Assembly (NCBI RefSeq): GCF_030719295.1
Contig: NZ_CP120997.1
Span: forward strand, 1,798,001-1,862,000
Reading direction: 5' to 3'
DNA: 64,000 nucleotides
DNA from: Streptomyces sp. Mut1
GTDB lineage: Bacteria > Actinomycetota > Actinomycetes > Streptomycetales > Streptomycetaceae
This document shows positions 1 to 64,000 of the stretch, one piece after another. The translations under genes and the position numbers were made by a program. Below the pieces are notes generated by a model. It was not told the DNA's origin. It ran no database searches and saw only the letters and a program-made list of their open reading frames with translations. The first letter of the stretch is position 1, and every line of letters begins with the position of its first letter.

Positions 1-1
1 C

Positions 2-601
2 GAGTGCGGGCAGACGGCGGCGCCCGGGGCCGCCGCGCCGACGGACACGGGCACTCCGGCGGGCACTGTGCTCGGCATCGCCCTGGCGGCCGTGCTGGTC
101 CTGGTGCTGCCGCTGCTGCCGATGTGCTGGCGCCTGCGGGCGCGGGCCCGCAGGCTGGGCTCGTCGGCGGGCCGCACCCCCGCCGACACCACCGCGAGGA
201 CGCTGGCGGTGTGGCGGGAGGTCACCGACACGGCGTGGGACCACGGCGTCCTCCCGGACGACGCGCTGACCCCGCGCAGGGCCGCCGAGCGGCTGGTGCG
301 CCTGGGCCGGCTCGACACGGAGGCGGCGGACGCGGCGCACCGGGTCGCGGGGGCGGTGGAGCAGGTGCTGTACGCGCCGGAGCCGCGTCCGGTCTCGGGG
401 CTCGCCGAGGACGCCCGCGCGGTACGGGCCGGGCTCGGCGTCGCGGCCGGGCGGGCCATCCGGCTCCGGGCGCTCGTGGCGCCGCGCTCGGCCGTACGAG
501 TGGTGTGGGCGCTCTCCCGGCGCCGGGCGGCCCTGGCGGGGCGCCTGCGGCTGCCGGCCAGGCCGGCCTGGACCCGGCGCCCGTCCCGTCAGGAGGGCTG
601 A
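2..601 (+). CDS. transglutaminase-like membrane protein, C-terminal fragment
   Basis: The 5' part of this gene lies outside the window; the frame is open from base 2 and stops at 599-601. The visible 199 residues hold one strong membrane segment near fragment residues 22-43, then an Arg/Ala-rich cytoplasmic tail with alternating helices. This layout matches the C-terminal end (last helix plus DUF4129-like tail) of actinobacterial TgpA-type transglutaminase membrane proteins. The transglutaminase core itself is not visible, so the family call is inference from the tail and the usual gene order upstream of a DUF3040 gene. A strong hairpin follows the stop. Confidence 0.5.
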   Translation, partial: ECGQTAAPGAAAPTDTGTPAGTVLGIALAAVLVLVLPLLPMCWRLRARARRLGSSAGRTPADTTARTLAVWREVTDTAWDHGVLPDDALTPRRAAERLVRLGRLDTEAADAAHRVAGAVEQVLYAPEPRPVSGLAEDARAVRAGLGVAAGRAIRLRALVAPRSAVRVVWALSRRRAALAGRLRLPARPAWTRRPSRQEG

Positions 602-697
602 GGAGGGCGGGGCTGGGGCGGGGCGTCTCCGCCCCAGCCCCAGCCCCGCCCCAGCCCCGTTTCTCCCCGTTACCCGCTTCGCCTCGTCACCGCACGC

Positions 698-734
698 GTG
701 AGGGGCGGTCGCGATGTCCGCGACCGCCCCTCAC
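698..734. terminator. bidirectional hairpin terminator
   Basis: Perfect 16-bp inverted repeat (698-713 with 719-734) around a 5-nt loop, between two convergent genes. There is no T-tract, as is usual in Streptomyces, and it can serve both strands. Confidence 0.75.
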
Positions 735-773
735 CCAGAAGTGCTCTGTACGTCTGCGAAACGCTCTGTACGT

Positions 774-1175
774 CTACTGTCCCTGCTCGTCGCGGCGGCG
801 CTGCCACCGCTGTTCGATCCGGTTCATCACGGACCGGCGCTGTCGGGACTGCCGGCGCTCACTCGCACCACCGGCGCGCACCGCCTGCTGCTGCTCGCCC
901 GGCTTGGGTGCCTTGCGCCAGCCCGTGACCGCGAGCACCGCGCAGCCCAGCATGACGAGAAAGCCCACCACGCTGATCCAGATCTGCTGAGCGACCATTC
1001 CGGCCATGAGGAGCGCGATACCCACCAGAAAGCCAGCAACTGCCTGGTAGACCCGTCGCCGGGTGTATGTACGCAGCCCACTTCCCTCGAGCGCTGTCGC
1101 GAACTTGGGATCTTCGGCGTACAGCGCTCGCTCCATTTGCTCGAGCATTCGCTGCTCGTGCTCCGAGAGCGGCAC
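774..1175 (-). CDS. DUF3040 domain membrane protein
   Basis: 133-aa protein with the DUF3040 layout. A short acidic N-terminal segment opens with the SEHEQRMLEQMERAL pattern (residues 4-18). Two adjacent membrane helices follow at about residues 43-63 and 67-86, then a basic, Arg/Gln-rich cytoplasmic tail. The function of DUF3040 proteins is unknown; they usually sit near cell-division or envelope genes in actinobacteria. The GTG start at 1175 is supported by GAGGAGG five bases upstream on the minus strand. The 3' end converges on the preceding gene, and a 13-bp direct repeat (743-755, 763-775) straddles the stop codon. Confidence 0.8.
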   Translation of the reverse strand: MPLSEHEQRMLEQMERALYAEDPKFATALEGSGLRTYTRRRVYQAVAGFLVGIALLMAGMVAQQIWISVVGFLVMLGCAVLAVTGWRKAPKPGEQQQAVRAGGASERRQSRQRRSVMNRIEQRWQRRRDEQGQ

Positions 1176-1460
1176 GGAGTCCTCCTCGTCGTCGGCCGCG
1201 GGGGGCGGCCGGTATGCGGCCCTTCCAGGATAGGCAGGGAATCGCCCCCGTGAAACCCGCCCTCATTGCCAATCAGCCAGTCCGGGCCGCCACGGCGGCT
1301 CAGCTGCTGAGGCGTTGATTCCCCAACCTCCGATCCGTCATGCCGGATGGTGTCCCCCGATCATACGGGGCCCGGGGCCCGAACGGGGCTGCCGGTGCGT
1401 ACTCCGTCTGCGGCTGCGTTGCTGATCAGCCGCGCTGCCGCCGGTCGCCGGGCCGGTGTC
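1176..1460. other. intergenic region without a recognised gene
   Basis: 285 bases between two minus-strand genes. Apart from the ribosome binding site of the DUF3040 gene I see no convincing ORF, RNA or strong hairpin. It probably holds the DUF3040 promoter. Confidence 0.5.
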
Positions 1461-2219
1461 TCAGCCGCGTTTGGTGCCCAGGACGTGCAGCTGGGTGGCC
1501 ACCGAGTGGAAGGCGGGCAGTTCGGCGGCCGCGGCCTCCAGCTTGAGGAGGGCTTCCATCGCGCCGGGTTCGGTGTCCACCAGGACTCCGGGGACGAGGT
1601 CGGCGAAGACGCGGACGCCGTGGACCGCGCCGACCTCCACGTCGGCTCCGGTGACCAGCGCGGTGAGCTGCTCGGCGGTGTACCGCCGGGGCATCGGGTC
1701 GCCCTCGCCCCACCGGCCTTCCGGGTCGCCGAGCGCGTGCCTGGCCTCGGTGAAGTGGCCGGCCAGGGCGCGGGCCAGGACCGCTCCCCCCAGCCCGGCG
1801 GCGAGCAGACTCAGCGCACCGGCCGGGCGCAGCGCCTCCACCGCGTGCCGCACGCCCTCGGCGGGGTCGTCCACGTACTCCAGGACGCCGTGGCAGAGCA
1901 CCGCGTCGTAACCACCGCGCTCCACCACGTCGAACAGACCGAGGATGTCGCCCTGCACCCCGCGGACCCGGTCGGCGACCCCGGCCTCGGCGGCCCGGCG
2001 CTCCAGCGCGAACAGCGCGTTGGGGCTGGGGTCGACGACCGTGACCCGGTGGCCCAGACGGGCGACGGGCACGGCGAAATTGCCCGTGCCGCCGCCGGTG
2101 TCCAGCACGTCCAGGGCGTCCCTGCCGGTCGCCTTGACCCGGCGGTCGAGGGCGTCCTTGAGGACCTCCCAGACCACAGCGGTACGGAGGGAGGCGCGGG
2201 GGCGCAGCGGGTCCGACAC
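1461..2219 (-). CDS. class I SAM-dependent methyltransferase
   Basis: 252-aa cytosolic protein with the Rossmann-like methyltransferase fold. Motif I is LDTGGGTGNFAVPVARLG (about residues 39-56), the acidic motif II residue lies in VVDPSPNA (about 61-68), and motif IV is in AVLCHGVLEYVDDP. The SmtA/UbiE-like pattern suggests methylation of a small molecule, but nothing identifies the substrate. The GTG start at 2219 has GAGGAG nine bases upstream. The next gene upstream is the minus-strand HEPN gene, about 100 bases away, so the two may be co-transcribed. Confidence 0.85.
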   Translation of the reverse strand: MSDPLRPRASLRTAVVWEVLKDALDRRVKATGRDALDVLDTGGGTGNFAVPVARLGHRVTVVDPSPNALFALERRAAEAGVADRVRGVQGDILGLFDVVERGGYDAVLCHGVLEYVDDPAEGVRHAVEALRPAGALSLLAAGLGGAVLARALAGHFTEARHALGDPEGRWGEGDPMPRRYTAEQLTALVTGADVEVGAVHGVRVFADLVPGVLVDTEPGAMEALLKLEAAAAELPAFHSVATQLHVLGTKRG

Positions 2220-2318
2220 GGCAGTTGACTCCTCGGCACGGGCCGCCGGCGGGGGCGGAGCGTGAACAGCGCAGGTGATAGGTCCTGTCCACCCTATTGC
2301 CTGGCACCGCCCCCGCGG

Positions 2319-2846
2319 TCATCCCGCCTCGGGCCGCTCCCCGCGGGGCTGTGGCAGCACCGGCTGGAGCACGAGCAGCCGCTCGACCAGGCGCAGGAAC
2401 ATCGCCGCGTCCCGCAGCAGGTCGTCCGCGTCCCGCCGGCCCGCCGCGCCGGGTATCCCCGCCTCCGCGCGGGCCCGCCGGGCGGCACCCGCGGCGAACA
2501 GGGCGCTCCACTCGGTCAGCTCGGGGGCCAGCTCCGGCAGGATCTCCCAGGCGCTGCGGATCCTCTCCCGGCGCCGGCGCGAGGTCTCGGGGCGGCCGCG
2601 GACGGCGAGCACGGCCGCCGCGGTGCGCAGGGCCGCGAGGTGTGCCGTGGCGTACCGCTCGTTGGGCACGTCGAGAACAGCTGCCTCCGCCAGGCCGGCA
2701 CGGGCCTGGGCGAGGAGATCGAGGGCAGCGGGCGGCGCGGTGGTGCGCCGGACGACGGGGTGGACATCGTGGGCCGGGCCGGTCGGTGAGGGAGCAGGGC
2801 CGTCTGCGCGGCGTCGCGGGGCGGCGGCTGCGGACGAGTGGGCCAT
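2319..2846 (-). CDS. SAV_6107-family HEPN domain protein
   Basis: 175-aa protein. The first 45 residues are Ala/Pro/Arg-rich and probably disordered; the rest is all-helical. It resembles the Streptomyces SAV_6107-type HEPN family. HEPN proteins are often RNases or nucleotide-binding partners, but I do not see a clear RX4-6H catalytic motif, so activity is doubtful. A longer reading frame extends to 2915. I choose ATG 2846 because AGGAGG lies eight bases before it. No antitoxin-like partner adjoins it, which argues against a toxin-antitoxin module. Confidence 0.65.
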   Translation of the reverse strand: MAHSSAAAAPRRRADGPAPSPTGPAHDVHPVVRRTTAPPAALDLLAQARAGLAEAAVLDVPNERYATAHLAALRTAAAVLAVRGRPETSRRRRERIRSAWEILPELAPELTEWSALFAAGAARRARAEAGIPGAAGRRDADDLLRDAAMFLRLVERLLVLQPVLPQPRGERPEAG

Positions 2847-2979
2847 GACAGAACCTCCTGTCTCGGTAACGGCTTCGTGGCCGTCTGTGTCCATCGTGAC
2901 GGCCCCCACTGACAATCGGTCTCGATCCGGCCCTGACCTGGGCTTTTGCTTCGATCGCGAGTTCGGGCTACCTTTTTGT

Positions 2980-2993
2980 ACTGACCAGTCAGT
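2980..2993. promoter_or_regulatory. palindromic TetR-type operator before the ABC/YhgE operon
   Basis: Perfect 6-2-6 inverted repeat ACTGAC-CA-GTCAGT, ending 20 bases before the GTG start of the ABC ATPase gene and overlapping a possible -10 (TACTGA, 2979-2984). The operon's last gene encodes a TetR repressor, so this is the natural autoregulatory site. Confidence 0.65.
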
Positions 2994-3013
2994 TCAAAGA
3001 GGGGAGGGGTTCC

Positions 3014-3832
3014 GTGGACAGGCCGAAGCAAGTGGACAGTCCGCACGGAGCAGCCGTCAGTGCCGAGGGCCTCGGGCTCGAAGGACCACGCGGCTGGGCC
3101 TTCCGCGATGTGACGTTCGACGCCGGGCCCGGCTCCCTGATCGCGGTCGAGGGCCCGTCCGGCTCCGGCCGCACCTGTCTCCTGCTCGCCCTCACCGGCC
3201 GTATGCGCCCCACCGAGGGCGAGGCCGGGACGGGGGGCCTCGCCCTGCCGCGCCGGGCGGCCGCCGTGCGCCGTATCGCGGCCCTGGGCCCGGTGCCCGG
3301 GGTCAGCGAGCTGGACCCGGCGTTCACGGTCGCCGAGCACCTGCGCGAGCGGGCCCTGCTCCAGCGCCGCTACGGCGGCCCCGTGCGCGCCCTGCTGCGG
3401 TCGCCCCGCGAGCGGACCGCCGCGGCGCGCGACCGGATCGACGCGGCCCTGGACGCCGCCGGACTCGACCCCGCCACGCTCCCGAAGGCCGAGCGGACCG
3501 CCGTACGGGACCTGGAGCGGCTGGAGGCGCTGCGGCTCTCCGTCGCCCTCGCGCTGATCGGCCGGCCCCGGCTGCTCGCGGTGGACGACGCCGACCTCAA
3601 GCTGTCCGGCGCCGAGCGGGCCGAGGCCTGGCGGCTGCTGCGTTCCGTGGCCGGAGCGGGGACGACCGTGCTGGCCGTCTGCAGCGAGGCTCCCGAGGGC
3701 GCCGTCACCGTACGCACGGGCACCGCTTCCGGCACCACCGACGCCGGGGGACCGGCGAAGACCGGGGAATCCGGCACGACCACGCACGAGGAGGGGGCGG
3801 CCGATGCGTTCGCCGAGACTGGCCACGCTTGA
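3014..3832 (+). CDS. ABC transporter ATP-binding protein with degenerate motifs
   Basis: 272-aa ABC-type ATPase, first gene of a three-gene operon. The P-loop reads GPSGSGRT (residues 47-54), with Arg in place of the invariant Lys. The signature region (about 163-175) has no LSGGQ. Walker B reads RLLAVDD (186-192), with Asp where the catalytic Glu should be. The fold is therefore recognisable but canonical hydrolysis is doubtful. The C-terminal 40 residues are Thr/Gly-rich and disordered. The GTG start at 3014 follows GAGGGG. The gene overlaps the YhgE/Pip gene by 29 bases, indicating translational coupling. It may power or gate that membrane protein. Confidence 0.8.
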   Translation: MDRPKQVDSPHGAAVSAEGLGLEGPRGWAFRDVTFDAGPGSLIAVEGPSGSGRTCLLLALTGRMRPTEGEAGTGGLALPRRAAAVRRIAALGPVPGVSELDPAFTVAEHLRERALLQRRYGGPVRALLRSPRERTAAARDRIDAALDAAGLDPATLPKAERTAVRDLERLEALRLSVALALIGRPRLLAVDDADLKLSGAERAEAWRLLRSVAGAGTTVLAVCSEAPEGAVTVRTGTASGTTDAGGPAKTGESGTTTHEEGAADAFAETGHA

Positions 3833-5891
3833 GCTGAGGCGCTTCGGCAGGGGGCGGCTGCCGCGCGCGGCCCTCGCCGCGCTCCTCCTGCTCCCGCTGC
3901 TCTACGGCGCCCTGTACCTGTGGTCCTTCTGGGACCCGTACGGCCGCCTGGACCGCATCCCGGTCGCCCTGGTCAACGACGACAAGGGCGCCACCGCCGA
4001 CGGCGAGCGCATCACCGCGGGCGACGAGATCACCGGCAAGCTGCTCGACTCCAAGGTCTTCGCCTGGCACGAGGTCTCCGCCGCCGAGGCGGACAAGGGC
4101 GTCGAGGACGGCACGTACTACCTCTCGCTGCGCATGCCCGCCGACTTCAGCGAGCGCATCGCCTCCAGCGCGGGCGACTCCCCCGAGACCGGCGCGCTCC
4201 AGGTGCGTACCAACGACGCGAACAACTACATCGTCGGGCAGATCTCGCGGACGGTGTTCTCCGAGGTCCGCACGGCCGCCTCGGCCAACGCGTCGCGCGG
4301 GTTCCTGGACCGGATCTTCATCAGCTTCTCCGACCTGCACGACGAGACGGCGAAGGCCGCCAAGGGCGCCGCCGACCTCAGGAGCGGGATCGGCAAGGCG
4401 AAGAAGGGCTCCAAGGACCTCGCCGACGGGCTGGGTGACGCGAAGTCCGGCAGCAGCCGGCTGGCGGACGGCATCGTGAAGCTGGACAAGGGCGCGGGCG
4501 ACCTGAAGACCGGCTCGCACCAGGTCGCCGACGGCACCCAGCTGCTCGCCGACAAGGTCAACGGGGTGGCCGCCGACGTACGCCCCTTCCTGAAGGACAA
4601 CGGCAAGGCCATCGGGGACACCGCCCGGCTCGTCGCCGACTCCTCCAGGACCGTGCGGGACAACCTCGACCTGCTCGTGAAGGCCGCGCCCACCGCCGCG
4701 ACCGCCGCGCACACCGCCGCCGACGACCTCACCGAGGTCCACCGCACCCAGTGCGAGGAGCAGCCGGACCCCGACCCCGCCGTGTGCCCGCCGCTGAAGC
4801 GCGCCGTGACGTCCGCGGCCGATGTCGCGGCCGTGGCCGACGACGTGAACGCCCTCGTCGAGAACCAGAACGGGGACCTCAAGCAGCTGCGCACCCAGCT
4901 GACCACCCTGGAGAAGCAGGCGAAGGCCCTCGCCGCGCGTTCCCCGCATCTGGACGAGGACCTCGAAGCCGCCGTCAAGAAGGTCAACGCGCTCAACACC
5001 GGCGCCCACAAGGTCGCCAAGGGCGCGGCCCAGCTGCACACCGGGCTGGCCACGGCCAGGACCGGTTCGGCCGACCTGAAGACCGGCGTCGGCAAGCTCG
5101 ACAAGGGCGCGACCGACCTGGACAAGGGGATGGTCCGGCTCAGCGACGGTTCCGCCACGCTCGCCCAGGGCCTCGGCGACGGCGTCGGCAGGATCCCCGA
5201 CTACGACAAGAAGGACCGCGACGCCCGTACGGAGGTCATGGCCGACCCCGTGCGGCTGGCCTCCCAGTCGCTGCACTCCGCCCCCAACTACGGCACGGGC
5301 TTCGCGCCCTACTTCATCCCGCTCTCGCTCTGGGTCGGCGCGATGGTGGCGTACATGCTGATCCAGCCGCTCAGCAGGCGCGCCCTGGCCGCCGGGGCAC
5401 CGGCCCGGCGGATCGCGCTGGCGGGCTGGCTGCCGGTGGCCGCGATCGGGCTGCTCCAGGTGGCCGCGCTGATGACCGTCCTGTACTTCGGGCCGGGCCT
5501 GCGGATGGCGCACACCGCCGGGACGCTCGGATTCCTGGCCCTGGTCACCTGCTGCTTCGCGGCGATCGTGCAGTGGCTGAACGCCTGCTTCGGAGCGGCG
5601 GGGCGCATCCTCGTGCTCGCGCTGCTGATGCTCCAGCTGACCTCGGCGGGCGGCACGTACCCCGTACAGACCAGTCCGGGCTTCTTCAACGCGATCCACC
5701 CCTACCTGCCGATGAGCTACGTCGTCGAGGGGCTGCGCCGGCTGATCACAGGCGGCGGACCGGGCCCCGTCTGGCAGGGCTGCGCGGTCCTCGTGGCCTT
5801 CACCGCCGGGGCGCTCGCGCTGACCTCGCTGACCGCGCGCCGCAAGCAGATGTGGACGCTGGAGCGGCTCCACCCGGAGCTGAGCCTGTGA
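3804..5891 (+). CDS. YhgE/Pip domain membrane protein
   Basis: 695-aa envelope protein of the YhgE/Pip family (related to phage infection protein and EsaA). One membrane helix lies at about residues 20-42. A long extracytoplasmic region (about 45-490) follows, made of helical heptad-like repeats rich in LADG/LDKGA/DLKTG units and with two close Cys residues. About five or six membrane helices close the protein (about 500-685). The start ATG at 3804 has GGAGG upstream inside the ABC gene. The partner ATPase lies upstream and the TetR regulator overlaps its stop. The family has ABC-2-like export or envelope roles; the substrate is unknown. Confidence 0.85.
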   Translation: MRSPRLATLELRRFGRGRLPRAALAALLLLPLLYGALYLWSFWDPYGRLDRIPVALVNDDKGATADGERITAGDEITGKLLDSKVFAWHEVSAAEADKGVEDGTYYLSLRMPADFSERIASSAGDSPETGALQVRTNDANNYIVGQISRTVFSEVRTAASANASRGFLDRIFISFSDLHDETAKAAKGAADLRSGIGKAKKGSKDLADGLGDAKSGSSRLADGIVKLDKGAGDLKTGSHQVADGTQLLADKVNGVAADVRPFLKDNGKAIGDTARLVADSSRTVRDNLDLLVKAAPTAATAAHTAADDLTEVHRTQCEEQPDPDPAVCPPLKRAVTSAADVAAVADDVNALVENQNGDLKQLRTQLTTLEKQAKALAARSPHLDEDLEAAVKKVNALNTGAHKVAKGAAQLHTGLATARTGSADLKTGVGKLDKGATDLDKGMVRLSDGSATLAQGLGDGVGRIPDYDKKDRDARTEVMADPVRLASQSLHSAPNYGTGFAPYFIPLSLWVGAMVAYMLIQPLSRRALAAGAPARRIALAGWLPVAAIGLLQVAALMTVLYFGPGLRMAHTAGTLGFLALVTCCFAAIVQWLNACFGAAGRILVLALLMLQLTSAGGTYPVQTSPGFFNAIHPYLPMSYVVEGLRRLITGGGPGPVWQGCAVLVAFTAGALALTSLTARRKQMWTLERLHPELSL

Positions 5892-6532
5892 GCGCACCGG
5901 GACCTGTGAGAATCGGAGGTATGGAAAGCAGTAGCAGCACGCGCCGCCAGGCCACCCGGCAGAAGCTCTACGAAGCGGCCGTCACCCTCATCGCCGAGAA
6001 GGGCTTCTCGGCGACCACGGTGGACGAGATCGCCGACCGCGCCGGGGTCGCGAAGGGCACGGTCTACTACAACTTCAAGAGCAAGACCGAACTGTTCGAG
6101 GAGTTGCTGCGCCACGGCGTCGGGCTGCTCACCGCGTCCCTGCGGACGGCGGCCGAGGAGACCGCCGCGCGCGGCGGCAGCCGGGTCGAGTCGCTGGACG
6201 CCATGATCCGGGCCGGCCTGGTCTTCATCGACCGCTATCCCGCCTTCACCCAGCTGTACGTGGCCGAGCTGTGGCGCACCAACCGCGCCTGGCAGTCCAC
6301 CCTGCTGGTGGTGCGCCGCGACGCCGTCGCGGTGGTGGAGGGCGTGATCGCGGACGGCGTGGCGGGCGGTGAGCTGAGCGAGGAGATCGACGTGCCGCTG
6401 ACGGCGGCGGCGCTGGTCGGCATGGTGCTGGTGGCGGCGCTGGACTGGCAGGCGTTCCAGCCGGAGCGCTCGATCGACGACGTGCACTCGGCGCTGTCCC
6501 TGCTGCTGCGCGGCCGCGTCAGCGGCCACTGA
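5888..6532 (+). CDS. TetR/AcrR family transcriptional regulator
   Basis: About 214 aa. The N-terminal helix-turn-helix is classic TetR: TRQKLYEAAVTLIAEKGFSA, then VDEIADRAGVAKGTVYYNF ending in the recognition helix. The C-terminal half is the ligand-binding and dimer domain. I place the start at GTG 5888, which overlaps the YhgE stop as GTGA and has GGAG eight bases upstream. ATG 5921 is the other candidate, but its GGAGG lies only one base away. It probably represses its own operon through the 14-bp palindrome at 2980-2993. The ligand is unknown. Confidence 0.85.
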   Translation: MSAPGPVRIGGMESSSSTRRQATRQKLYEAAVTLIAEKGFSATTVDEIADRAGVAKGTVYYNFKSKTELFEELLRHGVGLLTASLRTAAEETAARGGSRVESLDAMIRAGLVFIDRYPAFTQLYVAELWRTNRAWQSTLLVVRRDAVAVVEGVIADGVAGGELSEEIDVPLTAAALVGMVLVAALDWQAFQPERSIDDVHSALSLLLRGRVSGH

Positions 6533-6560
6533 GCCCGCCGGCCGGCCACGACCGCGTACG

Positions 6561-6623
6561 CACGAAGGCGCCGGTCCGGCGTGGCCCGATGCTTCCGGGC
6601 CCGCCCGACCGGCGCCTTCCGTG
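6561..6623. terminator. long hairpin terminator of the ABC/YhgE/TetR operon
   Basis: Arms 6561-6576 and 6607-6623 pair over 16 bp with one bulged G. The 30-nt loop can itself fold. It lies 28 bases after the TetR stop. Confidence 0.65.
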
Positions 6624-6822
6624 CTGCCGGAGGACCATCCCCCGTGACCCCGTGTCCCCCGTGGTCCCGAGTCCTCCGCCGCGCACCCCCGTTCGGATGG
6701 GAGCGCCGCTCCGGTTCCGCCGCCCCGTGCCGGCGGGTACCGGGGCAGCGCCCCTTCCGTGCCGACCACTCTGCCTCTCGGGCGGGTCCCGGCCCATCCG
6801 TGCGGCTACTCATCCCGCCCGC
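6624..6822. other. intergenic region upstream of the MacR-type box
   Basis: About 200 bases with no supportable ORF and no strong repeat. It lies between the operon terminator and the regulated promoter of the DUF4126 gene. Confidence 0.5.
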
Positions 6823-6838
6823 TGAGTACGCGTACTCA
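6823..6838. promoter_or_regulatory. MacR-type box (two 7-bp inverted half-sites)
   Basis: TGAGTAC-GC-GTACTCA, the core of a perfect 20-bp palindrome at 6821-6840. It matches at every specified base the MacR consensus TGAGTACnnGTACTCA that I recall for S. coelicolor MacRS. It is centred about 64 bases upstream of the predicted transcription start at 6895, a typical activator distance. A MacRS pair is encoded at 28180-30101. Confidence 0.7.
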
Positions 6839-6881
6839 GCTCCGGGCCTCCGCGCCCTGCCGCGCTGTCGGACCCCTTGGC

Positions 6882-6887
6882 TACGAT
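6882..6887 (+). promoter_or_regulatory. -10 box of the DUF4126 gene, leaderless
   Basis: TACGAT followed by seven bases and GTG 6895. Transcription would begin at the start codon, and no ribosome binding site is visible. Confidence 0.55.
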
Positions 6888-6894
6888 CACGTCC

Positions 6895-7509
6895 GTGTCC
6901 GTACTCCCTCTGGTGTTCACAAGCGGCTGGGCGAGCGGGATCAACGCGTACGCGGTGGTCCTCCTGCTCGGCATTTTCGGCGCGACCGGTGTCAGCGACG
7001 AGGTGCCCGCCTCGCTCCAGCGCACCGACGTGCTCGTGGTCGTCGCGGTGCTCTTCCTCGTCGAGGTGGTCGCGGACAAGATCCCGTACGTGGACACGGT
7101 CTGGGACTCGGTGCACACCGTCGTCAGGCCGCTGGCGGGCGCGGTCGTCGCGGCCCTGCTGGCCGGTGAGAGCGGTTCGCTGCCGCAGATCGCGGCCGGG
7201 GCCATCGGGGGCTCCACCGCGCTGGTGAGCCATCTGGTGAAGGCCGGCACGAGGATGGCGGTCAACACCTCCCCCGAGCCGTTCAGCAACATCGCGCTGA
7301 GCGCGGTCGAGGACCTGGGCGTCGCGGGCGTCGTCACCTTCGCGATATTCCATCCGTGGATCGCGGCGGCCATCGCCGGGACGCTGCTCCTGTTCGGCCT
7401 GGTGATACTGGTCTTCCTGGCCTCCCGCATCCGCCGGTTCCTGCGCCGCAGGGCGCAGCGCCGCGAGGAGAAACGCCGGGCCCAGGCCGCCTTCCCGCCA
7501 CCGGCCTGA
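6895..7509 (+). CDS. DUF4126 family integral membrane protein
   Basis: 204-aa protein with four or five hydrophobic helices (residues about 1-25, 45-62, 75-95, 135-165) and a very basic Arg-rich C-terminal tail facing the cytoplasm. The sequence LPLVFTSGWASGINAYAVVL at the N-terminus is typical of DUF4126. Function is unknown. An in-frame TTG exists at 6877, but GTG 6895 sits seven bases after a TACGAT -10 box with no Shine-Dalgarno, so I favour leaderless initiation there. The perfect MacR-type palindrome upstream suggests membership of an envelope-stress regulon controlled by MacRS. Confidence 0.75.
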   Translation: MSVLPLVFTSGWASGINAYAVVLLLGIFGATGVSDEVPASLQRTDVLVVVAVLFLVEVVADKIPYVDTVWDSVHTVVRPLAGAVVAALLAGESGSLPQIAAGAIGGSTALVSHLVKAGTRMAVNTSPEPFSNIALSAVEDLGVAGVVTFAIFHPWIAAAIAGTLLLFGLVILVFLASRIRRFLRRRAQRREEKRRAQAAFPPPA

Positions 7510-7547
7510 CGGCCGAGGCCGGCGGCCGGGCTGTCGGTGGCGGCCGT

Positions 7548-7553
7548 TAGGGT
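7548..7553 (+). promoter_or_regulatory. -10 box, leaderless start of the flavoprotein gene
   Basis: TAGGGT, then seven bases, then ATG 7561. Confidence 0.5.
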
Positions 7554-7560
7554 CGCAGCC

Positions 7561-9069
7561 ATGGCACGAATTGCGGTGATCGGCGCCGGGATGGGCGCGA
7601 TGGCGGCGGCGGCCCGGCTGGCCGTGGCAGGCCACCGGGTGACGGTGTACGAGCGGTCCGGGACGTACGGCGGCTCGCTCGGCCGGCATGCCGCCGAGGG
7701 CTTCACCTTCGACACCGGGCCCGGTCTGCTCCCGCTCCCCGCGGTCTACCGGGACCTGTTCGTGAAGACCGGCAAGGAGCCGCTGGAGCGGTGCGTCACG
7801 CTGGCCCAGGTCGACCCGGCGAGCCGTCATGTCTTCGCCGACGGCACCGCGGTGTCCCTGCCGAACGCGTCACGCGCCGGGACCGTCGCCGCCCTGGACG
7901 CCGCGCTCGGCGGCGGGGCGGGGGCGAAGTGGGGGGCGTTCCTCGACCGGGCCGGGGATGCCTGGGACCGCTCGCGCCGGCCGCTCCTGGAGGAGCCGCT
8001 GCGCCCCGACCGGCAGGTGCTGGCCCGCGATCCGTATCCGGCCGAGGAACGGCGGCGGCTGCTGCGCCCGGCCCGGCGGGCGGGGACGGTGGCGGAGATC
8101 GGCGCCTGGGAGCTGGCGGATGCCCGGCTGGCGGCCCTGCTCGACGGATACGCCCTCGGCTACGGCCTGGACCCGCTGCGCGCCCCGGCGAGCGCGGCAC
8201 TGCTGCCGTACATGGAGGAGACGTTCGGCAGCTGGTACGTGGTGGGCGGCATGCGGGAGCTGGCGCGGGCGGTGTACGAGCGGTGCCTGGCGCGGAAGGT
8301 GGAGTTCGTCCTCGGCGCCGAGGTGGCCCGGGTCGTGGAGAAGGACGGCCGGGCGGCGGGCGTGGAGCTGGCGGACGGGACGGTCGCGGAGGCCGCCCAT
8401 GTGGTGCTGGGTGCCCGGCCGAGGCCGGATCTGGTGCCGGGTCAGGAGCTGTGGGGTGAGGGCGGGGTGACGGTGCGTCCGGGGGGCTCCGGCTCCGGCC
8501 GTTTCGTGGTCCTGCTGGCGCTGCGCGGGGCCCGGCCCGCGGGCACGGTGCACCGGACGGTGGTGCACCCGGCGGACGGGGCGGCCGAGCGCGAGGCGGT
8601 GTTCGGGGGCCGGACCGCGGCGCATCCCACGGTGACCGTGCTGCGGCCCGACGACCCGTCGACCCGCCCCGACGAGGCGCACGAGGCGGTGACGCTGACG
8701 GCGACGGTCGCCCCGCACGGTCCGGTGGACTGGACGGACGAGTCGCTGCGGGCGCGGTACGCGGACACGCTGATCGACGCGGCGGACGCGGCCGTGCCCG
8801 GCCTGCGCGAGCGGGTGCTGCACAGCTGGGTGCGGACGCCCGCCGAGACCGCCGCGGACACGGGCGCGGAGGGCGGCGCCGTTCCCCCGCCCGCGCTGGC
8901 GGGTGCCGGGGGCGGGTTCCTGCACGCCGCGAACCGCACGCGGCTGCCGGGTCTGCTGCTGGCGGGCGGCTGGTCCCATCCGGGCGGCGGTCTGGCGCAC
9001 GCGGGCATGTCCGGGGCGCTGGTCGCGGGGACCGTGGTCGAGGGGGACGGCTTCCGCGGGTCCCGGTGA
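7561..9069 (+). CDS. phytoene-desaturase-like FAD-dependent oxidoreductase
   Basis: 502-aa protein. The N-terminal dinucleotide-binding fold is VIGAGMGAMAAAARLAVAGH (GxGxxG), ending in the acidic residue of TVYERSG, followed by the FDTGPGLL segment typical of the phytoene desaturase/NAD(P)-binding-8 family. A C-terminal FAD segment reads GLLLAGGWSHPGGGLAHAGMSGAL. No other carotenoid gene is nearby, so it is more likely a broad CrtI-like oxidoreductase than part of a pigment cluster. The ATG at 7561 is preceded by a -10 box at leaderless spacing. It runs toward the following minus-strand gene, 19 bases away. Confidence 0.8.
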   Translation: MARIAVIGAGMGAMAAAARLAVAGHRVTVYERSGTYGGSLGRHAAEGFTFDTGPGLLPLPAVYRDLFVKTGKEPLERCVTLAQVDPASRHVFADGTAVSLPNASRAGTVAALDAALGGGAGAKWGAFLDRAGDAWDRSRRPLLEEPLRPDRQVLARDPYPAEERRRLLRPARRAGTVAEIGAWELADARLAALLDGYALGYGLDPLRAPASAALLPYMEETFGSWYVVGGMRELARAVYERCLARKVEFVLGAEVARVVEKDGRAAGVELADGTVAEAAHVVLGARPRPDLVPGQELWGEGGVTVRPGGSGSGRFVVLLALRGARPAGTVHRTVVHPADGAAEREAVFGGRTAAHPTVTVLRPDDPSTRPDEAHEAVTLTATVAPHGPVDWTDESLRARYADTLIDAADAAVPGLRERVLHSWVRTPAETAADTGAEGGAVPPPALAGAGGGFLHAANRTRLPGLLLAGGWSHPGGGLAHAGMSGALVAGTVVEGDGFRGSR

Positions 9070-9088
9070 GGTGCCGGCCGGCGGGCCG

Positions 9089-10000
9089 TCAGTAGCGGTA
9101 CTGCTCGTTGTGGCCGGGGTCGTAGCCGTGCGGGTACGGGGCCGGCGGCTGGGCGGCGGGCTGCTCCGGCGGGTACTGCTCGCCCTCGCGCTGCTGCGGC
9201 ACCCAGACACCGCCCGGCGGGGTCTCGGAGGCGTACGCGTCGGACTGCCCGTACGCCCCGGTGTGCTGCTGCTGGCCGCCGTAGGCGTCGTAGTTCCCGT
9301 AGCTGTCGTACGTGCCGTACTGCGGGGTGCCCGTGGTGGTGCCGATGTACGGGTCGGAGTAGGCGGCGTACTGCTGCCGGTCCGTGCCGTAGTCGTACTG
9401 CCCGGTCCCGGCGTAGGTGTCCTGGCCGGGGTAGGCGCCCTGGTCCTGGGGCTGGGGGGCCGGGTAGCCGGCGTAGGGGTCGTACGCGTCGTACTGCGGC
9501 GCGCCCTGGGGCTCCTGGGACTGCTGCTGCGGCTGGGGCTGTGATGGGGATTGGCCGGTGTAGACGCCGTACTGCCCGGTGTCCTCGGGCATCGGCTCCG
9601 GCTCGTAGACCGCGGCCGGGGACGGGGCGAACTGCGGGGCGGGAGGGGCGGCCGGGGCGTCGCCCTCGTACTCCGCTTCCAGGCCGGAGACCTCCAGCGT
9701 GGGCTTGCGGTCGCGTCCGCCGCGCCGGCGGCGGCTCTCCCCGGGTTTGCCCCCTATCGCCCAGCCGGTCGAGAAGCCCTTGCGGAACGAGAGCGTGACG
9801 TAGGTCTGGCCGGTGGCGAAGGCCACCGCGCCGAGGGCGATGACGGGCACGGACGGCACCAGGACGCCGATGACCACACCGAGGAAGCCGGTGAAGGCGA
9901 GCAGCCGCCAGCGCAGCCGCGCCTTGTACTGCAGCAGCACTTCGCCGAGCAGCCAAAGCGCGACGACACCGAACGCGATGTAGAGGACCGTCCAGCCCAT
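9089..10000 (-). CDS. small membrane protein with a long Tyr/Gln/Pro-rich tail
   Basis: 303 aa. Residues about 3-22 and 32-65 are hydrophobic (two or three membrane helices), followed by a basic stretch near residue 90. From about residue 105 to the end the chain is low-complexity, Tyr/Gln/Gly/Pro/Asp-rich with more than 25 tyrosines, many in QY, AY, DPY and GTY units, ending in a terminal Tyr. The tail resembles prion-like condensate-forming segments. The family is hypothetical in Streptomyces and I assign no function. The ATG at 10000 has an AAGGGGG-type site upstream. It lies downstream of metF on the same strand, 50 bases away. Confidence 0.75.
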   Translation of the reverse strand: MGWTVLYIAFGVVALWLLGEVLLQYKARLRWRLLAFTGFLGVVIGVLVPSVPVIALGAVAFATGQTYVTLSFRKGFSTGWAIGGKPGESRRRRGGRDRKPTLEVSGLEAEYEGDAPAAPPAPQFAPSPAAVYEPEPMPEDTGQYGVYTGQSPSQPQPQQQSQEPQGAPQYDAYDPYAGYPAPQPQDQGAYPGQDTYAGTGQYDYGTDRQQYAAYSDPYIGTTTGTPQYGTYDSYGNYDAYGGQQQHTGAYGQSDAYASETPPGGVWVPQQREGEQYPPEQPAAQPPAPYPHGYDPGHNEQYRY

Positions 10001-10050
10001 GCCCGCCCCCTTCTACGGCCACCGCCCGGGATCATGGCGGGTACGGCCGG

Positions 10051-10968
10051 TCACGACTGCCTGTGCAGTCCGAGATTCTCGTGGATCTCAAGCGTCGCAG
10101 TCGAGTTGTTCAGCGTGATGAAGTGCAGTCCGGGCACACCCTCGGACAGCAGCTTCGCGCAGAACCGCGTTGCGAAGTCGATACCGATGGAGCGTACAGC
10201 GGCGGCGTCGTCCTTGACCGCGAGGATGCGCTCTTTCAGCTCCTCGGGCAGCTTCGCGTTGCTGAGCTGGGGGAATCTCTCCAATTGCCGGACGCTGGTG
10301 ACGGGCATGACCTCGGGAATGATCGGGGTGTCGCAACCCGCGGCGACCACGCGGTCACGCAGCCGCAGATACGCGTCCGGGTCGAAGAACATCTGCGTGA
10401 TCGCGTAGTCGGCGCCCGCGCGGCACTTGTCCACGAAATGCCGGACGTCGGTGTCCCAGTCGGTGGAGCGCGGGTGCCTCTCCGGGAACGCCGCGACGCC
10501 GACGCAGAAGTCGCCGGCCTCCTTGATCAGCCGGACCAGGTCCGCCGCGTACTTCACGCCCCGCGGGTGCTCGACCCACGGGCCCATCGGGTCGCCCGGC
10601 GGGTCCCCGCGCACGGCGAGGATGTTCCGGATGCCCGCGTCCGCGTACTGGCCGACCATGTTGCGCAGTTCGGCGACGGAGTGGTCGACCGCGGTGAGGT
10701 GGGCGACCGGGGTGAGCGTGGATTCGGCGGCGATGTCCTGGGTGGCCTTGACCGTCCCGGCACGGGTGGAGCCACCGGCCCCGTACGTGACGGAGACGAA
10801 GCTCGGCCCGACCGCCTCGACCCGGCGCAGCGCGTTCCACAGGTTGCGCTCGCCCTTCTCGGTCTTGGGCGCCCAGAACTCGAACGAGTACGAGGTCTCG
10901 CCGGTCGCGAGCATCTCACGCACGGTACGCGCGTGATCTGTCCTGGTGGAGGGTGTGCCAAGGGCCAT
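10051..10968 (-). CDS. metF: methylenetetrahydrofolate reductase
   Basis: 305-aa MetF TIM-barrel flavoenzyme that reduces 5,10-methylene-THF to 5-methyl-THF for methionine synthesis. Family marks are [18 protein letters not shown] near the N-terminus with the catalytic Glu, [15 protein letters not shown], and [24 protein letters not shown] follows around residue 190. The length is normal for bacterial MetF. The ATG at 10968 lies six bases after TAACCT, a -10 box on the minus strand, so it is probably leaderless. It shares its strand with thiE upstream but has its own promoter. A 14-bp palindrome lies in the gap. Confidence 0.95.
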
Positions 10969-10974
10969 ACCGGC

Positions 10975-10980
10975 AGGTTA
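10975..10980 (-). promoter_or_regulatory. -10 box of metF, leaderless
   Basis: On the minus strand TAACCT, then six bases, then the metF ATG. Confidence 0.5.
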
Positions 10981-11051
10981 ACCAGGGCGGAGCGACCCCC
11001 CAACCGAACCGGGGTCATTTGCCGGAATTGACTGATTCTTGTCCACCCTTC

Positions 11052-11065
11052 GGACAGATCTGTCC
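11052..11065. repeat. 14-bp perfect palindrome between thiE and metF
   Basis: GGACAGATCTGTCC, about 85-100 bases upstream of the metF start. Possible operator; no hairpin loop, so not a terminator. Confidence 0.4.
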
Positions 11066-11096
11066 CAGAGTCGCTGTCCGGGCGGGAGCGTCCCGG

Positions 11097-11750
11097 TCAG
11101 GCTCCGGCGCGCTCACGGACCCTTCGTGCCAGCTCAGCGGCGGCCGCGCCCGGGTCGGACGCCTCGGTGAGCGCCCGTACGACGACGATCCGGCGCGCTC
11201 CGGCGTCCAGCACCTGGTCGAGGTTGTCCGCGTCGATCCCGCCGATGGCGAACCAGGGGCGGGCGGGGACGCGCGAGGCCGCGTAGCGCACGAGGTCCAG
11301 TCCGGGGGCGTGCCGGCCGGGCTTGGTGGGGGTGGGCCAGCAGGGGCCGGTGCAGAAGTAGTCGACGCCGGGCTCGGCGATGGCCGCGTCGACCTCGGAC
11401 TCGGCGTGTGTGGAGCGGCCGATGACCACGTCCGGTCCGATGATCGCGCGGGCGGCGGGCACCGGGAGGTCGCCCTGGCCCAGGTGCAGCACGTCGGAGC
11501 CGATGGCGTGGGCGACGTCCGCCCGGTCGTTGACCGCGAGGAGCTTGCCGTGGCGCTCGCAGGCGTCGGCGAGGACCGCGAGGTGGTCGAGCTCCTCGGC
11601 CGCCTCCATGCCCTTGTCGCGCAGCTGGACGATGTCCACCCCGCCCGCGAGCACCGCGTCGAGGAACTCGGGAAGGTCGCCCTGGCGCCTGCGCGCGTCC
11701 GTGCACAGGTAGAGCCGGGCATCGGACAGCGCCGCGCGAGGCGTGGACAT
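11097..11750 (-). CDS. thiE: thiamine-phosphate synthase
   Basis: 217-aa TIM-barrel enzyme that joins the thiazole phosphate and HMP-pyrophosphate moieties. Motifs seen are [11 protein letters not shown] (QLRxK, pyrophosphate binding, about residues 34-44) and [23 protein letters not shown] follows at about residue 93, then [14 protein letters not shown], with a [11 protein letters not shown] loop and [10 protein letters not shown] near the end. It lies on the strand opposite thiOSG and has no THI element of its own that I can see. The start ATG is at 11750. Confidence 0.93.
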
Positions 11751-11801
11751 GGTGTGGTTCCCCCCGGGGAAGACGGTGACGGCGAAGCGGTGGTGCGGGC
11801 G

Positions 11802-11842
11802 CGGGAACGCGGGCCGCCCGTGCGGCGCGGCCCGCGTTCCCG
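11802..11842 (-). terminator. hairpin terminator after the Rv2175c-like gene
   Basis: Perfect 16-bp stem (11802-11817 with 11827-11842), 9-nt loop, 13 bases past the stop codon of the minus-strand gene ending at 11856. Confidence 0.7.
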
Positions 11843-11855
11843 GTACTGCGGTCGG

Positions 11856-12221
11856 TCAGACGGCGAGCGCCTGGGCGCGGCGCTTCACCTCCGTGCCGCG
11901 ATTCTCACTCAGCGCCTGCGCGGGGGTGCCGGGCAGGGTCGGGTCGGGGGTGAAGAGCCATTCGAGCATCTCCTCGTCGGAGTAGCCGTCGTCCTTCAGG
12001 AGCGTCAGGGTCCCGGAGAGGCCCTTGACCACCCGGCTGTCGTCGATGAAGGCGGCGGGCACCTGGAGGGCCCGGTTCTCCCCACGGCGTACGGCGATGA
12101 GCTGGCCCTCCTTGACCAGCTGCCGCACACGCGTCACCTCGACATCGAGCATTTCGGCGATGTCGGGCAGGTAGAGCCAGGCGGGGACGAGTGCATCGAT
12201 CTTTGCGTCAATCTCGGTCAC
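11856..12221 (-). CDS. Rv2175c-family DNA-binding protein
   Basis: 121-aa protein with an N-terminal winged helix-turn-helix (about residues 15-52, YLPDIAEMLDVEVTRVRQLV). The conserved central pattern is RVVKGLSGTLTLLKDDGYSD, then MLEWLFTPDPTLPGTP, and it ends in RRAQALAV. These match M. tuberculosis Rv2175c, a DNA-binding protein phosphorylated by the neighbouring kinase PknL. Here a PknL-like PASTA kinase is encoded 4 kb away, so the same pairing is likely. It lacks the longer N-terminal extension of Rv2175c, which carries a phosphosite there. The start is GTG 12221; its DNA target is unknown. Confidence 0.85.
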   Translation of the reverse strand: MTEIDAKIDALVPAWLYLPDIAEMLDVEVTRVRQLVKEGQLIAVRRGENRALQVPAAFIDDSRVVKGLSGTLTLLKDDGYSDEEMLEWLFTPDPTLPGTPAQALSENRGTEVKRRAQALAV

Positions 12222-12287
12222 GGGGACAAGCCTGCCATCCCGGACTGACAGCCGAAACCCGGACTCGGCCCTTCAGGGGCGCGCCCC

Positions 12288-13517
12288 TCACGGCAGCACC
12301 GCCGACTTCAGCGGTACGGACGGGTCGCCGGCCCGCTCCGCGTCGAGCCGGGCACCGGCCTCGATGAGCCGGCGCCCCTGGGCCAGGTCGCGCGGCCGGC
12401 CGACCGCGAGCACCGCGGCCAGGACGCCGTCGCGCAGCCAGCACACCGACCAGGCGGGCCCGGCCGGGTCGCCGCGCCACAGCAGGGTGTCGGCGTCCGC
12501 GTGGTGGCCCGCGTACTGGACGAACCGGCCGAACTGCTCGGACCAGAAGTAGGGCACCGGGTCGTAGGGCGGGATCTCCCCGGCGTCCTCGGCCGCGATG
12601 TGGGCGGCGGCGGTCCGGGGGCCCTGGAGGGCGTTGTCCCAGTGGTGGACGACCAGGCGGGTGCCGTAGCGGGCGGAGGGGAAGGAGGCGCAGTCGCCGA
12701 CCGCGTACACATCGGGCTGCGAGGTGCGCAGCGCGGCGTCGGCGGTCACCGATCCCTCGGGGCCGAGCGCGATGCCGGAGCCGGCCAGCCAGCCCGTGGC
12801 GGGCCGGGCGCCGATGCCGACGACGACCGCGTCGGCGGCCAGGGTGCGGCCGTCGGCGAGGACCACCGCGCCGGGCTCGACGCGGGCCACCCGGGCCCCG
12901 GTGAGGAGCCGGGCGCCGCTCTGTTCGTACCAGTCGGCCATCGGGGCCGTGACCTCGGCGGGCAGGGCGCCGGCCAGGGGGCGGCCGGCGGCCTCGACGA
13001 CGGTGACCGCGCAGCCGGCGGCACGGGCGGCGGTGGCGAATTCGGCGCCGATCCAGCCGGCGCCGACGACCACGACGGTGTGGCCCGCTTCGAGCACGGG
13101 GCGCAGCCGGGCCGCGTCGTCCAGGGTGCGCAGGAGGTGGACGCCGGGCATCCCGTCGGAGCCGGGCAGGGCGACGGGTTCGGCGCCGGTGGCGAGGACC
13201 AGGACGTCGTAGGGGACCGGGCCCTGCGAGGTGTCCAGTTCATGGGCGCCGGAGCGCACCCCGGTCACCTCGCAGCCCAGGCGCAGGGTGATGCCGAGCC
13301 CGTCGAAGTCGATGTCGAAGGCGGATTCCTCGGCCTTGCCGAGCAGCACCGCCTTGGACAGCGGGGGCCGGTCGTAGGGCTGGTGGGGTTCGGCGCCGAT
13401 CAGGGTGACGGGGCCGGTGAAGCCCTGTTCCCGCAGGGCGACGGCGGTCTGCACGCCCGCCATGCCCGCACCGGCGATGACGACCCGGCGCTCCGTCCGC
13501 TGCTGTTGCTCGCTCAC
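12288..13517 (-). CDS. ferredoxin-reductase-like NAD(P)/FAD oxidoreductase
   Basis: 409-aa flavoprotein of the rhodocoxin/putidaredoxin reductase type. The FAD fold is VVIAGAGMAGVQTAVALREQ (residues about 12-31), with YDRPPLSK near residue 48. The NAD fold is VVVVGAGWIGAEFATAARAA (about 147-166), and the FAD-binding C-terminal segment is DVYAVGDCASF. It probably passes electrons from NADH to a ferredoxin; no ferredoxin or P450 gene adjoins it. The GTG start at 13517 follows TAAGGT by six bases, giving a leaderless transcript divergent from the THI-controlled operon. Confidence 0.85.
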   Translation of the reverse strand: MSEQQQRTERRVVIAGAGMAGVQTAVALREQGFTGPVTLIGAEPHQPYDRPPLSKAVLLGKAEESAFDIDFDGLGITLRLGCEVTGVRSGAHELDTSQGPVPYDVLVLATGAEPVALPGSDGMPGVHLLRTLDDAARLRPVLEAGHTVVVVGAGWIGAEFATAARAAGCAVTVVEAAGRPLAGALPAEVTAPMADWYEQSGARLLTGARVARVEPGAVVLADGRTLAADAVVVGIGARPATGWLAGSGIALGPEGSVTADAALRTSQPDVYAVGDCASFPSARYGTRLVVHHWDNALQGPRTAAAHIAAEDAGEIPPYDPVPYFWSEQFGRFVQYAGHHADADTLLWRGDPAGPAWSVCWLRDGVLAAVLAVGRPRDLAQGRRLIEAGARLDAERAGDPSVPLKSAVLP

Positions 13518-13523
13518 CTGTCC

Positions 13524-13529
13524 ACCTTA
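13524..13529 (-). promoter_or_regulatory. -10 box of the flavoprotein gene, leaderless
   Basis: On the minus strand TAAGGT, six bases, then GTG 13517. Confidence 0.5.
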
Positions 13530-13602
13530 CGCATCTGACGGAACGTCAGGAAGGGGCGGCCGCATTCACCGCCCTCCCCGCCCGCTCCGTGGGTGAGGTC
13601 GT

Positions 13603-13608
13603 TAGGGT
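13603..13608 (+). promoter_or_regulatory. -10 box of the thi operon
   Basis: TAGGGT placed so that transcription starts near 13615, just before the THI element. Confidence 0.55.
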
Positions 13609-13624
13609 GGCCACGGTAAGACAC

Positions 13625-13713
13625 TCGCGGGAGCCCGGACGCACCGGGCTGAGAGGGAGGCTGGCGGCCTCCGACCGTACGAACCTGATCCGGGTCATGC
13701 CGGCGAAGGGAGG
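13625..13713 (+). ncRNA. TPP riboswitch (THI element)
   Basis: Shows the conserved core CCGGGCTGAGAGGGAGGCTG near 13645, then GACCGTACGAACCTGATCCG and GGTCATGCCGGCGAAGGGAGG near 13672-13713. These are the two TPP-binding arms (CUGAGA and ACCUGAUC...CGNAGGGA). The 3' end holds the GGGAGGGG that serves as ribosome binding site for thiO, 7 bases upstream of its ATG. Control is therefore probably translational, hiding that site when TPP is bound. It regulates thiO-thiS-thiG. Confidence 0.95.
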
Positions 13714-13725
13714 GGCTGGACACCC

Positions 13726-15916
<2,191 letters not shown>

Positions 15917-15927
15917 CGTACGTCACC

Positions 15928-15964
15928 GGGCGGCGGCCGGAGCCCGTGATTCCGGCCGCCGCCC
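15928..15964 (+). terminator. hairpin terminator of thiOSG
   Basis: 13-bp perfect G+C stem (15928-15940 with 15952-15964), 11-nt loop, 12 bases past the thiG stop. Confidence 0.7.
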
Positions 15965-16041
15965 GCATGTCCCTGTCACGGCTCGGCTTCAGTACTGCGC
16001 CGGGTTCGCCCCGGACCGTCGGGCCTGTCCGTGGCGGCTCG

Positions 16042-16047
16042 TAGACT
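16042..16047 (+). promoter_or_regulatory. -10 box of the PASTA kinase gene, leaderless
   Basis: TAGACT followed by six bases and GTG 16054. ATG 16051 would be only three bases from the box. Confidence 0.5.
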
Positions 16048-16053
16048 CGCATG

Positions 16054-18000
16054 GTGGATACGACCCTCCAGGACCCCCTCGTCGGGCAGCTGCTCGACGG
16101 CCGCTACCGCGTCGATGCCCGCATCGCCGTGGGCGGCATGGCCACGGTCTACCGGGCCATGGACACCCGGCTCGACCGGGTGCTCGCCCTCAAGGTGATG
16201 CACCCGGCGCTGGCGACCGATGCCTCGTTCGTCGAGCGCTTCATCCGCGAGGCCAAGTCGGTGGCGCTGCTCGCCCACCCCAACGTCGTCGCGGTCTTCG
16301 ACCAGGGTGCCCAGGGGCAGTACGTCTACCTGGCGATGGAGTACGTCGCCGGGTGCACGCTGCGCGATGTGCTGAGCGAGCGCGGGGCGCTCCAGCCGCG
16401 GGCCGCGCTGGACGTGCTGGAGTCGGTGCTCGCGGCGCTCGGCGCGGCGCACCGGGCGGGTTTCGTGCACCGCGACATGAAGCCGGAGAACGTGCTCATC
16501 GGGGACGACGGCCGGGTCAAGGTCGCCGACTTCGGCCTGGTCAGGGCCGTGGACTCGGTGACGAACACCACCGGGACGATCCTCGGCACCGTCTCCTACC
16601 TCGCCCCCGAGCAGATCGAGCACGGCACGGCCGACACCCGCGCCGACGTGTACGCCTGCGGCGTCGTGCTGTACGAGATGCTGACCGGCGACAAGCCGCG
16701 TGACGGCGACTCGCCCGCCCAGATCATCTACCAGCACCTGAACGAGGACGTGGCGCCCCCGTCCGCCGCCGTCCCCGGGCTCGCCCCCGAACTGGACGAG
16801 CTGGTCGCGAGCGCCACCGCCCGCGACCCGGAGGTCCGTCCGTTCGACGCGGTGGCGCTGCTCGCCGCGACCCGCCGGGCGCGCGCCGCCCTCACCGACG
16901 AGCAGCTCGACGCCATACCCCCGCAGGCCCGCACCGGGGCGCGGGACTCCGCCGGGGCGGACGGGGACACGGAGAAGACCGACGCCCGCACGACGGTGCT
17001 CCCCCGGGTCCTCCCGAACGAACTGGGCACCGCCCACCACACCAGCCGGCTGGAGACGCCCCCGCCCCCGGAGCACCCGCTGCCGCCCCGCGGGACCGGG
17101 CTGCGCGGCGGCCCCCGGCGCGGCGTGATCGCGGCGGTCCTCGCGGTGCTGCTGGTCCTGGGCGTCGGCGGCGGCGTCTGGTACATCAACTCCGGGCAGT
17201 TCACCAAGGTCCCCTCACTGCTCGGCCAGACCGAGAAGACCGCCCGCCAGCGGCTCTCGGACAGCGGTCTCGACGTGAAGGGCGTCGATCGCGCCTACAG
17301 CGACACCGTCGACCGGGGCAAGGTGATCAGCAGCGATCCGAAGTCGGGCGCGCGGATCAGGGACAACGGCTCGGTGAAGCTGGTCGTCTCGCGCGGGCCC
17401 GAGATCGTGGAGGTGCCCGACGTCGAGGGCGTCGGCCTCGCCGACGCCAAGCGGCAGCTGACGAAGGCGGGCCTGCTCCCCGGCATGGTCACCAAGGAGT
17501 TCGACGACGACGTGCCGGCCGGTGAGGTGGTGCGTACGGACCCCGAGGCGGGCACCGAGCGCCACCCGGACTCGGCGGTCGCGATCGTCGTCTCCAAGGG
17601 CAGCCCCATCGACGTCCCCGACGTCACCGGGCTCTCCGTCGAGGACGCCACCGACGCGCTGGCCGACGAGGGGCTGAAGGCCGAGGTGGCGCCCGGCCGG
17701 GTGCACTCGCCCGAGGACAAGGGCGACATCGCCCGCCAGTCGCCGGCCGAGGGCACCGAGGCGGCCGAGGGCGACACCGTTACGCTGACGGTGTCCGACG
17801 GGCCCCGGATGATCGAGGTCCCGGACGTCGTCGGCAAGGACGTGGACGACGCCCGCGACGAGCTGGAGGCGGCCGGCTTCGAGGTCAAGGTCGACCGCGG
17901 GTTCCTCTCCTTCAGCGACAAGATCGCCGGCCAGTCCGTGCACGGCGGCGACACGGCCCCCGAGGGCAGCACCATCACCATCAAGACCAAGGGACTGTAG
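16054..18000 (+). CDS. membrane Ser/Thr protein kinase with four PASTA repeats
   Basis: 648 aa. The kinase domain spans about residues 17-275, with glycine loop AVGGMATVY, ATP-binding Lys47 in LALKVMH, HRD at 139-141, DFG at 159-161 and YLAPEQIEHG. A disordered Pro/Thr linker leads to one membrane helix (about 356-376), then about four extracellular PASTA repeats, each opening with a V/I-P-D/S-V pattern. This is the PknB/PknL-PkaF type that senses peptidoglycan. The missing Shine-Dalgarno and the -10 spacing favour GTG 16054 over ATG 16051. The nearby Rv2175c-like protein is its likely substrate, by analogy with PknL. Confidence 0.93.
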   Translation: MDTTLQDPLVGQLLDGRYRVDARIAVGGMATVYRAMDTRLDRVLALKVMHPALATDASFVERFIREAKSVALLAHPNVVAVFDQGAQGQYVYLAMEYVAGCTLRDVLSERGALQPRAALDVLESVLAALGAAHRAGFVHRDMKPENVLIGDDGRVKVADFGLVRAVDSVTNTTGTILGTVSYLAPEQIEHGTADTRADVYACGVVLYEMLTGDKPRDGDSPAQIIYQHLNEDVAPPSAAVPGLAPELDELVASATARDPEVRPFDAVALLAATRRARAALTDEQLDAIPPQARTGARDSAGADGDTEKTDARTTVLPRVLPNELGTAHHTSRLETPPPPEHPLPPRGTGLRGGPRRGVIAAVLAVLLVLGVGGGVWYINSGQFTKVPSLLGQTEKTARQRLSDSGLDVKGVDRAYSDTVDRGKVISSDPKSGARIRDNGSVKLVVSRGPEIVEVPDVEGVGLADAKRQLTKAGLLPGMVTKEFDDDVPAGEVVRTDPEAGTERHPDSAVAIVVSKGSPIDVPDVTGLSVEDATDALADEGLKAEVAPGRVHSPEDKGDIARQSPAEGTEAAEGDTVTLTVSDGPRMIEVPDVVGKDVDDARDELEAAGFEVKVDRGFLSFSDKIAGQSVHGGDTAPEGSTITIKTKGL

Positions 18001-18006
18001 ATCCGC

Positions 18007-18864
18007 ATGCGTAATCCTGTCGGCGGCCATGTGCCGGTGGCCGGCGGCCTCGCCAAGGTCGGCCTTCCGTACGCCCGCGAGATGGGCGCGGAGGCCGTCC
18101 AGGTCTTCGTCGCCAACCCGCGCGGCTGGGCCACCCCGGCCGGCAGCCCGGCGCAGGACGAGCTGTTCCGTGCCGGGTGCGCCGCCGCGTCCCTACCGGC
18201 GTACGTACACGCCCCGTACCTGATCAACTTCGGCTCGCACACCCCGGCCACGGTGGAGCGGTCCGTCCAGTCGCTGCGCCACTCGCTGCGCCGGGCCCGC
18301 GAGATCGGCGCTCTGGGCGTCGTGGTGCACACCGGGTCGGCGACCGGCGGGCGTCCCCGCGAGGAGGCCCTGGCCCAGGTGCGCACGTACCTGCGGCCGC
18401 TGCTGGACGAGCTGACGCACGACGACGACCCGTTCCTGCTGCTGGAGTCGACCGCCGGCCAGGGCTCCTCGCTCTGCTCGCGGACCTGGGACTTCGGCCC
18501 GTACTTCGAGGCGCTGGACGCGCACCCGAAGCTCGGTGTCTGCCTGGACACCTGCCACATCTTCGCGGCGGGGCACGACCTCGCGGGCCCCGGCGGCATG
18601 AAGGAGACGCTGGACCTGCTGGTGGAGACGGTCGGCGAGGGCCGGCTGAAGCTGATCCACGCCAATGACTCCAAGGACGTCAGCGGCGCCCACAAGGACC
18701 GGCACGAGAACATCGGGGCGGGTCACATCGGCGAGGAGCCGTTCCGCGAGCTGTTCACGCATCCCGCCACCGAGAAAGTCCCCCTGGTCATCGAGACCCC
18801 GGGCGGCAAGGAGGGACACGCCGCCGACGTGGCCCGGCTCCAGGCGCTGCGCGACGGGAACTGA
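18007..18864 (+). CDS. nfo: endonuclease IV (AP endonuclease)
   Basis: 285-aa TIM-barrel metalloenzyme that cleaves abasic sites in base excision repair. It shows the family opening GGHVPVAGGL, zinc ligands in AYVHAPYLIN, LLLESTAGQGSSL and GVCLDTCHIFAAGHD, and later LIHANDSK and RHENIGAGHIG. The length is normal. It begins six bases after the kinase stop with only a weak ribosome binding site, so it is probably read through from the kinase transcript. A weak hairpin follows at 18862-18897. Confidence 0.92.
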   Translation: MRNPVGGHVPVAGGLAKVGLPYAREMGAEAVQVFVANPRGWATPAGSPAQDELFRAGCAAASLPAYVHAPYLINFGSHTPATVERSVQSLRHSLRRAREIGALGVVVHTGSATGGRPREEALAQVRTYLRPLLDELTHDDDPFLLLESTAGQGSSLCSRTWDFGPYFEALDAHPKLGVCLDTCHIFAAGHDLAGPGGMKETLDLLVETVGEGRLKLIHANDSKDVSGAHKDRHENIGAGHIGEEPFRELFTHPATEKVPLVIETPGGKEGHAADVARLQALRDGN

Positions 18865-18897
18865 CCGGGCGGGGGCGCGGACGCCACGCCCGGGTCA
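18862..18897. terminator. probable bidirectional terminator
   Basis: Arms 18862-18871 and 18887-18897 pair over ten bases with one bulge, between the convergent endonuclease IV and molybdopterin oxidoreductase genes. Confidence 0.45.
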
Positions 18898-19527
18898 GAG
18901 CTCGGGGCCGTCCTCCGGCTCCTCCTGGTAGGAGTAGCGCTGTTCCTTCCAGGGATCGCCGACGTTGTGATAGCCGCGCTCCTCCCAGAAGCCCCGGCGG
19001 TCCGCGGTCATGTACTCGATGCCCCGGACCCATTTCGGGCCCTTCCAGGCGTACAGGTGCGGCACGACGAGCCGGAGCGGGAAGCCGTGCTCGGCGGTGA
19101 GCAGTTCACCGCCCTTGTGGGTGGCGAAAAGGGTCCGGTCGGAGATGAAATCGTCGAGCCGGAGATTCGAACTGAATCCGTACTCGGCCCACACCATCAC
19201 ATGGGTGACCTGAGGGGCGGGCGGCGCGAGAGCCACGACATCGCGGGCGAGCACGCCGCCCCATTCGGCTCCGAGCATGCTGAATTTCGTCACGCAATGC
19301 AGATCGGCGACGACCGAGGAGAACGGCAGCGCCGAGAATTCCTCGTGGTTCCAGCAGTGCTTGTCGCCGTCGGCAGTGGCGCCGAAAACGCGGAACTCCC
19401 AGCGGTCGGGCTTGAACTTGGGCACCGGTCCGTAGTGGGTGACCGGCCATCCGCGCTGCAGTCGCTGGCCCGGCGGAAGCTCGGACTGCTCTGATGCGCG
19501 GTGTTCCCGGCTTTCCGGCTGACCCAT
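18895..19527 (-). CDS. sulfite-oxidase-type molybdopterin oxidoreductase
   Basis: 210-residue single-domain protein of the oxidoreductase molybdopterin-binding (SUOX/MsrP-like) family. The Mo-ligand Cys lies in VADLHCVTKFSMLGAEWGGV (about residues 72-91). HGFPLRLVVPHLYAWKGPKW and GIEYM near the C-terminus are the standard pterin-contact segments. No Tat signal is present, so it is probably cytoplasmic. The frame stays open to 19587; I use ATG 19527, which has GGAGG just upstream though very close. The substrate is unknown. Confidence 0.85.
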   Translation of the reverse strand: MGQPESREHRASEQSELPPGQRLQRGWPVTHYGPVPKFKPDRWEFRVFGATADGDKHCWNHEEFSALPFSSVVADLHCVTKFSMLGAEWGGVLARDVVALAPPAPQVTHVMVWAEYGFSSNLRLDDFISDRTLFATHKGGELLTAEHGFPLRLVVPHLYAWKGPKWVRGIEYMTADRRGFWEERGYHNVGDPWKEQRYSYQEEPEDGPEL

Positions 19528-19681
19528 GCCTCCATGGTGACAGACAGGCGGGGGTGGTCGTGACCAGGGCGGAGTCGATTGGGGCAACTCGTACTAAGCG
19601 TGCACTTACTGGACGACCACCGGGTGCGATGCGAGGATGCGGCCAACTTGCCCAGTTCACCGGTTGGAAGGAGCCTCTGCG

Positions 19682-20161
19682 ATGCAGGGCGACCCCGAGG
19701 TCATCGAGTTCCTCAACGAACAGCTGACCGCCGAATTGACTGCCATCAATCAGTACTTCCTGCACGCGAAGATGCAGGACAACTTCGGCTGGACGAAGCT
19801 CGCGAAATACACGCGCTCGGAGTCCTTCGACGAGATGAAGCACGCCGAGATCCTGACCGACCGCATTCTCTTTCTCGACGGCCTGCCGAACTATCAGCGG
19901 CTCTTCCACGTGCGCGTGGGCCAGACGGTCACCGAGATGTTCCAGGCGGACCGGCAGGTGGAGGTGGAGGCGATCGACCGCCTCAAGCGCGGTATCGAGC
20001 TGATGCGCGCCAAGGGCGACATCACGTCGGCGAACATCTTCGAGTCGATCCTCGCGGACGAGGAGCACCACATCGACTATCTCGACACGCAGCTGGACCT
20101 GGTCGAGAAGCTCGGTGAGCCGCTGTACATCGCCCAGCTGATCGAGCAGCCGGACAGCTGA
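19682..20161 (+). CDS. bfr: bacterioferritin
   Basis: 159-aa four-helix iron-storage subunit. All ferroxidase ligands are present at canonical positions: Glu18, Glu51, His54, Glu94, Glu127, His130. Met52, the axial ligand of the inter-subunit heme, is also there. The ATG at 19682 has GGAAGGAG upstream. It converges on the bacterioferritin-associated ferredoxin gene 24 bases downstream, so storage and release functions are paired. Confidence 0.96.
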   Translation: MQGDPEVIEFLNEQLTAELTAINQYFLHAKMQDNFGWTKLAKYTRSESFDEMKHAEILTDRILFLDGLPNYQRLFHVRVGQTVTEMFQADRQVEVEAIDRLKRGIELMRAKGDITSANIFESILADEEHHIDYLDTQLDLVEKLGEPLYIAQLIEQPDS

Positions 20162-20185
20162 CCGCGCGGCGCGGCCGGGCGGCGC

Positions 20186-20446
20186 TCAGGCCGCTTCGGG
20201 AAGCCCGGAAGCCGGTTCGGGGAGGGGCGCGGGAACGGCGGCGGTGGCAGGCGTCTGCTTCCGGTCGAGCAGTTCGCGGCGCGGGCAGGCGCCGCGGCCG
20301 AGCATCGCCTGAATCGTGCGCACGCAGCCGCCGCAGTCCGTGCCCGCCTTGCAGGCGGAGGCGATCTGGCGGGGTGTGCAGGCGCCGGCTGCCGCATGGT
20401 CCTTGACCTGCTGCTCCGTAACGCCGAAGCACGAGCAGACGTACAC
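20186..20446 (-). CDS. bfd: bacterioferritin-associated [2Fe-2S] ferredoxin
   Basis: 86-aa BFD-like protein. Cysteines are spaced C-x-C (residues 4 and 6) and C-x2-C (about 37 and 40), within VCSCFGVTEQQV and GTDCGGCVRT, binding a [2Fe-2S] cluster that reduces bacterioferritin iron for release. The C-terminal 30 residues are a Pro/Ala-rich extension. I choose GTG 20446 because GGGAGG lies eight bases upstream; the frame is open to 20563. A DmdR1-type iron box 50-65 bases before the start predicts expression only in low iron. Confidence 0.9.
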   Translation of the reverse strand: MYVCSCFGVTEQQVKDHAAAGACTPRQIASACKAGTDCGGCVRTIQAMLGRGACPRRELLDRKQTPATAAVPAPLPEPASGLPEAA

Positions 20447-20492
20447 GCGGTTCACCTCCCGGCGGGGACGGGTCTTGGGCGCCGCCCCGATA

Positions 20493-20511
20493 ATCGGTGA
20501 GGCTAACCTAA
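20493..20511. promoter_or_regulatory. DmdR1/DtxR-type iron box
   Basis: Read on the minus strand TTAGGTTAGCCTCACCGAT. It matches the consensus TTAGGTTAGGCTCACCTAA at 16 of 19 positions and lies upstream of bfd. Iron-loaded DmdR1 would repress bfd. Confidence 0.8.
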
Positions 20512-20552
20512 CCTTACCCGTCGCCCCGGGGTGGCAAAAGCCCGTGAACGCC

Positions 20553-20590
20553 CTGTGGGGCACGGATCACATGCGATCCGTGCCCCACAG
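20553..20590 (-). terminator. hairpin terminator of the DAHP synthase gene
   Basis: Perfect 16-bp stem (20553-20568 with 20575-20590) and a 6-nt loop, 28 bases past the minus-strand stop at 20619. Confidence 0.75.
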
Positions 20591-20618
20591 TCGTACGGGT
20601 GCTACCTGCCGTGACGGC

Positions 20619-21971
20619 TCACTGGTCGCGGTACATCTCGGCGACCAGGAACGCCAGGTCGAGCGACTGGCTGCGGTTGAGCCGGGGGTCGCACGCCGTC
20701 TCGTAGCGCTGGTGGAGGTCGTCCACGAAGATCTCGTGGCCGCCACCGACGCACTCGGTGACGTCGTCGCCGGTCAGCTCGACGTGGATGCCGCCCGGGT
20801 GCGTGCCGAGGCCCTTGTGCACCTCGAAGAAGCCCTTGACCTCGTCCAGGACGTCGTCGAAGCGGCGCGTCTTGTGGCCGGAGGCCGCCTCGAAGGTGTT
20901 GCCGTGCATCGGGTCGGTCACCCAGGCCACGGTGGCACCGGACGCGGTGACCTTCTCGACCAGCTCCGGCAGCTTGTCGCGGACCTTGTCGGCGCCCATC
21001 CGGACGATGAAGGTCAGCCGGCCGGGCTCGCGGTCGGGGTCGAGGCGCTCGACGTAGCCGAGGGCCTCGTCGACGGTGGTCGTCGGGCCGAGCTTGATGC
21101 CGATGGGGTTGCGGATCTTCGAGGCGAACTCGATGTGCGCCCCGTCCATCTGGCGGGTGCGCTCACCGATCCACACCATGTGGCCCGAGGTGTCGTACAG
21201 CCGTTCGGTACGCGAGTCGGTGCGGGTCAGCGCCGTCTCGTAGTCCAGCAGCAGCGCCTCGTGCGAGGCGTAGAACTCGACGGCCTTGAACTCGGCCGGG
21301 TCGGTGCCGCACGCCTTCATGAAGTTCAGCGCGTTGTCGATCTCGCGGGCCAGGGCCTCGTAGCGCTGGCCGGAGGGCGAGGACTTCACGAAGTCCTGGT
21401 TCCAGGCGTGCACCTGGCGCAGGTCCGCGTAACCGCCGGTGGTGAAGGCGCGGACGAGGTTCAGCGTGGAGGCGGAGGCGTGGTACATCCGCTTCAGCCG
21501 GTCCGGGTCGGGGACCCGCTCGGCCTCGGTGAAGGCGAAGCCGTTGACGGAGTCGCCGCGGTAGGTCGGCAGCGTCACGCCGTCGCGGGTCTCGGTCGGC
21601 TTGGAGCGCGGCTTGGAGTACTGGCCGGCGATCCGGCCGACCTTGACGACGGGCACGGAGGCCGCGTAGGTCAGGACGGCGCTCATCTGGAGCAGCGTCT
21701 TCAGCTTCGCCCGGATGTGCTCGGCCGACACGGCGTCGAAGGCCTCGGCGCAGTCGCCGCCCTGCAACAGGAACGCCTCGCCCTTGGCGACGGCTCCCAT
21801 ACGGGCACGCAGCTGGTCGCACTCACCGGCGAAGACGAGCGGCGGATACGACGCGAGGTCCGCGAGTACATCGCGCAGGGCCTCGGAGTCGGGGTACTCG
21901 GGCTGCTGCGCCGCGGGAAGGTCTCGCCAGGTGTTGCCACCGGCGACGGAGGTATTGGCGTTCACGGTCAC
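20619..21971 (-). CDS. class II 3-deoxy-7-phosphoheptulonate synthase
   Basis: 450-aa plant-type (class II) DAHP synthase, first step of the shikimate pathway. It shows LVFAGECDQLRARM and FLLQGGDCAEAFD near residues 50-90, VGRIAGQYSKPRS, and LPTYRGDSVNG. The C-terminal half has WIGERTRQMDGAH, then KLGPTTT and VTDPMHGN, with the metal and PEP ligands. The true start is GTG 21971, seven bases after a TAATGT -10 box; the open frame runs to 22109. It supplies chorismate to the anthranilate synthase encoded 3 kb away. Confidence 0.95.
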   Translation of the reverse strand: MTVNANTSVAGGNTWRDLPAAQQPEYPDSEALRDVLADLASYPPLVFAGECDQLRARMGAVAKGEAFLLQGGDCAEAFDAVSAEHIRAKLKTLLQMSAVLTYAASVPVVKVGRIAGQYSKPRSKPTETRDGVTLPTYRGDSVNGFAFTEAERVPDPDRLKRMYHASASTLNLVRAFTTGGYADLRQVHAWNQDFVKSSPSGQRYEALAREIDNALNFMKACGTDPAEFKAVEFYASHEALLLDYETALTRTDSRTERLYDTSGHMVWIGERTRQMDGAHIEFASKIRNPIGIKLGPTTTVDEALGYVERLDPDREPGRLTFIVRMGADKVRDKLPELVEKVTASGATVAWVTDPMHGNTFEAASGHKTRRFDDVLDEVKGFFEVHKGLGTHPGGIHVELTGDDVTECVGGGHEIFVDDLHQRYETACDPRLNRSQSLDLAFLVAEMYRDQ

Positions 21972-21978
21972 GGCTCCC

Positions 21979-21984
21979 ACATTA
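21979..21984 (-). promoter_or_regulatory. -10 box of the DAHP synthase gene, leaderless
   Basis: On the minus strand TAATGT, seven bases, then GTG 21971. Confidence 0.55.
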
Positions 21985-22122
21985 CGGGTTCGCGTCCACT
22001 GCTTTTCCGGTTGCTCAGTGACTGAGACGGACGTCTCGGCGCGGCACGCGCGGGGCGCGGCGGAGCTGCCTGCTAGCCTCACACTTTTCAGCGTTGAACA
22101 AGTGGACAACAGGGGTGGGGAC

Positions 22123-24915
22123 TTGAAGCGGAATCACCGTAGGGACCTCCGGAAGAAACGGCTGCTGTTCGCCGCCGGTGCCGCTGTCGTCGCCACCGCG
22201 ACGATCAGCACCCTGGCCATCGCCTCCCAGGACCCCGGGTCCACGGACGCGAAGCCGGCATCGCCCTCCGCGGTGCTCCAGGCCCAGTTCGAGAACGCGG
22301 CTCGCGAGTTCGACGTGCCGCAGAGCGTCCTGATGGCGGTCTCCTACCGGCAGACGCTGTGGGAGAGCCACGACGGCGAGCCGAGCACCAGCGGCGCGTA
22401 CAACGTCATGGGGCTGACCCGGGTGACGGCGCAGGACGTCGTCCAGCCGGACTCCGAGGAGCGCGTCGCGCACTTCAACGCGAGCGACAGCCCCGAGGTC
22501 GAACGGAAGTACGACGCCGCCAAGGCCGTGAGCACCCTGCCGAAGGAGGCCGTCGACACCAGCGACCCCCGGCTGCACACGCTGGACAAGGCCGCCGGGC
22601 TGATCGGCACCGGCATCGACGCGGTCCGCGACAGTACGGAGCAGAGCATCCGCGCGGGTGCGGCGCTGCTGGCGGAGTACCAGCGGGACGCGACCGGCTC
22701 GCTGCCGGACGACCCGGGCGGCTGGTACGCCGCGGTGGCCAGGTACAGCCAGTCCCCGGACAAGAAGGGGGCCGACCTCTTCGCCGAGCGGGTCTTCGAG
22801 TCGATCAGGACCGGCGAGCAGCAGGTCACGTCCGACGGCCAGCAGGTCGTCCTGGCCGCCGACCCCTCGGTGGAGCCGGTCGAGCCGTCGAAGCTCTCCC
22901 TCGCCGCGGCGCCCGCGAGCCCGGCCGCGGCCGCGGCCGTGACGCCGGAGTGCCCCTCGGGCCTGAACTGCAACTTCATCCCGGCCGAGGACCCGAAGAA
23001 CGGCGCGCGCAACTACAGCCTGGCCAACCGGGCCAACGGCGGGTTCGACATCCGCCAGATCGTCATCCACGACACCGAGGGCGGCTACCAGGGTTCGCTG
23101 GACACCTTCCGCAACTCGGCGAGCGGGGCGAGTGCCCACTACCTGATCCGCGCCTCGGACGGCCTGGTCACCCAGCTGGTCGAGAACAAGAACCTGGCGT
23201 GGCACGCGGGCAACTGGTCGATGAACATGCACTCGATCGGCGTGGAGCACGAGGGCTACGCGATCAAGTCGGGCAGCTGGTACACGGAGCCGCAGTACGA
23301 ATCCTCCGCCGCCCTGGTGAAGTTCCTGGCCGGCAAGTACGGCGTCCCGCTCGACCGTGAGCACATCGTCGGCCACGACGAGGTGCCCGGGTCGCTGGAC
23401 GGCGATGTCGGCGGGATGCACTGGGACGCGGGCCCGTTCTGGGACTGGAACCACTACATGGCACTCATGGGTGCCCCGACCGGGGCCGAGGGCGCCGGCG
23501 GCCCGGTCAAGGCCGGCCAGGTGGTCCGGGTCGTTCCCCCGTTCACCACCGCCAACCAGCCGGAGCTGACGTACGGCGGCGCCAACGTCGCCAAGCAGCC
23601 GGCGAACTTCGGCTACCTCTACACCTCGCCCTCCACGTCCGGGGCGAAGATCGTCGACCCGTACATGCCGAACGTGAAGGCGACCGACGGCCCGAACTGG
23701 GGCAACAAGGTCGTCGCCGGCGGTGAGTACGTCGTCGCCGAGGCCAAGGCCGACTGGACCGCGATCTGGTACGGCGGACAGAAGGCGTGGTTCTCGAACC
23801 CCGGCGGCCAGTTCACCGCACGCGTCGGCGGCCAGGCCCCGGCCGTGATCAAGCTGAAGGACGGCGCCACGGCCCGGCTCTACGGCCGCACCTTCCCGGA
23901 GGCCGCGGCCTACGAGGGAACGGGCGCCGACGCACCGACGGACAACCCCGACCACCTGACGAAGTACAAGCTGCCCGCCGGGCAGGCGTACGTGCGGGCC
24001 GGGGCGGACGTCCGGGGCGACGACTACTTCGGCTCCTCGCAGACCCGGGTCGTGGGCACCACGCTCTACACCCCGATCCGCTACAACCACCGCATCGCGT
24101 GGGTGAAGGCGAGCGACGTCCAGCAGGCGAGCAGCACCGTTCCGGATGCCGGGACCGACCGGTACGACATGATCGGCCGGGACAGCGCCGGACGCATCTG
24201 GCAGTACCAGGGCACCGGCAGCGCCTCCTCGCCGTACTACCGCCGCTACCAGGCGGGCTACGGCTGGGGCAGCTACACGGCGATCACCGCCATGACCGCG
24301 CTGCGGGCGGACGGCACGGGTGACTTCGTGGCCCGCGACAAGGACGGGGTGCTCTGGTACTACCGGGGCAGCGGCAACCCGGACAAGCCGTACATGGCCC
24401 GGCTCAAGGTCGGCAGCGGCTGGAACCAGTACGACAGCCTGACCGGCATGCGCGACCTCGACGGTGACGGCAAGGCCGACCTGATCGCCCGCAACGCCGC
24501 CGGCGTGATCTATTTCTACAAGGGCACCGGCGAACCGTCGAAGCCCTTCCTGCCCAAGGCCCAGATCGGCACCGGCTGGCAGATCTACGACGCGATCGTC
24601 TCCACCGGCGACCTGAACGGTGACGGCAAGGCGGACTTCGTGGCCCGGGACAAGTCCGGGGTGCTGTGGATCTACACGGGCACCGGCTCGGCCGCCTCCC
24701 CGTACGACAAGCGGGTGCGGATCGGCACGGGCTGGGGCAAGTACAAGCTGCTGCTCGGACCGAGCGACCTGGACCGTGACGGCCGGGGCGACCTGGTCGC
24801 CGTGGACGGTTCCGGGAACTTCTGGTTCTACCGCTCCACCGGCAGCGTGACGGCTCCGTTCGCGACGAAGTCGCAGGTCGGGACCGGGTGGCAGATCTAC
24901 GACACCCTGTTCTAG
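22123..24915 (+). CDS. secreted N-acetylmuramoyl-L-alanine amidase with VCBS/FG-GAP repeats
   Basis: 930 aa. A basic start and hydrophobic core (residues about 13-31) form a signal peptide. A helical region with lysozyme-like LMAVSYRQTLWES comes next. An Amidase_2 domain (about 310-450) follows with the Zn ligands: VIHDTEGGYQGS, HSIGVEHEGY, REHIVGHDEVPG. SH3-like repeats come next, then at least three C-terminal beta-propeller units reading DLDGDGKADLIAR, DLNGDGKADFVAR and DLDRDGRGDLVAV. The Asp-rich loops probably bind Ca. It cleaves peptidoglycan stem peptides outside the cell. TTG 22123 follows AGGGGTGGGG; GTG 22102 is the alternative. Confidence 0.88.
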   Translation: MKRNHRRDLRKKRLLFAAGAAVVATATISTLAIASQDPGSTDAKPASPSAVLQAQFENAAREFDVPQSVLMAVSYRQTLWESHDGEPSTSGAYNVMGLTRVTAQDVVQPDSEERVAHFNASDSPEVERKYDAAKAVSTLPKEAVDTSDPRLHTLDKAAGLIGTGIDAVRDSTEQSIRAGAALLAEYQRDATGSLPDDPGGWYAAVARYSQSPDKKGADLFAERVFESIRTGEQQVTSDGQQVVLAADPSVEPVEPSKLSLAAAPASPAAAAAVTPECPSGLNCNFIPAEDPKNGARNYSLANRANGGFDIRQIVIHDTEGGYQGSLDTFRNSASGASAHYLIRASDGLVTQLVENKNLAWHAGNWSMNMHSIGVEHEGYAIKSGSWYTEPQYESSAALVKFLAGKYGVPLDREHIVGHDEVPGSLDGDVGGMHWDAGPFWDWNHYMALMGAPTGAEGAGGPVKAGQVVRVVPPFTTANQPELTYGGANVAKQPANFGYLYTSPSTSGAKIVDPYMPNVKATDGPNWGNKVVAGGEYVVAEAKADWTAIWYGGQKAWFSNPGGQFTARVGGQAPAVIKLKDGATARLYGRTFPEAAAYEGTGADAPTDNPDHLTKYKLPAGQAYVRAGADVRGDDYFGSSQTRVVGTTLYTPIRYNHRIAWVKASDVQQASSTVPDAGTDRYDMIGRDSAGRIWQYQGTGSASSPYYRRYQAGYGWGSYTAITAMTALRADGTGDFVARDKDGVLWYYRGSGNPDKPYMARLKVGSGWNQYDSLTGMRDLDGDGKADLIARNAAGVIYFYKGTGEPSKPFLPKAQIGTGWQIYDAIVSTGDLNGDGKADFVARDKSGVLWIYTGTGSAASPYDKRVRIGTGWGKYKLLLGPSDLDRDGRGDLVAVDGSGNFWFYRSTGSVTAPFATKSQVGTGWQIYDTLF

Positions 24916-24932
24916 TCAACCGGACGCCCCTT

Positions 24933-24982
24933 GACGACGGGGCCCGCCGCCACCCGGCCGGGTGGCGGCGGGCCCCGTCGTC
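24933..24982. terminator. very long hairpin terminator before the trp leader
   Basis: Perfect 23-bp stem (24933-24955 with 24960-24982), 4-nt loop, just after the amidase stop. Its 3' arm covers the place where the trp promoter's -35 must lie. Confidence 0.8.
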
Positions 24983-24995
24983 GTACGGCGTGGGC

Positions 24996-25001
24996 TAAGG
25001 T
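24996..25001 (+). promoter_or_regulatory. -10 box of the trp leader, leaderless
   Basis: TAAGGT, then seven bases, then the leader-peptide ATG at 25009. Confidence 0.6.
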
Positions 25002-25008
25002 ACGGGGC

Positions 25009-25065
25009 ATGTTCGCGCACTCGACCCGTAACTGGTGGTGGACCGCTCATCCGGCGGCCCACTGA
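25009..25065 (+). CDS. trpL: trp leader peptide
   Basis: 18-codon leader encoding MFAHSTRNWWWTAHPAAH, with three consecutive Trp codons at positions 9-11. Ribosomes stalling there in Trp shortage would favour an antiterminator over the hairpin at 25089-25112. The same type of leader is known before the fused trpEG gene of S. venezuelae. The ATG follows a -10 box by seven bases, so the leader message itself starts at or near AUG without a ribosome binding site. Confidence 0.93.
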   Translation: MFAHSTRNWWWTAHPAAH

Positions 25066-25088
25066 TTCGCGCGTACACACCGACGCAG

Positions 25089-25112
25089 AGGCCGCCCGAG
25101 GGGCGGCCTTTT
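25089..25112 (+). terminator. trp attenuator terminator
   Basis: Stem 25089-25097 with 25101-25109, 3-nt loop, then TTT. It is one of the few hairpins here followed by a T-run. It lies 23 bases after the leader stop and 53 bases before trpEG. Confidence 0.85.
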
Positions 25113-25165
25113 CCGTGTCCGCGGGCCGTTCCTCCCAGCTGATTCCCCTGGAAGGAACCGACCCC

Positions 25166-27079
25166 ATGAACCTCGACAGACTCCTGAGCGACGACTGCCC
25201 GCCCTTCGCCCTGCTGCGCAGGCGCACCCCCGGCCACGACCACGACACGGTCGAGGTGCTGATCGGCCGGGTCCACGAGGTGGACCGGCTGGCCGAGATC
25301 CCCGTCGGCGAGCGGCCGTCGCTGGCGCTGGTGCCGTTCCGGCAGATCGCGGAGCGCGGCTTCGACGTACGCGACGACGGGACGCCGCTGTCGGTCCTGG
25401 TGGCCGACGAGTCGTACACGATGCCCCTGGACGAGGCGCTCGATCAGCTTCCGCGCCATGAAGTGCGGGTGGAGAACGGGGCGTTCGACGTCACCGACGA
25501 GGAGTACGCCGGGACCGTGCGGCGGGTGATCGAGGACGAGATCGGCCGGGGCGAGGGGGCGAACTTCGTGATCCGGCGGACCTTCCGGGGGGAGATCCCG
25601 GGGTTCGGCCGGGCGGACGCGCTGGCCCTGTTCCGGCGGCTGCTGGCCGGGGAGCGGGGGGCGTACTGGACGTTCGTCGTGCACACGGGAGGCGGCGAGC
25701 CCGAAGGGCACTCCTCATCGGGGCGGCGGGCGACGGGCGGGCGGACGCTGGTCGGCGCGAGCCCCGAGGTGCATGTGCGGATGTCCGGCGGGACCGTCGT
25801 GATGAACCCCATCAGCGGCACCTACCGCTACCCCGCCGAGGGGCCGAGCGCCGAGAGCCTGCTCGCCTTCCTCGGCGACCGCAAGGAGACCGAGGAGCTC
25901 TCCATGGTGGTCGACGAGGAGCTCAAGATGATGTGCACGGTCGGCGACATGGGCGGGGTGGTGATCGGCCCGCGCCTCAAGGAGATGGCCCATCTCGCCC
26001 ACACCGAGTACGAGTTGCGCGGCCGGTCCTCGCTGGACGTGCGGGAGGTGCTGAAGGAGACGATGTTCGCGGCGACCGTCACCGGCTCCCCCGTGCAGAA
26101 CGCCTGCCGGGTCATCGAGCGGTACGAGGACGGCGGGCGCGGCTACTACGCGGGCGCGCTGGCCCTGCTGCACCGGGCGCCCGACGGGACGCAGACCCTG
26201 GACTCGCCGATCCTGATCCGGACCGCCGACATCGCGTCCGACGGCGGGCTGCGGGTGCCGGTCGGCGCGACGCTGGTGCGCCACTCCGACCCGGAGGGCG
26301 AGGTCGCCGAGACCCATGCGAAGGCGGCCGGGGTGCTGGCGGCGCTGGGCGTGCGGCCGGCCCGGCCCGAGGCGGAGGGGGCGCGGCCCCGGCTGGCCGC
26401 CGACCCGCGGGTGCGGGCGGCGCTGGACTCCCGGCGGGACGGGCTCGCCCCGTTCTGGCTGCGGATGCAGGAACGCTCCGGCCAACGCCTGGGCCACGCG
26501 CTGGTGGTGGACGGGGAGGACACGTTCACCGCGATGCTGGGGCACCTGCTGCGCGCCGCGGGGCTCGATGTCACCGTGCGCCGGTACGACGAGCCGGGGC
26601 TGCGCGAGGCCGTGCGGGCGCACGCCGGGCCCGTGGTGCTCGGCCCCGGCCCGGGGAATCCTGGCAACGCGGCCGACCCGAAGATGCGGCTGCTGCGCGC
26701 GATGGCCGCCGAGCTGGTGCGGGAGCACCGGCACGGGCTGCTCGGGGTGTGCCTGGGCCATGAGCTGATCGCGGCGGAACTGGGCCTGGAGATCGTCCGC
26801 AAGGCGGTGCCGTACCAGGGTGCGCAGACCCGTATCGATCTGTTCGGGCGGCCGGAGACGGTCGGCTTCTACAACAGCTTCACCGCGCGCTGCGACGGAG
26901 CGGGGGCGGCCGCGCTGGCGGCGCGGGGCATCGAAGCGAGCCGGGACGCGGAGAGCGGGGAGCTGCACGCGCTGCGCGGGGGCGGGTTCGCCTCGGTGCA
27001 GTTCCACCCGGAGTCGGTGCTGACGCTGCGCGGGTCCGAGATCGTGACCGAGCTGCTGGCCGGGCTCCCGGTGGGCTGA
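25166..27079 (+). CDS. trpE: fused anthranilate synthase TrpEG
   Basis: 637 aa. Residues about 1-440 are the chorismate-binding TrpE-like domain, with the catalytic-core segments VVMNPISGTYRYP, ELSMVVDEELKMM, KETMFAATVTGSPVQNA and GGRGYYAGALAL. Residues about 450-637 are the class I glutamine amidotransferase: GPGPGNPG, nucleophile Cys in GVCLGHELIAAELG, His/Glu in VQFHPESVL. It converts chorismate and glutamine to anthranilate. The domain order also occurs in PhzE (phenazine), but the WWW leader indicates tryptophan synthesis. ATG 25166 follows GAAGGA. Confidence 0.92.
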   Translation: MNLDRLLSDDCPPFALLRRRTPGHDHDTVEVLIGRVHEVDRLAEIPVGERPSLALVPFRQIAERGFDVRDDGTPLSVLVADESYTMPLDEALDQLPRHEVRVENGAFDVTDEEYAGTVRRVIEDEIGRGEGANFVIRRTFRGEIPGFGRADALALFRRLLAGERGAYWTFVVHTGGGEPEGHSSSGRRATGGRTLVGASPEVHVRMSGGTVVMNPISGTYRYPAEGPSAESLLAFLGDRKETEELSMVVDEELKMMCTVGDMGGVVIGPRLKEMAHLAHTEYELRGRSSLDVREVLKETMFAATVTGSPVQNACRVIERYEDGGRGYYAGALALLHRAPDGTQTLDSPILIRTADIASDGGLRVPVGATLVRHSDPEGEVAETHAKAAGVLAALGVRPARPEAEGARPRLAADPRVRAALDSRRDGLAPFWLRMQERSGQRLGHALVVDGEDTFTAMLGHLLRAAGLDVTVRRYDEPGLREAVRAHAGPVVLGPGPGNPGNAADPKMRLLRAMAAELVREHRHGLLGVCLGHELIAAELGLEIVRKAVPYQGAQTRIDLFGRPETVGFYNSFTARCDGAGAAALAARGIEASRDAESGELHALRGGGFASVQFHPESVLTLRGSEIVTELLAGLPVG

Positions 27080-27085
27080 GGCGCG

Positions 27086-27121
27086 GCCCCGGGTCCTGGG
27101 AGGGGGGTCAGGACCCGGGGC
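27086..27121. terminator. bidirectional terminator between trpEG and the dehydrogenase
   Basis: 13-bp perfect stem (27086-27098 with 27109-27121), 10-nt loop. Its right arm enters the last codons of the convergent gene. Confidence 0.6.
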
Positions 27122-28112
27122 GCGCGGGCACCAGGACGTTGTCGCCGCGGCGGCCGGCCAGGTAGTCGTCGACGTTCTGGACGGTGGCGTCGATGATCTG
27201 GCCCACCGCGTCCTCGGTGTAGTACGCCTGGTGCGAGGTGACGATGACGTTCGGGAAGGTGACGAGCCGGGCCAGCGTGTCGTCGTCCACGCCCTCCAGG
27301 GACTTGTCGAGGAAGAAGAGCCCGGCCTCCGCCTCGTACACATCGAGCCCGACGCCCAGGAACCGGCCCGCGCGCAGCTCACCGACGAGGGCCGAGGTGT
27401 CGATGAGGCCGCCGCGGCTGGAGTTGACCAGGATCGCGTCGTCCTTCATGCGGGCGAGGGCGGCCTTGTCGATGAGGTGGTGGGTCGAGGGCAGCAGCGG
27501 TACGTGCAGGCTGATCACGTCCGCCTCGGCGAGCAGCTGCTCCTTGTCGACGTAGCGCATGCCCAGCTCGGCGCAGGCCGGGTTCTCGGCGACGTCCCAG
27601 CCGAGCAGCTCCATACCGAAGCCGTGGGCGATCCGGGTGAAGGCCTCGCCGATCTTGCCCGTGCCGATGACGCCGGCCGTGCGGCCGTGCATGTCGCGGC
27701 CGAGGAGCCCGTCGAGGCGGAAGTCGAAGTCGCGGGTGCGGCCGGCGGCCCGGATCACCCGGCGGTTGACCGCCATGGCGAGTGTCCAGGCGAATTCGGC
27801 GACCGAGTAGGGGGAGTAGGAGGAGACCCGGGAGACGCGCAGGGCGAGGCGTTCGGCGACGTCCAGGTCGATGTTGTTGAAGCCGGTGGAGCGCTGGGCG
27901 ATCATCTGCGTGCCGCCGGCCGCGAGGGTCTGCAGGACGCCGCCGCCCAGGTCGGCGTTGACGCTGGTGGAGATGATCTCGTAGCCGGCCGCGATGGGCG
28001 CGGTGTCCCGGTTCAGGAAGACGTCCAGGCACCGGACGTCGTGCTTGCCCGCGAAGGCCTTCTCGATCAGCGGCTTCTCGTCGGACTGCACTCCGAAGGC
28101 CAGGATCTCCAC
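27108..28112 (-). CDS. D-2-hydroxyacid dehydrogenase (D-lactate dehydrogenase-like)
   Basis: 334-aa enzyme of the LdhA/D-LDH group that reduces a 2-keto acid with NADH. It opens with EILAFGVQSDEKPLIEKAF. The NAD fold is GRTAGVIGTGKIGEAFTRIA (about residues 143-162). Catalytic residues appear as Arg in VNSSRGGLID, Glu in GVGLDVYEAE and His in VTSHQAYYTEDA. GTG 28112 has GGGGAG five bases before it; the frame is open to 28145. It converges with trpEG and lies downstream of the MacRS genes on the same strand. Confidence 0.88.
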   Translation of the reverse strand: MEILAFGVQSDEKPLIEKAFAGKHDVRCLDVFLNRDTAPIAAGYEIISTSVNADLGGGVLQTLAAGGTQMIAQRSTGFNNIDLDVAERLALRVSRVSSYSPYSVAEFAWTLAMAVNRRVIRAAGRTRDFDFRLDGLLGRDMHGRTAGVIGTGKIGEAFTRIAHGFGMELLGWDVAENPACAELGMRYVDKEQLLAEADVISLHVPLLPSTHHLIDKAALARMKDDAILVNSSRGGLIDTSALVGELRAGRFLGVGLDVYEAEAGLFFLDKSLEGVDDDTLARLVTFPNVIVTSHQAYYTEDAVGQIIDATVQNVDDYLAGRRGDNVLVPARPGS

Positions 28113-28179
28113 GACGTCTCCCCTGCTCTGTGCGCGGCCGGTCATCGCGAATATACGGCCGCGGACCCGGCCCCGCCGC

Positions 28180-28872
28180 TCAGGCGTCGTCCAGACCGCG
28201 CTCTATGGCGTACCGCACCAGCTCGACCCTGTTGTGCAGCTGGAGCTTGCCCAGGGTGTTCTGGACGTGGTTCTGGACGGTGCGGTGCGAGATGACGAGC
28301 CGCTCGGCGATCTGCTTGTACGAGAGCCCCTTGGCCACCAGCCGCAGCACCTCGGTCTCCCGCTCGGTGAGCTCGGGGGCCTTCGGCTCGTCGGAGGCGG
28401 CCGGGGCCGGTTCGGAGGCCAGCCTGCGGTACTCGCCGAGCACCAGACCGGCGAGGCCCGGCGTGAAGACGGCGTCGCCCGCGGCGGTGCGGCGGACCGC
28501 GTCGGTCAGCTCCTGGGTGCTCGCCGACTTCATCAGGTAGCCGGTGGCGCCGGACTTGACCGCCTCCAGGACGTCGGCGTGCTCACCGCTGGCGGAGAGC
28601 ACCAGGACCCGCAGGCCGGGCTGCGCGCCGACGAGGGTCTTGCAGACCTGGACCCCGGGCATGCCGGGCAGGTTGAGGTCGAGGACCAGGACCTCGGGGG
28701 TGACGGCTCCGGCCCGGCGGACGGCCTGCGGCCCGTCGCCGGCGGTCGCCACCACGTCGAAGCCCGCCTCGGCGAGGTCCCGGGCGACGGCGTCGCGCCA
28801 CATCGGGTGGTCGTCGACCACCATCACCCTGATCGTCCGCTGCCCGGTGCCCTCTTCGTGTGTCGCGCTCAT
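28180..28872 (-). CDS. macR: LuxR-type response regulator, MacR-like
   Basis: 230 aa. The receiver domain (about residues 14-130) has the acidic pair Asp20/Asp21, phosphoacceptor Asp65 in LVLDLNLPGMPG, and the conserved Lys in YLMKSAS. The LuxR helix-turn-helix (about 165-228) reads LTERETEVLRLVAKGLSYKQ and SHRTVQNHVQNTLGKLQLHN. Its ATG overlaps the kinase stop as ATGA. Gene order and sequence match S. coelicolor MacRS (SCO2120/SCO2121), a pair needed for development and antibiotic production. Its expected box lies upstream of the DUF4126 gene at 6823. Confidence 0.82.
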   Translation of the reverse strand: MSATHEEGTGQRTIRVMVVDDHPMWRDAVARDLAEAGFDVVATAGDGPQAVRRAGAVTPEVLVLDLNLPGMPGVQVCKTLVGAQPGLRVLVLSASGEHADVLEAVKSGATGYLMKSASTQELTDAVRRTAAGDAVFTPGLAGLVLGEYRRLASEPAPAASDEPKAPELTERETEVLRLVAKGLSYKQIAERLVISHRTVQNHVQNTLGKLQLHNRVELVRYAIERGLDDA

Positions 28873-30101
28873 CGGACCGAACCCGCCTTCCCCCGTGAAA
28901 CCTTCGGAACCTTCAATTCGACTTCGGTGCCCTGGCCGGGCACCGAGATCACCTCTGCCGTACCGCCCAGGTCGCGCAGCCGCCCGCGGATCGACAGGGC
29001 GACGCCGAGCCGCCCTTCGCCCTCGGCCTGCGCGAGGCGCCCCTCGGGGATGCCTGGGCCGTCGTCCCGGACCGTCACGATCACCTCGTGCGGCCAGTCC
29101 TCCAGCAGGATCCACGCCTGGGCGTTCTCCCCCGCGTGCGCCCGGACATTGTCCAGGGCCGCGCCGACGGCCGCCGCCAGTTCCGCCGCCGCCGGGGCGG
29201 GCAGCAGCACCGGGGCGCCCGGCTCCGCGAAGCTGACCCGGGAACCGGCGTGCGGGGCGAGCAGCGTACGCAGATCGCGCTCGCCGCCGTCCGCGTCGCC
29301 CGGCTCGTCGTCGTCCGTGTCGACGGTGCGGACGACGGCGCCCTCGGAGACGTCCTCGGAGACCCGGGTCGGGGGCACCAGGCCGCTGGAGACCAGGGTG
29401 CGCAGGGCGACCTCCTGCTCCCCGGCCATCCGGCCCAGCTCCGCGGCCTCCCCGCCGAGCGCGGCGCCGCGCCGCTGCACCATCGCGAGGACCTGGAGCA
29501 CGCCGTCGTGGATGTCCCGGGCCAGCCGCTCCCGTTCGCGCGTGGCGGCCTCGATCTCCAGGGCGCGGGCGAGGGTGCGCTCACTGGCGCGGGCGACCTC
29601 CACGACGTACCCGATGGCGATGGAGGCGACCCAGACCAGCATCACGTTGTGCAGGGTGTCGCGGCTGGGCTCGCCGCGCTCGATGAGGTTGGCGACGGCG
29701 ACGAGGCTGGAGGCGAAGCCGGCCCAGCGCCAGCCGCCCTTGATCGCGAAGGCCAGGACGGAGCCCGCGGTCCAGATGGACGGCAGGGTCGGTCCGTCGA
29801 CGTGCTGGGCCTGGAGGTCGGCGAGCGGGGTGACGATGATGCCGGTGAGGGCGATGGCCAGGTCGGCGCCGAGGAAGCGTCTGGTGCAGGCGGCGGCGCT
29901 GCCCACCTTGGGCAGGGTGGCGAGCGTCCAGACGGACATCAGCGACAGGAAGGTGATCGCTATCCAGGGCCGTTCGTAGTCGTGCCGGGCGAAGGCGGCG
30001 AGCAGGACCGCGTAGAGCATCGTCAGGACGCGGTACGCCGACAGGGCACGCCACAGCGGCTGCTCGACCGACATCCGTACCACGCGTACGCGCTTGACCA
30101 T
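28869..30101 (-). CDS. macS: MacS-family sensor histidine kinase
   Basis: 410 aa. Four to six membrane helices fill residues about 20-175 with almost no extracellular loop, suggesting intramembrane sensing. The dimerisation box is ERLARDIHDGVLQVLAMVQR with phospho-His198, the HisKA_3 type that partners LuxR regulators. The ATPase domain has N-box-like ALDNVRAHA and the G-box RDDGPGIPEG. ATG 30101 has GGAGG five bases upstream. It is followed by macR with a 4-bp overlap and preceded by plsC 36 bases away, probably one transcript. Confidence 0.85.
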   Translation of the reverse strand: MVKRVRVVRMSVEQPLWRALSAYRVLTMLYAVLLAAFARHDYERPWIAITFLSLMSVWTLATLPKVGSAAACTRRFLGADLAIALTGIIVTPLADLQAQHVDGPTLPSIWTAGSVLAFAIKGGWRWAGFASSLVAVANLIERGEPSRDTLHNVMLVWVASIAIGYVVEVARASERTLARALEIEAATRERERLARDIHDGVLQVLAMVQRRGAALGGEAAELGRMAGEQEVALRTLVSSGLVPPTRVSEDVSEGAVVRTVDTDDDEPGDADGGERDLRTLLAPHAGSRVSFAEPGAPVLLPAPAAAELAAAVGAALDNVRAHAGENAQAWILLEDWPHEVIVTVRDDGPGIPEGRLAQAEGEGRLGVALSIRGRLRDLGGTAEVISVPGQGTEVELKVPKVSRGKAGSVR

Positions 30102-30137
30102 GCTGTCCTCCCCCACCCCCGGCGGACCGGTGCGCCC

Positions 30138-30890
30138 TCAGGCGCCGTCGCGGTCCGCCTCCGTGCCCGACGGTGTCCTCTTCGCGGCTTCGGTCCGCCG
30201 CTTGGCCTCGTCGGCGATCTGCCGCTTGGCCGCGGTCGCGTAGATGTCGACGTACTCCTGGCCCGAGAGCTTCATGATCTCGTACATCACCTCGTCGGTG
30301 ACGGAGCGCAGGATGAAGCGGTCGCCCTCCATGCCGTGGTAGCGGCTGAAGTCGAGCGGCTTGCCGATGCGGATGCCGGGGCGCATCAGCTTCGGCATCA
30401 CCTGGCCGGGCGGCTGGATCTTCTCCGTGTCGATCATCGCGACGGGGACGACCGGCGCCCCGGTGGCGAGCGCGACCCGGGCGAGCCCGCCGGGCTTGCC
30501 CCGGTAGAGCCGGCCGTCGGGCGAGCGGGTGCCCTCCGGGTAGATGCCGAAGAGGCCGCCGCTCTCGATGACCTCGATGCCCGCCCGGATCGCCGCCTCG
30601 CCGGCGCCGCGCGCGCCGGAGCGGTCCACGGGGAGCTGGCCGACGCCCTTGAAGAACGCGGCGGTGAGCTTGCCCTTGACGCCGGGCGCGGTGAAGTACT
30701 CGGCCTTCGCGATGAAGGTGACCTTGCGGTCCAGGACGGCAGGCAGGAAGAAGGAGTCGGAGAACGACAGATGGTTGCTGGCGAGGATCGCGGGCCCCCG
30801 CTCGGGGATGTTCTCCAGGCCCTCCACCCACGGCCTGAAGGCGAGCTTCAGGGACCCGCCGATGGAGAACTTCATAGCGCCGTAGATCAA
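30138..30890 (-). CDS. 1-acyl-sn-glycerol-3-phosphate acyltransferase family protein
   Basis: 250-aa PlsC-type membrane-associated acyltransferase. The catalytic motif is NHLSFSD (NHx4D, about residues 39-45) and the phosphate-binding motif is FGIYPEGTRSPDG (about 113-125). It probably acylates lysophosphatidate or a related glycolipid. The TTG start at 30890 has AGGAGG eight bases upstream; an ATG lies five codons later. The M. tuberculosis neighbourhood has a homologue (Rv2182c) in a similar place. The last 50 residues are charged and helical. Confidence 0.88.
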   Translation of the reverse strand: MIYGAMKFSIGGSLKLAFRPWVEGLENIPERGPAILASNHLSFSDSFFLPAVLDRKVTFIAKAEYFTAPGVKGKLTAAFFKGVGQLPVDRSGARGAGEAAIRAGIEVIESGGLFGIYPEGTRSPDGRLYRGKPGGLARVALATGAPVVPVAMIDTEKIQPPGQVMPKLMRPGIRIGKPLDFSRYHGMEGDRFILRSVTDEVMYEIMKLSGQEYVDIYATAAKRQIADEAKRRTEAAKRTPSGTEADRDGA

Positions 30891-31015
30891 CTCGGGTGCC
30901 TCCTGTGTGCTGTCCGACAGACCTTAACCCGCCGTGTCCCGTCTTCCCTCCTGGCACGGACGGGGTGCCCGCGCCCCGGCCGGTGACGGCCCTGGTCGGT
31001 GTCGGCCCGGTCGCG

Positions 31016-31021
31016 TACGGT
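31016..31021 (+). promoter_or_regulatory. -10 box of the lipase gene
   Basis: TACGGT upstream of the esterase gene. It predicts a leader of about 55 bases. Confidence 0.4.
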
Positions 31022-31083
31022 GAAGTAATCCTTCCGCACTCCCCCCTTTCGCTCCCCGCGAGCCTCACGAACAGGAGATCTTG

Positions 31084-31860
31084 GTGCCGGTCCTTCCCGG
31101 AGCCGAGCCGTTCCGCCACGAGGGCGGAGAGGTCGGCGTCCTCCTCTGTCACGGATTCACCGGTTCCCCGCAGTCGCTGCGCCCCTGGGCCGGGTATCTG
31201 GCCGAGCAGGGCCTGACGGTCTCGCTCCCGCTGCTGCCCGGACACGGCACCCGCTGGCAGGACATGCAGGTGACCGGGTGGCAGGACTGGTACGCGGAGG
31301 TGGACCGGGAGCTGCGCGGACTGCTGGAGCGCTGCGCGCGGGTGTTCGTCTTCGGGCTCTCCATGGGTGGTGCGCTGGCGCTGCGGCTGGCGGCGAAGCA
31401 CGGGGACGCGGTCAGTGGCCTGGTCCTCGTCAACCCGGCCAACAAGGTGCACGGTCTGGCGGCCCACGCGCTGCCGGTGGTCCGCCATCTGGTGCCCACG
31501 ACGAAGGGGCTGGTCAGCGACATCGCGTTGCGGGGTTCGAAGGAGGTGGGCTACGACCGGGTGCCGCTGCACGCGGCGCATTCGGTGCGTACGTTCTTCC
31601 GGCTGGTCGACGGCGATCTGCCCCAGGTGACCCAGCCGCTCCTGCTGCTGCACAGCCCGCAGGACCATGTGGTGCCGCCCGCCGACTCGGCCCGCGTCCT
31701 GAGCCGGGTCTCCTCGACGGATGTCCGGGAGATCCTGCTGGAACAGAGCTACCACGTGGCGACGTTGGACCATGATGCGAAGCGGATCTTCGAGGAGAGC
31801 CATGCGTTCATCGACCGCCTCGCTCCGAGTCTGAAGAAGGGGGGCACGTCCAGTGGCTGA
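31084..31860 (+). CDS. alpha/beta hydrolase, carboxylesterase/monoacylglycerol lipase type
   Basis: 258-aa alpha/beta hydrolase. The oxyanion-hole segment is LLCHGFTGSPQSL (about residues 20-32). The nucleophile elbow is FGLSMGGAL (GxSxG, Ser near 90). The acid is in SPQDHVVPP and the catalytic His in QSYHVATLDHD. No signal peptide is present. I start at GTG 31084, six bases after AGGAG; a TTG lies one codon upstream. It overlaps the following membrane-protein gene by eight bases. The substrate is probably a short acyl ester or monoglyceride. Confidence 0.88.
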   Translation: MPVLPGAEPFRHEGGEVGVLLCHGFTGSPQSLRPWAGYLAEQGLTVSLPLLPGHGTRWQDMQVTGWQDWYAEVDRELRGLLERCARVFVFGLSMGGALALRLAAKHGDAVSGLVLVNPANKVHGLAAHALPVVRHLVPTTKGLVSDIALRGSKEVGYDRVPLHAAHSVRTFFRLVDGDLPQVTQPLLLLHSPQDHVVPPADSARVLSRVSSTDVREILLEQSYHVATLDHDAKRIFEESHAFIDRLAPSLKKGGTSSG

Positions 31861-32545
31861 GCACGACGCGGAACGCGCGGGCAGCGACGAGGAGCGCGAG
31901 CCGATCGCCGCCGAGGGGGCGGCGGCCGACGGCGGTGGCGCCGCGGTGTCCGACGCCCCGGCCGCACCGGCCGGCGGCGAGGTGGAGAAGCCGATCGACG
32001 AGGAGGCCGCCTGGCAGGCCATCGTCGCGGGGTACGGACAGGAGCCGCCGGACCCGCCGGGTTCGCGGCCGTTCCGTTCGATCGAGGACCTGGCTCTGCC
32101 GGGCGATGGGCCGCTGACCGCACTCGACCCGGACAAGGGCTTCGGCAAGAAGCCGCCCAAGCCGGAGCCCGAACCGGACCCGCCGCTCGGCAGCTCCGTG
32201 GTGTTCGCGCCCGGCGTCGGCCCGCGCGACTACACGCCGGCCGACCCGGACGCCCCCACCGGCTCCGGCCCCGGCTCCGGCCCGGACGACAGCGACGAGG
32301 GGCATTTCGTGCCGCCGGAGCCGCCGCCGCTGCCGGAGGCCGATGTCACGGCGAAGTTCGCCTGGCTCGCGGTGGTCGGCGGGCCGGTGCTGATGCTGCT
32401 CGCGGTGCTGCTGTCCTGGGAGATGACGTGGTGGCTGACGACGGTCTGCGTCGGCGGCTTCCTGGGCGGCTTCGTGACGCTGGTGGCGCGGATGGAGTCC
32501 GACGACGAGGACAACGACGACCCCGGCCGCGGCGCGGTGGTCTGA
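31853..32545 (+). CDS. hypothetical membrane protein with a long disordered N-terminus
   Basis: 230 aa. Residues 1-160 are acidic, Pro/Gly/Glu-rich and probably disordered. Two adjacent membrane helices follow at about 166-190 and 193-212, and a short Asp-rich tail ends the protein. The GTG start at 31853 overlaps the lipase stop, so the two are co-translated. I recognise no domain. The shape suggests an anchor or adaptor with a cytoplasmic tail, but function is unknown. Confidence 0.75.
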   Translation: MAEHDAERAGSDEEREPIAAEGAAADGGGAAVSDAPAAPAGGEVEKPIDEEAAWQAIVAGYGQEPPDPPGSRPFRSIEDLALPGDGPLTALDPDKGFGKKPPKPEPEPDPPLGSSVVFAPGVGPRDYTPADPDAPTGSGPGSGPDDSDEGHFVPPEPPPLPEADVTAKFAWLAVVGGPVLMLLAVLLSWEMTWWLTTVCVGGFLGGFVTLVARMESDDEDNDDPGRGAVV

Positions 32546-32555
32546 GCCGGACGGC

Positions 32556-33317
32556 TCAGACGGCCCGCGCCGCGGGCACCCGCAGCGCGGCCAGCACCGG
32601 CAGGTGGTCGGTCGCCGCCCGCAGGTCGGCGTCGCGTACACCGGGCAGCCCGCTCGGGACCCCGCAGCCGAGCACCTCGATGCCGTCGGACGCGAAGACG
32701 GCATCGAGCCGCCGGCGCGGGTCGTGCGCGGGGAAGGTGTACTCGCCGCCCTGCGGCCGCACCTCCCAGCAGTCCTGGTAGCGCCCGGCCAGCCGCCGGA
32801 AGGACCGCCCGCTCGGTACGTCGTTGAGGTCGCCCGCGACGACGGCGTGCTCCACGTCCAACGCGTCCACGGTCTCCACCAGCCGCTCCGCCTGGGCCAG
32901 CCGCTCCTGCCGCTGGAGGCTCAGGTGGCAGCTCACCACCCCGAGCCGGGCGCCCGCGAACCGGACCACGGCGGTGGCGAAGCCCCGGCGGTGCAGCCCC
33001 GGGGTGCGCGGCAGCAGGATGTCATCGGTGCGTTCCACCGTGGCCCGCAGCGAACACAGCAGCAGCGGCCCGGCGGCGGTGGCGCCCCCGCCGAGGACCA
33101 CCAGGTCGGTGGCGGCGGCGAGCCGGGCGGCGTACTTGCGCCAGCGGAAGAACCGCGGCGCCTCCTGGACGAGCACCAGGTCGGGGGCGCAGGCGCGGAC
33201 GACCCGGGCGAGGACCGCGCGGTCGTCGCGCATCGACCGGATGTTGTAGCTGAGCACTCTGATGACGGCGGTGCCGTCCTGCTCGGTGCGGGAATCGGGC
33301 AGCGACATCGTGGCCAT
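32556..33317 (-). CDS. endonuclease/exonuclease/phosphatase family protein
   Basis: 253-aa EEP-fold metalloenzyme. Motifs are VLSYNIRSMRDD near the N-terminus, LVLVQEAPRF (metal Glu), VVSCHLSLQR (His), AVVAGDLNDVPSG (Asp/Asn), and the C-terminal ATDHLPVLAALR (Asp-His pair). Substrates in this family range from DNA to phospholipids and cannot be fixed here. No signal peptide is clear. ATG 33317 lies seven bases after TATCGT on the minus strand, indicating a leaderless message; the frame is open to 33485. Confidence 0.85.
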   Translation of the reverse strand: MATMSLPDSRTEQDGTAVIRVLSYNIRSMRDDRAVLARVVRACAPDLVLVQEAPRFFRWRKYAARLAAATDLVVLGGGATAAGPLLLCSLRATVERTDDILLPRTPGLHRRGFATAVVRFAGARLGVVSCHLSLQRQERLAQAERLVETVDALDVEHAVVAGDLNDVPSGRSFRRLAGRYQDCWEVRPQGGEYTFPAHDPRRRLDAVFASDGIEVLGCGVPSGLPGVRDADLRAATDHLPVLAALRVPAARAV

Positions 33318-33324
33318 GCCGCTC

Positions 33325-33330
33325 ACGATA
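33325..33330 (-). promoter_or_regulatory. -10 box of the EEP-family gene, leaderless
   Basis: On the minus strand TATCGT, seven bases, then ATG 33317. Confidence 0.5.
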
Positions 33331-33332
33331 TG

Positions 33333-33375
33333 CCGGACGCCCGCCGCTCCCCGAAGGGGCGCGACGGGCGTCCGG
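33333..33375 (-). terminator. hairpin terminator of glkA
   Basis: 11-bp perfect stem (33333-33343 with 33365-33375), 22 bases beyond the glucokinase stop. The loop can form a smaller inner stem. Confidence 0.6.
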
Positions 33376-33397
33376 TGTTTCGCTGCGTGCGGGCCGC

Positions 33398-34339
33398 TCA
33401 GCCCTGGCGGGCCAGGTCCGCCGCGCCCACGAGCCCTGCCTTGCCGCCCAGTTGGGCCGCGAGCACCTGGGCGTGCGGGCGCCACTCGCCGCCGATCAGC
33501 CAGCGCCGGAACGACTTGCGGATCGGGTCGAGGACCAACTCGCCCTCGTCCGACACGCCGCCGCCGACGATGAACGCGGACGGGTCGAACAGCGAGGCGA
33601 GGTCGGCCAGTCCGGAGCCGGCCCAGCGGGCCAGCTCGCGGAACGAGTCGACGGCCACCGGGCAGCCCTGGCGGGCGGCCTCGCTGATGTGCTTGCCCTC
33701 GATGCCCTCGACGGTGCCGTCACCGAGCGCCAGCAGGATCGTGGCGTTCTCCGGGGTGGCGTTGGCACGCTGCTTCGCGTACCTGACGAGCGCGCGGCCG
33801 GAGGCGTACTGCTCCCAGCAGCCCTGGCTGCCGCAGCCGCAGAGCAGGCCGTCCGGGACGACCCGGATGTGGCCGAACTCGGCGGCCACGCCGAAGCGTC
33901 CGCGGCGCAGCTTGTTGCCGATGATGATGCCGCCGCCGAGGCCGGTGCCCAGCGTGATGCAGATGACGTCGTCGTGGCCCTGGCCGGCACCGAAGCGGTA
34001 TTCGCCCCAGGCCGCCGCGTTGGCGTCGTTCTCGACGACCACGGGGAGGCCGACGCGCTGTTCGACCTTGTCCTTGAGCGGCTCGTGGCGCCAGTTGATG
34101 TTGGGTGCGAACAGCACCGTGGCCCGCTTGTCGTCGACGTATCCGGCAGCGCCGATACCGACCGCTTCGACCGGGTGCCCCTCGCTCGCGCCGGACACCG
34201 CCGCCGCGATCGCGTCCACGATGCCTTCGGCCGTCGGCGGGGTCGACACCTTGAAGGTCGAGAGGATCTGGCCCTCTTCGTCGACCACTCCAGCTGCGAT
34301 CTTCGTGCCGCCGATATCGACGCCGATGGTGAGTCCCAT
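33398..34339 (-). CDS. glkA: ROK-family glucokinase
   Basis: 313-aa glucokinase, very close to S. coelicolor GlkA, the enzyme of glucose phosphorylation and of glucose repression in that species. It opens MGLTIGVDIGGTKIAAGVVD with the ATP phosphate loop. VVENDANAAAWGEY carries the catalytic Asp, and the ROK zinc motif is CGCGSQGCWEQY (about residues 166-177). ATG 34339 follows GAGGGA. It lies downstream of a DUF5304 gene on the same strand, 73 bases away, with a TACGGT -10 box in the gap. Confidence 0.95.
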   Translation of the reverse strand: MGLTIGVDIGGTKIAAGVVDEEGQILSTFKVSTPPTAEGIVDAIAAAVSGASEGHPVEAVGIGAAGYVDDKRATVLFAPNINWRHEPLKDKVEQRVGLPVVVENDANAAAWGEYRFGAGQGHDDVICITLGTGLGGGIIIGNKLRRGRFGVAAEFGHIRVVPDGLLCGCGSQGCWEQYASGRALVRYAKQRANATPENATILLALGDGTVEGIEGKHISEAARQGCPVAVDSFRELARWAGSGLADLASLFDPSAFIVGGGVSDEGELVLDPIRKSFRRWLIGGEWRPHAQVLAAQLGGKAGLVGAADLARQG

Positions 34340-34412
34340 GAATCCCTCAGTTTCGGTCGAGCCCCGCTGAGCCAACCGTACCCGAGGCCGGGCCTCCTCC
34401 TGTCGGCGCCGG

Positions 34413-34871
34413 TCAGTCCAGGTCGATGTGCTCGCCGGCTCCGGGCCCCTCGTCGCGGGGGTCGGAGGGGTCGTCCGCCTTCTTTTCCGTGCCCGCGGGG
34501 TCGCCCGCGCCCTGGGTCCAGCGGCCCTCCTGGCTCTGGACCGCCGAGCGGTAGGCGGCGAGCAGTTCGCTTCCGGCCGCCGCGATGTGATCGAAAACGT
34601 CCGGATTGCGCTCGATGACGGGCTCGACGGCGGCCTTGGCCTGCTGGATGGCCTGCTGCACGGCGCCCTGGGCGGCGAGGCCGAGCAGGGGCGTCTGGAG
34701 CGACCCGAGCTTGTCGGCCACGGCGTCCACCAGCTTGCGCAGCTCCTCGGCGGCGGAGCCGGGCGGCGGGCCGTACGCGGCGCGGCGGCGGGCCTTCTCG
34801 GCGGCGAGGTCCTCGGCGCAGGCCTGGGCCCACGCGTCGTCGTCGACGGGACGATCGGTGGCTTCGCTCAT
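34413..34871 (-). CDS. DUF5304 domain protein
   Basis: 152 aa, acidic at both ends. The middle (about residues 40-120) is helical and hydrophobic in pattern (AAEELRKLVDAVADKLGSLQ, then an Ala/Gln-rich helix), as in the actinobacterial DUF5304 family of unknown function. ATG 34871 has GGAG seven bases upstream; a second ATG lies six codons earlier. The C-terminal 40 residues are disordered. It may be co-transcribed with the ArsA-like gene upstream (80 bases away) and lies next to glkA. Confidence 0.75.
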   Translation of the reverse strand: MSEATDRPVDDDAWAQACAEDLAAEKARRRAAYGPPPGSAAEELRKLVDAVADKLGSLQTPLLGLAAQGAVQQAIQQAKAAVEPVIERNPDVFDHIAAAGSELLAAYRSAVQSQEGRWTQGAGDPAGTEKKADDPSDPRDEGPGAGEHIDLD

Positions 34872-34951
34872 GGCGGACTCCTGCGACATGGATGGCCGGC
34901 CCGGCATTCCGGACACGTACCTTCGACGGTACCCGAACGGTGGTACGCCGT

Positions 34952-36160
34952 TCAGCTCGTCCGGGGCCACAGTGCGGGGTCGGGGGTGAAACGGACCCGC
35001 AGCACCCCGTCGGTGAGCGCCGCGCCGGTCACGGTGCAGCGGCGCAGCGCGGGCTCCAGGGGCACGATGCGGTGGAACGGACCGACGGTCAGGAGGAGTT
35101 CGCCGCCGCGCCGGACGAGCTGGAGGTCCTTCTTGACGGCGCCGGGCAGCCGCAGGCACCAGACGAGTATCCCGTCGCCCTCCGGCTCTCCGGGGGCGCC
35201 GGCCTCCTCGATCCACCAGGGGGCCTCGGCCCTGCCGCCCTCGCCACCGGTCGCGGGGACGGTCGGCGCGCCGTCCGGCCCGGCGAGGGCCAGGAGGTCG
35301 TCGGGGCCCTGCGGGTCGCGGCCGAGGTGTGCCACCCGGACCGGGGCGGGCCCCTCCTCGCCCCAGTGGCCGAGGGTCTTCTCCTGCTGGGCGGCGAGCG
35401 CGGCGAAGAACGGGTCCGACGAGTGGCCGGGGAGCACCCGGTTGGCCACCAGGGCTTCGGTGCGCAGGCCGTACAGGGCGAGTCCGGTGCGGGCGGTGCG
35501 CAGGGCGTCCTCGGCGGCCGGGCCCGGTTCGGCGACCAGCCACAGGGTGGTGGCACGGTCCTCGATCAGCGCCTGGACCTGGGCCAGCTCGGCATCGCGC
35601 CGGGCCGCGGCCTCGTACAGCCACTGGGCCGGCATGGGCACACCGGCCAGCTGGGCGAGCATCGGGCGCAGGGCGCGGGCGGCCTGGCGTTCCTGGGGCA
35701 GCAGCCGGCGCAGGTAGCGGCGCAGCTGCTCGGGCAGGGCGAGCAGGGCGAGGGCCTCGCGCAGGGGCGGCAGGTCGACGACGAGGAGGTCGTACGCCTC
35801 GTGGGACCAGTCGCCGTGGGTGGCGCGGCGCAGTGCGTGCAGGAGGGCGAGTTCGGCGCTGCCGGGGAGTTCGGTCAGCTCCTCGGCGTCCAGCGGGTTG
35901 CCGCCGAGCAGTTCGAGCACCCCGGACAACTGCTCCTGGAGGGTGACCAGTTCGCCGCGGAAGTGGGCGCCGGAGTCGAGCCGGACGGACCACAGCCCCT
36001 CGGTGACCGGGGCGGGCGCGGTGGTGGCGGGGAAGCCGGGTATGGGGTCGGCGGAGATCAGCAGGGTGCGGGCGCCGTCGCGGGCGGCGGCCAGCGCGGT
36101 CGCCGCGGCGAGCGTGGTACGGCCTGCTCCGCCGGGGCCGGTGACCAGGACCGTACGCAC
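34952..36160 (-). CDS. ArsA-like ATPase with a degenerate P-loop
   Basis: 402 aa. It has the ArsA/GET3 fold, but the deviant P-loop GKGGVGKT is here GPGGAGRT (residues 8-15), so both lysines are lost. DLLVVDLPPLREAL serves as switch/Walker B. The last about 90 residues form a small beta domain like the alpha-crystallin-type end of actinobacterial ArsA homologues. The pattern suggests a nucleotide sensor or non-hydrolysing relative. It starts (GTG 36160) four bases after the SRPBCC gene. The same pair occurs in M. tuberculosis (Rv2184c-Rv2185c). No arsenic gene is near. Confidence 0.8.
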   Translation of the reverse strand: MRTVLVTGPGGAGRTTLAAATALAAARDGARTLLISADPIPGFPATTAPAPVTEGLWSVRLDSGAHFRGELVTLQEQLSGVLELLGGNPLDAEELTELPGSAELALLHALRRATHGDWSHEAYDLLVVDLPPLREALALLALPEQLRRYLRRLLPQERQAARALRPMLAQLAGVPMPAQWLYEAAARRDAELAQVQALIEDRATTLWLVAEPGPAAEDALRTARTGLALYGLRTEALVANRVLPGHSSDPFFAALAAQQEKTLGHWGEEGPAPVRVAHLGRDPQGPDDLLALAGPDGAPTVPATGGEGGRAEAPWWIEEAGAPGEPEGDGILVWCLRLPGAVKKDLQLVRRGGELLLTVGPFHRIVPLEPALRRCTVTGAALTDGVLRVRFTPDPALWPRTS

Positions 36161-36164
36161 GGGC

Positions 36165-36614
36165 TCAGCCCTTCGGGACGGACTCGACGCGCTTCTTGAG
36201 GCCGGCGAGCGCCCGGTCGATGATGACCTTCTCGGCCTTGCGCTTGATCATGCCGAGCATCGGGATCTTGACGTCGACGGTGAGCCGGTAGGTGACCTCG
36301 GTGCGGTCGCCGTCGCCGAGCGGCGCGAGCGCGTAGGAGCCGTCGATGGCGCGGAGCATCTGCGACTTGACCAGGGTCCAGCTGACCTCGTAGTCGCCGA
36401 TCCAGGTGTAGGCGAGGGTGTGGTCGTCCTTGATCGCGCCGGCGTCGAGGACGAGGCGGACCTGCTCGGCGCGGCCGCGCTCGTCGGTGCCGATGACCTC
36501 GGCCTCCTTGACCTCGCCGGTCCATTCCGGATAGCGGTCGAAGTCGGCGATCACATCCATGACGTCGGCCGGTGCCGCCTCGATCGTGATCGTCGAGCTG
36601 GTGTGTTCAGCCAT
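36165..36614 (-). CDS. SRPBCC (polyketide cyclase/START-like) protein
   Basis: 149-aa helix-grip lipid-binding fold. It opens SSTITIEAAPADVMDVIADF and has FDRYPEWTGEVKEAEV, typical of the Rv2185c-type coenzyme Q-binding/cyclase family, and it ends in a long helix with many Lys. It probably binds a hydrophobic ligand. ATG 36614 has GGAGGG eight bases before it. It is the first gene of a pair with the ArsA-like ATPase, and the two products probably act together. Confidence 0.88.
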   Translation of the reverse strand: MAEHTSSTITIEAAPADVMDVIADFDRYPEWTGEVKEAEVIGTDERGRAEQVRLVLDAGAIKDDHTLAYTWIGDYEVSWTLVKSQMLRAIDGSYALAPLGDGDRTEVTYRLTVDVKIPMLGMIKRKAEKVIIDRALAGLKKRVESVPKG

Positions 36615-36731
36615 CGCTGTGGCCCTCCAGTGCGGTGTACCGGTACGTCGGCAGAGGCCTGCCGCCAGAAGGCTATCGCGTGGACCCGGCGGCCCGTCCC
36701 AGGGTCGGGCCCGGGAGGCCGGCCCGGCGGC

Positions 36732-37535
36732 TCACCACTCCAGTGCCCAGGGCCGGCCGGTGGAGGCGAAGTGGCCGACGTTCACGCACTCGGTGGCGCC
36801 GACGCGCATCCGGCGGACCAGCGGCTGGTGGACATGGCCGAAAAGCGCGTAGCGCGGGCGGGTGCGGTGGATGGCGTCGAGCAGGGCCCGGCTGCCCCGC
36901 TCGAAGCGGCGCGCGACGGTGTCGTAGACCAGCTCCGGCACCTCGGGCGGGATGTGGGTGCAGAGCACGTCGACCTCGCCGATCGCCTCGATCTTCGCGG
37001 CGTACTCCTCGTCGCCGATCTCGTACGGGGTGCGCATCGGGGTGCGCAGGCCGCCGCCGACGAAGCCGAAGACCCGGCCGCCGATCTCGACCCGCTCGCC
37101 GTCCAGGACGGTGGTGCCGGGGCCGGCGTACTCGGGCCACAGGGCGGGGACGTCGACGTTGCCGTAGGTGGCGTAGGTCGGGGTGGGCAGGGCGGCGAAC
37201 ATCTCCGCGTACTGCCTGCGCACCGCCCCGGTGATCGCGGCGTCGCGGTCCATGCCCTGCCACAGGGCGCGGCCGAAGTCGCGGGCCTCGTCGAAGCGGC
37301 GGGCGGTGCGCAGGGCGACGATCCGGTCGGCGTTCTCGACGCCGAAGAGGTCGGGGAAGATGCCGCGCGAGTGGTCGGCGTAGTCGAGGAACAGGATCAG
37401 GTCGCCCAGGCAGACCAGAGCGTCGGCGCCGTCCCCGGCGCGGGCCAGCGCCTCGGTGTTGCCGTGCACGTCGCTGACCACGTGGACGCGGGTGCGCCGC
37501 CCGGCGGCCTCCCGGCCGTTCACTCCTGCTCGCAT
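36732..37535 (-). CDS. metallophosphoesterase
   Basis: 267-aa calcineurin-like phosphoesterase. Metal motifs are VVSDVHGN (DxH, about residues 19-26), CLGDLILF (GDxxD-like), YGNVD (GNxD/E), TNIPP-like CTHIPPEV and FGHVHQP (GHxH). The length is typical for small phosphodiesterases; the substrate is unknown. ATG 37535 lies seven bases after TAGGCT on the minus strand, giving a leaderless transcript divergent from the fatty acyl-CoA ligase gene. Confidence 0.88.
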   Translation of the reverse strand: MRAGVNGREAAGRRTRVHVVSDVHGNTEALARAGDGADALVCLGDLILFLDYADHSRGIFPDLFGVENADRIVALRTARRFDEARDFGRALWQGMDRDAAITGAVRRQYAEMFAALPTPTYATYGNVDVPALWPEYAGPGTTVLDGERVEIGGRVFGFVGGGLRTPMRTPYEIGDEEYAAKIEAIGEVDVLCTHIPPEVPELVYDTVARRFERGSRALLDAIHRTRPRYALFGHVHQPLVRRMRVGATECVNVGHFASTGRPWALEW

Positions 37536-37542
37536 GCGGATC

Positions 37543-37548
37543 AGCCTA
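37543..37548 (-). promoter_or_regulatory. -10 box of the metallophosphoesterase gene, leaderless
   Basis: On the minus strand TAGGCT, seven bases, then ATG 37535. Confidence 0.5.
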
Positions 37549-37812
37549 GGACGACCGCTCTCACCTGGGTAGAGGCCCCGGACCTGCGGTTACTTCCGGG
37601 TGTGCGCGCGGGTGGACTACTGTGCGCGAAAGAACGACCGATATGTGTGACGCATAAGACATCTGGCCGGAACCCCCTATCCGGAACCGAGTACTGGTGG
37701 GTAACGTCCGGGCAGTCCAGTCGTGCTCACCCCACTGAGCACCCGCCATCTTGGACCGCGCCGGTGCATCACACAGAGCCGTGGCACCGGAGCCCGATGA
37801 GGAGCAGCAGTC
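37549..37812. other. divergent promoter region, phosphoesterase/fatty acyl-CoA ligase
   Basis: 264 bases without an ORF I would support. The left end holds the phosphoesterase promoter. The rest, less GC-rich than its surroundings (for example 37630-37680), probably holds the acyl-CoA ligase promoter, and GAGGAG lies at its right edge. Confidence 0.45.
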
Positions 37813-39609
37813 TTGCGCGAGTTCAGCCTTCCGGCCCTGTACGAGGTTCCCTCGGACGGCAACCTGACGGATCTCATCCGCCGCAATGCCGCTCAGCATC
37901 CCGATGTCGCGGTGATGAGCCGCAAAGTGGCCGGTGTCTGGACCGACGTCACCGCCACCCAGTTCCTGGCCGAGGTCCGGACGGCCGCCAAGGGCCTGAT
38001 CGCCGCGGGCGTCGAGCCCGGCGACCGGGTCGCCCTGATGTCCCGCACCCGGTACGAGTGGGTGCTGCTGGACTTCGCGATCTGGAGCGCGGGCGCGGTC
38101 ACCGTCCCGGTCTACGAGACCAGCTCCCCCGAGCAGGTGCAGTGGATCCTCGGTGACTCGGGGGCCGTCGCGGTCCTGGTGGAGAGCGACGCGCACGCCG
38201 AGGCCGTCGCCGCCGTGCACGACCGGCTGCCGGAGCTGCGCCACGTCTGGCAGATCGAGAAGGGCGCCGTCGACGCGCTCCGGACGGGGGGCGCGGAGGT
38301 CTCCGAGGAGACCGTCGACCTGCGCAGCGCCGCCGCCGGCGCCGACGACCCGGCCACCATCGTCTACACCTCGGGCACCACGGGCCGCCCCAAGGGCTGT
38401 GTGCTGACGCACCGCAGCTTCTTCGCGGAGTGCGGCAACGTGGTGGAGCGGCTCAAGCCCCTCTTCCGGACCGGCGAGTGCTCCGTCCTGCTCTTCCTGC
38501 CCGCCGCCCATGTCTTCGGCCGCCTGGTCGAGGTGGCCTCGGTGATGGCCCCGATCAAGCTCGGCTGCGTACCGGACATCAAGAACCTCACCGACGAGCT
38601 GGCCGCGTTCCGGCCGACGCTGATCCTCGGTGTGCCGCGCGTCTTCGAGAAGGTCTACAACGCGGCGCGCGCCAAGGCGCAGGCCGACGGCAAGGGCAAG
38701 ATCTTCGACCGGGCCGCGAACACGGCGATCGCCTACAGCCGCGCGCTGGGCACCCCGCAGGGCCCGTCGATGGGCCTGAAGGTCAGGCACAAGGTCTTCG
38801 ACCGGCTGGTCTACGGCAAGCTGCGGGCCGTACTCGGCGGGCGCGGCGAGTACGCGATCTCCGGCGGCGCCCCGCTCGGCGAGCGGCTCGGCCACTTCTA
38901 CCGGGGCATCGGCTTCACCGTCCTGGAGGGCTACGGCCTGACCGAGACGTGCGCGGCGACCGCCTTCAACCCGTGGGACCGGCAGAAGATCGGTACGGTC
39001 GGCCAGCCGCTGCCCGGCTCCGTGGTGCGGATCGCCGACGACGGCGAGGTGCTGCTGCACGGCGAGCACCTGTTCTCCGGCTACTGGAACAACGAGGCGG
39101 CGACGGCCGAGGCGCTGGCCGACGGCTGGTTCCACACCGGGGACATCGGCACCCTGGACGAGGACGGCTACCTCGCGATCACCGGCCGCAAGAAGGAGAT
39201 CATCGTCACGGCCGGCGGCAAGAACGTCGCCCCCGCCGTCATCGAGGACCGCATCCGCGGCCACGCCCTGGTGGCGGAGTGCATGGTGGTCGGCGACGGC
39301 CGCCCGTTCGTCGGCGCGCTGGTGACGCTGGACGAGGAGTTCCTGGGGCACTGGGCCGAGGAGCACGGCAAGCCGGCCGGCTCGACCGCCCTGTCGCTGC
39401 GCGAGGACCCGGAGCTGCTGGCCGAGGTGCAGCGCGCGGTGGACGACGGGAACGCGGCGGTCTCCAAGGCGGAGTCCGTACGCAAGTTCCGCGTCCTGGG
39501 CGCCCAGTTCACGGAGGAGGCGGGCCACATCACGCCCTCGCTGAAGCTGAAGCGGAACGTGGTGGCGAAGGACTTCGCGGACGAGGTGGAGTCGCTCTAC
39601 CGCTCGTGA
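37813..39609 (+). CDS. long-chain fatty acid--CoA ligase (FadD15-like)
   Basis: 598-aa ANL-superfamily enzyme. The ATP-loop is IVYTSGTTGRPKGC (about residues 180-193). Other core motifs are LEGYGLTETCAA, then DGWFHTGDIGTLDEDGYL and ITGRKKEIIVTAGGKNVAPA, with the hinge Asp and the swing Lys region. It activates fatty acids to acyl-CoA through acyl-AMP. The TTG start at 37813 has GAGGAG eight bases upstream. A homologue (FadD15, Rv2187) sits next to pimB in M. tuberculosis, as here. Confidence 0.93.
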   Translation: MREFSLPALYEVPSDGNLTDLIRRNAAQHPDVAVMSRKVAGVWTDVTATQFLAEVRTAAKGLIAAGVEPGDRVALMSRTRYEWVLLDFAIWSAGAVTVPVYETSSPEQVQWILGDSGAVAVLVESDAHAEAVAAVHDRLPELRHVWQIEKGAVDALRTGGAEVSEETVDLRSAAAGADDPATIVYTSGTTGRPKGCVLTHRSFFAECGNVVERLKPLFRTGECSVLLFLPAAHVFGRLVEVASVMAPIKLGCVPDIKNLTDELAAFRPTLILGVPRVFEKVYNAARAKAQADGKGKIFDRAANTAIAYSRALGTPQGPSMGLKVRHKVFDRLVYGKLRAVLGGRGEYAISGGAPLGERLGHFYRGIGFTVLEGYGLTETCAATAFNPWDRQKIGTVGQPLPGSVVRIADDGEVLLHGEHLFSGYWNNEAATAEALADGWFHTGDIGTLDEDGYLAITGRKKEIIVTAGGKNVAPAVIEDRIRGHALVAECMVVGDGRPFVGALVTLDEEFLGHWAEEHGKPAGSTALSLREDPELLAEVQRAVDDGNAAVSKAESVRKFRVLGAQFTEEAGHITPSLKLKRNVVAKDFADEVESLYRS

Positions 39610-39646
39610 ACACGTGAGTTCGTGAGCGCCTGAGCACGTGACGCGT

Positions 39647-39678
39647 ACGGGCCCGCACCGCTTCCGGTGCGGGCCCGT
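39647..39678. terminator. bidirectional hairpin terminator
   Basis: 13-bp perfect stem (39647-39659 with 39666-39678), 6-nt loop, between the convergent acyl-CoA ligase and glycosyltransferase genes. Confidence 0.75.
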
Positions 39679-39685
39679 CCCCGTG

Positions 39686-40828
39686 TCAGAGCAGCTCCTT
39701 GAGCCTCTGCGCCAGCAGGTCCCAGCGCCACTTCTCCTCGACCCAGGCCCGGCCCCGCTCCCCCATCCGCCGACGCAGCTCCGCGTCGCCGAGCAGCGCG
39801 TTGATCCGCTCCGCCGCCTCGTCGGCCGAGCCGCCGCGCACCACCCAGCCCGTCTCGCCGTCGAGCACGGCGTCCGGGGCACCGCCCGAGTCGCCCGCCA
39901 CCACCGGCAGCCCGGTCGCGGACGCCTCCAGGTAGACGATGCCCAGCCCCTCCACGTCGAGGCCGCCGCGCCGGGTCCTGCACGGCATCGCGAAGACGTC
40001 ACCGGCCCCGTAGTGCGCGGGCAGCTCCGCCCAGGGCACGGGACCGGTGAACCGCACGGAGTCCGCCACACCGGTGCGCGCGGCGAGCTTGCGCAGCTGC
40101 CCCTCGTAGGGCCCGCCGCCCACGATCAGCAGGACCGCCTCCGGCTGCTCGGCCAGGATCGCGGGCATCGCGAGGATCAGGGTGTCCTGGCCCTTGCGGG
40201 GCACCAGCCGGGACACGCAGACCACGACCGGCCGGTCGGTGAGCCCGAGCCGGGCCCGCACGAGGTCGCCGCCGGAGTCCGGGTGGAAGGTCTTCTCGTC
40301 GACGCCCGGCGGCAGCTGGACCATGCGGGCGGCGGCGGCCGGGGTGAGCGCGGCGGCGATCCGGGAGCGGGTGTACTCGCCGAGGTAGGTGAGCGTGTCG
40401 GTGCCCTCGCCGATGCGCCGCAGCAGCCGCCGGGACGCGGGCAGCTGGGCCCAGCCGGCCTCGTGGCCGTGTGTGGTGGCGACCAGCCGCCTGGCGCCCG
40501 CCTCGCGCAGCGCCGGGCCCATCAGCCCGAGCGGGGCGGCGGCCCCGAACCAGACGGACGAGCAGCCGTGGCCGCGCAGCAGCTCGGTGGCGCGCCGGGT
40601 CACGCGCGGGGTCGGCAGCAGCATCGTCGTACGGTCGCGGACCACTGTGAAGGGCTGCTCCGCGTCGAAGGCGGCGGTGGCGGACTCGCCCTCGGCCCCC
40701 CGCTTCCAGGTGGAGGCGTAGACGACGACCCGGTCGGGGTCCAGCCGCAGCGCCATGTTGTGCAGGAACGCCTGGATGCCCCCGGGGCGGGGCGGGAAAT
40801 CATTGGTCACGATCAAGGTCTTGTCCAT
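39686..40828 (-). CDS. GT4 glycosyltransferase, PimB'-like mannosyltransferase
   Basis: 380-aa GT-B enzyme. The acceptor side begins TLIVTNDFPPRPGGIQAFLH. The donor side has VCVSRLVPRKGQDTLI, and EGLGIVYLEASATGLPVV carries the EX7E motif. It closely matches actinobacterial PimB', which adds the second mannose to phosphatidylinositol mannosides. ATG 40828 follows a minus-strand TACTGT by eight bases, probably leaderless; the frame is open to 40891. It is divergent from a GT87 gene, as expected for glycolipid synthesis. Confidence 0.88.
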   Translation of the reverse strand: MDKTLIVTNDFPPRPGGIQAFLHNMALRLDPDRVVVYASTWKRGAEGESATAAFDAEQPFTVVRDRTTMLLPTPRVTRRATELLRGHGCSSVWFGAAAPLGLMGPALREAGARRLVATTHGHEAGWAQLPASRRLLRRIGEGTDTLTYLGEYTRSRIAAALTPAAAARMVQLPPGVDEKTFHPDSGGDLVRARLGLTDRPVVVCVSRLVPRKGQDTLILAMPAILAEQPEAVLLIVGGGPYEGQLRKLAARTGVADSVRFTGPVPWAELPAHYGAGDVFAMPCRTRRGGLDVEGLGIVYLEASATGLPVVAGDSGGAPDAVLDGETGWVVRGGSADEAAERINALLGDAELRRRMGERGRAWVEEKWRWDLLAQRLKELL

Positions 40829-40836
40829 CGCCGCCG

Positions 40837-40842
40837 ACAGTA
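40837..40842 (-). promoter_or_regulatory. -10 box of the PimB'-like gene
   Basis: On the minus strand TACTGT, eight bases before ATG 40828. Confidence 0.4.
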
Positions 40843-40929
40843 CCGGCCCGGCCCTGCCTGATGGCCCGCGCACAGCCCGGACGGGCATCATGGCTCCTCG
40901 TACGGCGAACAGGACGGGTGAGACAGGTC

Positions 40930-42198
40930 ATGACGGGTTCCAGCGGCACACGTCCGGCGGCGTTCGCGGTGTGGGCGCTGAGCAGGGCACTGCTGCTGCT
41001 CTGGGTGAGCAAGGTGATCGTCCCGCCGGGGCTCGACGTGACGAGTGACGTGTCGGTGATCTACCACGGCTGGTACGACGTGCTGCGCTCGGGCACCTAT
41101 CCGCAGTCCGACGTCACCTGGCAGTACCCGCCGGTGGCGGCCCTGGCGATCCTCTCCCCCGCCCTGCTGCCGTTCCTGGACTACGCCACGGCCTTCTACG
41201 TCCTGGCGTTCCTGTGCGACGCGCTGGTCATGGGCCTGCTCCTGCGCGCGAGCAGCGGCGCGGGCCGGCGGCAGGCCGGGGTGTGGGTGTGGGTGGCGGG
41301 GGTGCCGCTGCTCGGCACGACGGCGTACGCCCGGTACGACGTGATGGTGACGGCGGTGGCGGTGGCGGCGCTGCTGGCCGGGCTGCGCCGTCCCCGGGTG
41401 CTGGGGGCGCTGGCGGCGTTCGGGGCGCTGCTGAAGGTGTGGCCCGCGCTGCTGCTCGCGGGGACGGCCCGGGGGCGGCAGACCCGGCTGGCGTGGGCGA
41501 CGGCGGCCGGGGTGGCGGCCGGGCTGCTGGTGCTGTGCGCGGCGGCGGCTCCGGGGTCGCTGGCGTTCCTGGGCTTCCAGCGCGACCGGGGCACCGAGGT
41601 GGAGTCGCTGGGGGCGCTGTACTTCCATGTGGCCCGGCAGTTCGGCTGGGAGGGCCGGGTGGAGCTGCACTACGGCTCGCTGGAGTTCCTGGGCCCGCAC
41701 GTGGGTCTGGTGAGCACGCTGGCGCTGGGGCTGAGCCTGGCCGCGTTCGGCTGGCTGCTGGTGTGGCGGCTGCGGGCGCGCGCGTTCGGGCCGAGTACGC
41801 CGGCGGACGCGGCGTTCACCGCGGTGCTGCTGTTCACGACGACGAGCCGGGTGATCAGCCCGCAGTACATGCTGTGGCTGGTCGGGCTCGCCGCGGTGTG
41901 CCTGGTGCTGCGCGAGAGCCGGATGGGGTGGCCCGCCGTTCTGGTGGTGGTGGCCACGGGCGTCACGCAGCTGGAGTTCCCGATCGGCTTCGTCCATGTG
42001 GTGACGAGCGACGCGACGGGCGTGACCCTGATGTTCCTGCGCAACGGGCTGCTGGTCGCCGCGTCCGTGCTCGCTGCCGTACGGCTGTGGCGGGACACCG
42101 TACGGGCCCCGGAGGCGGAGCCCGGTGCGCGGGAGGCGGGAGCCGCCCCCGCGCTCAGCCGAGGCGGTCCCGCAGATACACCCGCCAGCGTGCGGTGA
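40930..42198 (+). CDS. GT87 (DUF2029) mannosyltransferase
   Basis: About 422-aa polytopic enzyme with some ten membrane helices. It belongs to the polyprenyl-phosphomannose-dependent GT87 family (Rv2181-like). The early extracytoplasmic loop has the expected acidic segment SDVSVIYHGWYDVL (about residues 39-52), followed by QSDVTWQYPP. It probably adds branch mannose to lipomannan-like or protein-linked glycans outside the membrane. I use ATG 40930; GTG 40918 is an alternative. The C-terminal 25 residues are disordered and overlap the end of the convergent metallopeptidase gene by 44 bases. Confidence 0.82.
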   Translation: MTGSSGTRPAAFAVWALSRALLLLWVSKVIVPPGLDVTSDVSVIYHGWYDVLRSGTYPQSDVTWQYPPVAALAILSPALLPFLDYATAFYVLAFLCDALVMGLLLRASSGAGRRQAGVWVWVAGVPLLGTTAYARYDVMVTAVAVAALLAGLRRPRVLGALAAFGALLKVWPALLLAGTARGRQTRLAWATAAGVAAGLLVLCAAAAPGSLAFLGFQRDRGTEVESLGALYFHVARQFGWEGRVELHYGSLEFLGPHVGLVSTLALGLSLAAFGWLLVWRLRARAFGPSTPADAAFTAVLLFTTTSRVISPQYMLWLVGLAAVCLVLRESRMGWPAVLVVVATGVTQLEFPIGFVHVVTSDATGVTLMFLRNGLLVAASVLAAVRLWRDTVRAPEAEPGAREAGAAPALSRGGPADTPASVR

Positions 42199-43408
42199 AG
42201 TCCTGCGGGGTGGTGCCCAGCACCTCGTGCAGGGCCTCCTCCACCGCGCCGTCCCGCCCCCGGTGGGCGCCGACGGCCCGGTAGAACGCGAACAGCTTCG
42301 CCTCGCCCCAGTGGCCGGCGATCAGCTCGCAGGCCAGCCAGCCACCCTCGTACGCCTTCGCCAGCCGGCCCGCTTCACCGGCGAAGGCGAAGTCCTCGTC
42401 CTCGGGCAGTGCGGCGGGCCCGTCGCCGGCCCGGACGGCGTCGGCCAGCTCGGGGGCGATCTCCTCGGCGGTGCGCTCCTGGTCGCGGTAGGCCGCCCAG
42501 TCCGCGAAGCCCTCGGAGAGCCAGGTCGGGGTGGCGGCCGAGGTCCGCTTCCGGGTGGCCACATGGGTGGTCTCGTGGGTGAGGACGACGCGCTGCCCGA
42601 AGTCGCCGAGCTGGGCGTACGCCTCCGGGTTGACGATGACCCGGTCGGCGGGCGCCTTCCCCGAGCCGCCGGTCTCGCCGGTGGTGACGGCCGCTATGCC
42701 CCGGTAGTTCGCGGCGGGCGACCCGAGCAGCTCACCCATCTCCGTCACGCTGTCCGGCACCAGCACCACCACGCGCCCGGCCCACCGCTCCGGCCAGGCG
42801 GCGGAGACGGCCGGTACCGCCTCGTCCGCGGTGGCGGCGATCTTGTCCAGCTCGTCCCGCGAGCGGCCGACGCCGAGCACCAGGCTGTGCGCCCCGCGCA
42901 CCACCTCGATGTCGCCCTGCTCCCACAGCTGCCGGACGCCGCCGTCCGCGGCCCGGTCCGCGGTGACGTACCAGCGGCCGTCCCCGGGGTCGCGGGCCAG
43001 CTCCACGATCCGGTCGACGGAGACGGGGGCGCCGTCGTAGCCCTTGATCCGGTAGCCGAGCCGGACGTCGGCGGTGGCCCGGTCGCTCCCGTGCGCGGAC
43101 AGGTCGGTCAGCTCGTACGACCAGGAGCCGAGCGGTACGTCCGCGAGCCGGGCGATCTCGCGCCGCTGGGCGCTGCGCAGGGCGGTCGCGTCCGGGGCGA
43201 CGACGGCGGCGTAGCCGGCCGCGTCGTGGTGCAGCACGGCGGCGGCGCGCCGGTCCAGGGTGGCGCGGATGTCGCGGGCGGTGGTGTCCGGCGCCTCGTC
43301 GGCCGGGGCCGAGCAGCCGGCCGCGCACAGCAGCGCGGCGAGCACGGCACCCGCAGCCCGCCGCCGTCCGCCACGCGCCCGCTCCGCGGTGCGCACCTGA
43401 TCCGCCAC
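42155..43408 (-). CDS. lipoprotein zinc metallopeptidase
   Basis: 417 aa. The basic N-terminus and hydrophobic stretch end in the lipobox LCAAGC, with Cys32 to be lipidated. An unassigned region (about 50-220) follows. The peptidase domain has HETTHVAT (HExxH) and, downstream, WLSEGFADW with the third ligand Glu, the gluzincin arrangement. It would act on the outer face of the membrane; the substrate is unknown. GTG 43408 lies six bases after a minus-strand TACGCT. It sits next to NlpC/P60 hydrolases, so a role in envelope protein processing is possible. Confidence 0.8.
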   Translation of the reverse strand: MADQVRTAERARGGRRRAAGAVLAALLCAAGCSAPADEAPDTTARDIRATLDRRAAAVLHHDAAGYAAVVAPDATALRSAQRREIARLADVPLGSWSYELTDLSAHGSDRATADVRLGYRIKGYDGAPVSVDRIVELARDPGDGRWYVTADRAADGGVRQLWEQGDIEVVRGAHSLVLGVGRSRDELDKIAATADEAVPAVSAAWPERWAGRVVVLVPDSVTEMGELLGSPAANYRGIAAVTTGETGGSGKAPADRVIVNPEAYAQLGDFGQRVVLTHETTHVATRKRTSAATPTWLSEGFADWAAYRDQERTAEEIAPELADAVRAGDGPAALPEDEDFAFAGEAGRLAKAYEGGWLACELIAGHWGEAKLFAFYRAVGAHRGRDGAVEEALHEVLGTTPQDFTARWRVYLRDRLG

Positions 43409-43414
43409 ATGACG

Positions 43415-43420
43415 AGCGTA
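43415..43420 (-). promoter_or_regulatory. -10 box of the metallopeptidase gene, leaderless
   Basis: On the minus strand TACGCT, six bases, then GTG 43408. Confidence 0.5.
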
Positions 43421-43437
43421 AGGGCTGTCCCGTGCGG

Positions 43438-44469
43438 TCAGACGCGGGTGACCGAGGAGACGGGCATCATGCCGACGGGGTCGTAGCGGACCGGGGCGCC
43501 GGGGTACGGGGCGTGGATGACCTGGCCGTTCCCGACGTACATGCCGATGTGGCTTGCGTCCGCGCGGTAGGCGACGAGGTCGCCGGGGCGGGCCTCGGAG
43601 AGCGGCACCATGCGGCCGGCGTACCGCTGGGCCTGGGAGGTGCGCGGCAGGCTGACCCCGGCCTGGGCGTAGGCCCACTGCATCAGCCCGGAGCAGTCGA
43701 AGCCGGAGGGGCCGTTCGCGCCCCAGACGTACGGCCGGCCGAGCGCCCGGTGGACGGCGAGGACGGCGGCCGCCGCCCGTGAGGAGCCCGCGGGCAGACC
43801 GGTGACGGGCCCCGCGGTCATGTCCCGGCTGTCGCGCGAGGCCCGTTCGAAGGCGGCCCGCTCGGGGCCGGGCAGCGACTTCAGCACCTGCCGGGCCTGG
43901 AGCAGCTTGCGTGCGACGGTCCGCTTGTGGCGGCTGACGGCTTCCCGGCCGCGCTCCAGTCCGGCGAGCGAGCGGGTGGCCTCGGCGCGGGTCTGGGCGA
44001 GTGCCCGCTGGGCCCTGCTCAGCTCGGCCAGGGCGGCGGCGCGCCGGATGTCGGCCCGGCCGACGGCGGCGGCCCGGTCGAGGTAGCTGTCGGGGTCGGA
44101 GGTGAGCAGCAGGGCGAGCGAGGGGTCGATGCCGCCGGAACGGTACTGCGCCCTGGCCGCCGAGCCGAGTTCGTCCCGCATGCGGTTGATGCGCTCCTGG
44201 CCCCGGGCGGCGCGGTCCTGGGCCCGGCTCACCTCGCCGCGCAGCCGCGCCACGTCCTCGCCGGCCTTGTTGTACTGCTCGGTGGCGCGCTCGGCCTCCG
44301 TGTAGAGGCGGTCGACGCGGGCCCCGGCGGTCTGCGGGGTGTCCTGCGGCTCGGCGTTCGCGGTGGCCGCGCCGAGTGTCGCGGCGGCGGTCGCCGCGGC
44401 GGCCGTCAGGACGGTGACCCGGGCACCGAGACCGGCACCGGGCTGTGTGGAACGGCGATGGGACCCCAC
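43438..44469 (-). CDS. secreted NlpC/P60 cell-wall hydrolase (paralogue 1)
   Basis: 343 aa. A signal peptide (about residues 18-40, ending near ANAEP) precedes a long coiled coil (about 45-205). The C-terminal NlpC/P60 domain (about 225-343) has catalytic Cys in FDCSGLMQWAY and His in ASHIGMYVG, with a final polar residue near HAPYPG. It cleaves the D-Glu-diaminopimelate bond of peptidoglycan stems. GTG 44469 is chosen with GGGAG twelve bases upstream. It is a close paralogue of the next gene upstream but has no leader of the same kind. Confidence 0.88.
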   Translation of the reverse strand: MGSHRRSTQPGAGLGARVTVLTAAAATAAATLGAATANAEPQDTPQTAGARVDRLYTEAERATEQYNKAGEDVARLRGEVSRAQDRAARGQERINRMRDELGSAARAQYRSGGIDPSLALLLTSDPDSYLDRAAAVGRADIRRAAALAELSRAQRALAQTRAEATRSLAGLERGREAVSRHKRTVARKLLQARQVLKSLPGPERAAFERASRDSRDMTAGPVTGLPAGSSRAAAAVLAVHRALGRPYVWGANGPSGFDCSGLMQWAYAQAGVSLPRTSQAQRYAGRMVPLSEARPGDLVAYRADASHIGMYVGNGQVIHAPYPGAPVRYDPVGMMPVSSVTRV

Positions 44470-44628
44470 AGGACGCCGCGCTCCCTTCCGCTTGTACGCA
44501 GACGCGCGCGGCCCCTGCCGCCCGGACGGGCGGACCGACACACGGGAGCCGCACAGCAGGCAGACAGTAACCGTGTGATCACGGAGCGGACAAAGACACG
44601 CCGGTGCGGCGGGGAGCACACACAGTGA

Positions 44629-44663
44629 CGCCCCGCCGGTGACCTGTGGTCTCCGGCGGGGCG
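44629..44663 (-). terminator. hairpin terminator of NlpC/P60 paralogue 2
   Basis: 11-bp perfect stem (44629-44639 with 44653-44663), 13-nt loop, 43 bases past the stop at 44706. Confidence 0.65.
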
Positions 44664-44705
44664 GCCGTCAGTACGGGGCGCGGGAATTCGCCCGTTCGGG
44701 CGTGG

Positions 44706-45731
44706 TCAGATGCGCACCGCGCCGTAGATGCTGCCGATGGTGCTCATCGACTCGTAGCGGACGTACGCGCCGGGGTACGGGGCGTGCAGGACCTGTCCGT
44801 TGCCCGCGTAGAGGCCCACGTGCTCGTTGCCGTTGAAGAAGACCAGGTCGCCGGGCTTCAGCTGGCTGACCCCGATCCTGGTTCCCTGGTTGATCTGGGT
44901 GTAGGTGGTGCGGGTGATGTTGGCGCCGGCCTGCGCGTAGGCCCACATCGTCAGGCCCGAGCAGTCGAAGGAGTTGGGGCCGGTGGCCGTGGAGACGTAC
45001 GGCATGCCCAGCCGGGTGGCGGCGGCGTTGAGGGCGGCGGCGCCGAGACCGGAGGCGGGGGCCTCGTTGCCGAGCTCGACGCGGGTGCCGGCGTCACGGC
45101 TGGCGCGGGCCTCGTCCTCGCGGATCTTCTCGCGCTCGGCAGCGGTGAGGCTGTTGAGCAGCTGACGCGCTTCGGCGAGCTTCGCCTGCTGCTTCTTCTT
45201 CTTCTCGCCGAGCGTCTTGCGGACGTCCGAGAGGTCGCTGAGCTTGTCCTGGGCCTCCTTGCGCTGCTGCGCGAGGGCCCGCTGCTTCTCCTGGACCTTG
45301 GACAGCGCCTCGGTCTGCTTGGCCGTCAGCTGGTCGAGCGCGGAGGCCTGGTCGAGGAAGCTGTCCGGGTCGGAGGAGAGGAAGAGCTGCACGGAGGGGT
45401 CGATGCCTCCGGAGCGGTACTGCGCGGCGGCGAGGGAGCCGAGGCCGGAGCGGAGCGAGTTGAGCTCCTGCTGCCCGCGGGCCACCTTGTCCTGGAGCGC
45501 GCTGATCTGCTTCTCGAGCTTCTCCTGCTTCTCCTTGGCCCCGTTGTACTGCTCGGTGGCCGCCCCGGCCTCGTGGTAGAGCCTGTCGACCTTCGCCTTG
45601 ACCTCGCTCTTGGTCGGCTTGGGGTCGGCGTGGGCGGCCTGGGCGGACAGGGCCACGGCCGCTGCCGCGGTCGCGGTGAGCACGGTCACACGAGTGCGGC
45701 TCGGCTGCTTGGGACGACGGTGGGACGCCAC
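44706..45731 (-). CDS. secreted NlpC/P60 cell-wall hydrolase (paralogue 2)
   Basis: 341 aa. A signal peptide (about residues 10-36, ending near AHADP) is followed by a Lys/Gln-rich coiled coil (about 45-200). The C-terminal NlpC/P60 domain has Cys in FDCSGLTMWAY and His in EHVGLYAGN. Its SHRRPKQPSRTRVTVLTATA start is typical of Streptomyces RipA-like endopeptidases. GTG 45731 has AAGGAG nine bases upstream. A structured 135-base leader, probably a c-di-AMP riboswitch, precedes it, tying its expression to turgor or potassium signalling as with rpfA-type hydrolases. Confidence 0.9.
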   Translation of the reverse strand: MASHRRPKQPSRTRVTVLTATAAAAVALSAQAAHADPKPTKSEVKAKVDRLYHEAGAATEQYNGAKEKQEKLEKQISALQDKVARGQQELNSLRSGLGSLAAAQYRSGGIDPSVQLFLSSDPDSFLDQASALDQLTAKQTEALSKVQEKQRALAQQRKEAQDKLSDLSDVRKTLGEKKKKQQAKLAEARQLLNSLTAAEREKIREDEARASRDAGTRVELGNEAPASGLGAAALNAAATRLGMPYVSTATGPNSFDCSGLTMWAYAQAGANITRTTYTQINQGTRIGVSQLKPGDLVFFNGNEHVGLYAGNGQVLHAPYPGAYVRYESMSTIGSIYGAVRI

Positions 45732-45739
45732 GAAGGCGA

Positions 45740-45866
45740 GCTCCTTCTTCCTGAGCCGCCTACCGGGCCAAATGGGGGGAGGTGAATCCCCGGCTCCGTG
45801 CACGTCACGGACTCGGCGGTTCCTTCGCCGTCACCCCGGATGGGTGATCGACCGTGCGAAGGTTCG
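45740..45866 (-). ncRNA. candidate c-di-AMP (ydaO-type) riboswitch
   Basis: Minus-strand leader of NlpC/P60 paralogue 2. It reads GAACCGCCGAGTCCG, then CGGAGCCGGGGA, and near the 3' end GGCCCGGTAGGCGG, followed by the AAGGAG ribosome site. CCGCC pairs with GGCGG to close a P1-like helix, and a 5' stem CCTTCGC/GCGAAGG lies ahead. These resemble ydaO-yuaA elements before Streptomyces cell-wall hydrolases. The usual GGGGUGAAUC strand is not clear, so it may be a divergent form. Confidence 0.55.
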
Positions 45867-45873
45867 AGGCCTG

Positions 45874-45903
45874 ACCCTAGTGACCATCTTGTGATCAGTT
45901 CAA
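45874..45903 (-). promoter_or_regulatory. sigma-70-type promoter of NlpC/P60 paralogue 2
   Basis: On the minus strand TTGAAC (45898-45903), 18 bases, TAGGGT (45874-45879). Transcription would start near 45866, just before the structured leader. Confidence 0.65.
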
Positions 45904-46017
45904 ATCCTCACAGGCAAAATCTCGTCACACCCGGCACTTCTTTACCCACACCCCACCGGGTGTAGCGGTGACTTGACGGTCCGTTCCTTAACCTCCGGCA
46001 AGTCACCGCAAGGTGCG

Positions 46018-47382
46018 CTAAACCCGCGAAAGCCGCTTCAGGAGCAAGGCGGACGCAACGGGCCTGGCCCCCGCCTTCGCCACTCCGTCGGCCACCTCGC
46101 GGTCGGTGGAGACGACGACCACCGGCCGCCCGGACGGTTCCGCGCGCGCCAGTTGACGGATGAGCTCGTCGGCGGTGACACCCGGCTTGCTGAACAGCAC
46201 CCGCACCCCGCGCGGCGGCGCGAGCAGCACCGGAGCGGCCAGTTCGGCCCCGTCGAACACACAGGTCATCTCGGCGCCCGTGCGCGCCGCCAGCACCGAA
46301 AGGCCGCCGAGCAGCCGCAGCCGCTGCTTCTCCAGCGGCATCTGCGGATAGCCGGTCTTGGTGACGTTGTAGCCGTCCACGATCATATGGGCCTGCGGCA
46401 GCGCGAGGAGCTGGTCGAGCAGCGCCGGATCGGTCTCCGAAAGTGCCCTGGCCGCGATGTCCTTGGGCGACATCCGGCCCGGCTCGACCGCGTCCACACT
46501 GTCCGCCGGCCGCATCGACGAGGGCGGCAGCGCCAGTTCGCGCCGCAGCCCGCCGGCCGCTTCGAGCACCGTGTCCAGCAGCAGCCGCAGCCGCATGTCC
46601 TCGACCGAGCGCCCCTCGCGGGCGGCCCGGCGGCTCGCCTCGACGGACGCCTCGGCCTCCCCGAGCCTCGCCCGCAGCCGCCGGGTCTCGCTCTCGGCCG
46701 CGGAGACCTGGGCGGCCGCCTCGGCGCGTACGGCATCGGTCTCGGCCCTGCCCCGGCGCAGCGCGGCCTCGCCGCGCTTGACCTCGCTGAGCGCGCTGCG
46801 CAGCTTGCGCTGGAGGGAGTCGGCCTCCCTGCGGGCCGCCTCCAGCTCGGCGCGGAGCCGTTCCGTCTCGCTCCTGGTCTGGGCCCTGGCCAGGGCGAGT
46901 TCCTCACGCAGCCGTTCCAGCTCGCGCCTGGTCTCCTCGTCGGCCCGCTCGGCGTCGGCCCGCTGGACCTCCTCGCCCGCCGCGGCGACCAGCTTCACCC
47001 AGCCGTCGGGCCGCAGCACATAGGCGGCCGCCGCCACGTCCACCGGGTCGGCGGCGGCGGGCGGCGCCCCGGCCTCCAGGGCGCCCGTCAGCTCCGGCTG
47101 GGACTCCCGGAGCCGGTCGCCGATACGGCGTCGGAACACGGCGTCGCCCGCGACCGCGGCCGCCATCGCGTTCCCGGCGAACTTGGCGCGCCGGGACGGC
47201 GTGAAGCGGGCGTACTGTCTCAGCTGAGTGGGCAGTTCGGTCACGGTGAGACCGCCGAACGCGTCCGAGACCAGCGCGACGACCCGGCGCCGTACCCCTT
47301 CGGGCAGCGGGCGGTCGAGCGCCTCCACGGCGTCGTCGGCCCCTTCGGCCGACGCGGCGCCGCCCGCGGGCTGCTCCACCAT
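46018..47382 (-). CDS. NYN-domain (Rae1/YacP-like) protein with coiled coil
   Basis: 454 aa. The N-terminal helical domain (about residues 20-130) is followed by a long Arg/Glu-rich coiled coil (about 135-265). The C-terminal NYN/PIN-like nuclease domain (about 315-450) opens MIVDGYNVTKTGYP. Acidic residues follow in TCVFDGAEL and VVVVSTDREVADGV. In Bacillus, Rae1 of this family cleaves mRNA in the ribosomal A site; the actinobacterial version adds the coiled coil. It probably processes RNA. The start codon is at 47382, with a small zinc-ribbon gene 31 bases upstream on the same strand. Confidence 0.85.
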   Translation of the reverse strand: MVEQPAGGAASAEGADDAVEALDRPLPEGVRRRVVALVSDAFGGLTVTELPTQLRQYARFTPSRRAKFAGNAMAAAVAGDAVFRRRIGDRLRESQPELTGALEAGAPPAAADPVDVAAAAYVLRPDGWVKLVAAAGEEVQRADAERADEETRRELERLREELALARAQTRSETERLRAELEAARREADSLQRKLRSALSEVKRGEAALRRGRAETDAVRAEAAAQVSAAESETRRLRARLGEAEASVEASRRAAREGRSVEDMRLRLLLDTVLEAAGGLRRELALPPSSMRPADSVDAVEPGRMSPKDIAARALSETDPALLDQLLALPQAHMIVDGYNVTKTGYPQMPLEKQRLRLLGGLSVLAARTGAEMTCVFDGAELAAPVLLAPPRGVRVLFSKPGVTADELIRQLARAEPSGRPVVVVSTDREVADGVAKAGARPVASALLLKRLSRV

Positions 47383-47413
47383 CCGTCACCTCATGTGTCT
47401 CCGCACGGCCCCG

Positions 47414-47656
47414 TCAGGAGTCGGCACCCGGCCTGTCAACCAGCTCGATCTGGTCCACTGCGTTGCACCAACGACAGCGCACCGACTCGATGGTCTCACT
47501 GACCACCTCGCGTTCCTCGACGCTCGACTCCCCGGCCAGGTCGAGATGGACGTACTCGACGACCTTGGACGAGCGCGTCACGTCGAAGCGCGTGAGGTTT
47601 CCGCAGAGCGTGCAGCGCCAGCGGGTCGCGTCGGTCGGCTGGGGAACGGTCGTCAT
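47414..47656 (-). CDS. small zinc-ribbon protein
   Basis: 80 aa. Two CxxC pairs, CTLCGN (about residues 15-20) and CRWCNA (about 61-66), flank a central beta segment, a compact zinc ribbon. It is probably cytosolic. The ATG at 47656 follows GAGG; the open frame goes to 47740. It precedes the NYN-domain gene by 31 bases on the same strand, so the two are likely co-transcribed, and a nucleic-acid role is possible but unproven. Confidence 0.75.
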   Translation of the reverse strand: MTTVPQPTDATRWRCTLCGNLTRFDVTRSSKVVEYVHLDLAGESSVEEREVVSETIESVRCRWCNAVDQIELVDRPGADS

Positions 47657-47816
47657 CGGTGCGTCCTCTTTCGTCGAGCCGTGAGCTGCCGGACAAGGGT
47701 CTCGCGGTGCGCCGTCGAACTGCGGATGTCCACCTGTCACCCTACGGCCTCGGCGCTTCCCTCCGGCACGGCGAGGCGCTCTGTCCGGTTCGCTCCGCTT
47801 GCGTCATGCTCTGTTC

Positions 47817-48554
47817 ATGATCGATCGGCGGAGTGCGGCCGGCAGGCTCCTGCGCGCGGCCACTTCGGGCGGGCCGCCGGTGACGTACGCCCTCATCGCC
47901 CTGTGCTGCGCGGTGTTCGTCATCAGCCCGCTCTCCGGTTTCGTCCCGGTGAGCGGGGGCGCGGACGCCCTGCTCGCCGCCCAGGCGGGGTACTTCGAAC
48001 GGTGGGGCGTCATCCCGAGCGAACTGTGGGACGGCTCGGCACACGCCGTGCTGGCCCCGTTCACCGCGCTCTTCGTCCACGGCAGCTGGCTGCACCTGCT
48101 CGGCAACATGCTGTTCCTGTACGTGTTCGGCGCGATGGCCGAGGAGCGCATGGGCCACACGGAGTTCGCCCTCTTTTACCTCGGCTGCGGCTATCTCGCC
48201 CTGCTCGCCTACGCGGCGGCGCACGCCACGTCCGACCAGACGCTCGTCGGCGCGTCGGGGGCGATCTCGGCGGTGCTGGGGGCGTTCCTCTACCTCTTCC
48301 CCCGCGCCCGGGTCACCAGCCTCTTCCCGTTCCTGCTCTTCCTGCCGCTGCGCTTCCCCGCCTGGATGGTGCTGATCTTCTGGTTCGTCCTCCAGTGGCT
48401 GGCCGCCGAGGGCGCGGGGAGCGGCCCGGGGGTGGCCTACCTGGCCCATGTGGTCGGCTTCGCCACCGGGTTCCTCTACGCCTGGGGGCGGTACGGACGT
48501 GGGGCTAGAGTGAAGTCTCCAGCCACGGCCACCGAGGGAGAAAGCCAGCCGTGA
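47817..48554 (+). CDS. rhomboid-family intramembrane serine protease
   Basis: 245 aa, six or seven membrane helices. The family motif HGSWLHLLGNMLFLYVFG (about residues 88-105) is followed by nucleophile Ser147 in VGASGAISAV and catalytic His211 in LAHVVGFATGF. It cleaves membrane proteins within the bilayer; targets are unknown. ATG 47817 is my choice; TTG 47799 is an alternative. Its stop overlaps the GTG of the RAM-domain gene (GTGA), so the two proteins are translationally coupled. Confidence 0.9.
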   Translation: MIDRRSAAGRLLRAATSGGPPVTYALIALCCAVFVISPLSGFVPVSGGADALLAAQAGYFERWGVIPSELWDGSAHAVLAPFTALFVHGSWLHLLGNMLFLYVFGAMAEERMGHTEFALFYLGCGYLALLAYAAAHATSDQTLVGASGAISAVLGAFLYLFPRARVTSLFPFLLFLPLRFPAWMVLIFWFVLQWLAAEGAGSGPGVAYLAHVVGFATGFLYAWGRYGRGARVKSPATATEGESQP

Positions 48555-48832
48555 TCACCGCGATCGTGCTCATCAAAACCAGCGTGGACCGGATTCCCGA
48601 GATCGCCGAGGCCATCGCCGCGCTGGACAGCGTCAGCGAGGTCTTCTCGGTCACCGGTACCTACGACCTGATCGCCATGGTCCGGGTGTCCAAGCACGAC
48701 GATCTCGCCGAGGTCATCCCCGGCCGGATCAGCAAGATCCCCGGGGTCGAGGGAACCGACACCCACGTCGCCTTCCGTACGTACTCGCAGCACGACCTGG
48801 AGGCGGCCTTCTCCATCGGCCTGGACGCGTAG
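48551..48832 (+). CDS. stand-alone Lrp/AsnC ligand-binding (RAM) domain protein
   Basis: 93 aa comprising only the RAM effector domain: ITAIVLIKTSVDRIPEIAEA, then VFSVTGTYDLIAMVRV and the closing HVAFRTYSQHD. There is no DNA-binding helix-turn-helix, so it is not itself a repressor. Stand-alone RAM proteins bind amino acids or modulate partners, and this type recurs beside the actinobacterial qcr/cta genes. It is coupled to rhomboid by a 4-bp overlap, and a TAGAGT box near 48505 could give it its own message. A long terminator follows. Confidence 0.88.
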   Translation: MITAIVLIKTSVDRIPEIAEAIAALDSVSEVFSVTGTYDLIAMVRVSKHDDLAEVIPGRISKIPGVEGTDTHVAFRTYSQHDLEAAFSIGLDA

Positions 48833-48852
48833 GGACGTACGCGCACACGCGG

Positions 48853-48888
48853 CCGCGGCCGGGTACGGGGCTCCGTACCCGGCCGCGG
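48853..48888. terminator. long bidirectional hairpin terminator
   Basis: Perfect 16-bp stem (48853-48868 with 48873-48888), 4-nt loop, between the convergent RAM-domain and aminotransferase genes. Confidence 0.8.
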
Positions 48889-48905
48889 TCGCACGCGGAC
48901 CCGTG

Positions 48906-50321
48906 TCAGACCTGGGCCGCGCCCCGGTCCGGGACGCAACGGCCGTCCTCGGTGCGGTACTTCCAGCGGGCCCCGTCGCTCACCAGTTCCCGGACCGCCC
49001 GCAGGAACCGCTCGATGTGCTCGTCCGGCGTACCGGCGCCGAAGCTGACCCGGATGGCGTTGAGCGACCTCTCGCCCGGCTCGGCCTCCGGCGCCCCGCA
49101 CTCGCCGGCCTCACCCGGGTCGCTGCCGAGCAGGGTGCGCACGAGCGGGTGGGCGCAGAAGAGGCCGTCGCGCACCCCGATGCCGTACTCGGCGGACAGG
49201 GCGGCGGCGAAGTGGGAGCTGTTCCAGCCCTCCACCACGAACGAGATCACGCCGACCCGCGGGGCGTCGTCGCCGAACAGCGAGAGCACCTTGACCTCGG
49301 GGACCTCGGCGAGCCCGGCCAGCACCTCGCCGACGAGGTGCTGCTCACGGGCGACCAGCCGGTCGAAGCCGGCCTCGGTGAGCGCCTTGCAGGCGGAGGC
49401 GATGGAGTAGACGCCGATGACGTTGGGCGAACCGGCCTCGTGGCGGGCGGCGGTGGTGTGCCACTCGACGTCGACCCCGCCGTCCGCGCGCCGGGCGACC
49501 TTGCGGGAGGCGCCGCCGCCGGCGAGGTACGGCTCGGCGCCGCACAGCCAGTCGGAGCGGCCGGCCAGGACACCCGAGCCGAACGGCGCGTACAGCTTGT
49601 GCCCGGAGAAGGCGACCCAGTCCACGTCCAGTTCGGCGATGTCGAGGGGGTGGTGCGGGGCCAGCTGGGCGGCGTCCAGGACGATCCTCGCGCCGTGGGC
49701 GTGCGCGGCGGCGGCCAGTTCCCTGACCGGCCACAGCTCACCGGTGACGTTGGACGCGCCGGTCACGCAGACCAGCGCGGGACCAATGGGGCCTCCCCTG
49801 CTCGAACGAAGCTGAGAGCTCGGGGAAGGCTCACGGTCGGCGAGGGCGCGCTCCAGGGTGGCGACGGCCTGGGCGGGGGTGCGCGGGGCGTTCAGGTAGG
49901 TCACCCGGGCATCGCGCCAGGGCAGCAGCGAGGCGTGGTGCTCGGTCTCGAAGACGAAGACCTGGCAGTCGGCGGGCAGCGCGGCGGCCAGCAGGTTCAG
50001 CGAATCGGTGGTCGACCGGGTGAAGACCACCTGGTCCCCGGGGCGGCAGCCCAGGAACTCGGCCACCGTGGCGCGGCTGCCCTCGAAGAGATCCGTGGAC
50101 AGCTGCGAGAGGTAACCGGCCCCGCGGTGGACGCTGCCGTAGTACGGGGCGTACGCGGCCACGTCGTCCCACACCCGCTTCAGCGCCGGGGCGCTCGCGG
50201 CGTAGTCCAGCGCGGCGTACCCGACCTCTCCCCCGGTGACCAACGGGACGAGGACATCCTCACCCAGAACCGGCAGAGGCGCACAAAGGGACTGGTCGGC
50301 GGCAGCGGCGAAGACAGACAT
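48906..50321 (-). CDS. class V aminotransferase-fold PLP enzyme
   Basis: 471 aa. PLP-fold marks are YGSVHRGAGYLSQLSTDLFE (about residues 61-80), VVFTRSTTDSLN, the Asp of IVLDAAQLAPHH, and the Schiff-base Lys in FSGHKLYAPFGSG. It resembles cysteine desulfurase/isopenicillin-epimerase-like enzymes, but no SufS/IscS-type active-site Cys loop is obvious, so a lyase or epimerase role is as likely as desulfuration. An internal Ser-rich insert lies near residue 165-175. ATG 50321 follows a roughly 130-base leader with a short uORF, so expression may be attenuated. Confidence 0.8.
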   Translation of the reverse strand: MSVFAAAADQSLCAPLPVLGEDVLVPLVTGGEVGYAALDYAASAPALKRVWDDVAAYAPYYGSVHRGAGYLSQLSTDLFEGSRATVAEFLGCRPGDQVVFTRSTTDSLNLLAAALPADCQVFVFETEHHASLLPWRDARVTYLNAPRTPAQAVATLERALADREPSPSSQLRSSRGGPIGPALVCVTGASNVTGELWPVRELAAAAHAHGARIVLDAAQLAPHHPLDIAELDVDWVAFSGHKLYAPFGSGVLAGRSDWLCGAEPYLAGGGASRKVARRADGGVDVEWHTTAARHEAGSPNVIGVYSIASACKALTEAGFDRLVAREQHLVGEVLAGLAEVPEVKVLSLFGDDAPRVGVISFVVEGWNSSHFAAALSAEYGIGVRDGLFCAHPLVRTLLGSDPGEAGECGAPEAEPGERSLNAIRVSFGAGTPDEHIERFLRAVRELVSDGARWKYRTEDGRCVPDRGAAQV

Positions 50322-50420
50322 GACGAACTCCCGTTACAGGCAGGCGAATTCCGCGTGCCTGCGGGTACGCGGCAGCACGGAGTGGAGAGAAGAGGGGTAC
50401 GCGGAACAGGGCCGAGGGCC

Positions 50421-50441
50421 CTAACGCATTCGCTTGCTCAC
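50421..50441 (-). CDS. six-codon upstream ORF in the aminotransferase leader
   Basis: GTG AGC AAG CGA ATG CGT TAG encodes MSKRMR. It has an AGGGAG ribosome site six bases before the GTG, and a small hairpin (AGGGCC-CTC-GGCCCT, about 50406-50420) begins right at its stop codon. It lies inside the predicted 5' leader of the class V aminotransferase gene. This is the layout of a translation-coupled attenuator, but the codons do not name an amino acid, so the signal is unknown. Confidence 0.4.
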   Translation of the reverse strand: MSKRMR

Positions 50442-50464
50442 AAGAGGCTCCCTGAGGACCAAGG

Positions 50465-50494
50465 ACCCCACGGGCGGACGTCACGCGACGTCAA
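50465..50494 (-). promoter_or_regulatory. promoter of the class V aminotransferase gene
   Basis: On the minus strand TTGACG (50489-50494), 18 bases, TGGGGT (50465-50470). Two GACGTC palindromes (50477-50482, 50487-50492) lie in and beside the -35, a possible operator. Confidence 0.5.
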
Positions 50495-50650
50495 GGGGTC
50501 CGCGCTTGCCGCAGACCTCGCTGCCTACGGCCTGGTCTTCACCCGGGGCACCCCGCCACGGACGGAGGGTTGCCGGACAGCGGGCCGGGGCCGTAGTCGC
50601 TGTCACTCATGACCTGCGCAGCATCCTGCCATATGTACGGGAACGCGCAA

Positions 50651-50677
50651 GGCGCGGTCCAGAATCCGGACCGCGCC
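50651..50677 (-). terminator. hairpin terminator of trpD
   Basis: 10-bp perfect stem (50651-50660 with 50668-50677), 7-nt loop, 19 bases past the trpD stop. Confidence 0.65.
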
Positions 50678-50696
50678 CTGCCGCACACCCATGGGC

Positions 50697-51761
50697 TCAC
50701 GCGTTGCTGGCGACGACCCATCTCTCCAGCGCCCGCCCGGCCGCCCCCGAGTCGATGGACTCGGCGGCCTTCGCCATTCCGGCGCGGATCTGCTCGGTGA
50801 GCGTGCCCTCGCCCGGGTCCAGCGCGACCAGCGCGGCCGCCGAGTTGAGCAGGACGGCGTCCCGCACCGGGCCCGTCCCACCGGCCAGCAGCCGGCGGGC
50901 CACATCGGCGTTGTACGAGGCGTCGGCGCCGCGCAGCGCCTCCACCGGGACCAGTTCCAGGCCGACGTCGCGCGGGTCGAAGGACTCCTCGCGCACCGCG
51001 CCGTCCCGGGCCACCCACACCCGCGAGGTCGCGGTGGTGGTCAGCTCGTCCAGCCCGTCGTCCCCCCGGAAGACCAGGGCCGAGTTGCCGCGTTCGGCGA
51101 GGACACCGGCGACGATGGGGGCCATCCGCAGATCGGCGACCCCGATGGCCTGCGAGCGCACCCTGGCCGGATTGGTCAGCGGCCCGAGGATGTTGAAGGT
51201 GGTCGGCGCGCCCAGCTCCGCCCGCGCCTTGGCCGCGTGGCGCAGGGCCGGGTGGAACTTCACCGCGAAGCAGAAGGTGATGCCGGCCTCCTCGGCCACC
51301 TCCACCACCCGCCGCGGGGACAGCTCCAGGTTGACGCCGAGCTTCCCGAGGACGTCGGAGGAACCGCTGGCCGACGACGAGGCGCGGCTGCCGTGCTTGA
51401 CGACCTTGGCACCGGTCCCGGCCACGACGATCGCGGACATCGTGGAGATGTTGACGGTCTTGGCCATGTCGCCGCCGGTGCCGACGATGTCGACGGTCCG
51501 GCCGGGCACCTCGATGGTCGTGGCGTGCTGGTACATCGCGCGGACCAGGCCGGAGACCTCCGTGACCGTCTCGCCCTTGGCGCGCAGGGCCACCGCGAAA
51601 CCGGCGATCTGCACGTCGGTCGCCTCGCCGCTCATGATGCGGTCCATCGCCCACGCGGTGGCGTCGGCGCTCAGGTCCTCGCCGCGCAGCAGGGGGGTCA
51701 GCACGCCGGGCCAGGAAGGGGCCGCCACGCTGTCGCCGCCGTCCGGGGTCACAACGTTCAT
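50697..51761 (-). CDS. trpD: anthranilate phosphoribosyltransferase
   Basis: 354-aa enzyme that attaches PRPP to anthranilate in tryptophan synthesis. Motifs are [18 protein letters not shown] (PRPP loop, about residues 90-107), [15 protein letters not shown] (about 121-135), and [13 protein letters not shown]. The length is normal. ATG 51761 has an AGGAG upstream, and a TAGGGT -10 box lies about 45 bases before the start. It is isolated from other trp genes, next to the bc1 operon, as in M. tuberculosis (Rv2192c). No Trp leader peptide precedes it. Confidence 0.94.
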
Positions 51762-51806
51762 GGTCCGCTCCTGGGGGGTCCACAGCCGATAAAGGGGGTC
51801 GGGAAC

Positions 51807-51812
51807 ACCCTA
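51807..51812 (-). promoter_or_regulatory. -10 box of trpD
   Basis: TAGGGT on the minus strand, predicting a start near 51800 and a leader of about 40 bases. Confidence 0.5.
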
Positions 51813-51832
51813 TCGAGCCCCACGGACGGCAA

Positions 51833-51863
51833 AGAGCCCCGTCCAGCGAATGGACGGGGCTCT
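51833..51863 (-). terminator. hairpin terminator of the ctaE-qcrCAB operon
   Basis: 13-bp perfect stem (51833-51845 with 51851-51863), 5-nt loop, 24 bases past the qcrB stop. Confidence 0.8.
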
Positions 51864-51887
51864 CGCCGTGGCGATCAGAACGGGTGA

Positions 51888-53537
51888 TCAGTGGTGGCCG
51901 TGGCCGCTGGTGATCTCCTTGTACTCCTCGGCGGTGGGCTTGGCGATCTGGTTGTCCTCGCCGTACAGGCTCTTGCTGAGCCTGGCCCGGACCTTCTGGA
52001 GCCTGGACACCTTGCGCTCCACGCCGTTCTCGTCGACCGTCGGGCCGATTTCGAGCGGCTTGTACTGCTCGTGCGCCGTGAGCTTGTGCAGGTGCTCGGG
52101 CGAGAGCGGCTCGTGGACCTCGACGAACTCACCGTGCGGCAGGCGCTTGATGAGCCCGGACTCGCGCCCGTGCAGCACCTTCTCCTTGTCGCGGCGCTGG
52201 AGGCCGAGGCAGATCCGCCGGGTGACGATGAACGCCAGGACGGGTCCGGCGAAGAACGCGACGCGCACGAACCAGCTGATCGCGTTGAGCGACAGGTCGA
52301 AGTGCGTCGCCCAGATGTCGTTGCCGCCACCGATCAGCATGACGAAGTAGATCGTCACCCAGGCGACACCGAGCGCCGTCCGGGTCGGGGCGTTGCGCGG
52401 CTTGTCCAGGATGTGGTGCTCGCGCTTGTCCCCGGTGATCCAGGACTCGATGAACGGCCAGAGGGCCAGGAGACCGAGGATCAGACCGAACAGGACCAGC
52501 GGGATGAGCACGCCCAGGACCAGCGTGTGGCCCCAGAGGTTGATCTCCCAGCCCGGCATCACACGGACGAAGCCCTCGGCGAAGCCCATGTACCAGTCCG
52601 GCTGGGCGCCCGTGGACACCTGGTCGGGACGGTACGGGCCGATTCCCCAGATCGGGTTGATCGTGGCGATGGCCGCGATGACCGAGATGAAGCCGAAGAC
52701 CAGGAAGAAGAACCCGCCGGCCTTCGCCATGTACACCGGCAGCAACGGCATGCCGACGACGTTCTTGTTGGTGCGTCCGGGACCCGCGAACTGCGTGTGC
52801 TTGTGGTAGAAGACCAGGATCAGGTGGCCGACCACGAGCCCGAGCATGATGCCCGGCAGCAGCAGGATGTGGATCGAGTAGAACCTCGCGATGATGTCGC
52901 CGCCGGGGAACTCCCCGCCGAACAGGAACATCGAGATGTACGTACCGACGACGGGCATCGACAGGATCGCGCCCTGGGTGAAGCGCACACCCGTACCGGA
53001 GAGCAGGTCGTCCGGCAGCGAGTAACCGGTGAAACCGGTGAACATGCCGAGGACGAACAGCAGGAAGCCGAACAGCCAGTTGATCTCGCGCGGCTTGCGG
53101 TACGCGCCGGTGAAGAACACCCGGAACATGTGCACGAACATGCCGGCCAGGAAGATGACCGCGGCCCAGTGGTGGATCTGCCGGACCAGCAGACCACCGC
53201 GGACGTCGAAGCTGATGTTCAGCGTCGAGGCGTACGCCTCGGACATCCGGATGCCCTGCATGGGCTCGTACGGGCCGTGGTAGACGACCTCGTTCATGCT
53301 CGGGTGGAAGAACAGCGTCAGGTACACACCCGTGAGGATGATGATGATGAAGCTGTAGAGGCAGATCTCACCGAGCATGAAGGACCAGTGGTCCGGGAAG
53401 ATCTTGCGCATGTTGGCCTTGGCGAGGGAGTAGATCCCCAGCCGGCCGTCCGCCCAGTCGGCCACCCGCTCACCGGCGGGCGCCTTCCGATTGTCCGGCG
53501 CTGCCGCGCCGGGCGTGTTCGTGGTCGCAGTACTCAT
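51888..53537 (-). CDS. qcrB: cytochrome bc1 complex, cytochrome b subunit
   Basis: 549-aa subunit that oxidises menaquinol and carries the two b hemes. Heme-ligand histidines appear in HHWAAVIFLAGMFVHMFRVF and in HILLLPGIMLGLVVGHL. About nine membrane helices are visible, with a soluble tail of some 120 residues (about 430-549) typical of actinobacterial QcrB. The tail reads PEHLHKLTAHEQYKPLEIGP and is probably a docking platform for the oxidase. It overlaps the qcrA stop by 4 bp and is last in the operon. Confidence 0.97.
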   Translation of the reverse strand: MSTATTNTPGAAAPDNRKAPAGERVADWADGRLGIYSLAKANMRKIFPDHWSFMLGEICLYSFIIIILTGVYLTLFFHPSMNEVVYHGPYEPMQGIRMSEAYASTLNISFDVRGGLLVRQIHHWAAVIFLAGMFVHMFRVFFTGAYRKPREINWLFGFLLFVLGMFTGFTGYSLPDDLLSGTGVRFTQGAILSMPVVGTYISMFLFGGEFPGGDIIARFYSIHILLLPGIMLGLVVGHLILVFYHKHTQFAGPGRTNKNVVGMPLLPVYMAKAGGFFFLVFGFISVIAAIATINPIWGIGPYRPDQVSTGAQPDWYMGFAEGFVRVMPGWEINLWGHTLVLGVLIPLVLFGLILGLLALWPFIESWITGDKREHHILDKPRNAPTRTALGVAWVTIYFVMLIGGGNDIWATHFDLSLNAISWFVRVAFFAGPVLAFIVTRRICLGLQRRDKEKVLHGRESGLIKRLPHGEFVEVHEPLSPEHLHKLTAHEQYKPLEIGPTVDENGVERKVSRLQKVRARLSKSLYGEDNQIAKPTAEEYKEITSGHGHH

Positions 53538-54586
53538 CCGCGCTCCCAGAATGCAGGACCGACGGGCTCTTCGAAGTCACCGAGCGCCTCGAGGTTGCCC
53601 TCGCTGTTCACGCCGATCCGCAGCTGCGGGAGGGCGTGACCGGCCGGACCGAAGATGACGCGGGCGCCGTCGGACAGGTCGAAGGTGGACTGGTGGCACG
53701 GGCAGAGCACGTGGTGCGTCTGCTGCTCGTACAGGCTGATCGGGCAGCCCACGTGGGTGCAGATCTTCGAGAAGGCCACGATGCCCTCGTGGGCCCACTC
53801 GCGCTCGCGCTTGTCCTTGATGTCGTCCGGCTCGATGCGGATGATCATCAGCGCGGCCTTGGCGATCTGCGTCTGGAAGTCGTGCGAGTCCTCCTCCAGG
53901 CCCTCGGGCATGGCGAAGGTCAGCGAACCGACGACGACGTCCTCGGGACGCAGCGGCTGCATGGTGTTCATGTTGACCAGCTGCTTGCCCTTGGCCCACA
54001 GGGTGTTGCGGAGCTTCTTCTCCGGCAGCGGACCCAGGTCGCGCAGCAGCACCACGCCGGAGAGCGGCACCAGGGCCAGCGCGCCGAACATCGTGTTGCG
54101 GATCAGCTTGCGCCGGCCGAGAGCGGACTCCCGGGCGCCGTCCGCGAAGTCGGCCATGACCTTGGCCTTGACCTCGGGCGCCGCCTCGATGGGGTGCCGG
54201 TCGTCGGCGACCTCGACGTCGGACATCAGCGTGCGCGCCCAGTGGACGGCACCCGCGCCGATCAGGAAGAGCGCCAGGCCCAGGGTCAGACCCAGGGAGA
54301 AGTTGAGCGCGCTCACATGACCGAACGGGAAGATGAAGACGATCTTGTCGACCGGGAAGATGACGTAGGAGGCGATGAAGCCCACCGTCGCCAGCATGGA
54401 CAACAGGAACATGGTCGCGACGACGCGCTCGGAGCGATTCGCGGCCCGCTCGTCGATGTCCTGGATGCGCGGCTGGTGTGCCGGCAGTCCGGGGTCGGCG
54501 AAGGGGTCGTGCGACTTGTCCACCGCGTCGTGCGCGGCGCCCTGCTCTTCCGGCAGGTTCTCTTCTGGAATCTCTTGGCTACTCAT
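53534..54586 (-). CDS. qcrA: cytochrome bc1 complex, Rieske iron-sulfur subunit
   Basis: 350 aa. A charged disordered N-terminus (about 1-50) is followed by three membrane helices, the actinobacterial form rather than the single helix of mitochondria (about residues 56-75, 90-110, 165-185). The [2Fe-2S] site is CTHVGCPISLYE and CPCHQSTFDLSDG (about 275-305), with the disulfide cysteines. It transfers electrons from menaquinol to cytochrome cc. 4-bp overlaps on both sides place it between qcrC and qcrB in one operon. Confidence 0.97.
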   Translation of the reverse strand: MSSQEIPEENLPEEQGAAHDAVDKSHDPFADPGLPAHQPRIQDIDERAANRSERVVATMFLLSMLATVGFIASYVIFPVDKIVFIFPFGHVSALNFSLGLTLGLALFLIGAGAVHWARTLMSDVEVADDRHPIEAAPEVKAKVMADFADGARESALGRRKLIRNTMFGALALVPLSGVVLLRDLGPLPEKKLRNTLWAKGKQLVNMNTMQPLRPEDVVVGSLTFAMPEGLEEDSHDFQTQIAKAALMIIRIEPDDIKDKREREWAHEGIVAFSKICTHVGCPISLYEQQTHHVLCPCHQSTFDLSDGARVIFGPAGHALPQLRIGVNSEGNLEALGDFEEPVGPAFWERG

Positions 54587-55392
54587 GACTTCTTGGCCTT
54601 AGCGGTGTGGGCCGCGACCCAAATGGCAACTGCGATCAGACCGCCCAGCCCGAAGATCCAGCCGAACAGACCCTCGCTGACCGGACCCAGACCTCCGAGG
54701 CTGAGGCCGCCGGGGCTCGCGGACTCGGAGCTGTTCACGGTCTTGATGTAGGCGATGATGTCCCGCTTCTGCTGATTGGGCATCGTCGAGTCCGGGAAGG
54801 ACGGCATGCTCTGCGGGCCGGTCTGCATGGCCTCGTAGATGTGCTTCGGGTCCACCCCGTTGAGGTCGGGCGCGTACTTGCCGTTCGTCAGCGCGCCGCC
54901 CTTGCCGGTGAAGTTGTGGCACTGGGCGCAGTTGGTACGGAACAGGTCGCCACCCTTGGCGACGTCCGCACCTTCCGGGCTGACCTGGCTCTTGGTCGGA
55001 ACGACCGGGCCGGCGCCGAGCGACGCGACGTAGGCCGCGAGCTGGTCGATCTCGGCCTGGCTGTAGATGACCTTCTTCTTCGGTACCTGGGCGCCCGGCT
55101 GCTGCGCGGGCATACGGCCCGTACCGACCTGGAAGTCCACGGCGGCGGAGCCCACGCCGACAAGCTGGGGCCCGTCGGTGGTGCCCTGACCGCCGGTTCC
55201 GTGGCAGCTGGCGCAACCGACGGAGTACAGCTTCTTGCCCTCGTCGATGGCGAGGGACTGGGCGGTGTCGTCGGCCTGCGCCTTACTCGCGGGCGCAAAC
55301 GCGGCGTACAGCCCCCCGGTGGCCGCCAGCGCGAGGAGTAGTACGACGACCGCCGCCAACGGATGGCGTCGTCGTGCGGAGAGCTTTTTCAC
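54583..55392 (-). CDS. qcrC: cytochrome bc1 complex, diheme cytochrome c subunit
   Basis: 269 aa. An N-terminal anchor helix (about 12-32) is followed by two c-type heme sites, CASCHGTGGQG (about residues 55-65) and CAQCHNFTGKGG (about 155-166). Methionine ligands are in GTGRMPAQQ and MQTGPQSMPSF. A C-terminal membrane helix (about 235-255) closes it. As in other actinobacteria it hands electrons directly to the aa3 oxidase without a soluble cytochrome c. ATG 55392; its stop overlaps qcrA. Confidence 0.97.
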   Translation of the reverse strand: MKKLSARRRHPLAAVVVLLLALAATGGLYAAFAPASKAQADDTAQSLAIDEGKKLYSVGCASCHGTGGQGTTDGPQLVGVGSAAVDFQVGTGRMPAQQPGAQVPKKKVIYSQAEIDQLAAYVASLGAGPVVPTKSQVSPEGADVAKGGDLFRTNCAQCHNFTGKGGALTNGKYAPDLNGVDPKHIYEAMQTGPQSMPSFPDSTMPNQQKRDIIAYIKTVNSSESASPGGLSLGGLGPVSEGLFGWIFGLGGLIAVAIWVAAHTAKAKKS

Positions 55393-55454
55393 GGATTACC
55401 CCGGTGTCAGGATCTTCTGCGTCGATGCTGGATGTGGTTCGGGCTCGGGCCCGG

Positions 55455-56075
55455 TTACTTGATCATGTAGATCGTGGCGAAGAGGCCGATCCACACGACA
55501 TCGACGAAGTGCCAGTAATAGGACACGACGATGGCAGCGGTCGCCTGTTCATGGGTGAACCTCTTGGCCGCGTATGTCCTGCCCAGGACGAGCAGGAAGG
55601 CGATGAGGCCGCCTGTCACATGCAGACCGTGGAAGCCGGTGGTCAGGTAGAACACCGAGCCGTACGGGTCCGAGGACAGCGAGAGGCCGTCCTTCTTCAC
55701 CAGCTCCGTGTACTCGAAGACCTGGCCTCCGATGAAGATCGAACCCATCACGAAAGTGATCACGAACCAGGCACGGAGCTTCTTCACATCGCCCCGCTCC
55801 GCGGCGAAGACGCCGAGCTGGCAGGTGAGTGAGGAGAGCACCAGGATCGTGGTGTTCGTCGCCGAGAACGGGAAGTTCAGGGCGGACGCCATTTCCTTCC
55901 AGTGTTCCGGTCCGGTCACCGATCGCAGGGTGAAGTACATCGCGAAGAGGGCCGCGAAGAACATCAGCTCGGAACTCAACCAGATGATGGTTCCGACGCT
56001 GGTGAGGTTCGGTCGATTGACCGACGGGTGCGCGTGCCCGGTATCTACTGTCGTTGCTGTCGCCACGACCGACAT
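55455..56075 (-). CDS. ctaE: cytochrome aa3 oxidase subunit III
   Basis: 206 aa, five membrane helices. The family opening is [20 protein letters not shown], and the C-terminal half has [19 protein letters not shown] and [15 protein letters not shown], with conserved His/Glu. First gene of ctaE-qcrC-qcrA-qcrB. The ATG at 56075 is embedded in a 21-bp perfect palindrome and has no close Shine-Dalgarno, so initiation may be regulated. The gene leads to qcrC with a 62-base gap. Confidence 0.96.
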
Positions 56076-56086
56076 TATGTCGGTCG
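56066..56086. promoter_or_regulatory. 21-bp palindrome across the ctaE start codon
   Basis: CGACCGACAT-A-ATGTCGGTCG, 10-bp arms with one central base. In mRNA it could fold as a 9-bp stem with a UAA loop that buries AUG; in DNA it is a good operator. Confidence 0.5.
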
Positions 56087-56200
56087 CTTATCCCGCCCTC
56101 ACTCCGGGGGGTGCCGTTCGGTGTGTCAGGGGGGTGTGTCCTGCTCGAACGGCCCATGCTTCCCCTGTCCGGACCGATGCTGACAGGCTGTCGGTCGGAG

Positions 56201-56206
56201 TACGAT
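56201..56206 (+). promoter_or_regulatory. -10 box of the pseudo-receiver gene
   Basis: TACGAT about 70 bases before ATG 56278, with CTGACA 15 bases upstream as a weak -35. Confidence 0.35.
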
Positions 56207-56277
56207 CCGCGCATCGGGCCGCTCTCGTACACCGAGCGCCCCGAGTGCCCCGAAGACACGGATGTCACGGAGGAACC

Positions 56278-56679
56278 ATGCAGCCGACCGCCACGGTCCT
56301 GGTCTACAGCGACAACGCGCACACCCGTGAGCAGGTGAGGCTGGCAGCGGGTCGCAGGCCCGCGGCGGACGTGCCGCCGGTGGAGTTCCTGGAGTGCGCC
56401 ACCCTGCCCGCCGTCCTGGACGCCCTGGAGCACGGGGGTGTCGACGTCTGCGTGCTGGACGGTGAGACGGCCCCGGCGGGCGGGATGGGGGTCTGCCGGC
56501 AGATCAAGGACGAGATCTTCCGCTGCCCGCCCGTCCTGGTCCTGATCGGACGCCCGCAGGACGCCTGGCTGGCCACCTGGAGCCGCGCGGACGCCGCGGT
56601 GACCCTGCCGGTCGAACCGGTGGAGTTCGCCGACTCCCTGGCCGCCCTGCTGCGCACCAGGCTCTCCGTGGGGGCCTGA
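56278..56679 (+). CDS. stand-alone pseudo-receiver domain protein
   Basis: 133 aa with the alternating beta/alpha pattern of a response-regulator receiver and no output domain. The N-terminal acidic pair is reduced to DN in VLVYSDNAHTRE. A phosphoacceptor-like Asp remains in VCVLDGETAPAGG. The usual Ser/Thr after beta-4 (LVLIGRP) and the invariant Lys near the end (here TLPVEP) are missing. It is probably a non-phosphorylated protein-interaction domain. ATG 56278 follows GGAGG. It is divergent from ctaE and conserved beside the oxidase genes. Confidence 0.75.
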   Translation: MQPTATVLVYSDNAHTREQVRLAAGRRPAADVPPVEFLECATLPAVLDALEHGGVDVCVLDGETAPAGGMGVCRQIKDEIFRCPPVLVLIGRPQDAWLATWSRADAAVTLPVEPVEFADSLAALLRTRLSVGA

Positions 56680-56725
56680 GCCCCCGCCCGCCGGCCTTCC
56701 GGAGGGGCGGCGCACTCCCGGGCCG

Positions 56726-57982
56726 TCAGACCTGGGGGCGCAGCCGCGCCGCCCGCACCGTGTCGACGCGCGGTGCGGTGGTGTCGTTGTGCAGTGCGCT
56801 GCCCTTCTGCCACTTGGCCCAGGACAGGTTCCAGTCGCCGTAGCCGTTGTCGAACGGCGTCATGGTCTCGCCGTCGCTGCCGACGACGCTGACGATGTCG
56901 CCCTCGCGGACGGTGTTGAAGAACCACTCGGCCTCGCTGGTGCTCATGCCGGTGCAGCCGTGGCTGACGTTCGCGGACCCCTGCGATCCGGTGGACCAGG
57001 GGGCCGCGTGCACGTACTCGCCGCTCCAGGTGACCCGGGTGGCGTAGTAGACATCGAGGTCGTAGGAGTCCGACGAACCCTCGGCGATGCCGATGGACTC
57101 CCCGCGCATACGTACGTAGTACTCCTTGCCCAGCACGACCTTGACGCCGTTGCGGGTGTCGAAGCCCGGCTTGCCGGTGGTCACCGGAATGGTGTTGATC
57201 ACTTCGCCGTTGCGCAGCACCGTCATGGAGTGCTCCGAGGCGTCGGTGACGGCCTCGATGCGGTCGCCGGTAGTGATCTTCAGCGCTTTCGCGGGTGCTC
57301 CGTAGAGCGCGTTGGTGACCTTGATGCCGGTCAGGTTGCTGCTGACCTCGATGGTGGCCTTCGCCGGCCAGTACTCCTTGGGCCGGTAGTGCAGCGTCTT
57401 GTCGTCGACCCAGTACCAGGAGCCGGTGACCGCGGGCGTGGAGCGCACCCTCAGACCGCGCTCGACGGTGGCGCGGGAGGCGTTGTCGGTGACCGGGGCG
57501 CTGAGCTGGGCCGTGAGGGGCTGCCCGACGCCGTAGGTGCCCGCGTGGGGGCCGAAGGTGACCTTCAGGAACTTCTGGGCCGCCGCGGTGTCGAAGGACA
57601 TCGTGCGGGTGCCCGGGGCGCCGTCGTCGTCCTCCATGCGGACCTTGACGGTGTAGCGGGTCCCTGCGGCCAGCGGGGCCGTGGAGTGCCAGCGGTGTCC
57701 GTCGGCGTCGAGTTCGCCCGCCAGATGGCGTCCTGCGGCGTCCACGGCCGATACGTCGGTGATCCGGCCGTCGTCGCTGTCGACGGTGACTTCGAGGGGC
57801 TTGTCGGGATCGACCTTCTTGCCGCCGTCGGGGGTGTTGAAGGAGATCTCGTCGGCCGCGTCGTACGGCTGGGCCGAGAGCGGGTGACCTTCGGACTTCC
57901 CGCAGGCTGCCGCCCCGGCGACCAGGGTCGCGGCCAGCAGAGTGCAGCTCACTACGGGACGGATGCGCGGCGTGTGGTTCAT
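56726..57982 (-). CDS. L,D-transpeptidase lipoprotein (Ig-like/YkuD)
   Basis: 418 aa. A signal peptide ends in the lipobox VAGAAAC (Cys27). Two Ig-like domains follow (about residues 45-145 and 150-250), as in mycobacterial LppS/LdtMt2. The YkuD catalytic domain (about 255-380) has Tyr-His in EYVHAAPW and the nucleophile in SHGCTGMS. It forms 3-3 cross-links between peptidoglycan stems. ATG 57982. It sits between the pseudo-receiver and ctaF on the minus strand, probably as its own unit. Confidence 0.92.
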   Translation of the reverse strand: MNHTPRIRPVVSCTLLAATLVAGAAACGKSEGHPLSAQPYDAADEISFNTPDGGKKVDPDKPLEVTVDSDDGRITDVSAVDAAGRHLAGELDADGHRWHSTAPLAAGTRYTVKVRMEDDDGAPGTRTMSFDTAAAQKFLKVTFGPHAGTYGVGQPLTAQLSAPVTDNASRATVERGLRVRSTPAVTGSWYWVDDKTLHYRPKEYWPAKATIEVSSNLTGIKVTNALYGAPAKALKITTGDRIEAVTDASEHSMTVLRNGEVINTIPVTTGKPGFDTRNGVKVVLGKEYYVRMRGESIGIAEGSSDSYDLDVYYATRVTWSGEYVHAAPWSTGSQGSANVSHGCTGMSTSEAEWFFNTVREGDIVSVVGSDGETMTPFDNGYGDWNLSWAKWQKGSALHNDTTAPRVDTVRAARLRPQV

Positions 57983-58032
57983 GAACTCACGCTAAGAAGA
58001 TTCATCCGTTTCAGCGCGCCGGATGACTGCAA

Positions 58033-58074
58033 ACGGGGGGCCGGCTCTTCCTCTCGGAAGTGTCGGCCCCCCGT
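58033..58074 (-). terminator. hairpin terminator of ctaCDF
   Basis: 11-bp stem (58033-58043 with 58064-58074); the 20-nt loop forms an inner CTTCC/GGAAG stem. It lies 34 bases past the ctaF stop. Confidence 0.7.
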
Positions 58075-58107
58075 CAGGTGGAGCGGTGTGTCACCGGTGC
58101 AACGGTG

Positions 58108-58506
58108 TCACTGGGTGCGGTTCTCACCCCGGTAGTACTCGAACACCCAACCGAACAGGCCGATCAGGAGGAGCGGGGCCGAGAAGAACAGCAGCCACCA
58201 GCCGAAGACGACGCCCATGAAGGCGAAGGCTCCGCCGATCGCCAGCGAGAGCGGCTGCCAGCTGTGCGGGGAGAAGAACCCCACCTCGCCGGCCTCGTCC
58301 GCCACGTCGGCTTCCTTGTTGTCCTGCGCCAGCGCGTCGACCCGCCGGGCCGTGAAGGCCAGGTAGAAGCCGATCATCACGCTCAGGCCGAACGCCAGGA
58401 CCAGCGCGGTGGTGCCGACGGGCTCCTTCGACCACACGCCGTACGTGATGGCGATGATGAGGATGAACAGCGCCAGACCGAGGAACATCTTGCCCTGGAT
58501 CTTCAC
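58108..58506 (-). CDS. ctaF: cytochrome aa3 oxidase subunit IV (actinobacterial CtaF)
   Basis: 132 aa, four membrane helices in two pairs (about 5-22 and 30-50, then 80-97 and 100-120). It opens [18 protein letters not shown]. The actinobacterial subunit IV stabilises the aa3 oxidase in the bc1-aa3 supercomplex. ATG 58506 overlaps the ctaD stop by 4 bp; last gene of ctaC-ctaD-ctaF. Confidence 0.93.
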
Positions 58507-60239
58507 TTGCCCGCCTCCTTGCCACCCGCGAGGGCCTTGTCACCCTCGGAGAGGTGATCCAGCTGTTCGAGTGCCGTGATCTCCGGGTGGTGCAGGTCGA
58601 ACGCCGGCGATTCGGAGCGGATGCGCGGCAGCGTGAGGAAGTTGTGCCGCGGCGGCGGGCAGGAGGTCGCCCACTCCAGCGAGCGGCCGTAGCCCCACGG
58701 GTCGTCCACCTCGATCTTCTTGCCGTACTTGGCGGTCTTCCAGACGTTGTAGAAGAACGGCAGGATCGACAGGCCGAGCAGGAACGAGGAGATCGTCGAG
58801 ATCGTGTTCAGCGCGGTGAAGCCGTCCGCGGCGAGGTAGTCCGCGTAACGCCGCGGCATGCCCTCCGCGCCCAGCCAGTGCTGCACCAGGAACGTGCCGT
58901 GGAAGCCCACGAACAGCGTCCAGAAGGTGATCTTGCCGAGCCGCTCGTCCAGCATCTTGCCGGTGAACTTCGGCCACCAGAAGTGGAATCCGGAGAACAT
59001 CGCGAACACCACGGTGCCGAAGACGACGTAGTGGAAGTGCGCGACCACGAAGTACGAGTCCGAGACGTGGAAGTCCATCGGCGGCGAGGCCAGGATGACG
59101 CCGGTCAGACCACCGAAGGTGAAGGTGATCAGGAAGCCGATCGCCCAGAGCATCGGTGTCTCGAAGGACAGCGAGCCCTTCCACATCGTGCCGATCCAGT
59201 TGAAGAACTTCACCCCGGTGGGTACCGCGATGAGGAACGTCATGAAGGAGAAGAACGGCAGCAGTACCCCGCCGGTGACGTACATGTGGTGGGCCCACAC
59301 GGTCACCGAGAGACCGGCGATGGAGATCGTCGCGGCCACCAGGCCGATGTAGCCGAACATCGGCTTGCGGCTGAACACCGGGATCACTTCCGAGATGATC
59401 CCGAAGAACGGCAAGGCGATGATGTACACCTCTGGATGCCCGAAGAACCAGAAGAGGTGTTGCCAGAGCAACGCGCCGCCGTTGGACGCGTCGAAGATAT
59501 GCGCACCGAACTTCCGGTCCGCCTCCAGGGCGAACAGCGCGGCCGCCAGCACCGGGAAGGCCAGCAGGACCAGCACACCGGTCAGCAGGACGTTCCAGAC
59601 GAAGATCGGCATGCGGAACATCGTCATGCCGGGGGCGCGCATGCAGATGATCGTGGTGATGAAGTTGACCGAACCGAGGATCGTGCCGAAGCCGGAGAAG
59701 GCCAGACCCATGATCCACATGTCGGCGCCGACACCCGGCGAACGGACGGCGTCCGAGAGCGGGGAGTAGGCGAACCACCCGAAGTCGGCCGCACCCTGCG
59801 GGGTGAGGAAGCCGGCCACCGCGATGATCGAGCCGAAGAGGTACAGCCAGTACGCGAACATGTTCAGCCGCGGGAACGCCACGTCGGGCGCGCCGATCTG
59901 GAGCGGCATGATCCAGTTCGCGAATCCGGCGAACAGCGGCGTCGCGAACATCAGCAGCATGATCGTGCCGTGCATCGTGAACGCCTGGTTGAACTGCTCG
60001 TTCGACATGATCTGCGTGCCCGGACGGGCCAGCTCGGCGCGCATGAAGAGCGCCATCAGACCGCCGATGCAGAAGAAGGCGAACGATGTGACCAGGTACA
60101 TCGTGCCGATCGTCTTGTGGTCAGTGGTGGTCAGCCACTTGATGACGACGTTTCCCGGCTGCTTGCGCCGGACCGGCAGCTCGTCCTCGTACGAGTCGTC
60201 TGCTGCCGCGGCACCCTGAGGTTCGTTGAGGATGCTCAC
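58503..60239 (-). CDS. ctaD: cytochrome aa3 oxidase subunit I
   Basis: 578 aa, twelve membrane helices, the catalytic subunit that binds heme a, heme a3 and CuB. Histidine ligands are in [28 protein letters not shown] (with the cross-linked Tyr), [10 protein letters not shown] and the double His of [11 protein letters not shown]. KIFxWI-like [12 protein letters not shown] lies between. The N-terminal 20 residues are acidic. It reduces O2 to water and pumps protons. Overlaps ctaC and ctaF by 4 bp each. Confidence 0.98.
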
Positions 60240-61198
60240 AGTTTGTTCGTCTCCGCATTCCTGGCCGGGTCAGTCTGCTCGATGCCGGCCGGCACGTAGC
60301 CCGTCTGGCCCTTCTTCGCCAGCTCCTCGAGGTGCGCCTGATAGCGCTCCGGGGAGACGACCTTGACGTTGAAGAGCATCCGGGAGTGGTCGACGCCGCA
60401 GAGCTCGGCGCACTTGCCCAGGAAGGTGCCCTCCTGGTTGGGAGTCACCTCGAAGGCGTTGGTGTGGCCCGGAATGACGTCCTGCTTCATGAGGAACGGC
60501 ACCACCCAGAAGGAGTGGATGACGTCACGCGAAGTCAGGATGAAACGGACCGTCTCACCCTTGGGCAGCCAGAGGGTCGGCCCCGGGTTGCCGGTCTGCG
60601 GGTTCCGGTCCCCCGGGATGCCGGCGTCGTAGACGCCGTCAGCGTTCTTGGGGAAAGCCTCACGGAACCTGTTCGGGATGGCGTCGAGCTCCTTGGGGAT
60701 CTCGTTGCCCGTGGCGGCGGAGCCGTCCACGTTCTCGATGTAGTTGAAGGCCCAGCTCCACTGGTAGCCGACCACGTTGATGGTGTGGGCGGGCTTGGGG
60801 GAGAGCGTGAGGAGCTTCGTCTCGTCCCGTGCGGTGAAGTAGAACAACACCGAGACGATGATCAGGGGGACCACGGTGTACAGCGCCTCGATGGGCATGT
60901 TGTACCGGGTCTGCGGAGGTACCTCCACCTTGGTGCGGCTGCGCCGGTGGAAGATGACGCTCCACAGGATCAGGCCCCAGACCAGCACGCCCGTGGCGAG
61001 CGCTGCCGCCCACGAGCCCTGCCAGAGGGAAAGGATCCGTGGGGCCTCTTCCGTTACCGGCGTAGGCATACCAAGGCGGGGGAAGTCCTTGTACGTGCAA
61101 CCTGTGGCGGTCGCCAGGATCAGGCCCGCAGTCAGCACCTGCGGCAGCTTCCGCCGCATCGGGCGCCGCGACGAGCGGTCGGAGCCGTTGGGACTCAC
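60236..61198 (-). CDS. ctaC: cytochrome aa3 oxidase subunit II
   Basis: 320 aa. A signal sequence ends at the lipobox-like LATATGC (Cys34), so the protein is probably lipidated. Two membrane helices follow (about 55-75 and 100-120). The outer CuA domain has the motif [12 protein letters not shown] near residue 275 with [10 protein letters not shown] before it. It receives electrons from QcrC. GTG 61198 has GGAAGG six bases upstream; the frame is open to 61228. First gene of ctaC-ctaD-ctaF. Confidence 0.96.
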
Positions 61199-61301
61199 GT
61201 AGCGCCTTCCCGAGAGTCTCGCCCGCACGGTCGGCGCGGCCGTCTCGCTGGTCGGTCGCCGGCCCTGTGCGGGCAGGGGTTTGGATGTTTATGCGGACCA
61301 A

Positions 61302-61307
61302 ACCCTA
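61302..61307 (-). promoter_or_regulatory. -10 box of ctaC
   Basis: TAGGGT on the minus strand, about 104 bases upstream of the ctaC start. The -35 is poor. Confidence 0.4.
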
Positions 61308-61448
61308 CTGGACGCTATTTGGGGTCGCGCGGGGAGGGTGCCCAACGCGCCGCCCGACTCCCCGAAGGGGTGGAATTCGCGCCTCCGGCCGCCATCTGAC
61401 GCCCCCTCTCCCGGCACGGCCGGTCCCGGGCCCCGGGCCCGGCCCGGC

Positions 61449-61454
61449 TAGCGT
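61449..61454 (+). promoter_or_regulatory. -10 box of the cysteine desulfurase gene, leaderless
   Basis: TAGCGT, six bases, then GTG 61461; no ribosome binding site. Confidence 0.55.
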
Positions 61455-61460
61455 GGCCGG

Positions 61461-62855
61461 GTGCCCTACTTCGACGCGGCGTCGGCCGCCCCCCTGCATC
61501 CCGTCGCCCGCCAGGCGCTGCTTGCCGCGCTGGACGAGGGCTGGGCCGACCCGGCCAGGCTCTACCGCGAGGGGCGGCGCGCCCGGCTGCTGCTGGACGC
61601 GGCCCGGGAGGCGGCCGCCGAGGCCGTCGGGTGCCGGCCGGACGAGCTGACCTTCACCTCGTCGGGCACCCGTGCGGTGCATTCCGGAATTTCCGGGGCG
61701 CTCGCCGGGCGTCGGCGTGTCGGCCGCCATCTGGTGGTGTCGGCGGTCGAGCACTCGTCGGTCCTGCACGCGGCGTCCGACCACGAGGACCGGGGCGGCT
61801 CCGTCGCCCGGGTGCCGGTGGACCGCACGGGCGCGGTGAGCCCGCGGGTGTTCGGGGAGGCGCTGCGCGAGGACACCGCGCTGGCCTGCCTCCAGTCCGC
61901 CAGCCACGAGGTCGGCACCGAGCAGCCGGTGGCCGAGGTGGCCGGAATCTGCCGGTCGGCGGGGGTGCCGCTGCTGGTGGACGCCGCCCAGTCGCTGGCC
62001 TGGGGACCGGTGCCGGAGGGGTGGTCGCTGCTCGCGGGCAGCGCGCACAAATGGGGCGGGCCCGCCGGGGTCGGGCTGCTCGCGGTGCGCAAGGGTGTCC
62101 GGTTCGCACCGCAAGGCCCGGCGGACGAGCGGGAGTCGGGACGGGCGCCCGGCTTCGAGAACCTTCCGGCGATCGTCGCGGCGGCCGCCTCCCTGCGGGC
62201 GGTGCGGGCGGAGGCGGACGCGGACGCGGTGCGGCTGCGGGCGCTGGTCGACCGGATCAGGACCCGGGTGCCCGAGCTGGTACCCGATGTGGAGGTGGTC
62301 GGCGATCCGGAGCGGCGGCTGCCGCATCTGGTCACCTTCTCCTGTCTCTATGTCGACGGGGAGACCCTGCTCCACGAGCTCGACCGGGCCGGATTCTCCG
62401 TATCGTCCGGTTCGTCCTGCACGAGCAGCACCCTGACGCCGAGCCATGTGCTCAAGGCGATGGGGGTGCTGTCGGAGGGCAATGTCCGGGTGTCGCTGCC
62501 CCGGGGCACCACGGACGAGGACGTCGACGGCTTCCTGGCGGTGCTCCCCGGTCTGGTGGCCGGGGTGCGCGAGAAGCTGGAGGCGTCCGCGCCGGCCGCC
62601 CCCTCCCCTTCCCCCTCCCCCGCTCCGGACGACTCGCTGGTGCTGGACACGCTCGGCAAGCGCTGCCCGATTCCGGTGATCGAGCTCGCAAAGGTGATCG
62701 GAGGGGTGCCGGTGGGCGGGACGGTGACCGTGCTGTCCGACGACGAGGCGGCCCGGCTGGACATCCCGGCCTGGTGCGCGATGCGGGAGCAGGAGTACGT
62801 GGGCGAGGAGCCGGCGGACCGGGGCGCGGCCCATGTGGTCCGCCGGCTCTCCTGA
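61461..62855 (+). CDS. cysteine desulfurase-TusA fusion
   Basis: 464 aa. Residues 1-375 are a cysteine desulfurase: YFDAASAAPLHP, VEHSSVL, PLLVDAAQSL, Schiff-base Lys197 in SAHKWGG and active Cys320 in SSGSSCTSS. A Pro/Ser linker (about 376-390) joins a TusA domain (391-464) whose sulfur-relay Cys402 sits in GKRCPIPVIEL. One chain can both extract sulfur from cysteine and carry it as persulfide, perhaps for tRNA thiolation or molybdopterin. It is divergent from ctaC and starts leaderless. Its end is 10 bases from the convergent adenosine kinase gene. Confidence 0.92.
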   Translation: MPYFDAASAAPLHPVARQALLAALDEGWADPARLYREGRRARLLLDAAREAAAEAVGCRPDELTFTSSGTRAVHSGISGALAGRRRVGRHLVVSAVEHSSVLHAASDHEDRGGSVARVPVDRTGAVSPRVFGEALREDTALACLQSASHEVGTEQPVAEVAGICRSAGVPLLVDAAQSLAWGPVPEGWSLLAGSAHKWGGPAGVGLLAVRKGVRFAPQGPADERESGRAPGFENLPAIVAAAASLRAVRAEADADAVRLRALVDRIRTRVPELVPDVEVVGDPERRLPHLVTFSCLYVDGETLLHELDRAGFSVSSGSSCTSSTLTPSHVLKAMGVLSEGNVRVSLPRGTTDEDVDGFLAVLPGLVAGVREKLEASAPAAPSPSPSPAPDDSLVLDTLGKRCPIPVIELAKVIGGVPVGGTVTVLSDDEAARLDIPAWCAMREQEYVGEEPADRGAAHVVRRLS

Positions 62856-62865
62856 CCGGTCCGCG

Positions 62866-63840
62866 TCAGGCGAGGTGCGTGTGGACCTCGGCGGCGGCCT
62901 CGTGGCCGTACGCCTTGGTGAAGCGGTCCATGAAGTGGTTGCGGTGCAGGGTGTACTCCTGGGTGCCGACGGTCTCGATGACGAGCGTGGCGAGCATGCA
63001 GCCGACCTGGGCGGCCCGCTCCAGGCCGACGCCCCAGGCGAGACCGGAGAGGAACCCGGCCCGGAAGGCGTCGCCGACGCCGGTCGGGTCGGCCTTGGCG
63101 TTCTCCTCGGGGCAGCCGACCTCGATGGGCTCCTCGCCCGCCCGCTCGATGCGCACGCCCTGGGCGCCGAGCGTGGTGACCCGGTGGCCGACCTTGGCCA
63201 GGATCTCCGCGTCGGTCCAGCCGGTCTTGGACTCGATGAGCCCCTTCTCGTACTCGTTGGAGAAGAGGTAGGTGGCGCCCTCCAGGAGGATGCGGATCTC
63301 GTCGCCGTTCATCCGGGCGATCTGCTGGGAGAAGTCCGCGGCGAACGGGATGCCGCGCGTACGGCACTCCTCGGTGTGGCGGAGCATGCCCTCCGGGTCG
63401 TCGGCGCCGATGGAGACGAGGTCGAGCCCGCCCACCCGGTCGGCGACGGCCTTCAGCTCGATCAGCCGGGCCTCGCTCATGGCGCCGGTGTAGAAGGAGC
63501 CGATCTGGTTGTGGTCGGCGTCGGTCGTGCAGACGAACCGGGCGGTGTGCAGGACCTCGGAGATCCGCACCGATCCGGTGTCGACGCCGTGGCGGTCGAG
63601 CCAGGCCCGGTACTCGTCGAAGTCGGACCCGGCGGCCCCGACCAGGATCGGCCGGGTGCCGAGCAGGCCCATGCCGAAGCAGATGTTGGCGGCGACACCT
63701 CCCCGGCGCACGTCCAGGTTGTCGACCAGGAAGGAGAGCGAGACCGTGTGCAGCTGATCGGCGACCAGCTGGTCGGCGAAGCGGCCGGGGAAGGTCATGA
63801 GGTGGTCGGTGGCGATGGAGCCGGTGACTGCGATACGCAC
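62866..63840 (-). CDS. adoK: adenosine kinase (PfkB family)
   Basis: 324-aa PfkB-family kinase very similar over its full length to M. tuberculosis AdoK (Rv2202c, also 324 aa, also beside ctaC). It opens RIAVTGSIATDHLMTFPGRF. The middle has FYTGAMSEARLIELK and AADFSQQIARMNGDEIR. The anion-hole and catalytic Asp are in ADPTGVGDAFRAGFLSG. It phosphorylates adenosine to AMP. Loss of the S. lividans enzyme affects sporulation and pigment production. GTG 63840 has AGGAG ten bases upstream; the frame is open to 63909. Confidence 0.88.
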   Translation of the reverse strand: MRIAVTGSIATDHLMTFPGRFADQLVADQLHTVSLSFLVDNLDVRRGGVAANICFGMGLLGTRPILVGAAGSDFDEYRAWLDRHGVDTGSVRISEVLHTARFVCTTDADHNQIGSFYTGAMSEARLIELKAVADRVGGLDLVSIGADDPEGMLRHTEECRTRGIPFAADFSQQIARMNGDEIRILLEGATYLFSNEYEKGLIESKTGWTDAEILAKVGHRVTTLGAQGVRIERAGEEPIEVGCPEENAKADPTGVGDAFRAGFLSGLAWGVGLERAAQVGCMLATLVIETVGTQEYTLHRNHFMDRFTKAYGHEAAAEVHTHLA

Positions 63841-63984
63841 GGGGAGACTGCTCCTGCGGAGGTCGAGGGGAACGCTTGTCCGTATCCCCTGGGTGGCGTG
63901 ACAGTTCACGCTACCCGCTTTCCCATGGCCCGAAGCGGAAAAACTACCCGATAGTAGGGCTTTCTTCCCGAGCTCGGTGGTGCC

Positions 63985-63990
63985 TACGGT
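63985..63990 (+). promoter_or_regulatory. -10 box of a gene beginning at the right edge
   Basis: TACGGT, six bases, then ATG at 63997. Only the start codon of the next plus-strand gene lies in the window. Confidence 0.4.
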
Positions 63991-64000
63991 GCGGTTATGT

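Follow-up and report, generated by a model that had tools for sequence, protein, structure and literature searches.

The window analysed here, i.e. the whole stretch of 64,000 nucleotides from Streptomyces sp. Mut1, carries a gene for a TetR-family regulator (5921..6532, plus strand; profile and orthologue searches), followed after its stop codon by a G+C-rich hairpin (6562..6623, strand-neutral) that was identified by folding and is likely a shared terminator. Further to the right lies a 20-bp perfect palindrome, GCTGAGTACGCGTACTCAGC, at 6821-6840. The next plus-strand gene after it encodes a DUF4126 membrane protein (6895..7509; PF13548, E 2.9e-50) and has a GTG start codon; the -10-like sequence TACGAT at 6882-6887 suggests that this gene is leaderless. 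A FAD-dependent oxidoreductase of the phytoene-desaturase type (7561..9069, plus strand), recognised by profile searches below the family cut-offs, is encoded beyond DUF4126.

The palindrome encloses a MacR-type box, TGAGTACGCGTACTCA, at 6823-6838, which starts 72 nt before the DUF4126 start codon. Over the 14 specified bases, this box shows no mismatch to TGAGTACnnGTACTCA, which we take to be the MacR consensus. A preliminary description of this DNA had reported both a perfect palindrome with a MacR-type box and, in the same window, a MacR-like regulator and a MacS-like kinase, and the two observations were confirmed. The MacRS genes are located on the minus strand, about 21 kb away from the box. 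The kinase (28869..30101), with DUF5931, HisKA_3 and HATPase domains, matched the NCBIfam model NF047322 'MacS family' with 486 bits (cut-off 300), and its gene adjoins that of a NarL/LuxR-type response regulator (28180..28872) assigned to the MacR type by profile and orthologue searches. Published reviews state that MacR has a consensus sequence, and membrane proteins and lipoproteins are described as its targets (PMC9739842).

Occurrence of MacR-type boxes

Within the window, the palindrome box was the sole match to the consensus at three mismatches or fewer; shuffled versions of the window gave at least one match at this threshold in 48 of 100 cases, the actual box having no mismatch at all. 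A scan of the whole genome, which the preliminary description had proposed, returned two exact sites against none for the reversed control. At up to two mismatches, eight sites were found versus five in the control, i.e. no clear enrichment of looser matches. Across 61 Streptomyces genomes, 123 exact sites (a total added up by hand) were found in 58 genomes, while the reversed control gave four, one in each of four genomes. Because of this difference between 123 and four, we regard the box as a real regulatory word and not as a chance palindrome.

Seventy-one of the 123 exact sites were clustered together with four near-exact sites of the own genome (75 in all). The largest other box family (27 of the 75 clustered sites: L002, at G000:C1:5008926, and 26 related loci) is located before a gene for a one-helix peptide of 41-48 amino acids, MLWSDPEN.., without Pfam match and flanked, as judged by eye, by acyl-CoA carboxylase- and Maf-like genes. 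In 23 of the 27 loci parsed, the box stands 34-36 nt before the ATG of the peptide gene, which is likely a core MacR target. Three further boxes of the own genome have one mismatch: that of L003 precedes a small membrane protein gene (74 nt before the ATG), that of L006 lies between lipoprotein-like and secreted-protein genes, and that of L004 (G000:C1:2769147) falls within a long terminator-like inverted repeat and may be due to chance.

A conserved module and its neighbours

The box is one half of a longer conserved module. To its left, a second TACTCA half-site (6807..6812, strand-neutral, ten bases from the box) and the word CCCATCCG (6793..6800, strand-neutral) are kept in register and together form a degenerate second site, the palindrome being the distal one. 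Using the pattern TACTCA-N10-TRRGTACNNRTACTCA with one mismatch allowed, we detected the module in 175 of the 200 Streptomyces genomes searched, as a single copy in 174 of them, against 0/200 for the control pattern; no match was obtained in the other 25. A few of these matches, namely that with one mismatch in G045 and the second one in G072, perhaps do not represent the cassette. As the pattern fixes the letters of the module, the complete (100 %) conservation of TACTCA and TRRGTAC is partly a matter of selection; this does not apply to the leftward -10 nor to the ATCCG part of CCCATCCG, which stands outside the search pattern and is invariant in 144 loci. In the wider family, the module was present in 98 of 150 genomes, belonging to 8 of 17 genera. 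About 150 bp are also conserved to the left of the module.

The preliminary description had taken DUF4126 for a MacRS target and perhaps for its most direct effector or sensor partner, with a box suited to activation. On this reading, carried further, MacR would activate the leaderless gene to the right as its main target. A box with at most four mismatches was found before 101 of 110 DUF4126 loci (at a distance of up to 150 bp for 89 of 98 loci and of up to 400 bp for a further 12 of 12), the 110 loci being drawn from two collections (30 + 80) that share some strains. The box begins at -71 to -73 relative to DUF4126 in 63 of 98 loci, and membrane proteins and lipoproteins are among the MacR targets listed in the available part of PMC9739842. 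The exact box was present in only 17 of 98 loci. The commonest form in the rest is the asymmetric TAGGTACGGATACTCA, most genomes carrying TAGGTAC in place of TGAGTAC. The spacing to the gene is nevertheless loose: the box starts at -36/-37 in 14 loci, where it would cover the DUF4126 -35 region, at -70 in three, and between -52 and -116 in the remaining box-bearing loci (two entries at -97, L052 and L081, are ties, with a TAGGTAC box at -71). Moreover, a box is missing from the 150 bp before 9 of the 98 DUF4126 genes, and in at least six of these nine genomes the module is located elsewhere.

In order to compare the two distributions, the 200 Streptomyces genomes were cross-tabulated by eye. 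The module was present in 121 of the 124 genomes with a DUF4126 match (a number that includes the remnants in G054 and G139 as well as partial matches), and also in 54 of the 76 without one (some of which may be misses, up to 15 candidates having been scored per genome). All 35 fetched loci without DUF4126 (L156, L170, L185, L207-L226 and L235-L246) keep the module, which stands before a FAD oxidoreductase gene (match starting 50-193 bp to the right). They include the S. coelicolor-like locus L225; as this locus lacks DUF4126 at the corresponding place, the DUF4126 protein is unlikely to be the most direct effector or sensor partner of MacRS. Altogether, a conserved MacR-type box before most orthologues examined, in a genome that encodes MacRS, keeps DUF4126 among the candidate targets, but the persistence of the module without DUF4126 and the loose spacing do not support the idea that the site is kept for this gene. 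We consider it improbable that DUF4126 is the main target; it may be a second, lineage-specific one. Our literature search met DUF4126 only in an unrelated context.

Several of the 35 loci still carry, as seen by eye, an apparent DUF4126 promoter with the first codons. In six of them (L208, L210, L213, L226, L235 and L244), the gene was seemingly lost by internal deletion, the leaderless promoter and first codons remaining.

Rearranged loci were also informative. In L227-L234, where the TetR/ABC block is inverted, the module lies in 8/8 cases between the convergent 3' ends of the TetR gene (60-182 bp to its right) and of a transglutaminase gene (match ending 213-703 bp to its left; Transglut_core in L227), DUF4126 being about 6 kb from the module. 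Eight S. virginiae-type genomes had seemed boxless; in five of them the module was located 58-99 bp beyond the 3' end of the TetR gene. G208 (S. candidus) carries it reversed, 30 bp beyond TetR. Placed between convergent 3' ends or past TetR in this way, the module has no protein gene to drive. The DUF3040-to-TetR block was observed in either orientation, with the small-RNA cassette on either side (L227-L234; G200-G208), which amounts to a local rearrangement. Loss of the box from the S. virginiae-type loci was considered and proved wrong for the same five of eight genomes; the other three (G201, G202 and G204) showed no module at up to two mismatches, and two-mismatch hits elsewhere in five of the genomes searched were taken for chance.

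These arrangements also bear on a two-way control, a variant of the reading favoured below, in which the module would drive a leftward small RNA everywhere and would in addition have been recruited to tune the adjoining DUF4126 or FAD gene. In 35/35 fetched loci without DUF4126, the module is followed on its right by the FAD oxidoreductase gene, and where DUF4126 adjoins the box, the latter most often starts at -71 to -73; against this, rightward spacing is loose and the TetR 3' end lies to the right of the module in 8/8 inverted loci. We regard such a dual use as possible, while leaning against it.

That the palindrome might instead be the operator of the adjoining TetR regulator was weighed as well, a TetR match being found upstream in 99 of 110 DUF4126 loci. 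TetR is however dispensable for the site: G211 and G219 keep the box without a TetR orthologue (best identities of 32 % and 30 %), as do all six fetched loci of genus g14, in which no TetR match was found within 3 kb, and exact boxes precede unrelated genes elsewhere. The TetR-less genomes refute the operator as a general explanation, and we hold it to be highly improbable for the palindrome described here. For their part, all eight S. virginiae-type genomes retain TetR (86-88 %). The conservation of the site is independent of both DUF4126 and TetR.

The leftward promoter and the predicted small RNA

The spacing of the module is rigid only leftward, with 40 or 39 nt to a -10 element, in contrast to the distances of -36 to -116 on the DUF4126 side. 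More precisely, the word CA[CG]TCT is found 40 nt from TACTCA in 121 of 145 loci and 39 nt from it in 13, and is absent in 11. In the leftward -10 (CAGAGT; 6768..6773, minus strand), which is this word read on the minus strand, position -11 is A and position -7 is T in 144/144 loci, with 13 loci requiring a shift by one nucleotide; the other 131, which are in register, lack the first T. The -35 is poor: inspection revealed a weak TGGGCC (6791..6796, minus strand), 17 bp from the -10 and overlapped by CCCATCCG. With a predicted start at about 6760, the palindrome would be centred at about -70 and the degenerate second site at about -45, beside the weak -35. This placement fits activation by a response regulator, although repression or two-way action may apply instead.

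The RNA predicted from this promoter extends from 6760 to 6562 on the minus strand, its 5' end at about 6760 and its 3' end at the terminator-like hairpin being both predictions. It begins with a long imperfect hairpin (6694..6760, minus strand) with loop CACGGGG, whose stem shows compensatory changes across loci. An expression describing this hairpin matched 137 of 145 loci, and in the loci counted the inner stem is either CCGCCG/CGGCGG or CCGGCG/CGCCGG; further variants, CCGCGG/CCGCGG (L114, L233) and CCGCAG/CTGCGG (L230), were noted by eye in loci missed by the expression. CCGCAG/CGGCGG, found in 14 of 137 loci, leaves a mismatch on either strand. In eight of 137 loci a stem pair survives solely as a G-U pair of the minus strand; no locus keeps one solely on the plus strand. 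Pairing between hairpin flanks scored 18.3 within loci versus 15.6 (sd 0.24) after shuffling partners (103 distinct pairs, 300 shuffles), and the plus-strand reading gave 17.8 versus 15.5; as shuffling keeps column make-up and not relatedness, part of this excess may be phylogeny.

Folded from its predicted start, the RNA forms one long hairpin in most loci folded (seven in one set, 11 in another), with z-scores from 0.05 to -3.8 across the 11 loci, out of 12 prepared, L234, which has no visible hairpin, being left out. Applied to the whole alignment, RNAalifold predicted almost no pairs on either strand. With the 42-sequence alignment A1 (47 representatives minus L222, L229, L231, L233 and L234), its result was weak, at 12 pairs only, four in the palindrome and two with double changes. 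Support for the hairpin comes from the targeted analysis of stem and flanks given above. Searching 6450-6950 against Rfam gave only a miRNA model (18.8 bits versus a gathering score of 55, E 3.9), i.e. no family match. The leftward RNA is unlikely to contain a conserved small ORF, ORFs of at least 10 codons being found in only five of 144 loci. ORFs of at least 60 codons facing away from the module in the eight inverted loci are, by position, antisense to the two neighbour genes.

The loop word GCCCCGTG was found at the expected place in 24/24 loci of genus g7 and in two of six of genus g14 (30 family loci); in the latter genus the promoter words remain, but only those two loci have the loop word at 55-190 bp from the box. 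Between TetR and the hairpin, CCCCCGT was counted 408 times in 171 loci versus 44.6 expected, and twice in the opposite orientation. In the window, this plus-strand word begins at 6639, 6656 and 6686 (6639..6692; ACGGGGG on the RNA strand). The strand-biased array (6639-6729 and orthologous stretches) corresponds, on the RNA strand, to the word of the hairpin loop. In the predicted folds of 60 loci, the unpaired fraction is 0.41 for the array word versus 0.24 for other G's, and 0.73 for the loop.

A small RNA has already been described at this place in S. coelicolor. In the available parts of the two accounts, scr2101 lies between SCO2100 and SCO2101, on the opposite strand to both, with a 7-fold higher level in an RNase III mutant (PMC5775266), and scr2100(d-), observed by RNA-seq and Northern blot, is encoded opposite to SCO2100 and downstream of it (PMC4681348). 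For both PCR primers given in PMC5775266, L225 contains an exact match, located for one at the 3' end of the TetR gene and for the other in the 5' part of the FAD oxidoreductase gene, and through these matches the TetR and FAD oxidoreductase genes of the window are taken as the SCO2100 and SCO2101 orthologues. The primer sites are 620 bp apart in L225 versus the 635 stated, with the module and no DUF4126 between them; one of the two primers also matches four other loci, and the L225 box differs at three of the 14 consensus bases. The primer labels for SCO2100 and SCO2101, as they appear in the available text, fit L225 only if exchanged. Since the primers flank the module in L225 and the published small RNA maps to that place, the cassette very probably represents the known small RNA scr2100(d-)/scr2101, the predicted RNA of the window being its counterpart. 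The strand assigned to the RNA draws on a G-U asymmetry in eight loci only, on a leftward promoter that is weak, and on the published strand, opposite SCO2100 in the parts available.

Candidate regulators and known systems

Taken together, we favour as reasonably probable that a MacR-type response regulator controls this leftward small RNA through the conserved promoter module, which faces away from DUF4126. In such a mechanism, a NarL-type response regulator, most likely MacR, would bind the palindrome as distal site and also the degenerate site CCCATCCG..TACTCA next to the weak -35; once bound, it would assist RNA polymerase in initiating transcription of a small, structured minus-strand RNA near 6760.

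MacR orthologues were found in 20/20 genomes of one set and, in another, in 58 of 61 family genomes representing 17/17 genera, so that MacR is more widespread than the module. Each of the 20 genomes also contains 56-100 regulator matches to MacR, and a different NarL/LuxR-type response regulator with a MacR-like site might bind the module, in which case the small RNA would belong to that system. The asymmetry of the commonest box form, TAGGTACGGATACTCA, points in this direction, as does the occurrence of TAGGTACNNRTACTCA at 41 sites in 37 of 61 genomes, about six of them outside the module by position. Conversely, TGAGTA- is present in the window, in 17 of 98 DUF4126 loci and in the g14 sites listed, and other exact boxes precede the small membrane peptide, which fits the MacR targets described. 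We therefore judge a regulator other than MacR unlikely, and retain MacR as the probable binder.

The box of this locus had naturally been assigned to the nearest annotated gene, an error corrected here as the conserved unit is on the other strand. In the published accounts, as far as their available parts go, the S. coelicolor small RNA has no regulator or function; a conserved, single-copy response-regulator module now stands at its likely promoter. More speculatively, and with rather low confidence, MacRS might work partly through a genus-wide small RNA whose loop CACGGGG, repeated as an ACGGGGG array, would act as a multi-copy seed or sponge. If so, a post-transcriptional arm, reading C-rich CCCCGUG start regions or titrating an RNA-binding protein, would be part of what MacRS does to the membrane and to development. 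Our literature search found nothing joining MacRS, small RNAs and Streptomyces.

Compared with the MacR regulon of S. coelicolor, the locus shares a box that fits the consensus we assume, TGAGTACnnGTACTCA, with MacRS encoded nearby; it differs in that the reviews, in their available parts, name membrane-protein and lipoprotein targets and no small RNA. Small RNAs controlled by response regulators are known from OmpR-MicF and GacA-RsmY/Z, and the reading proposed here likewise has a two-component system acting via a small RNA. The Rsm/Csr sponges resemble the predicted RNA in carrying a repeated short word, which here, however, is ACGGGGG and is not known to be linked to CsrA. Finally, scr2100(d-)/scr2101 occupies the same place, between the orthologues of the SCO2100 TetR regulator and the SCO2101 FAD oxidoreductase, and the strand predicted here; whereas no regulator is named in the available parts of the published accounts, the small RNA is here tied to a conserved response-regulator module that could be followed through the family.
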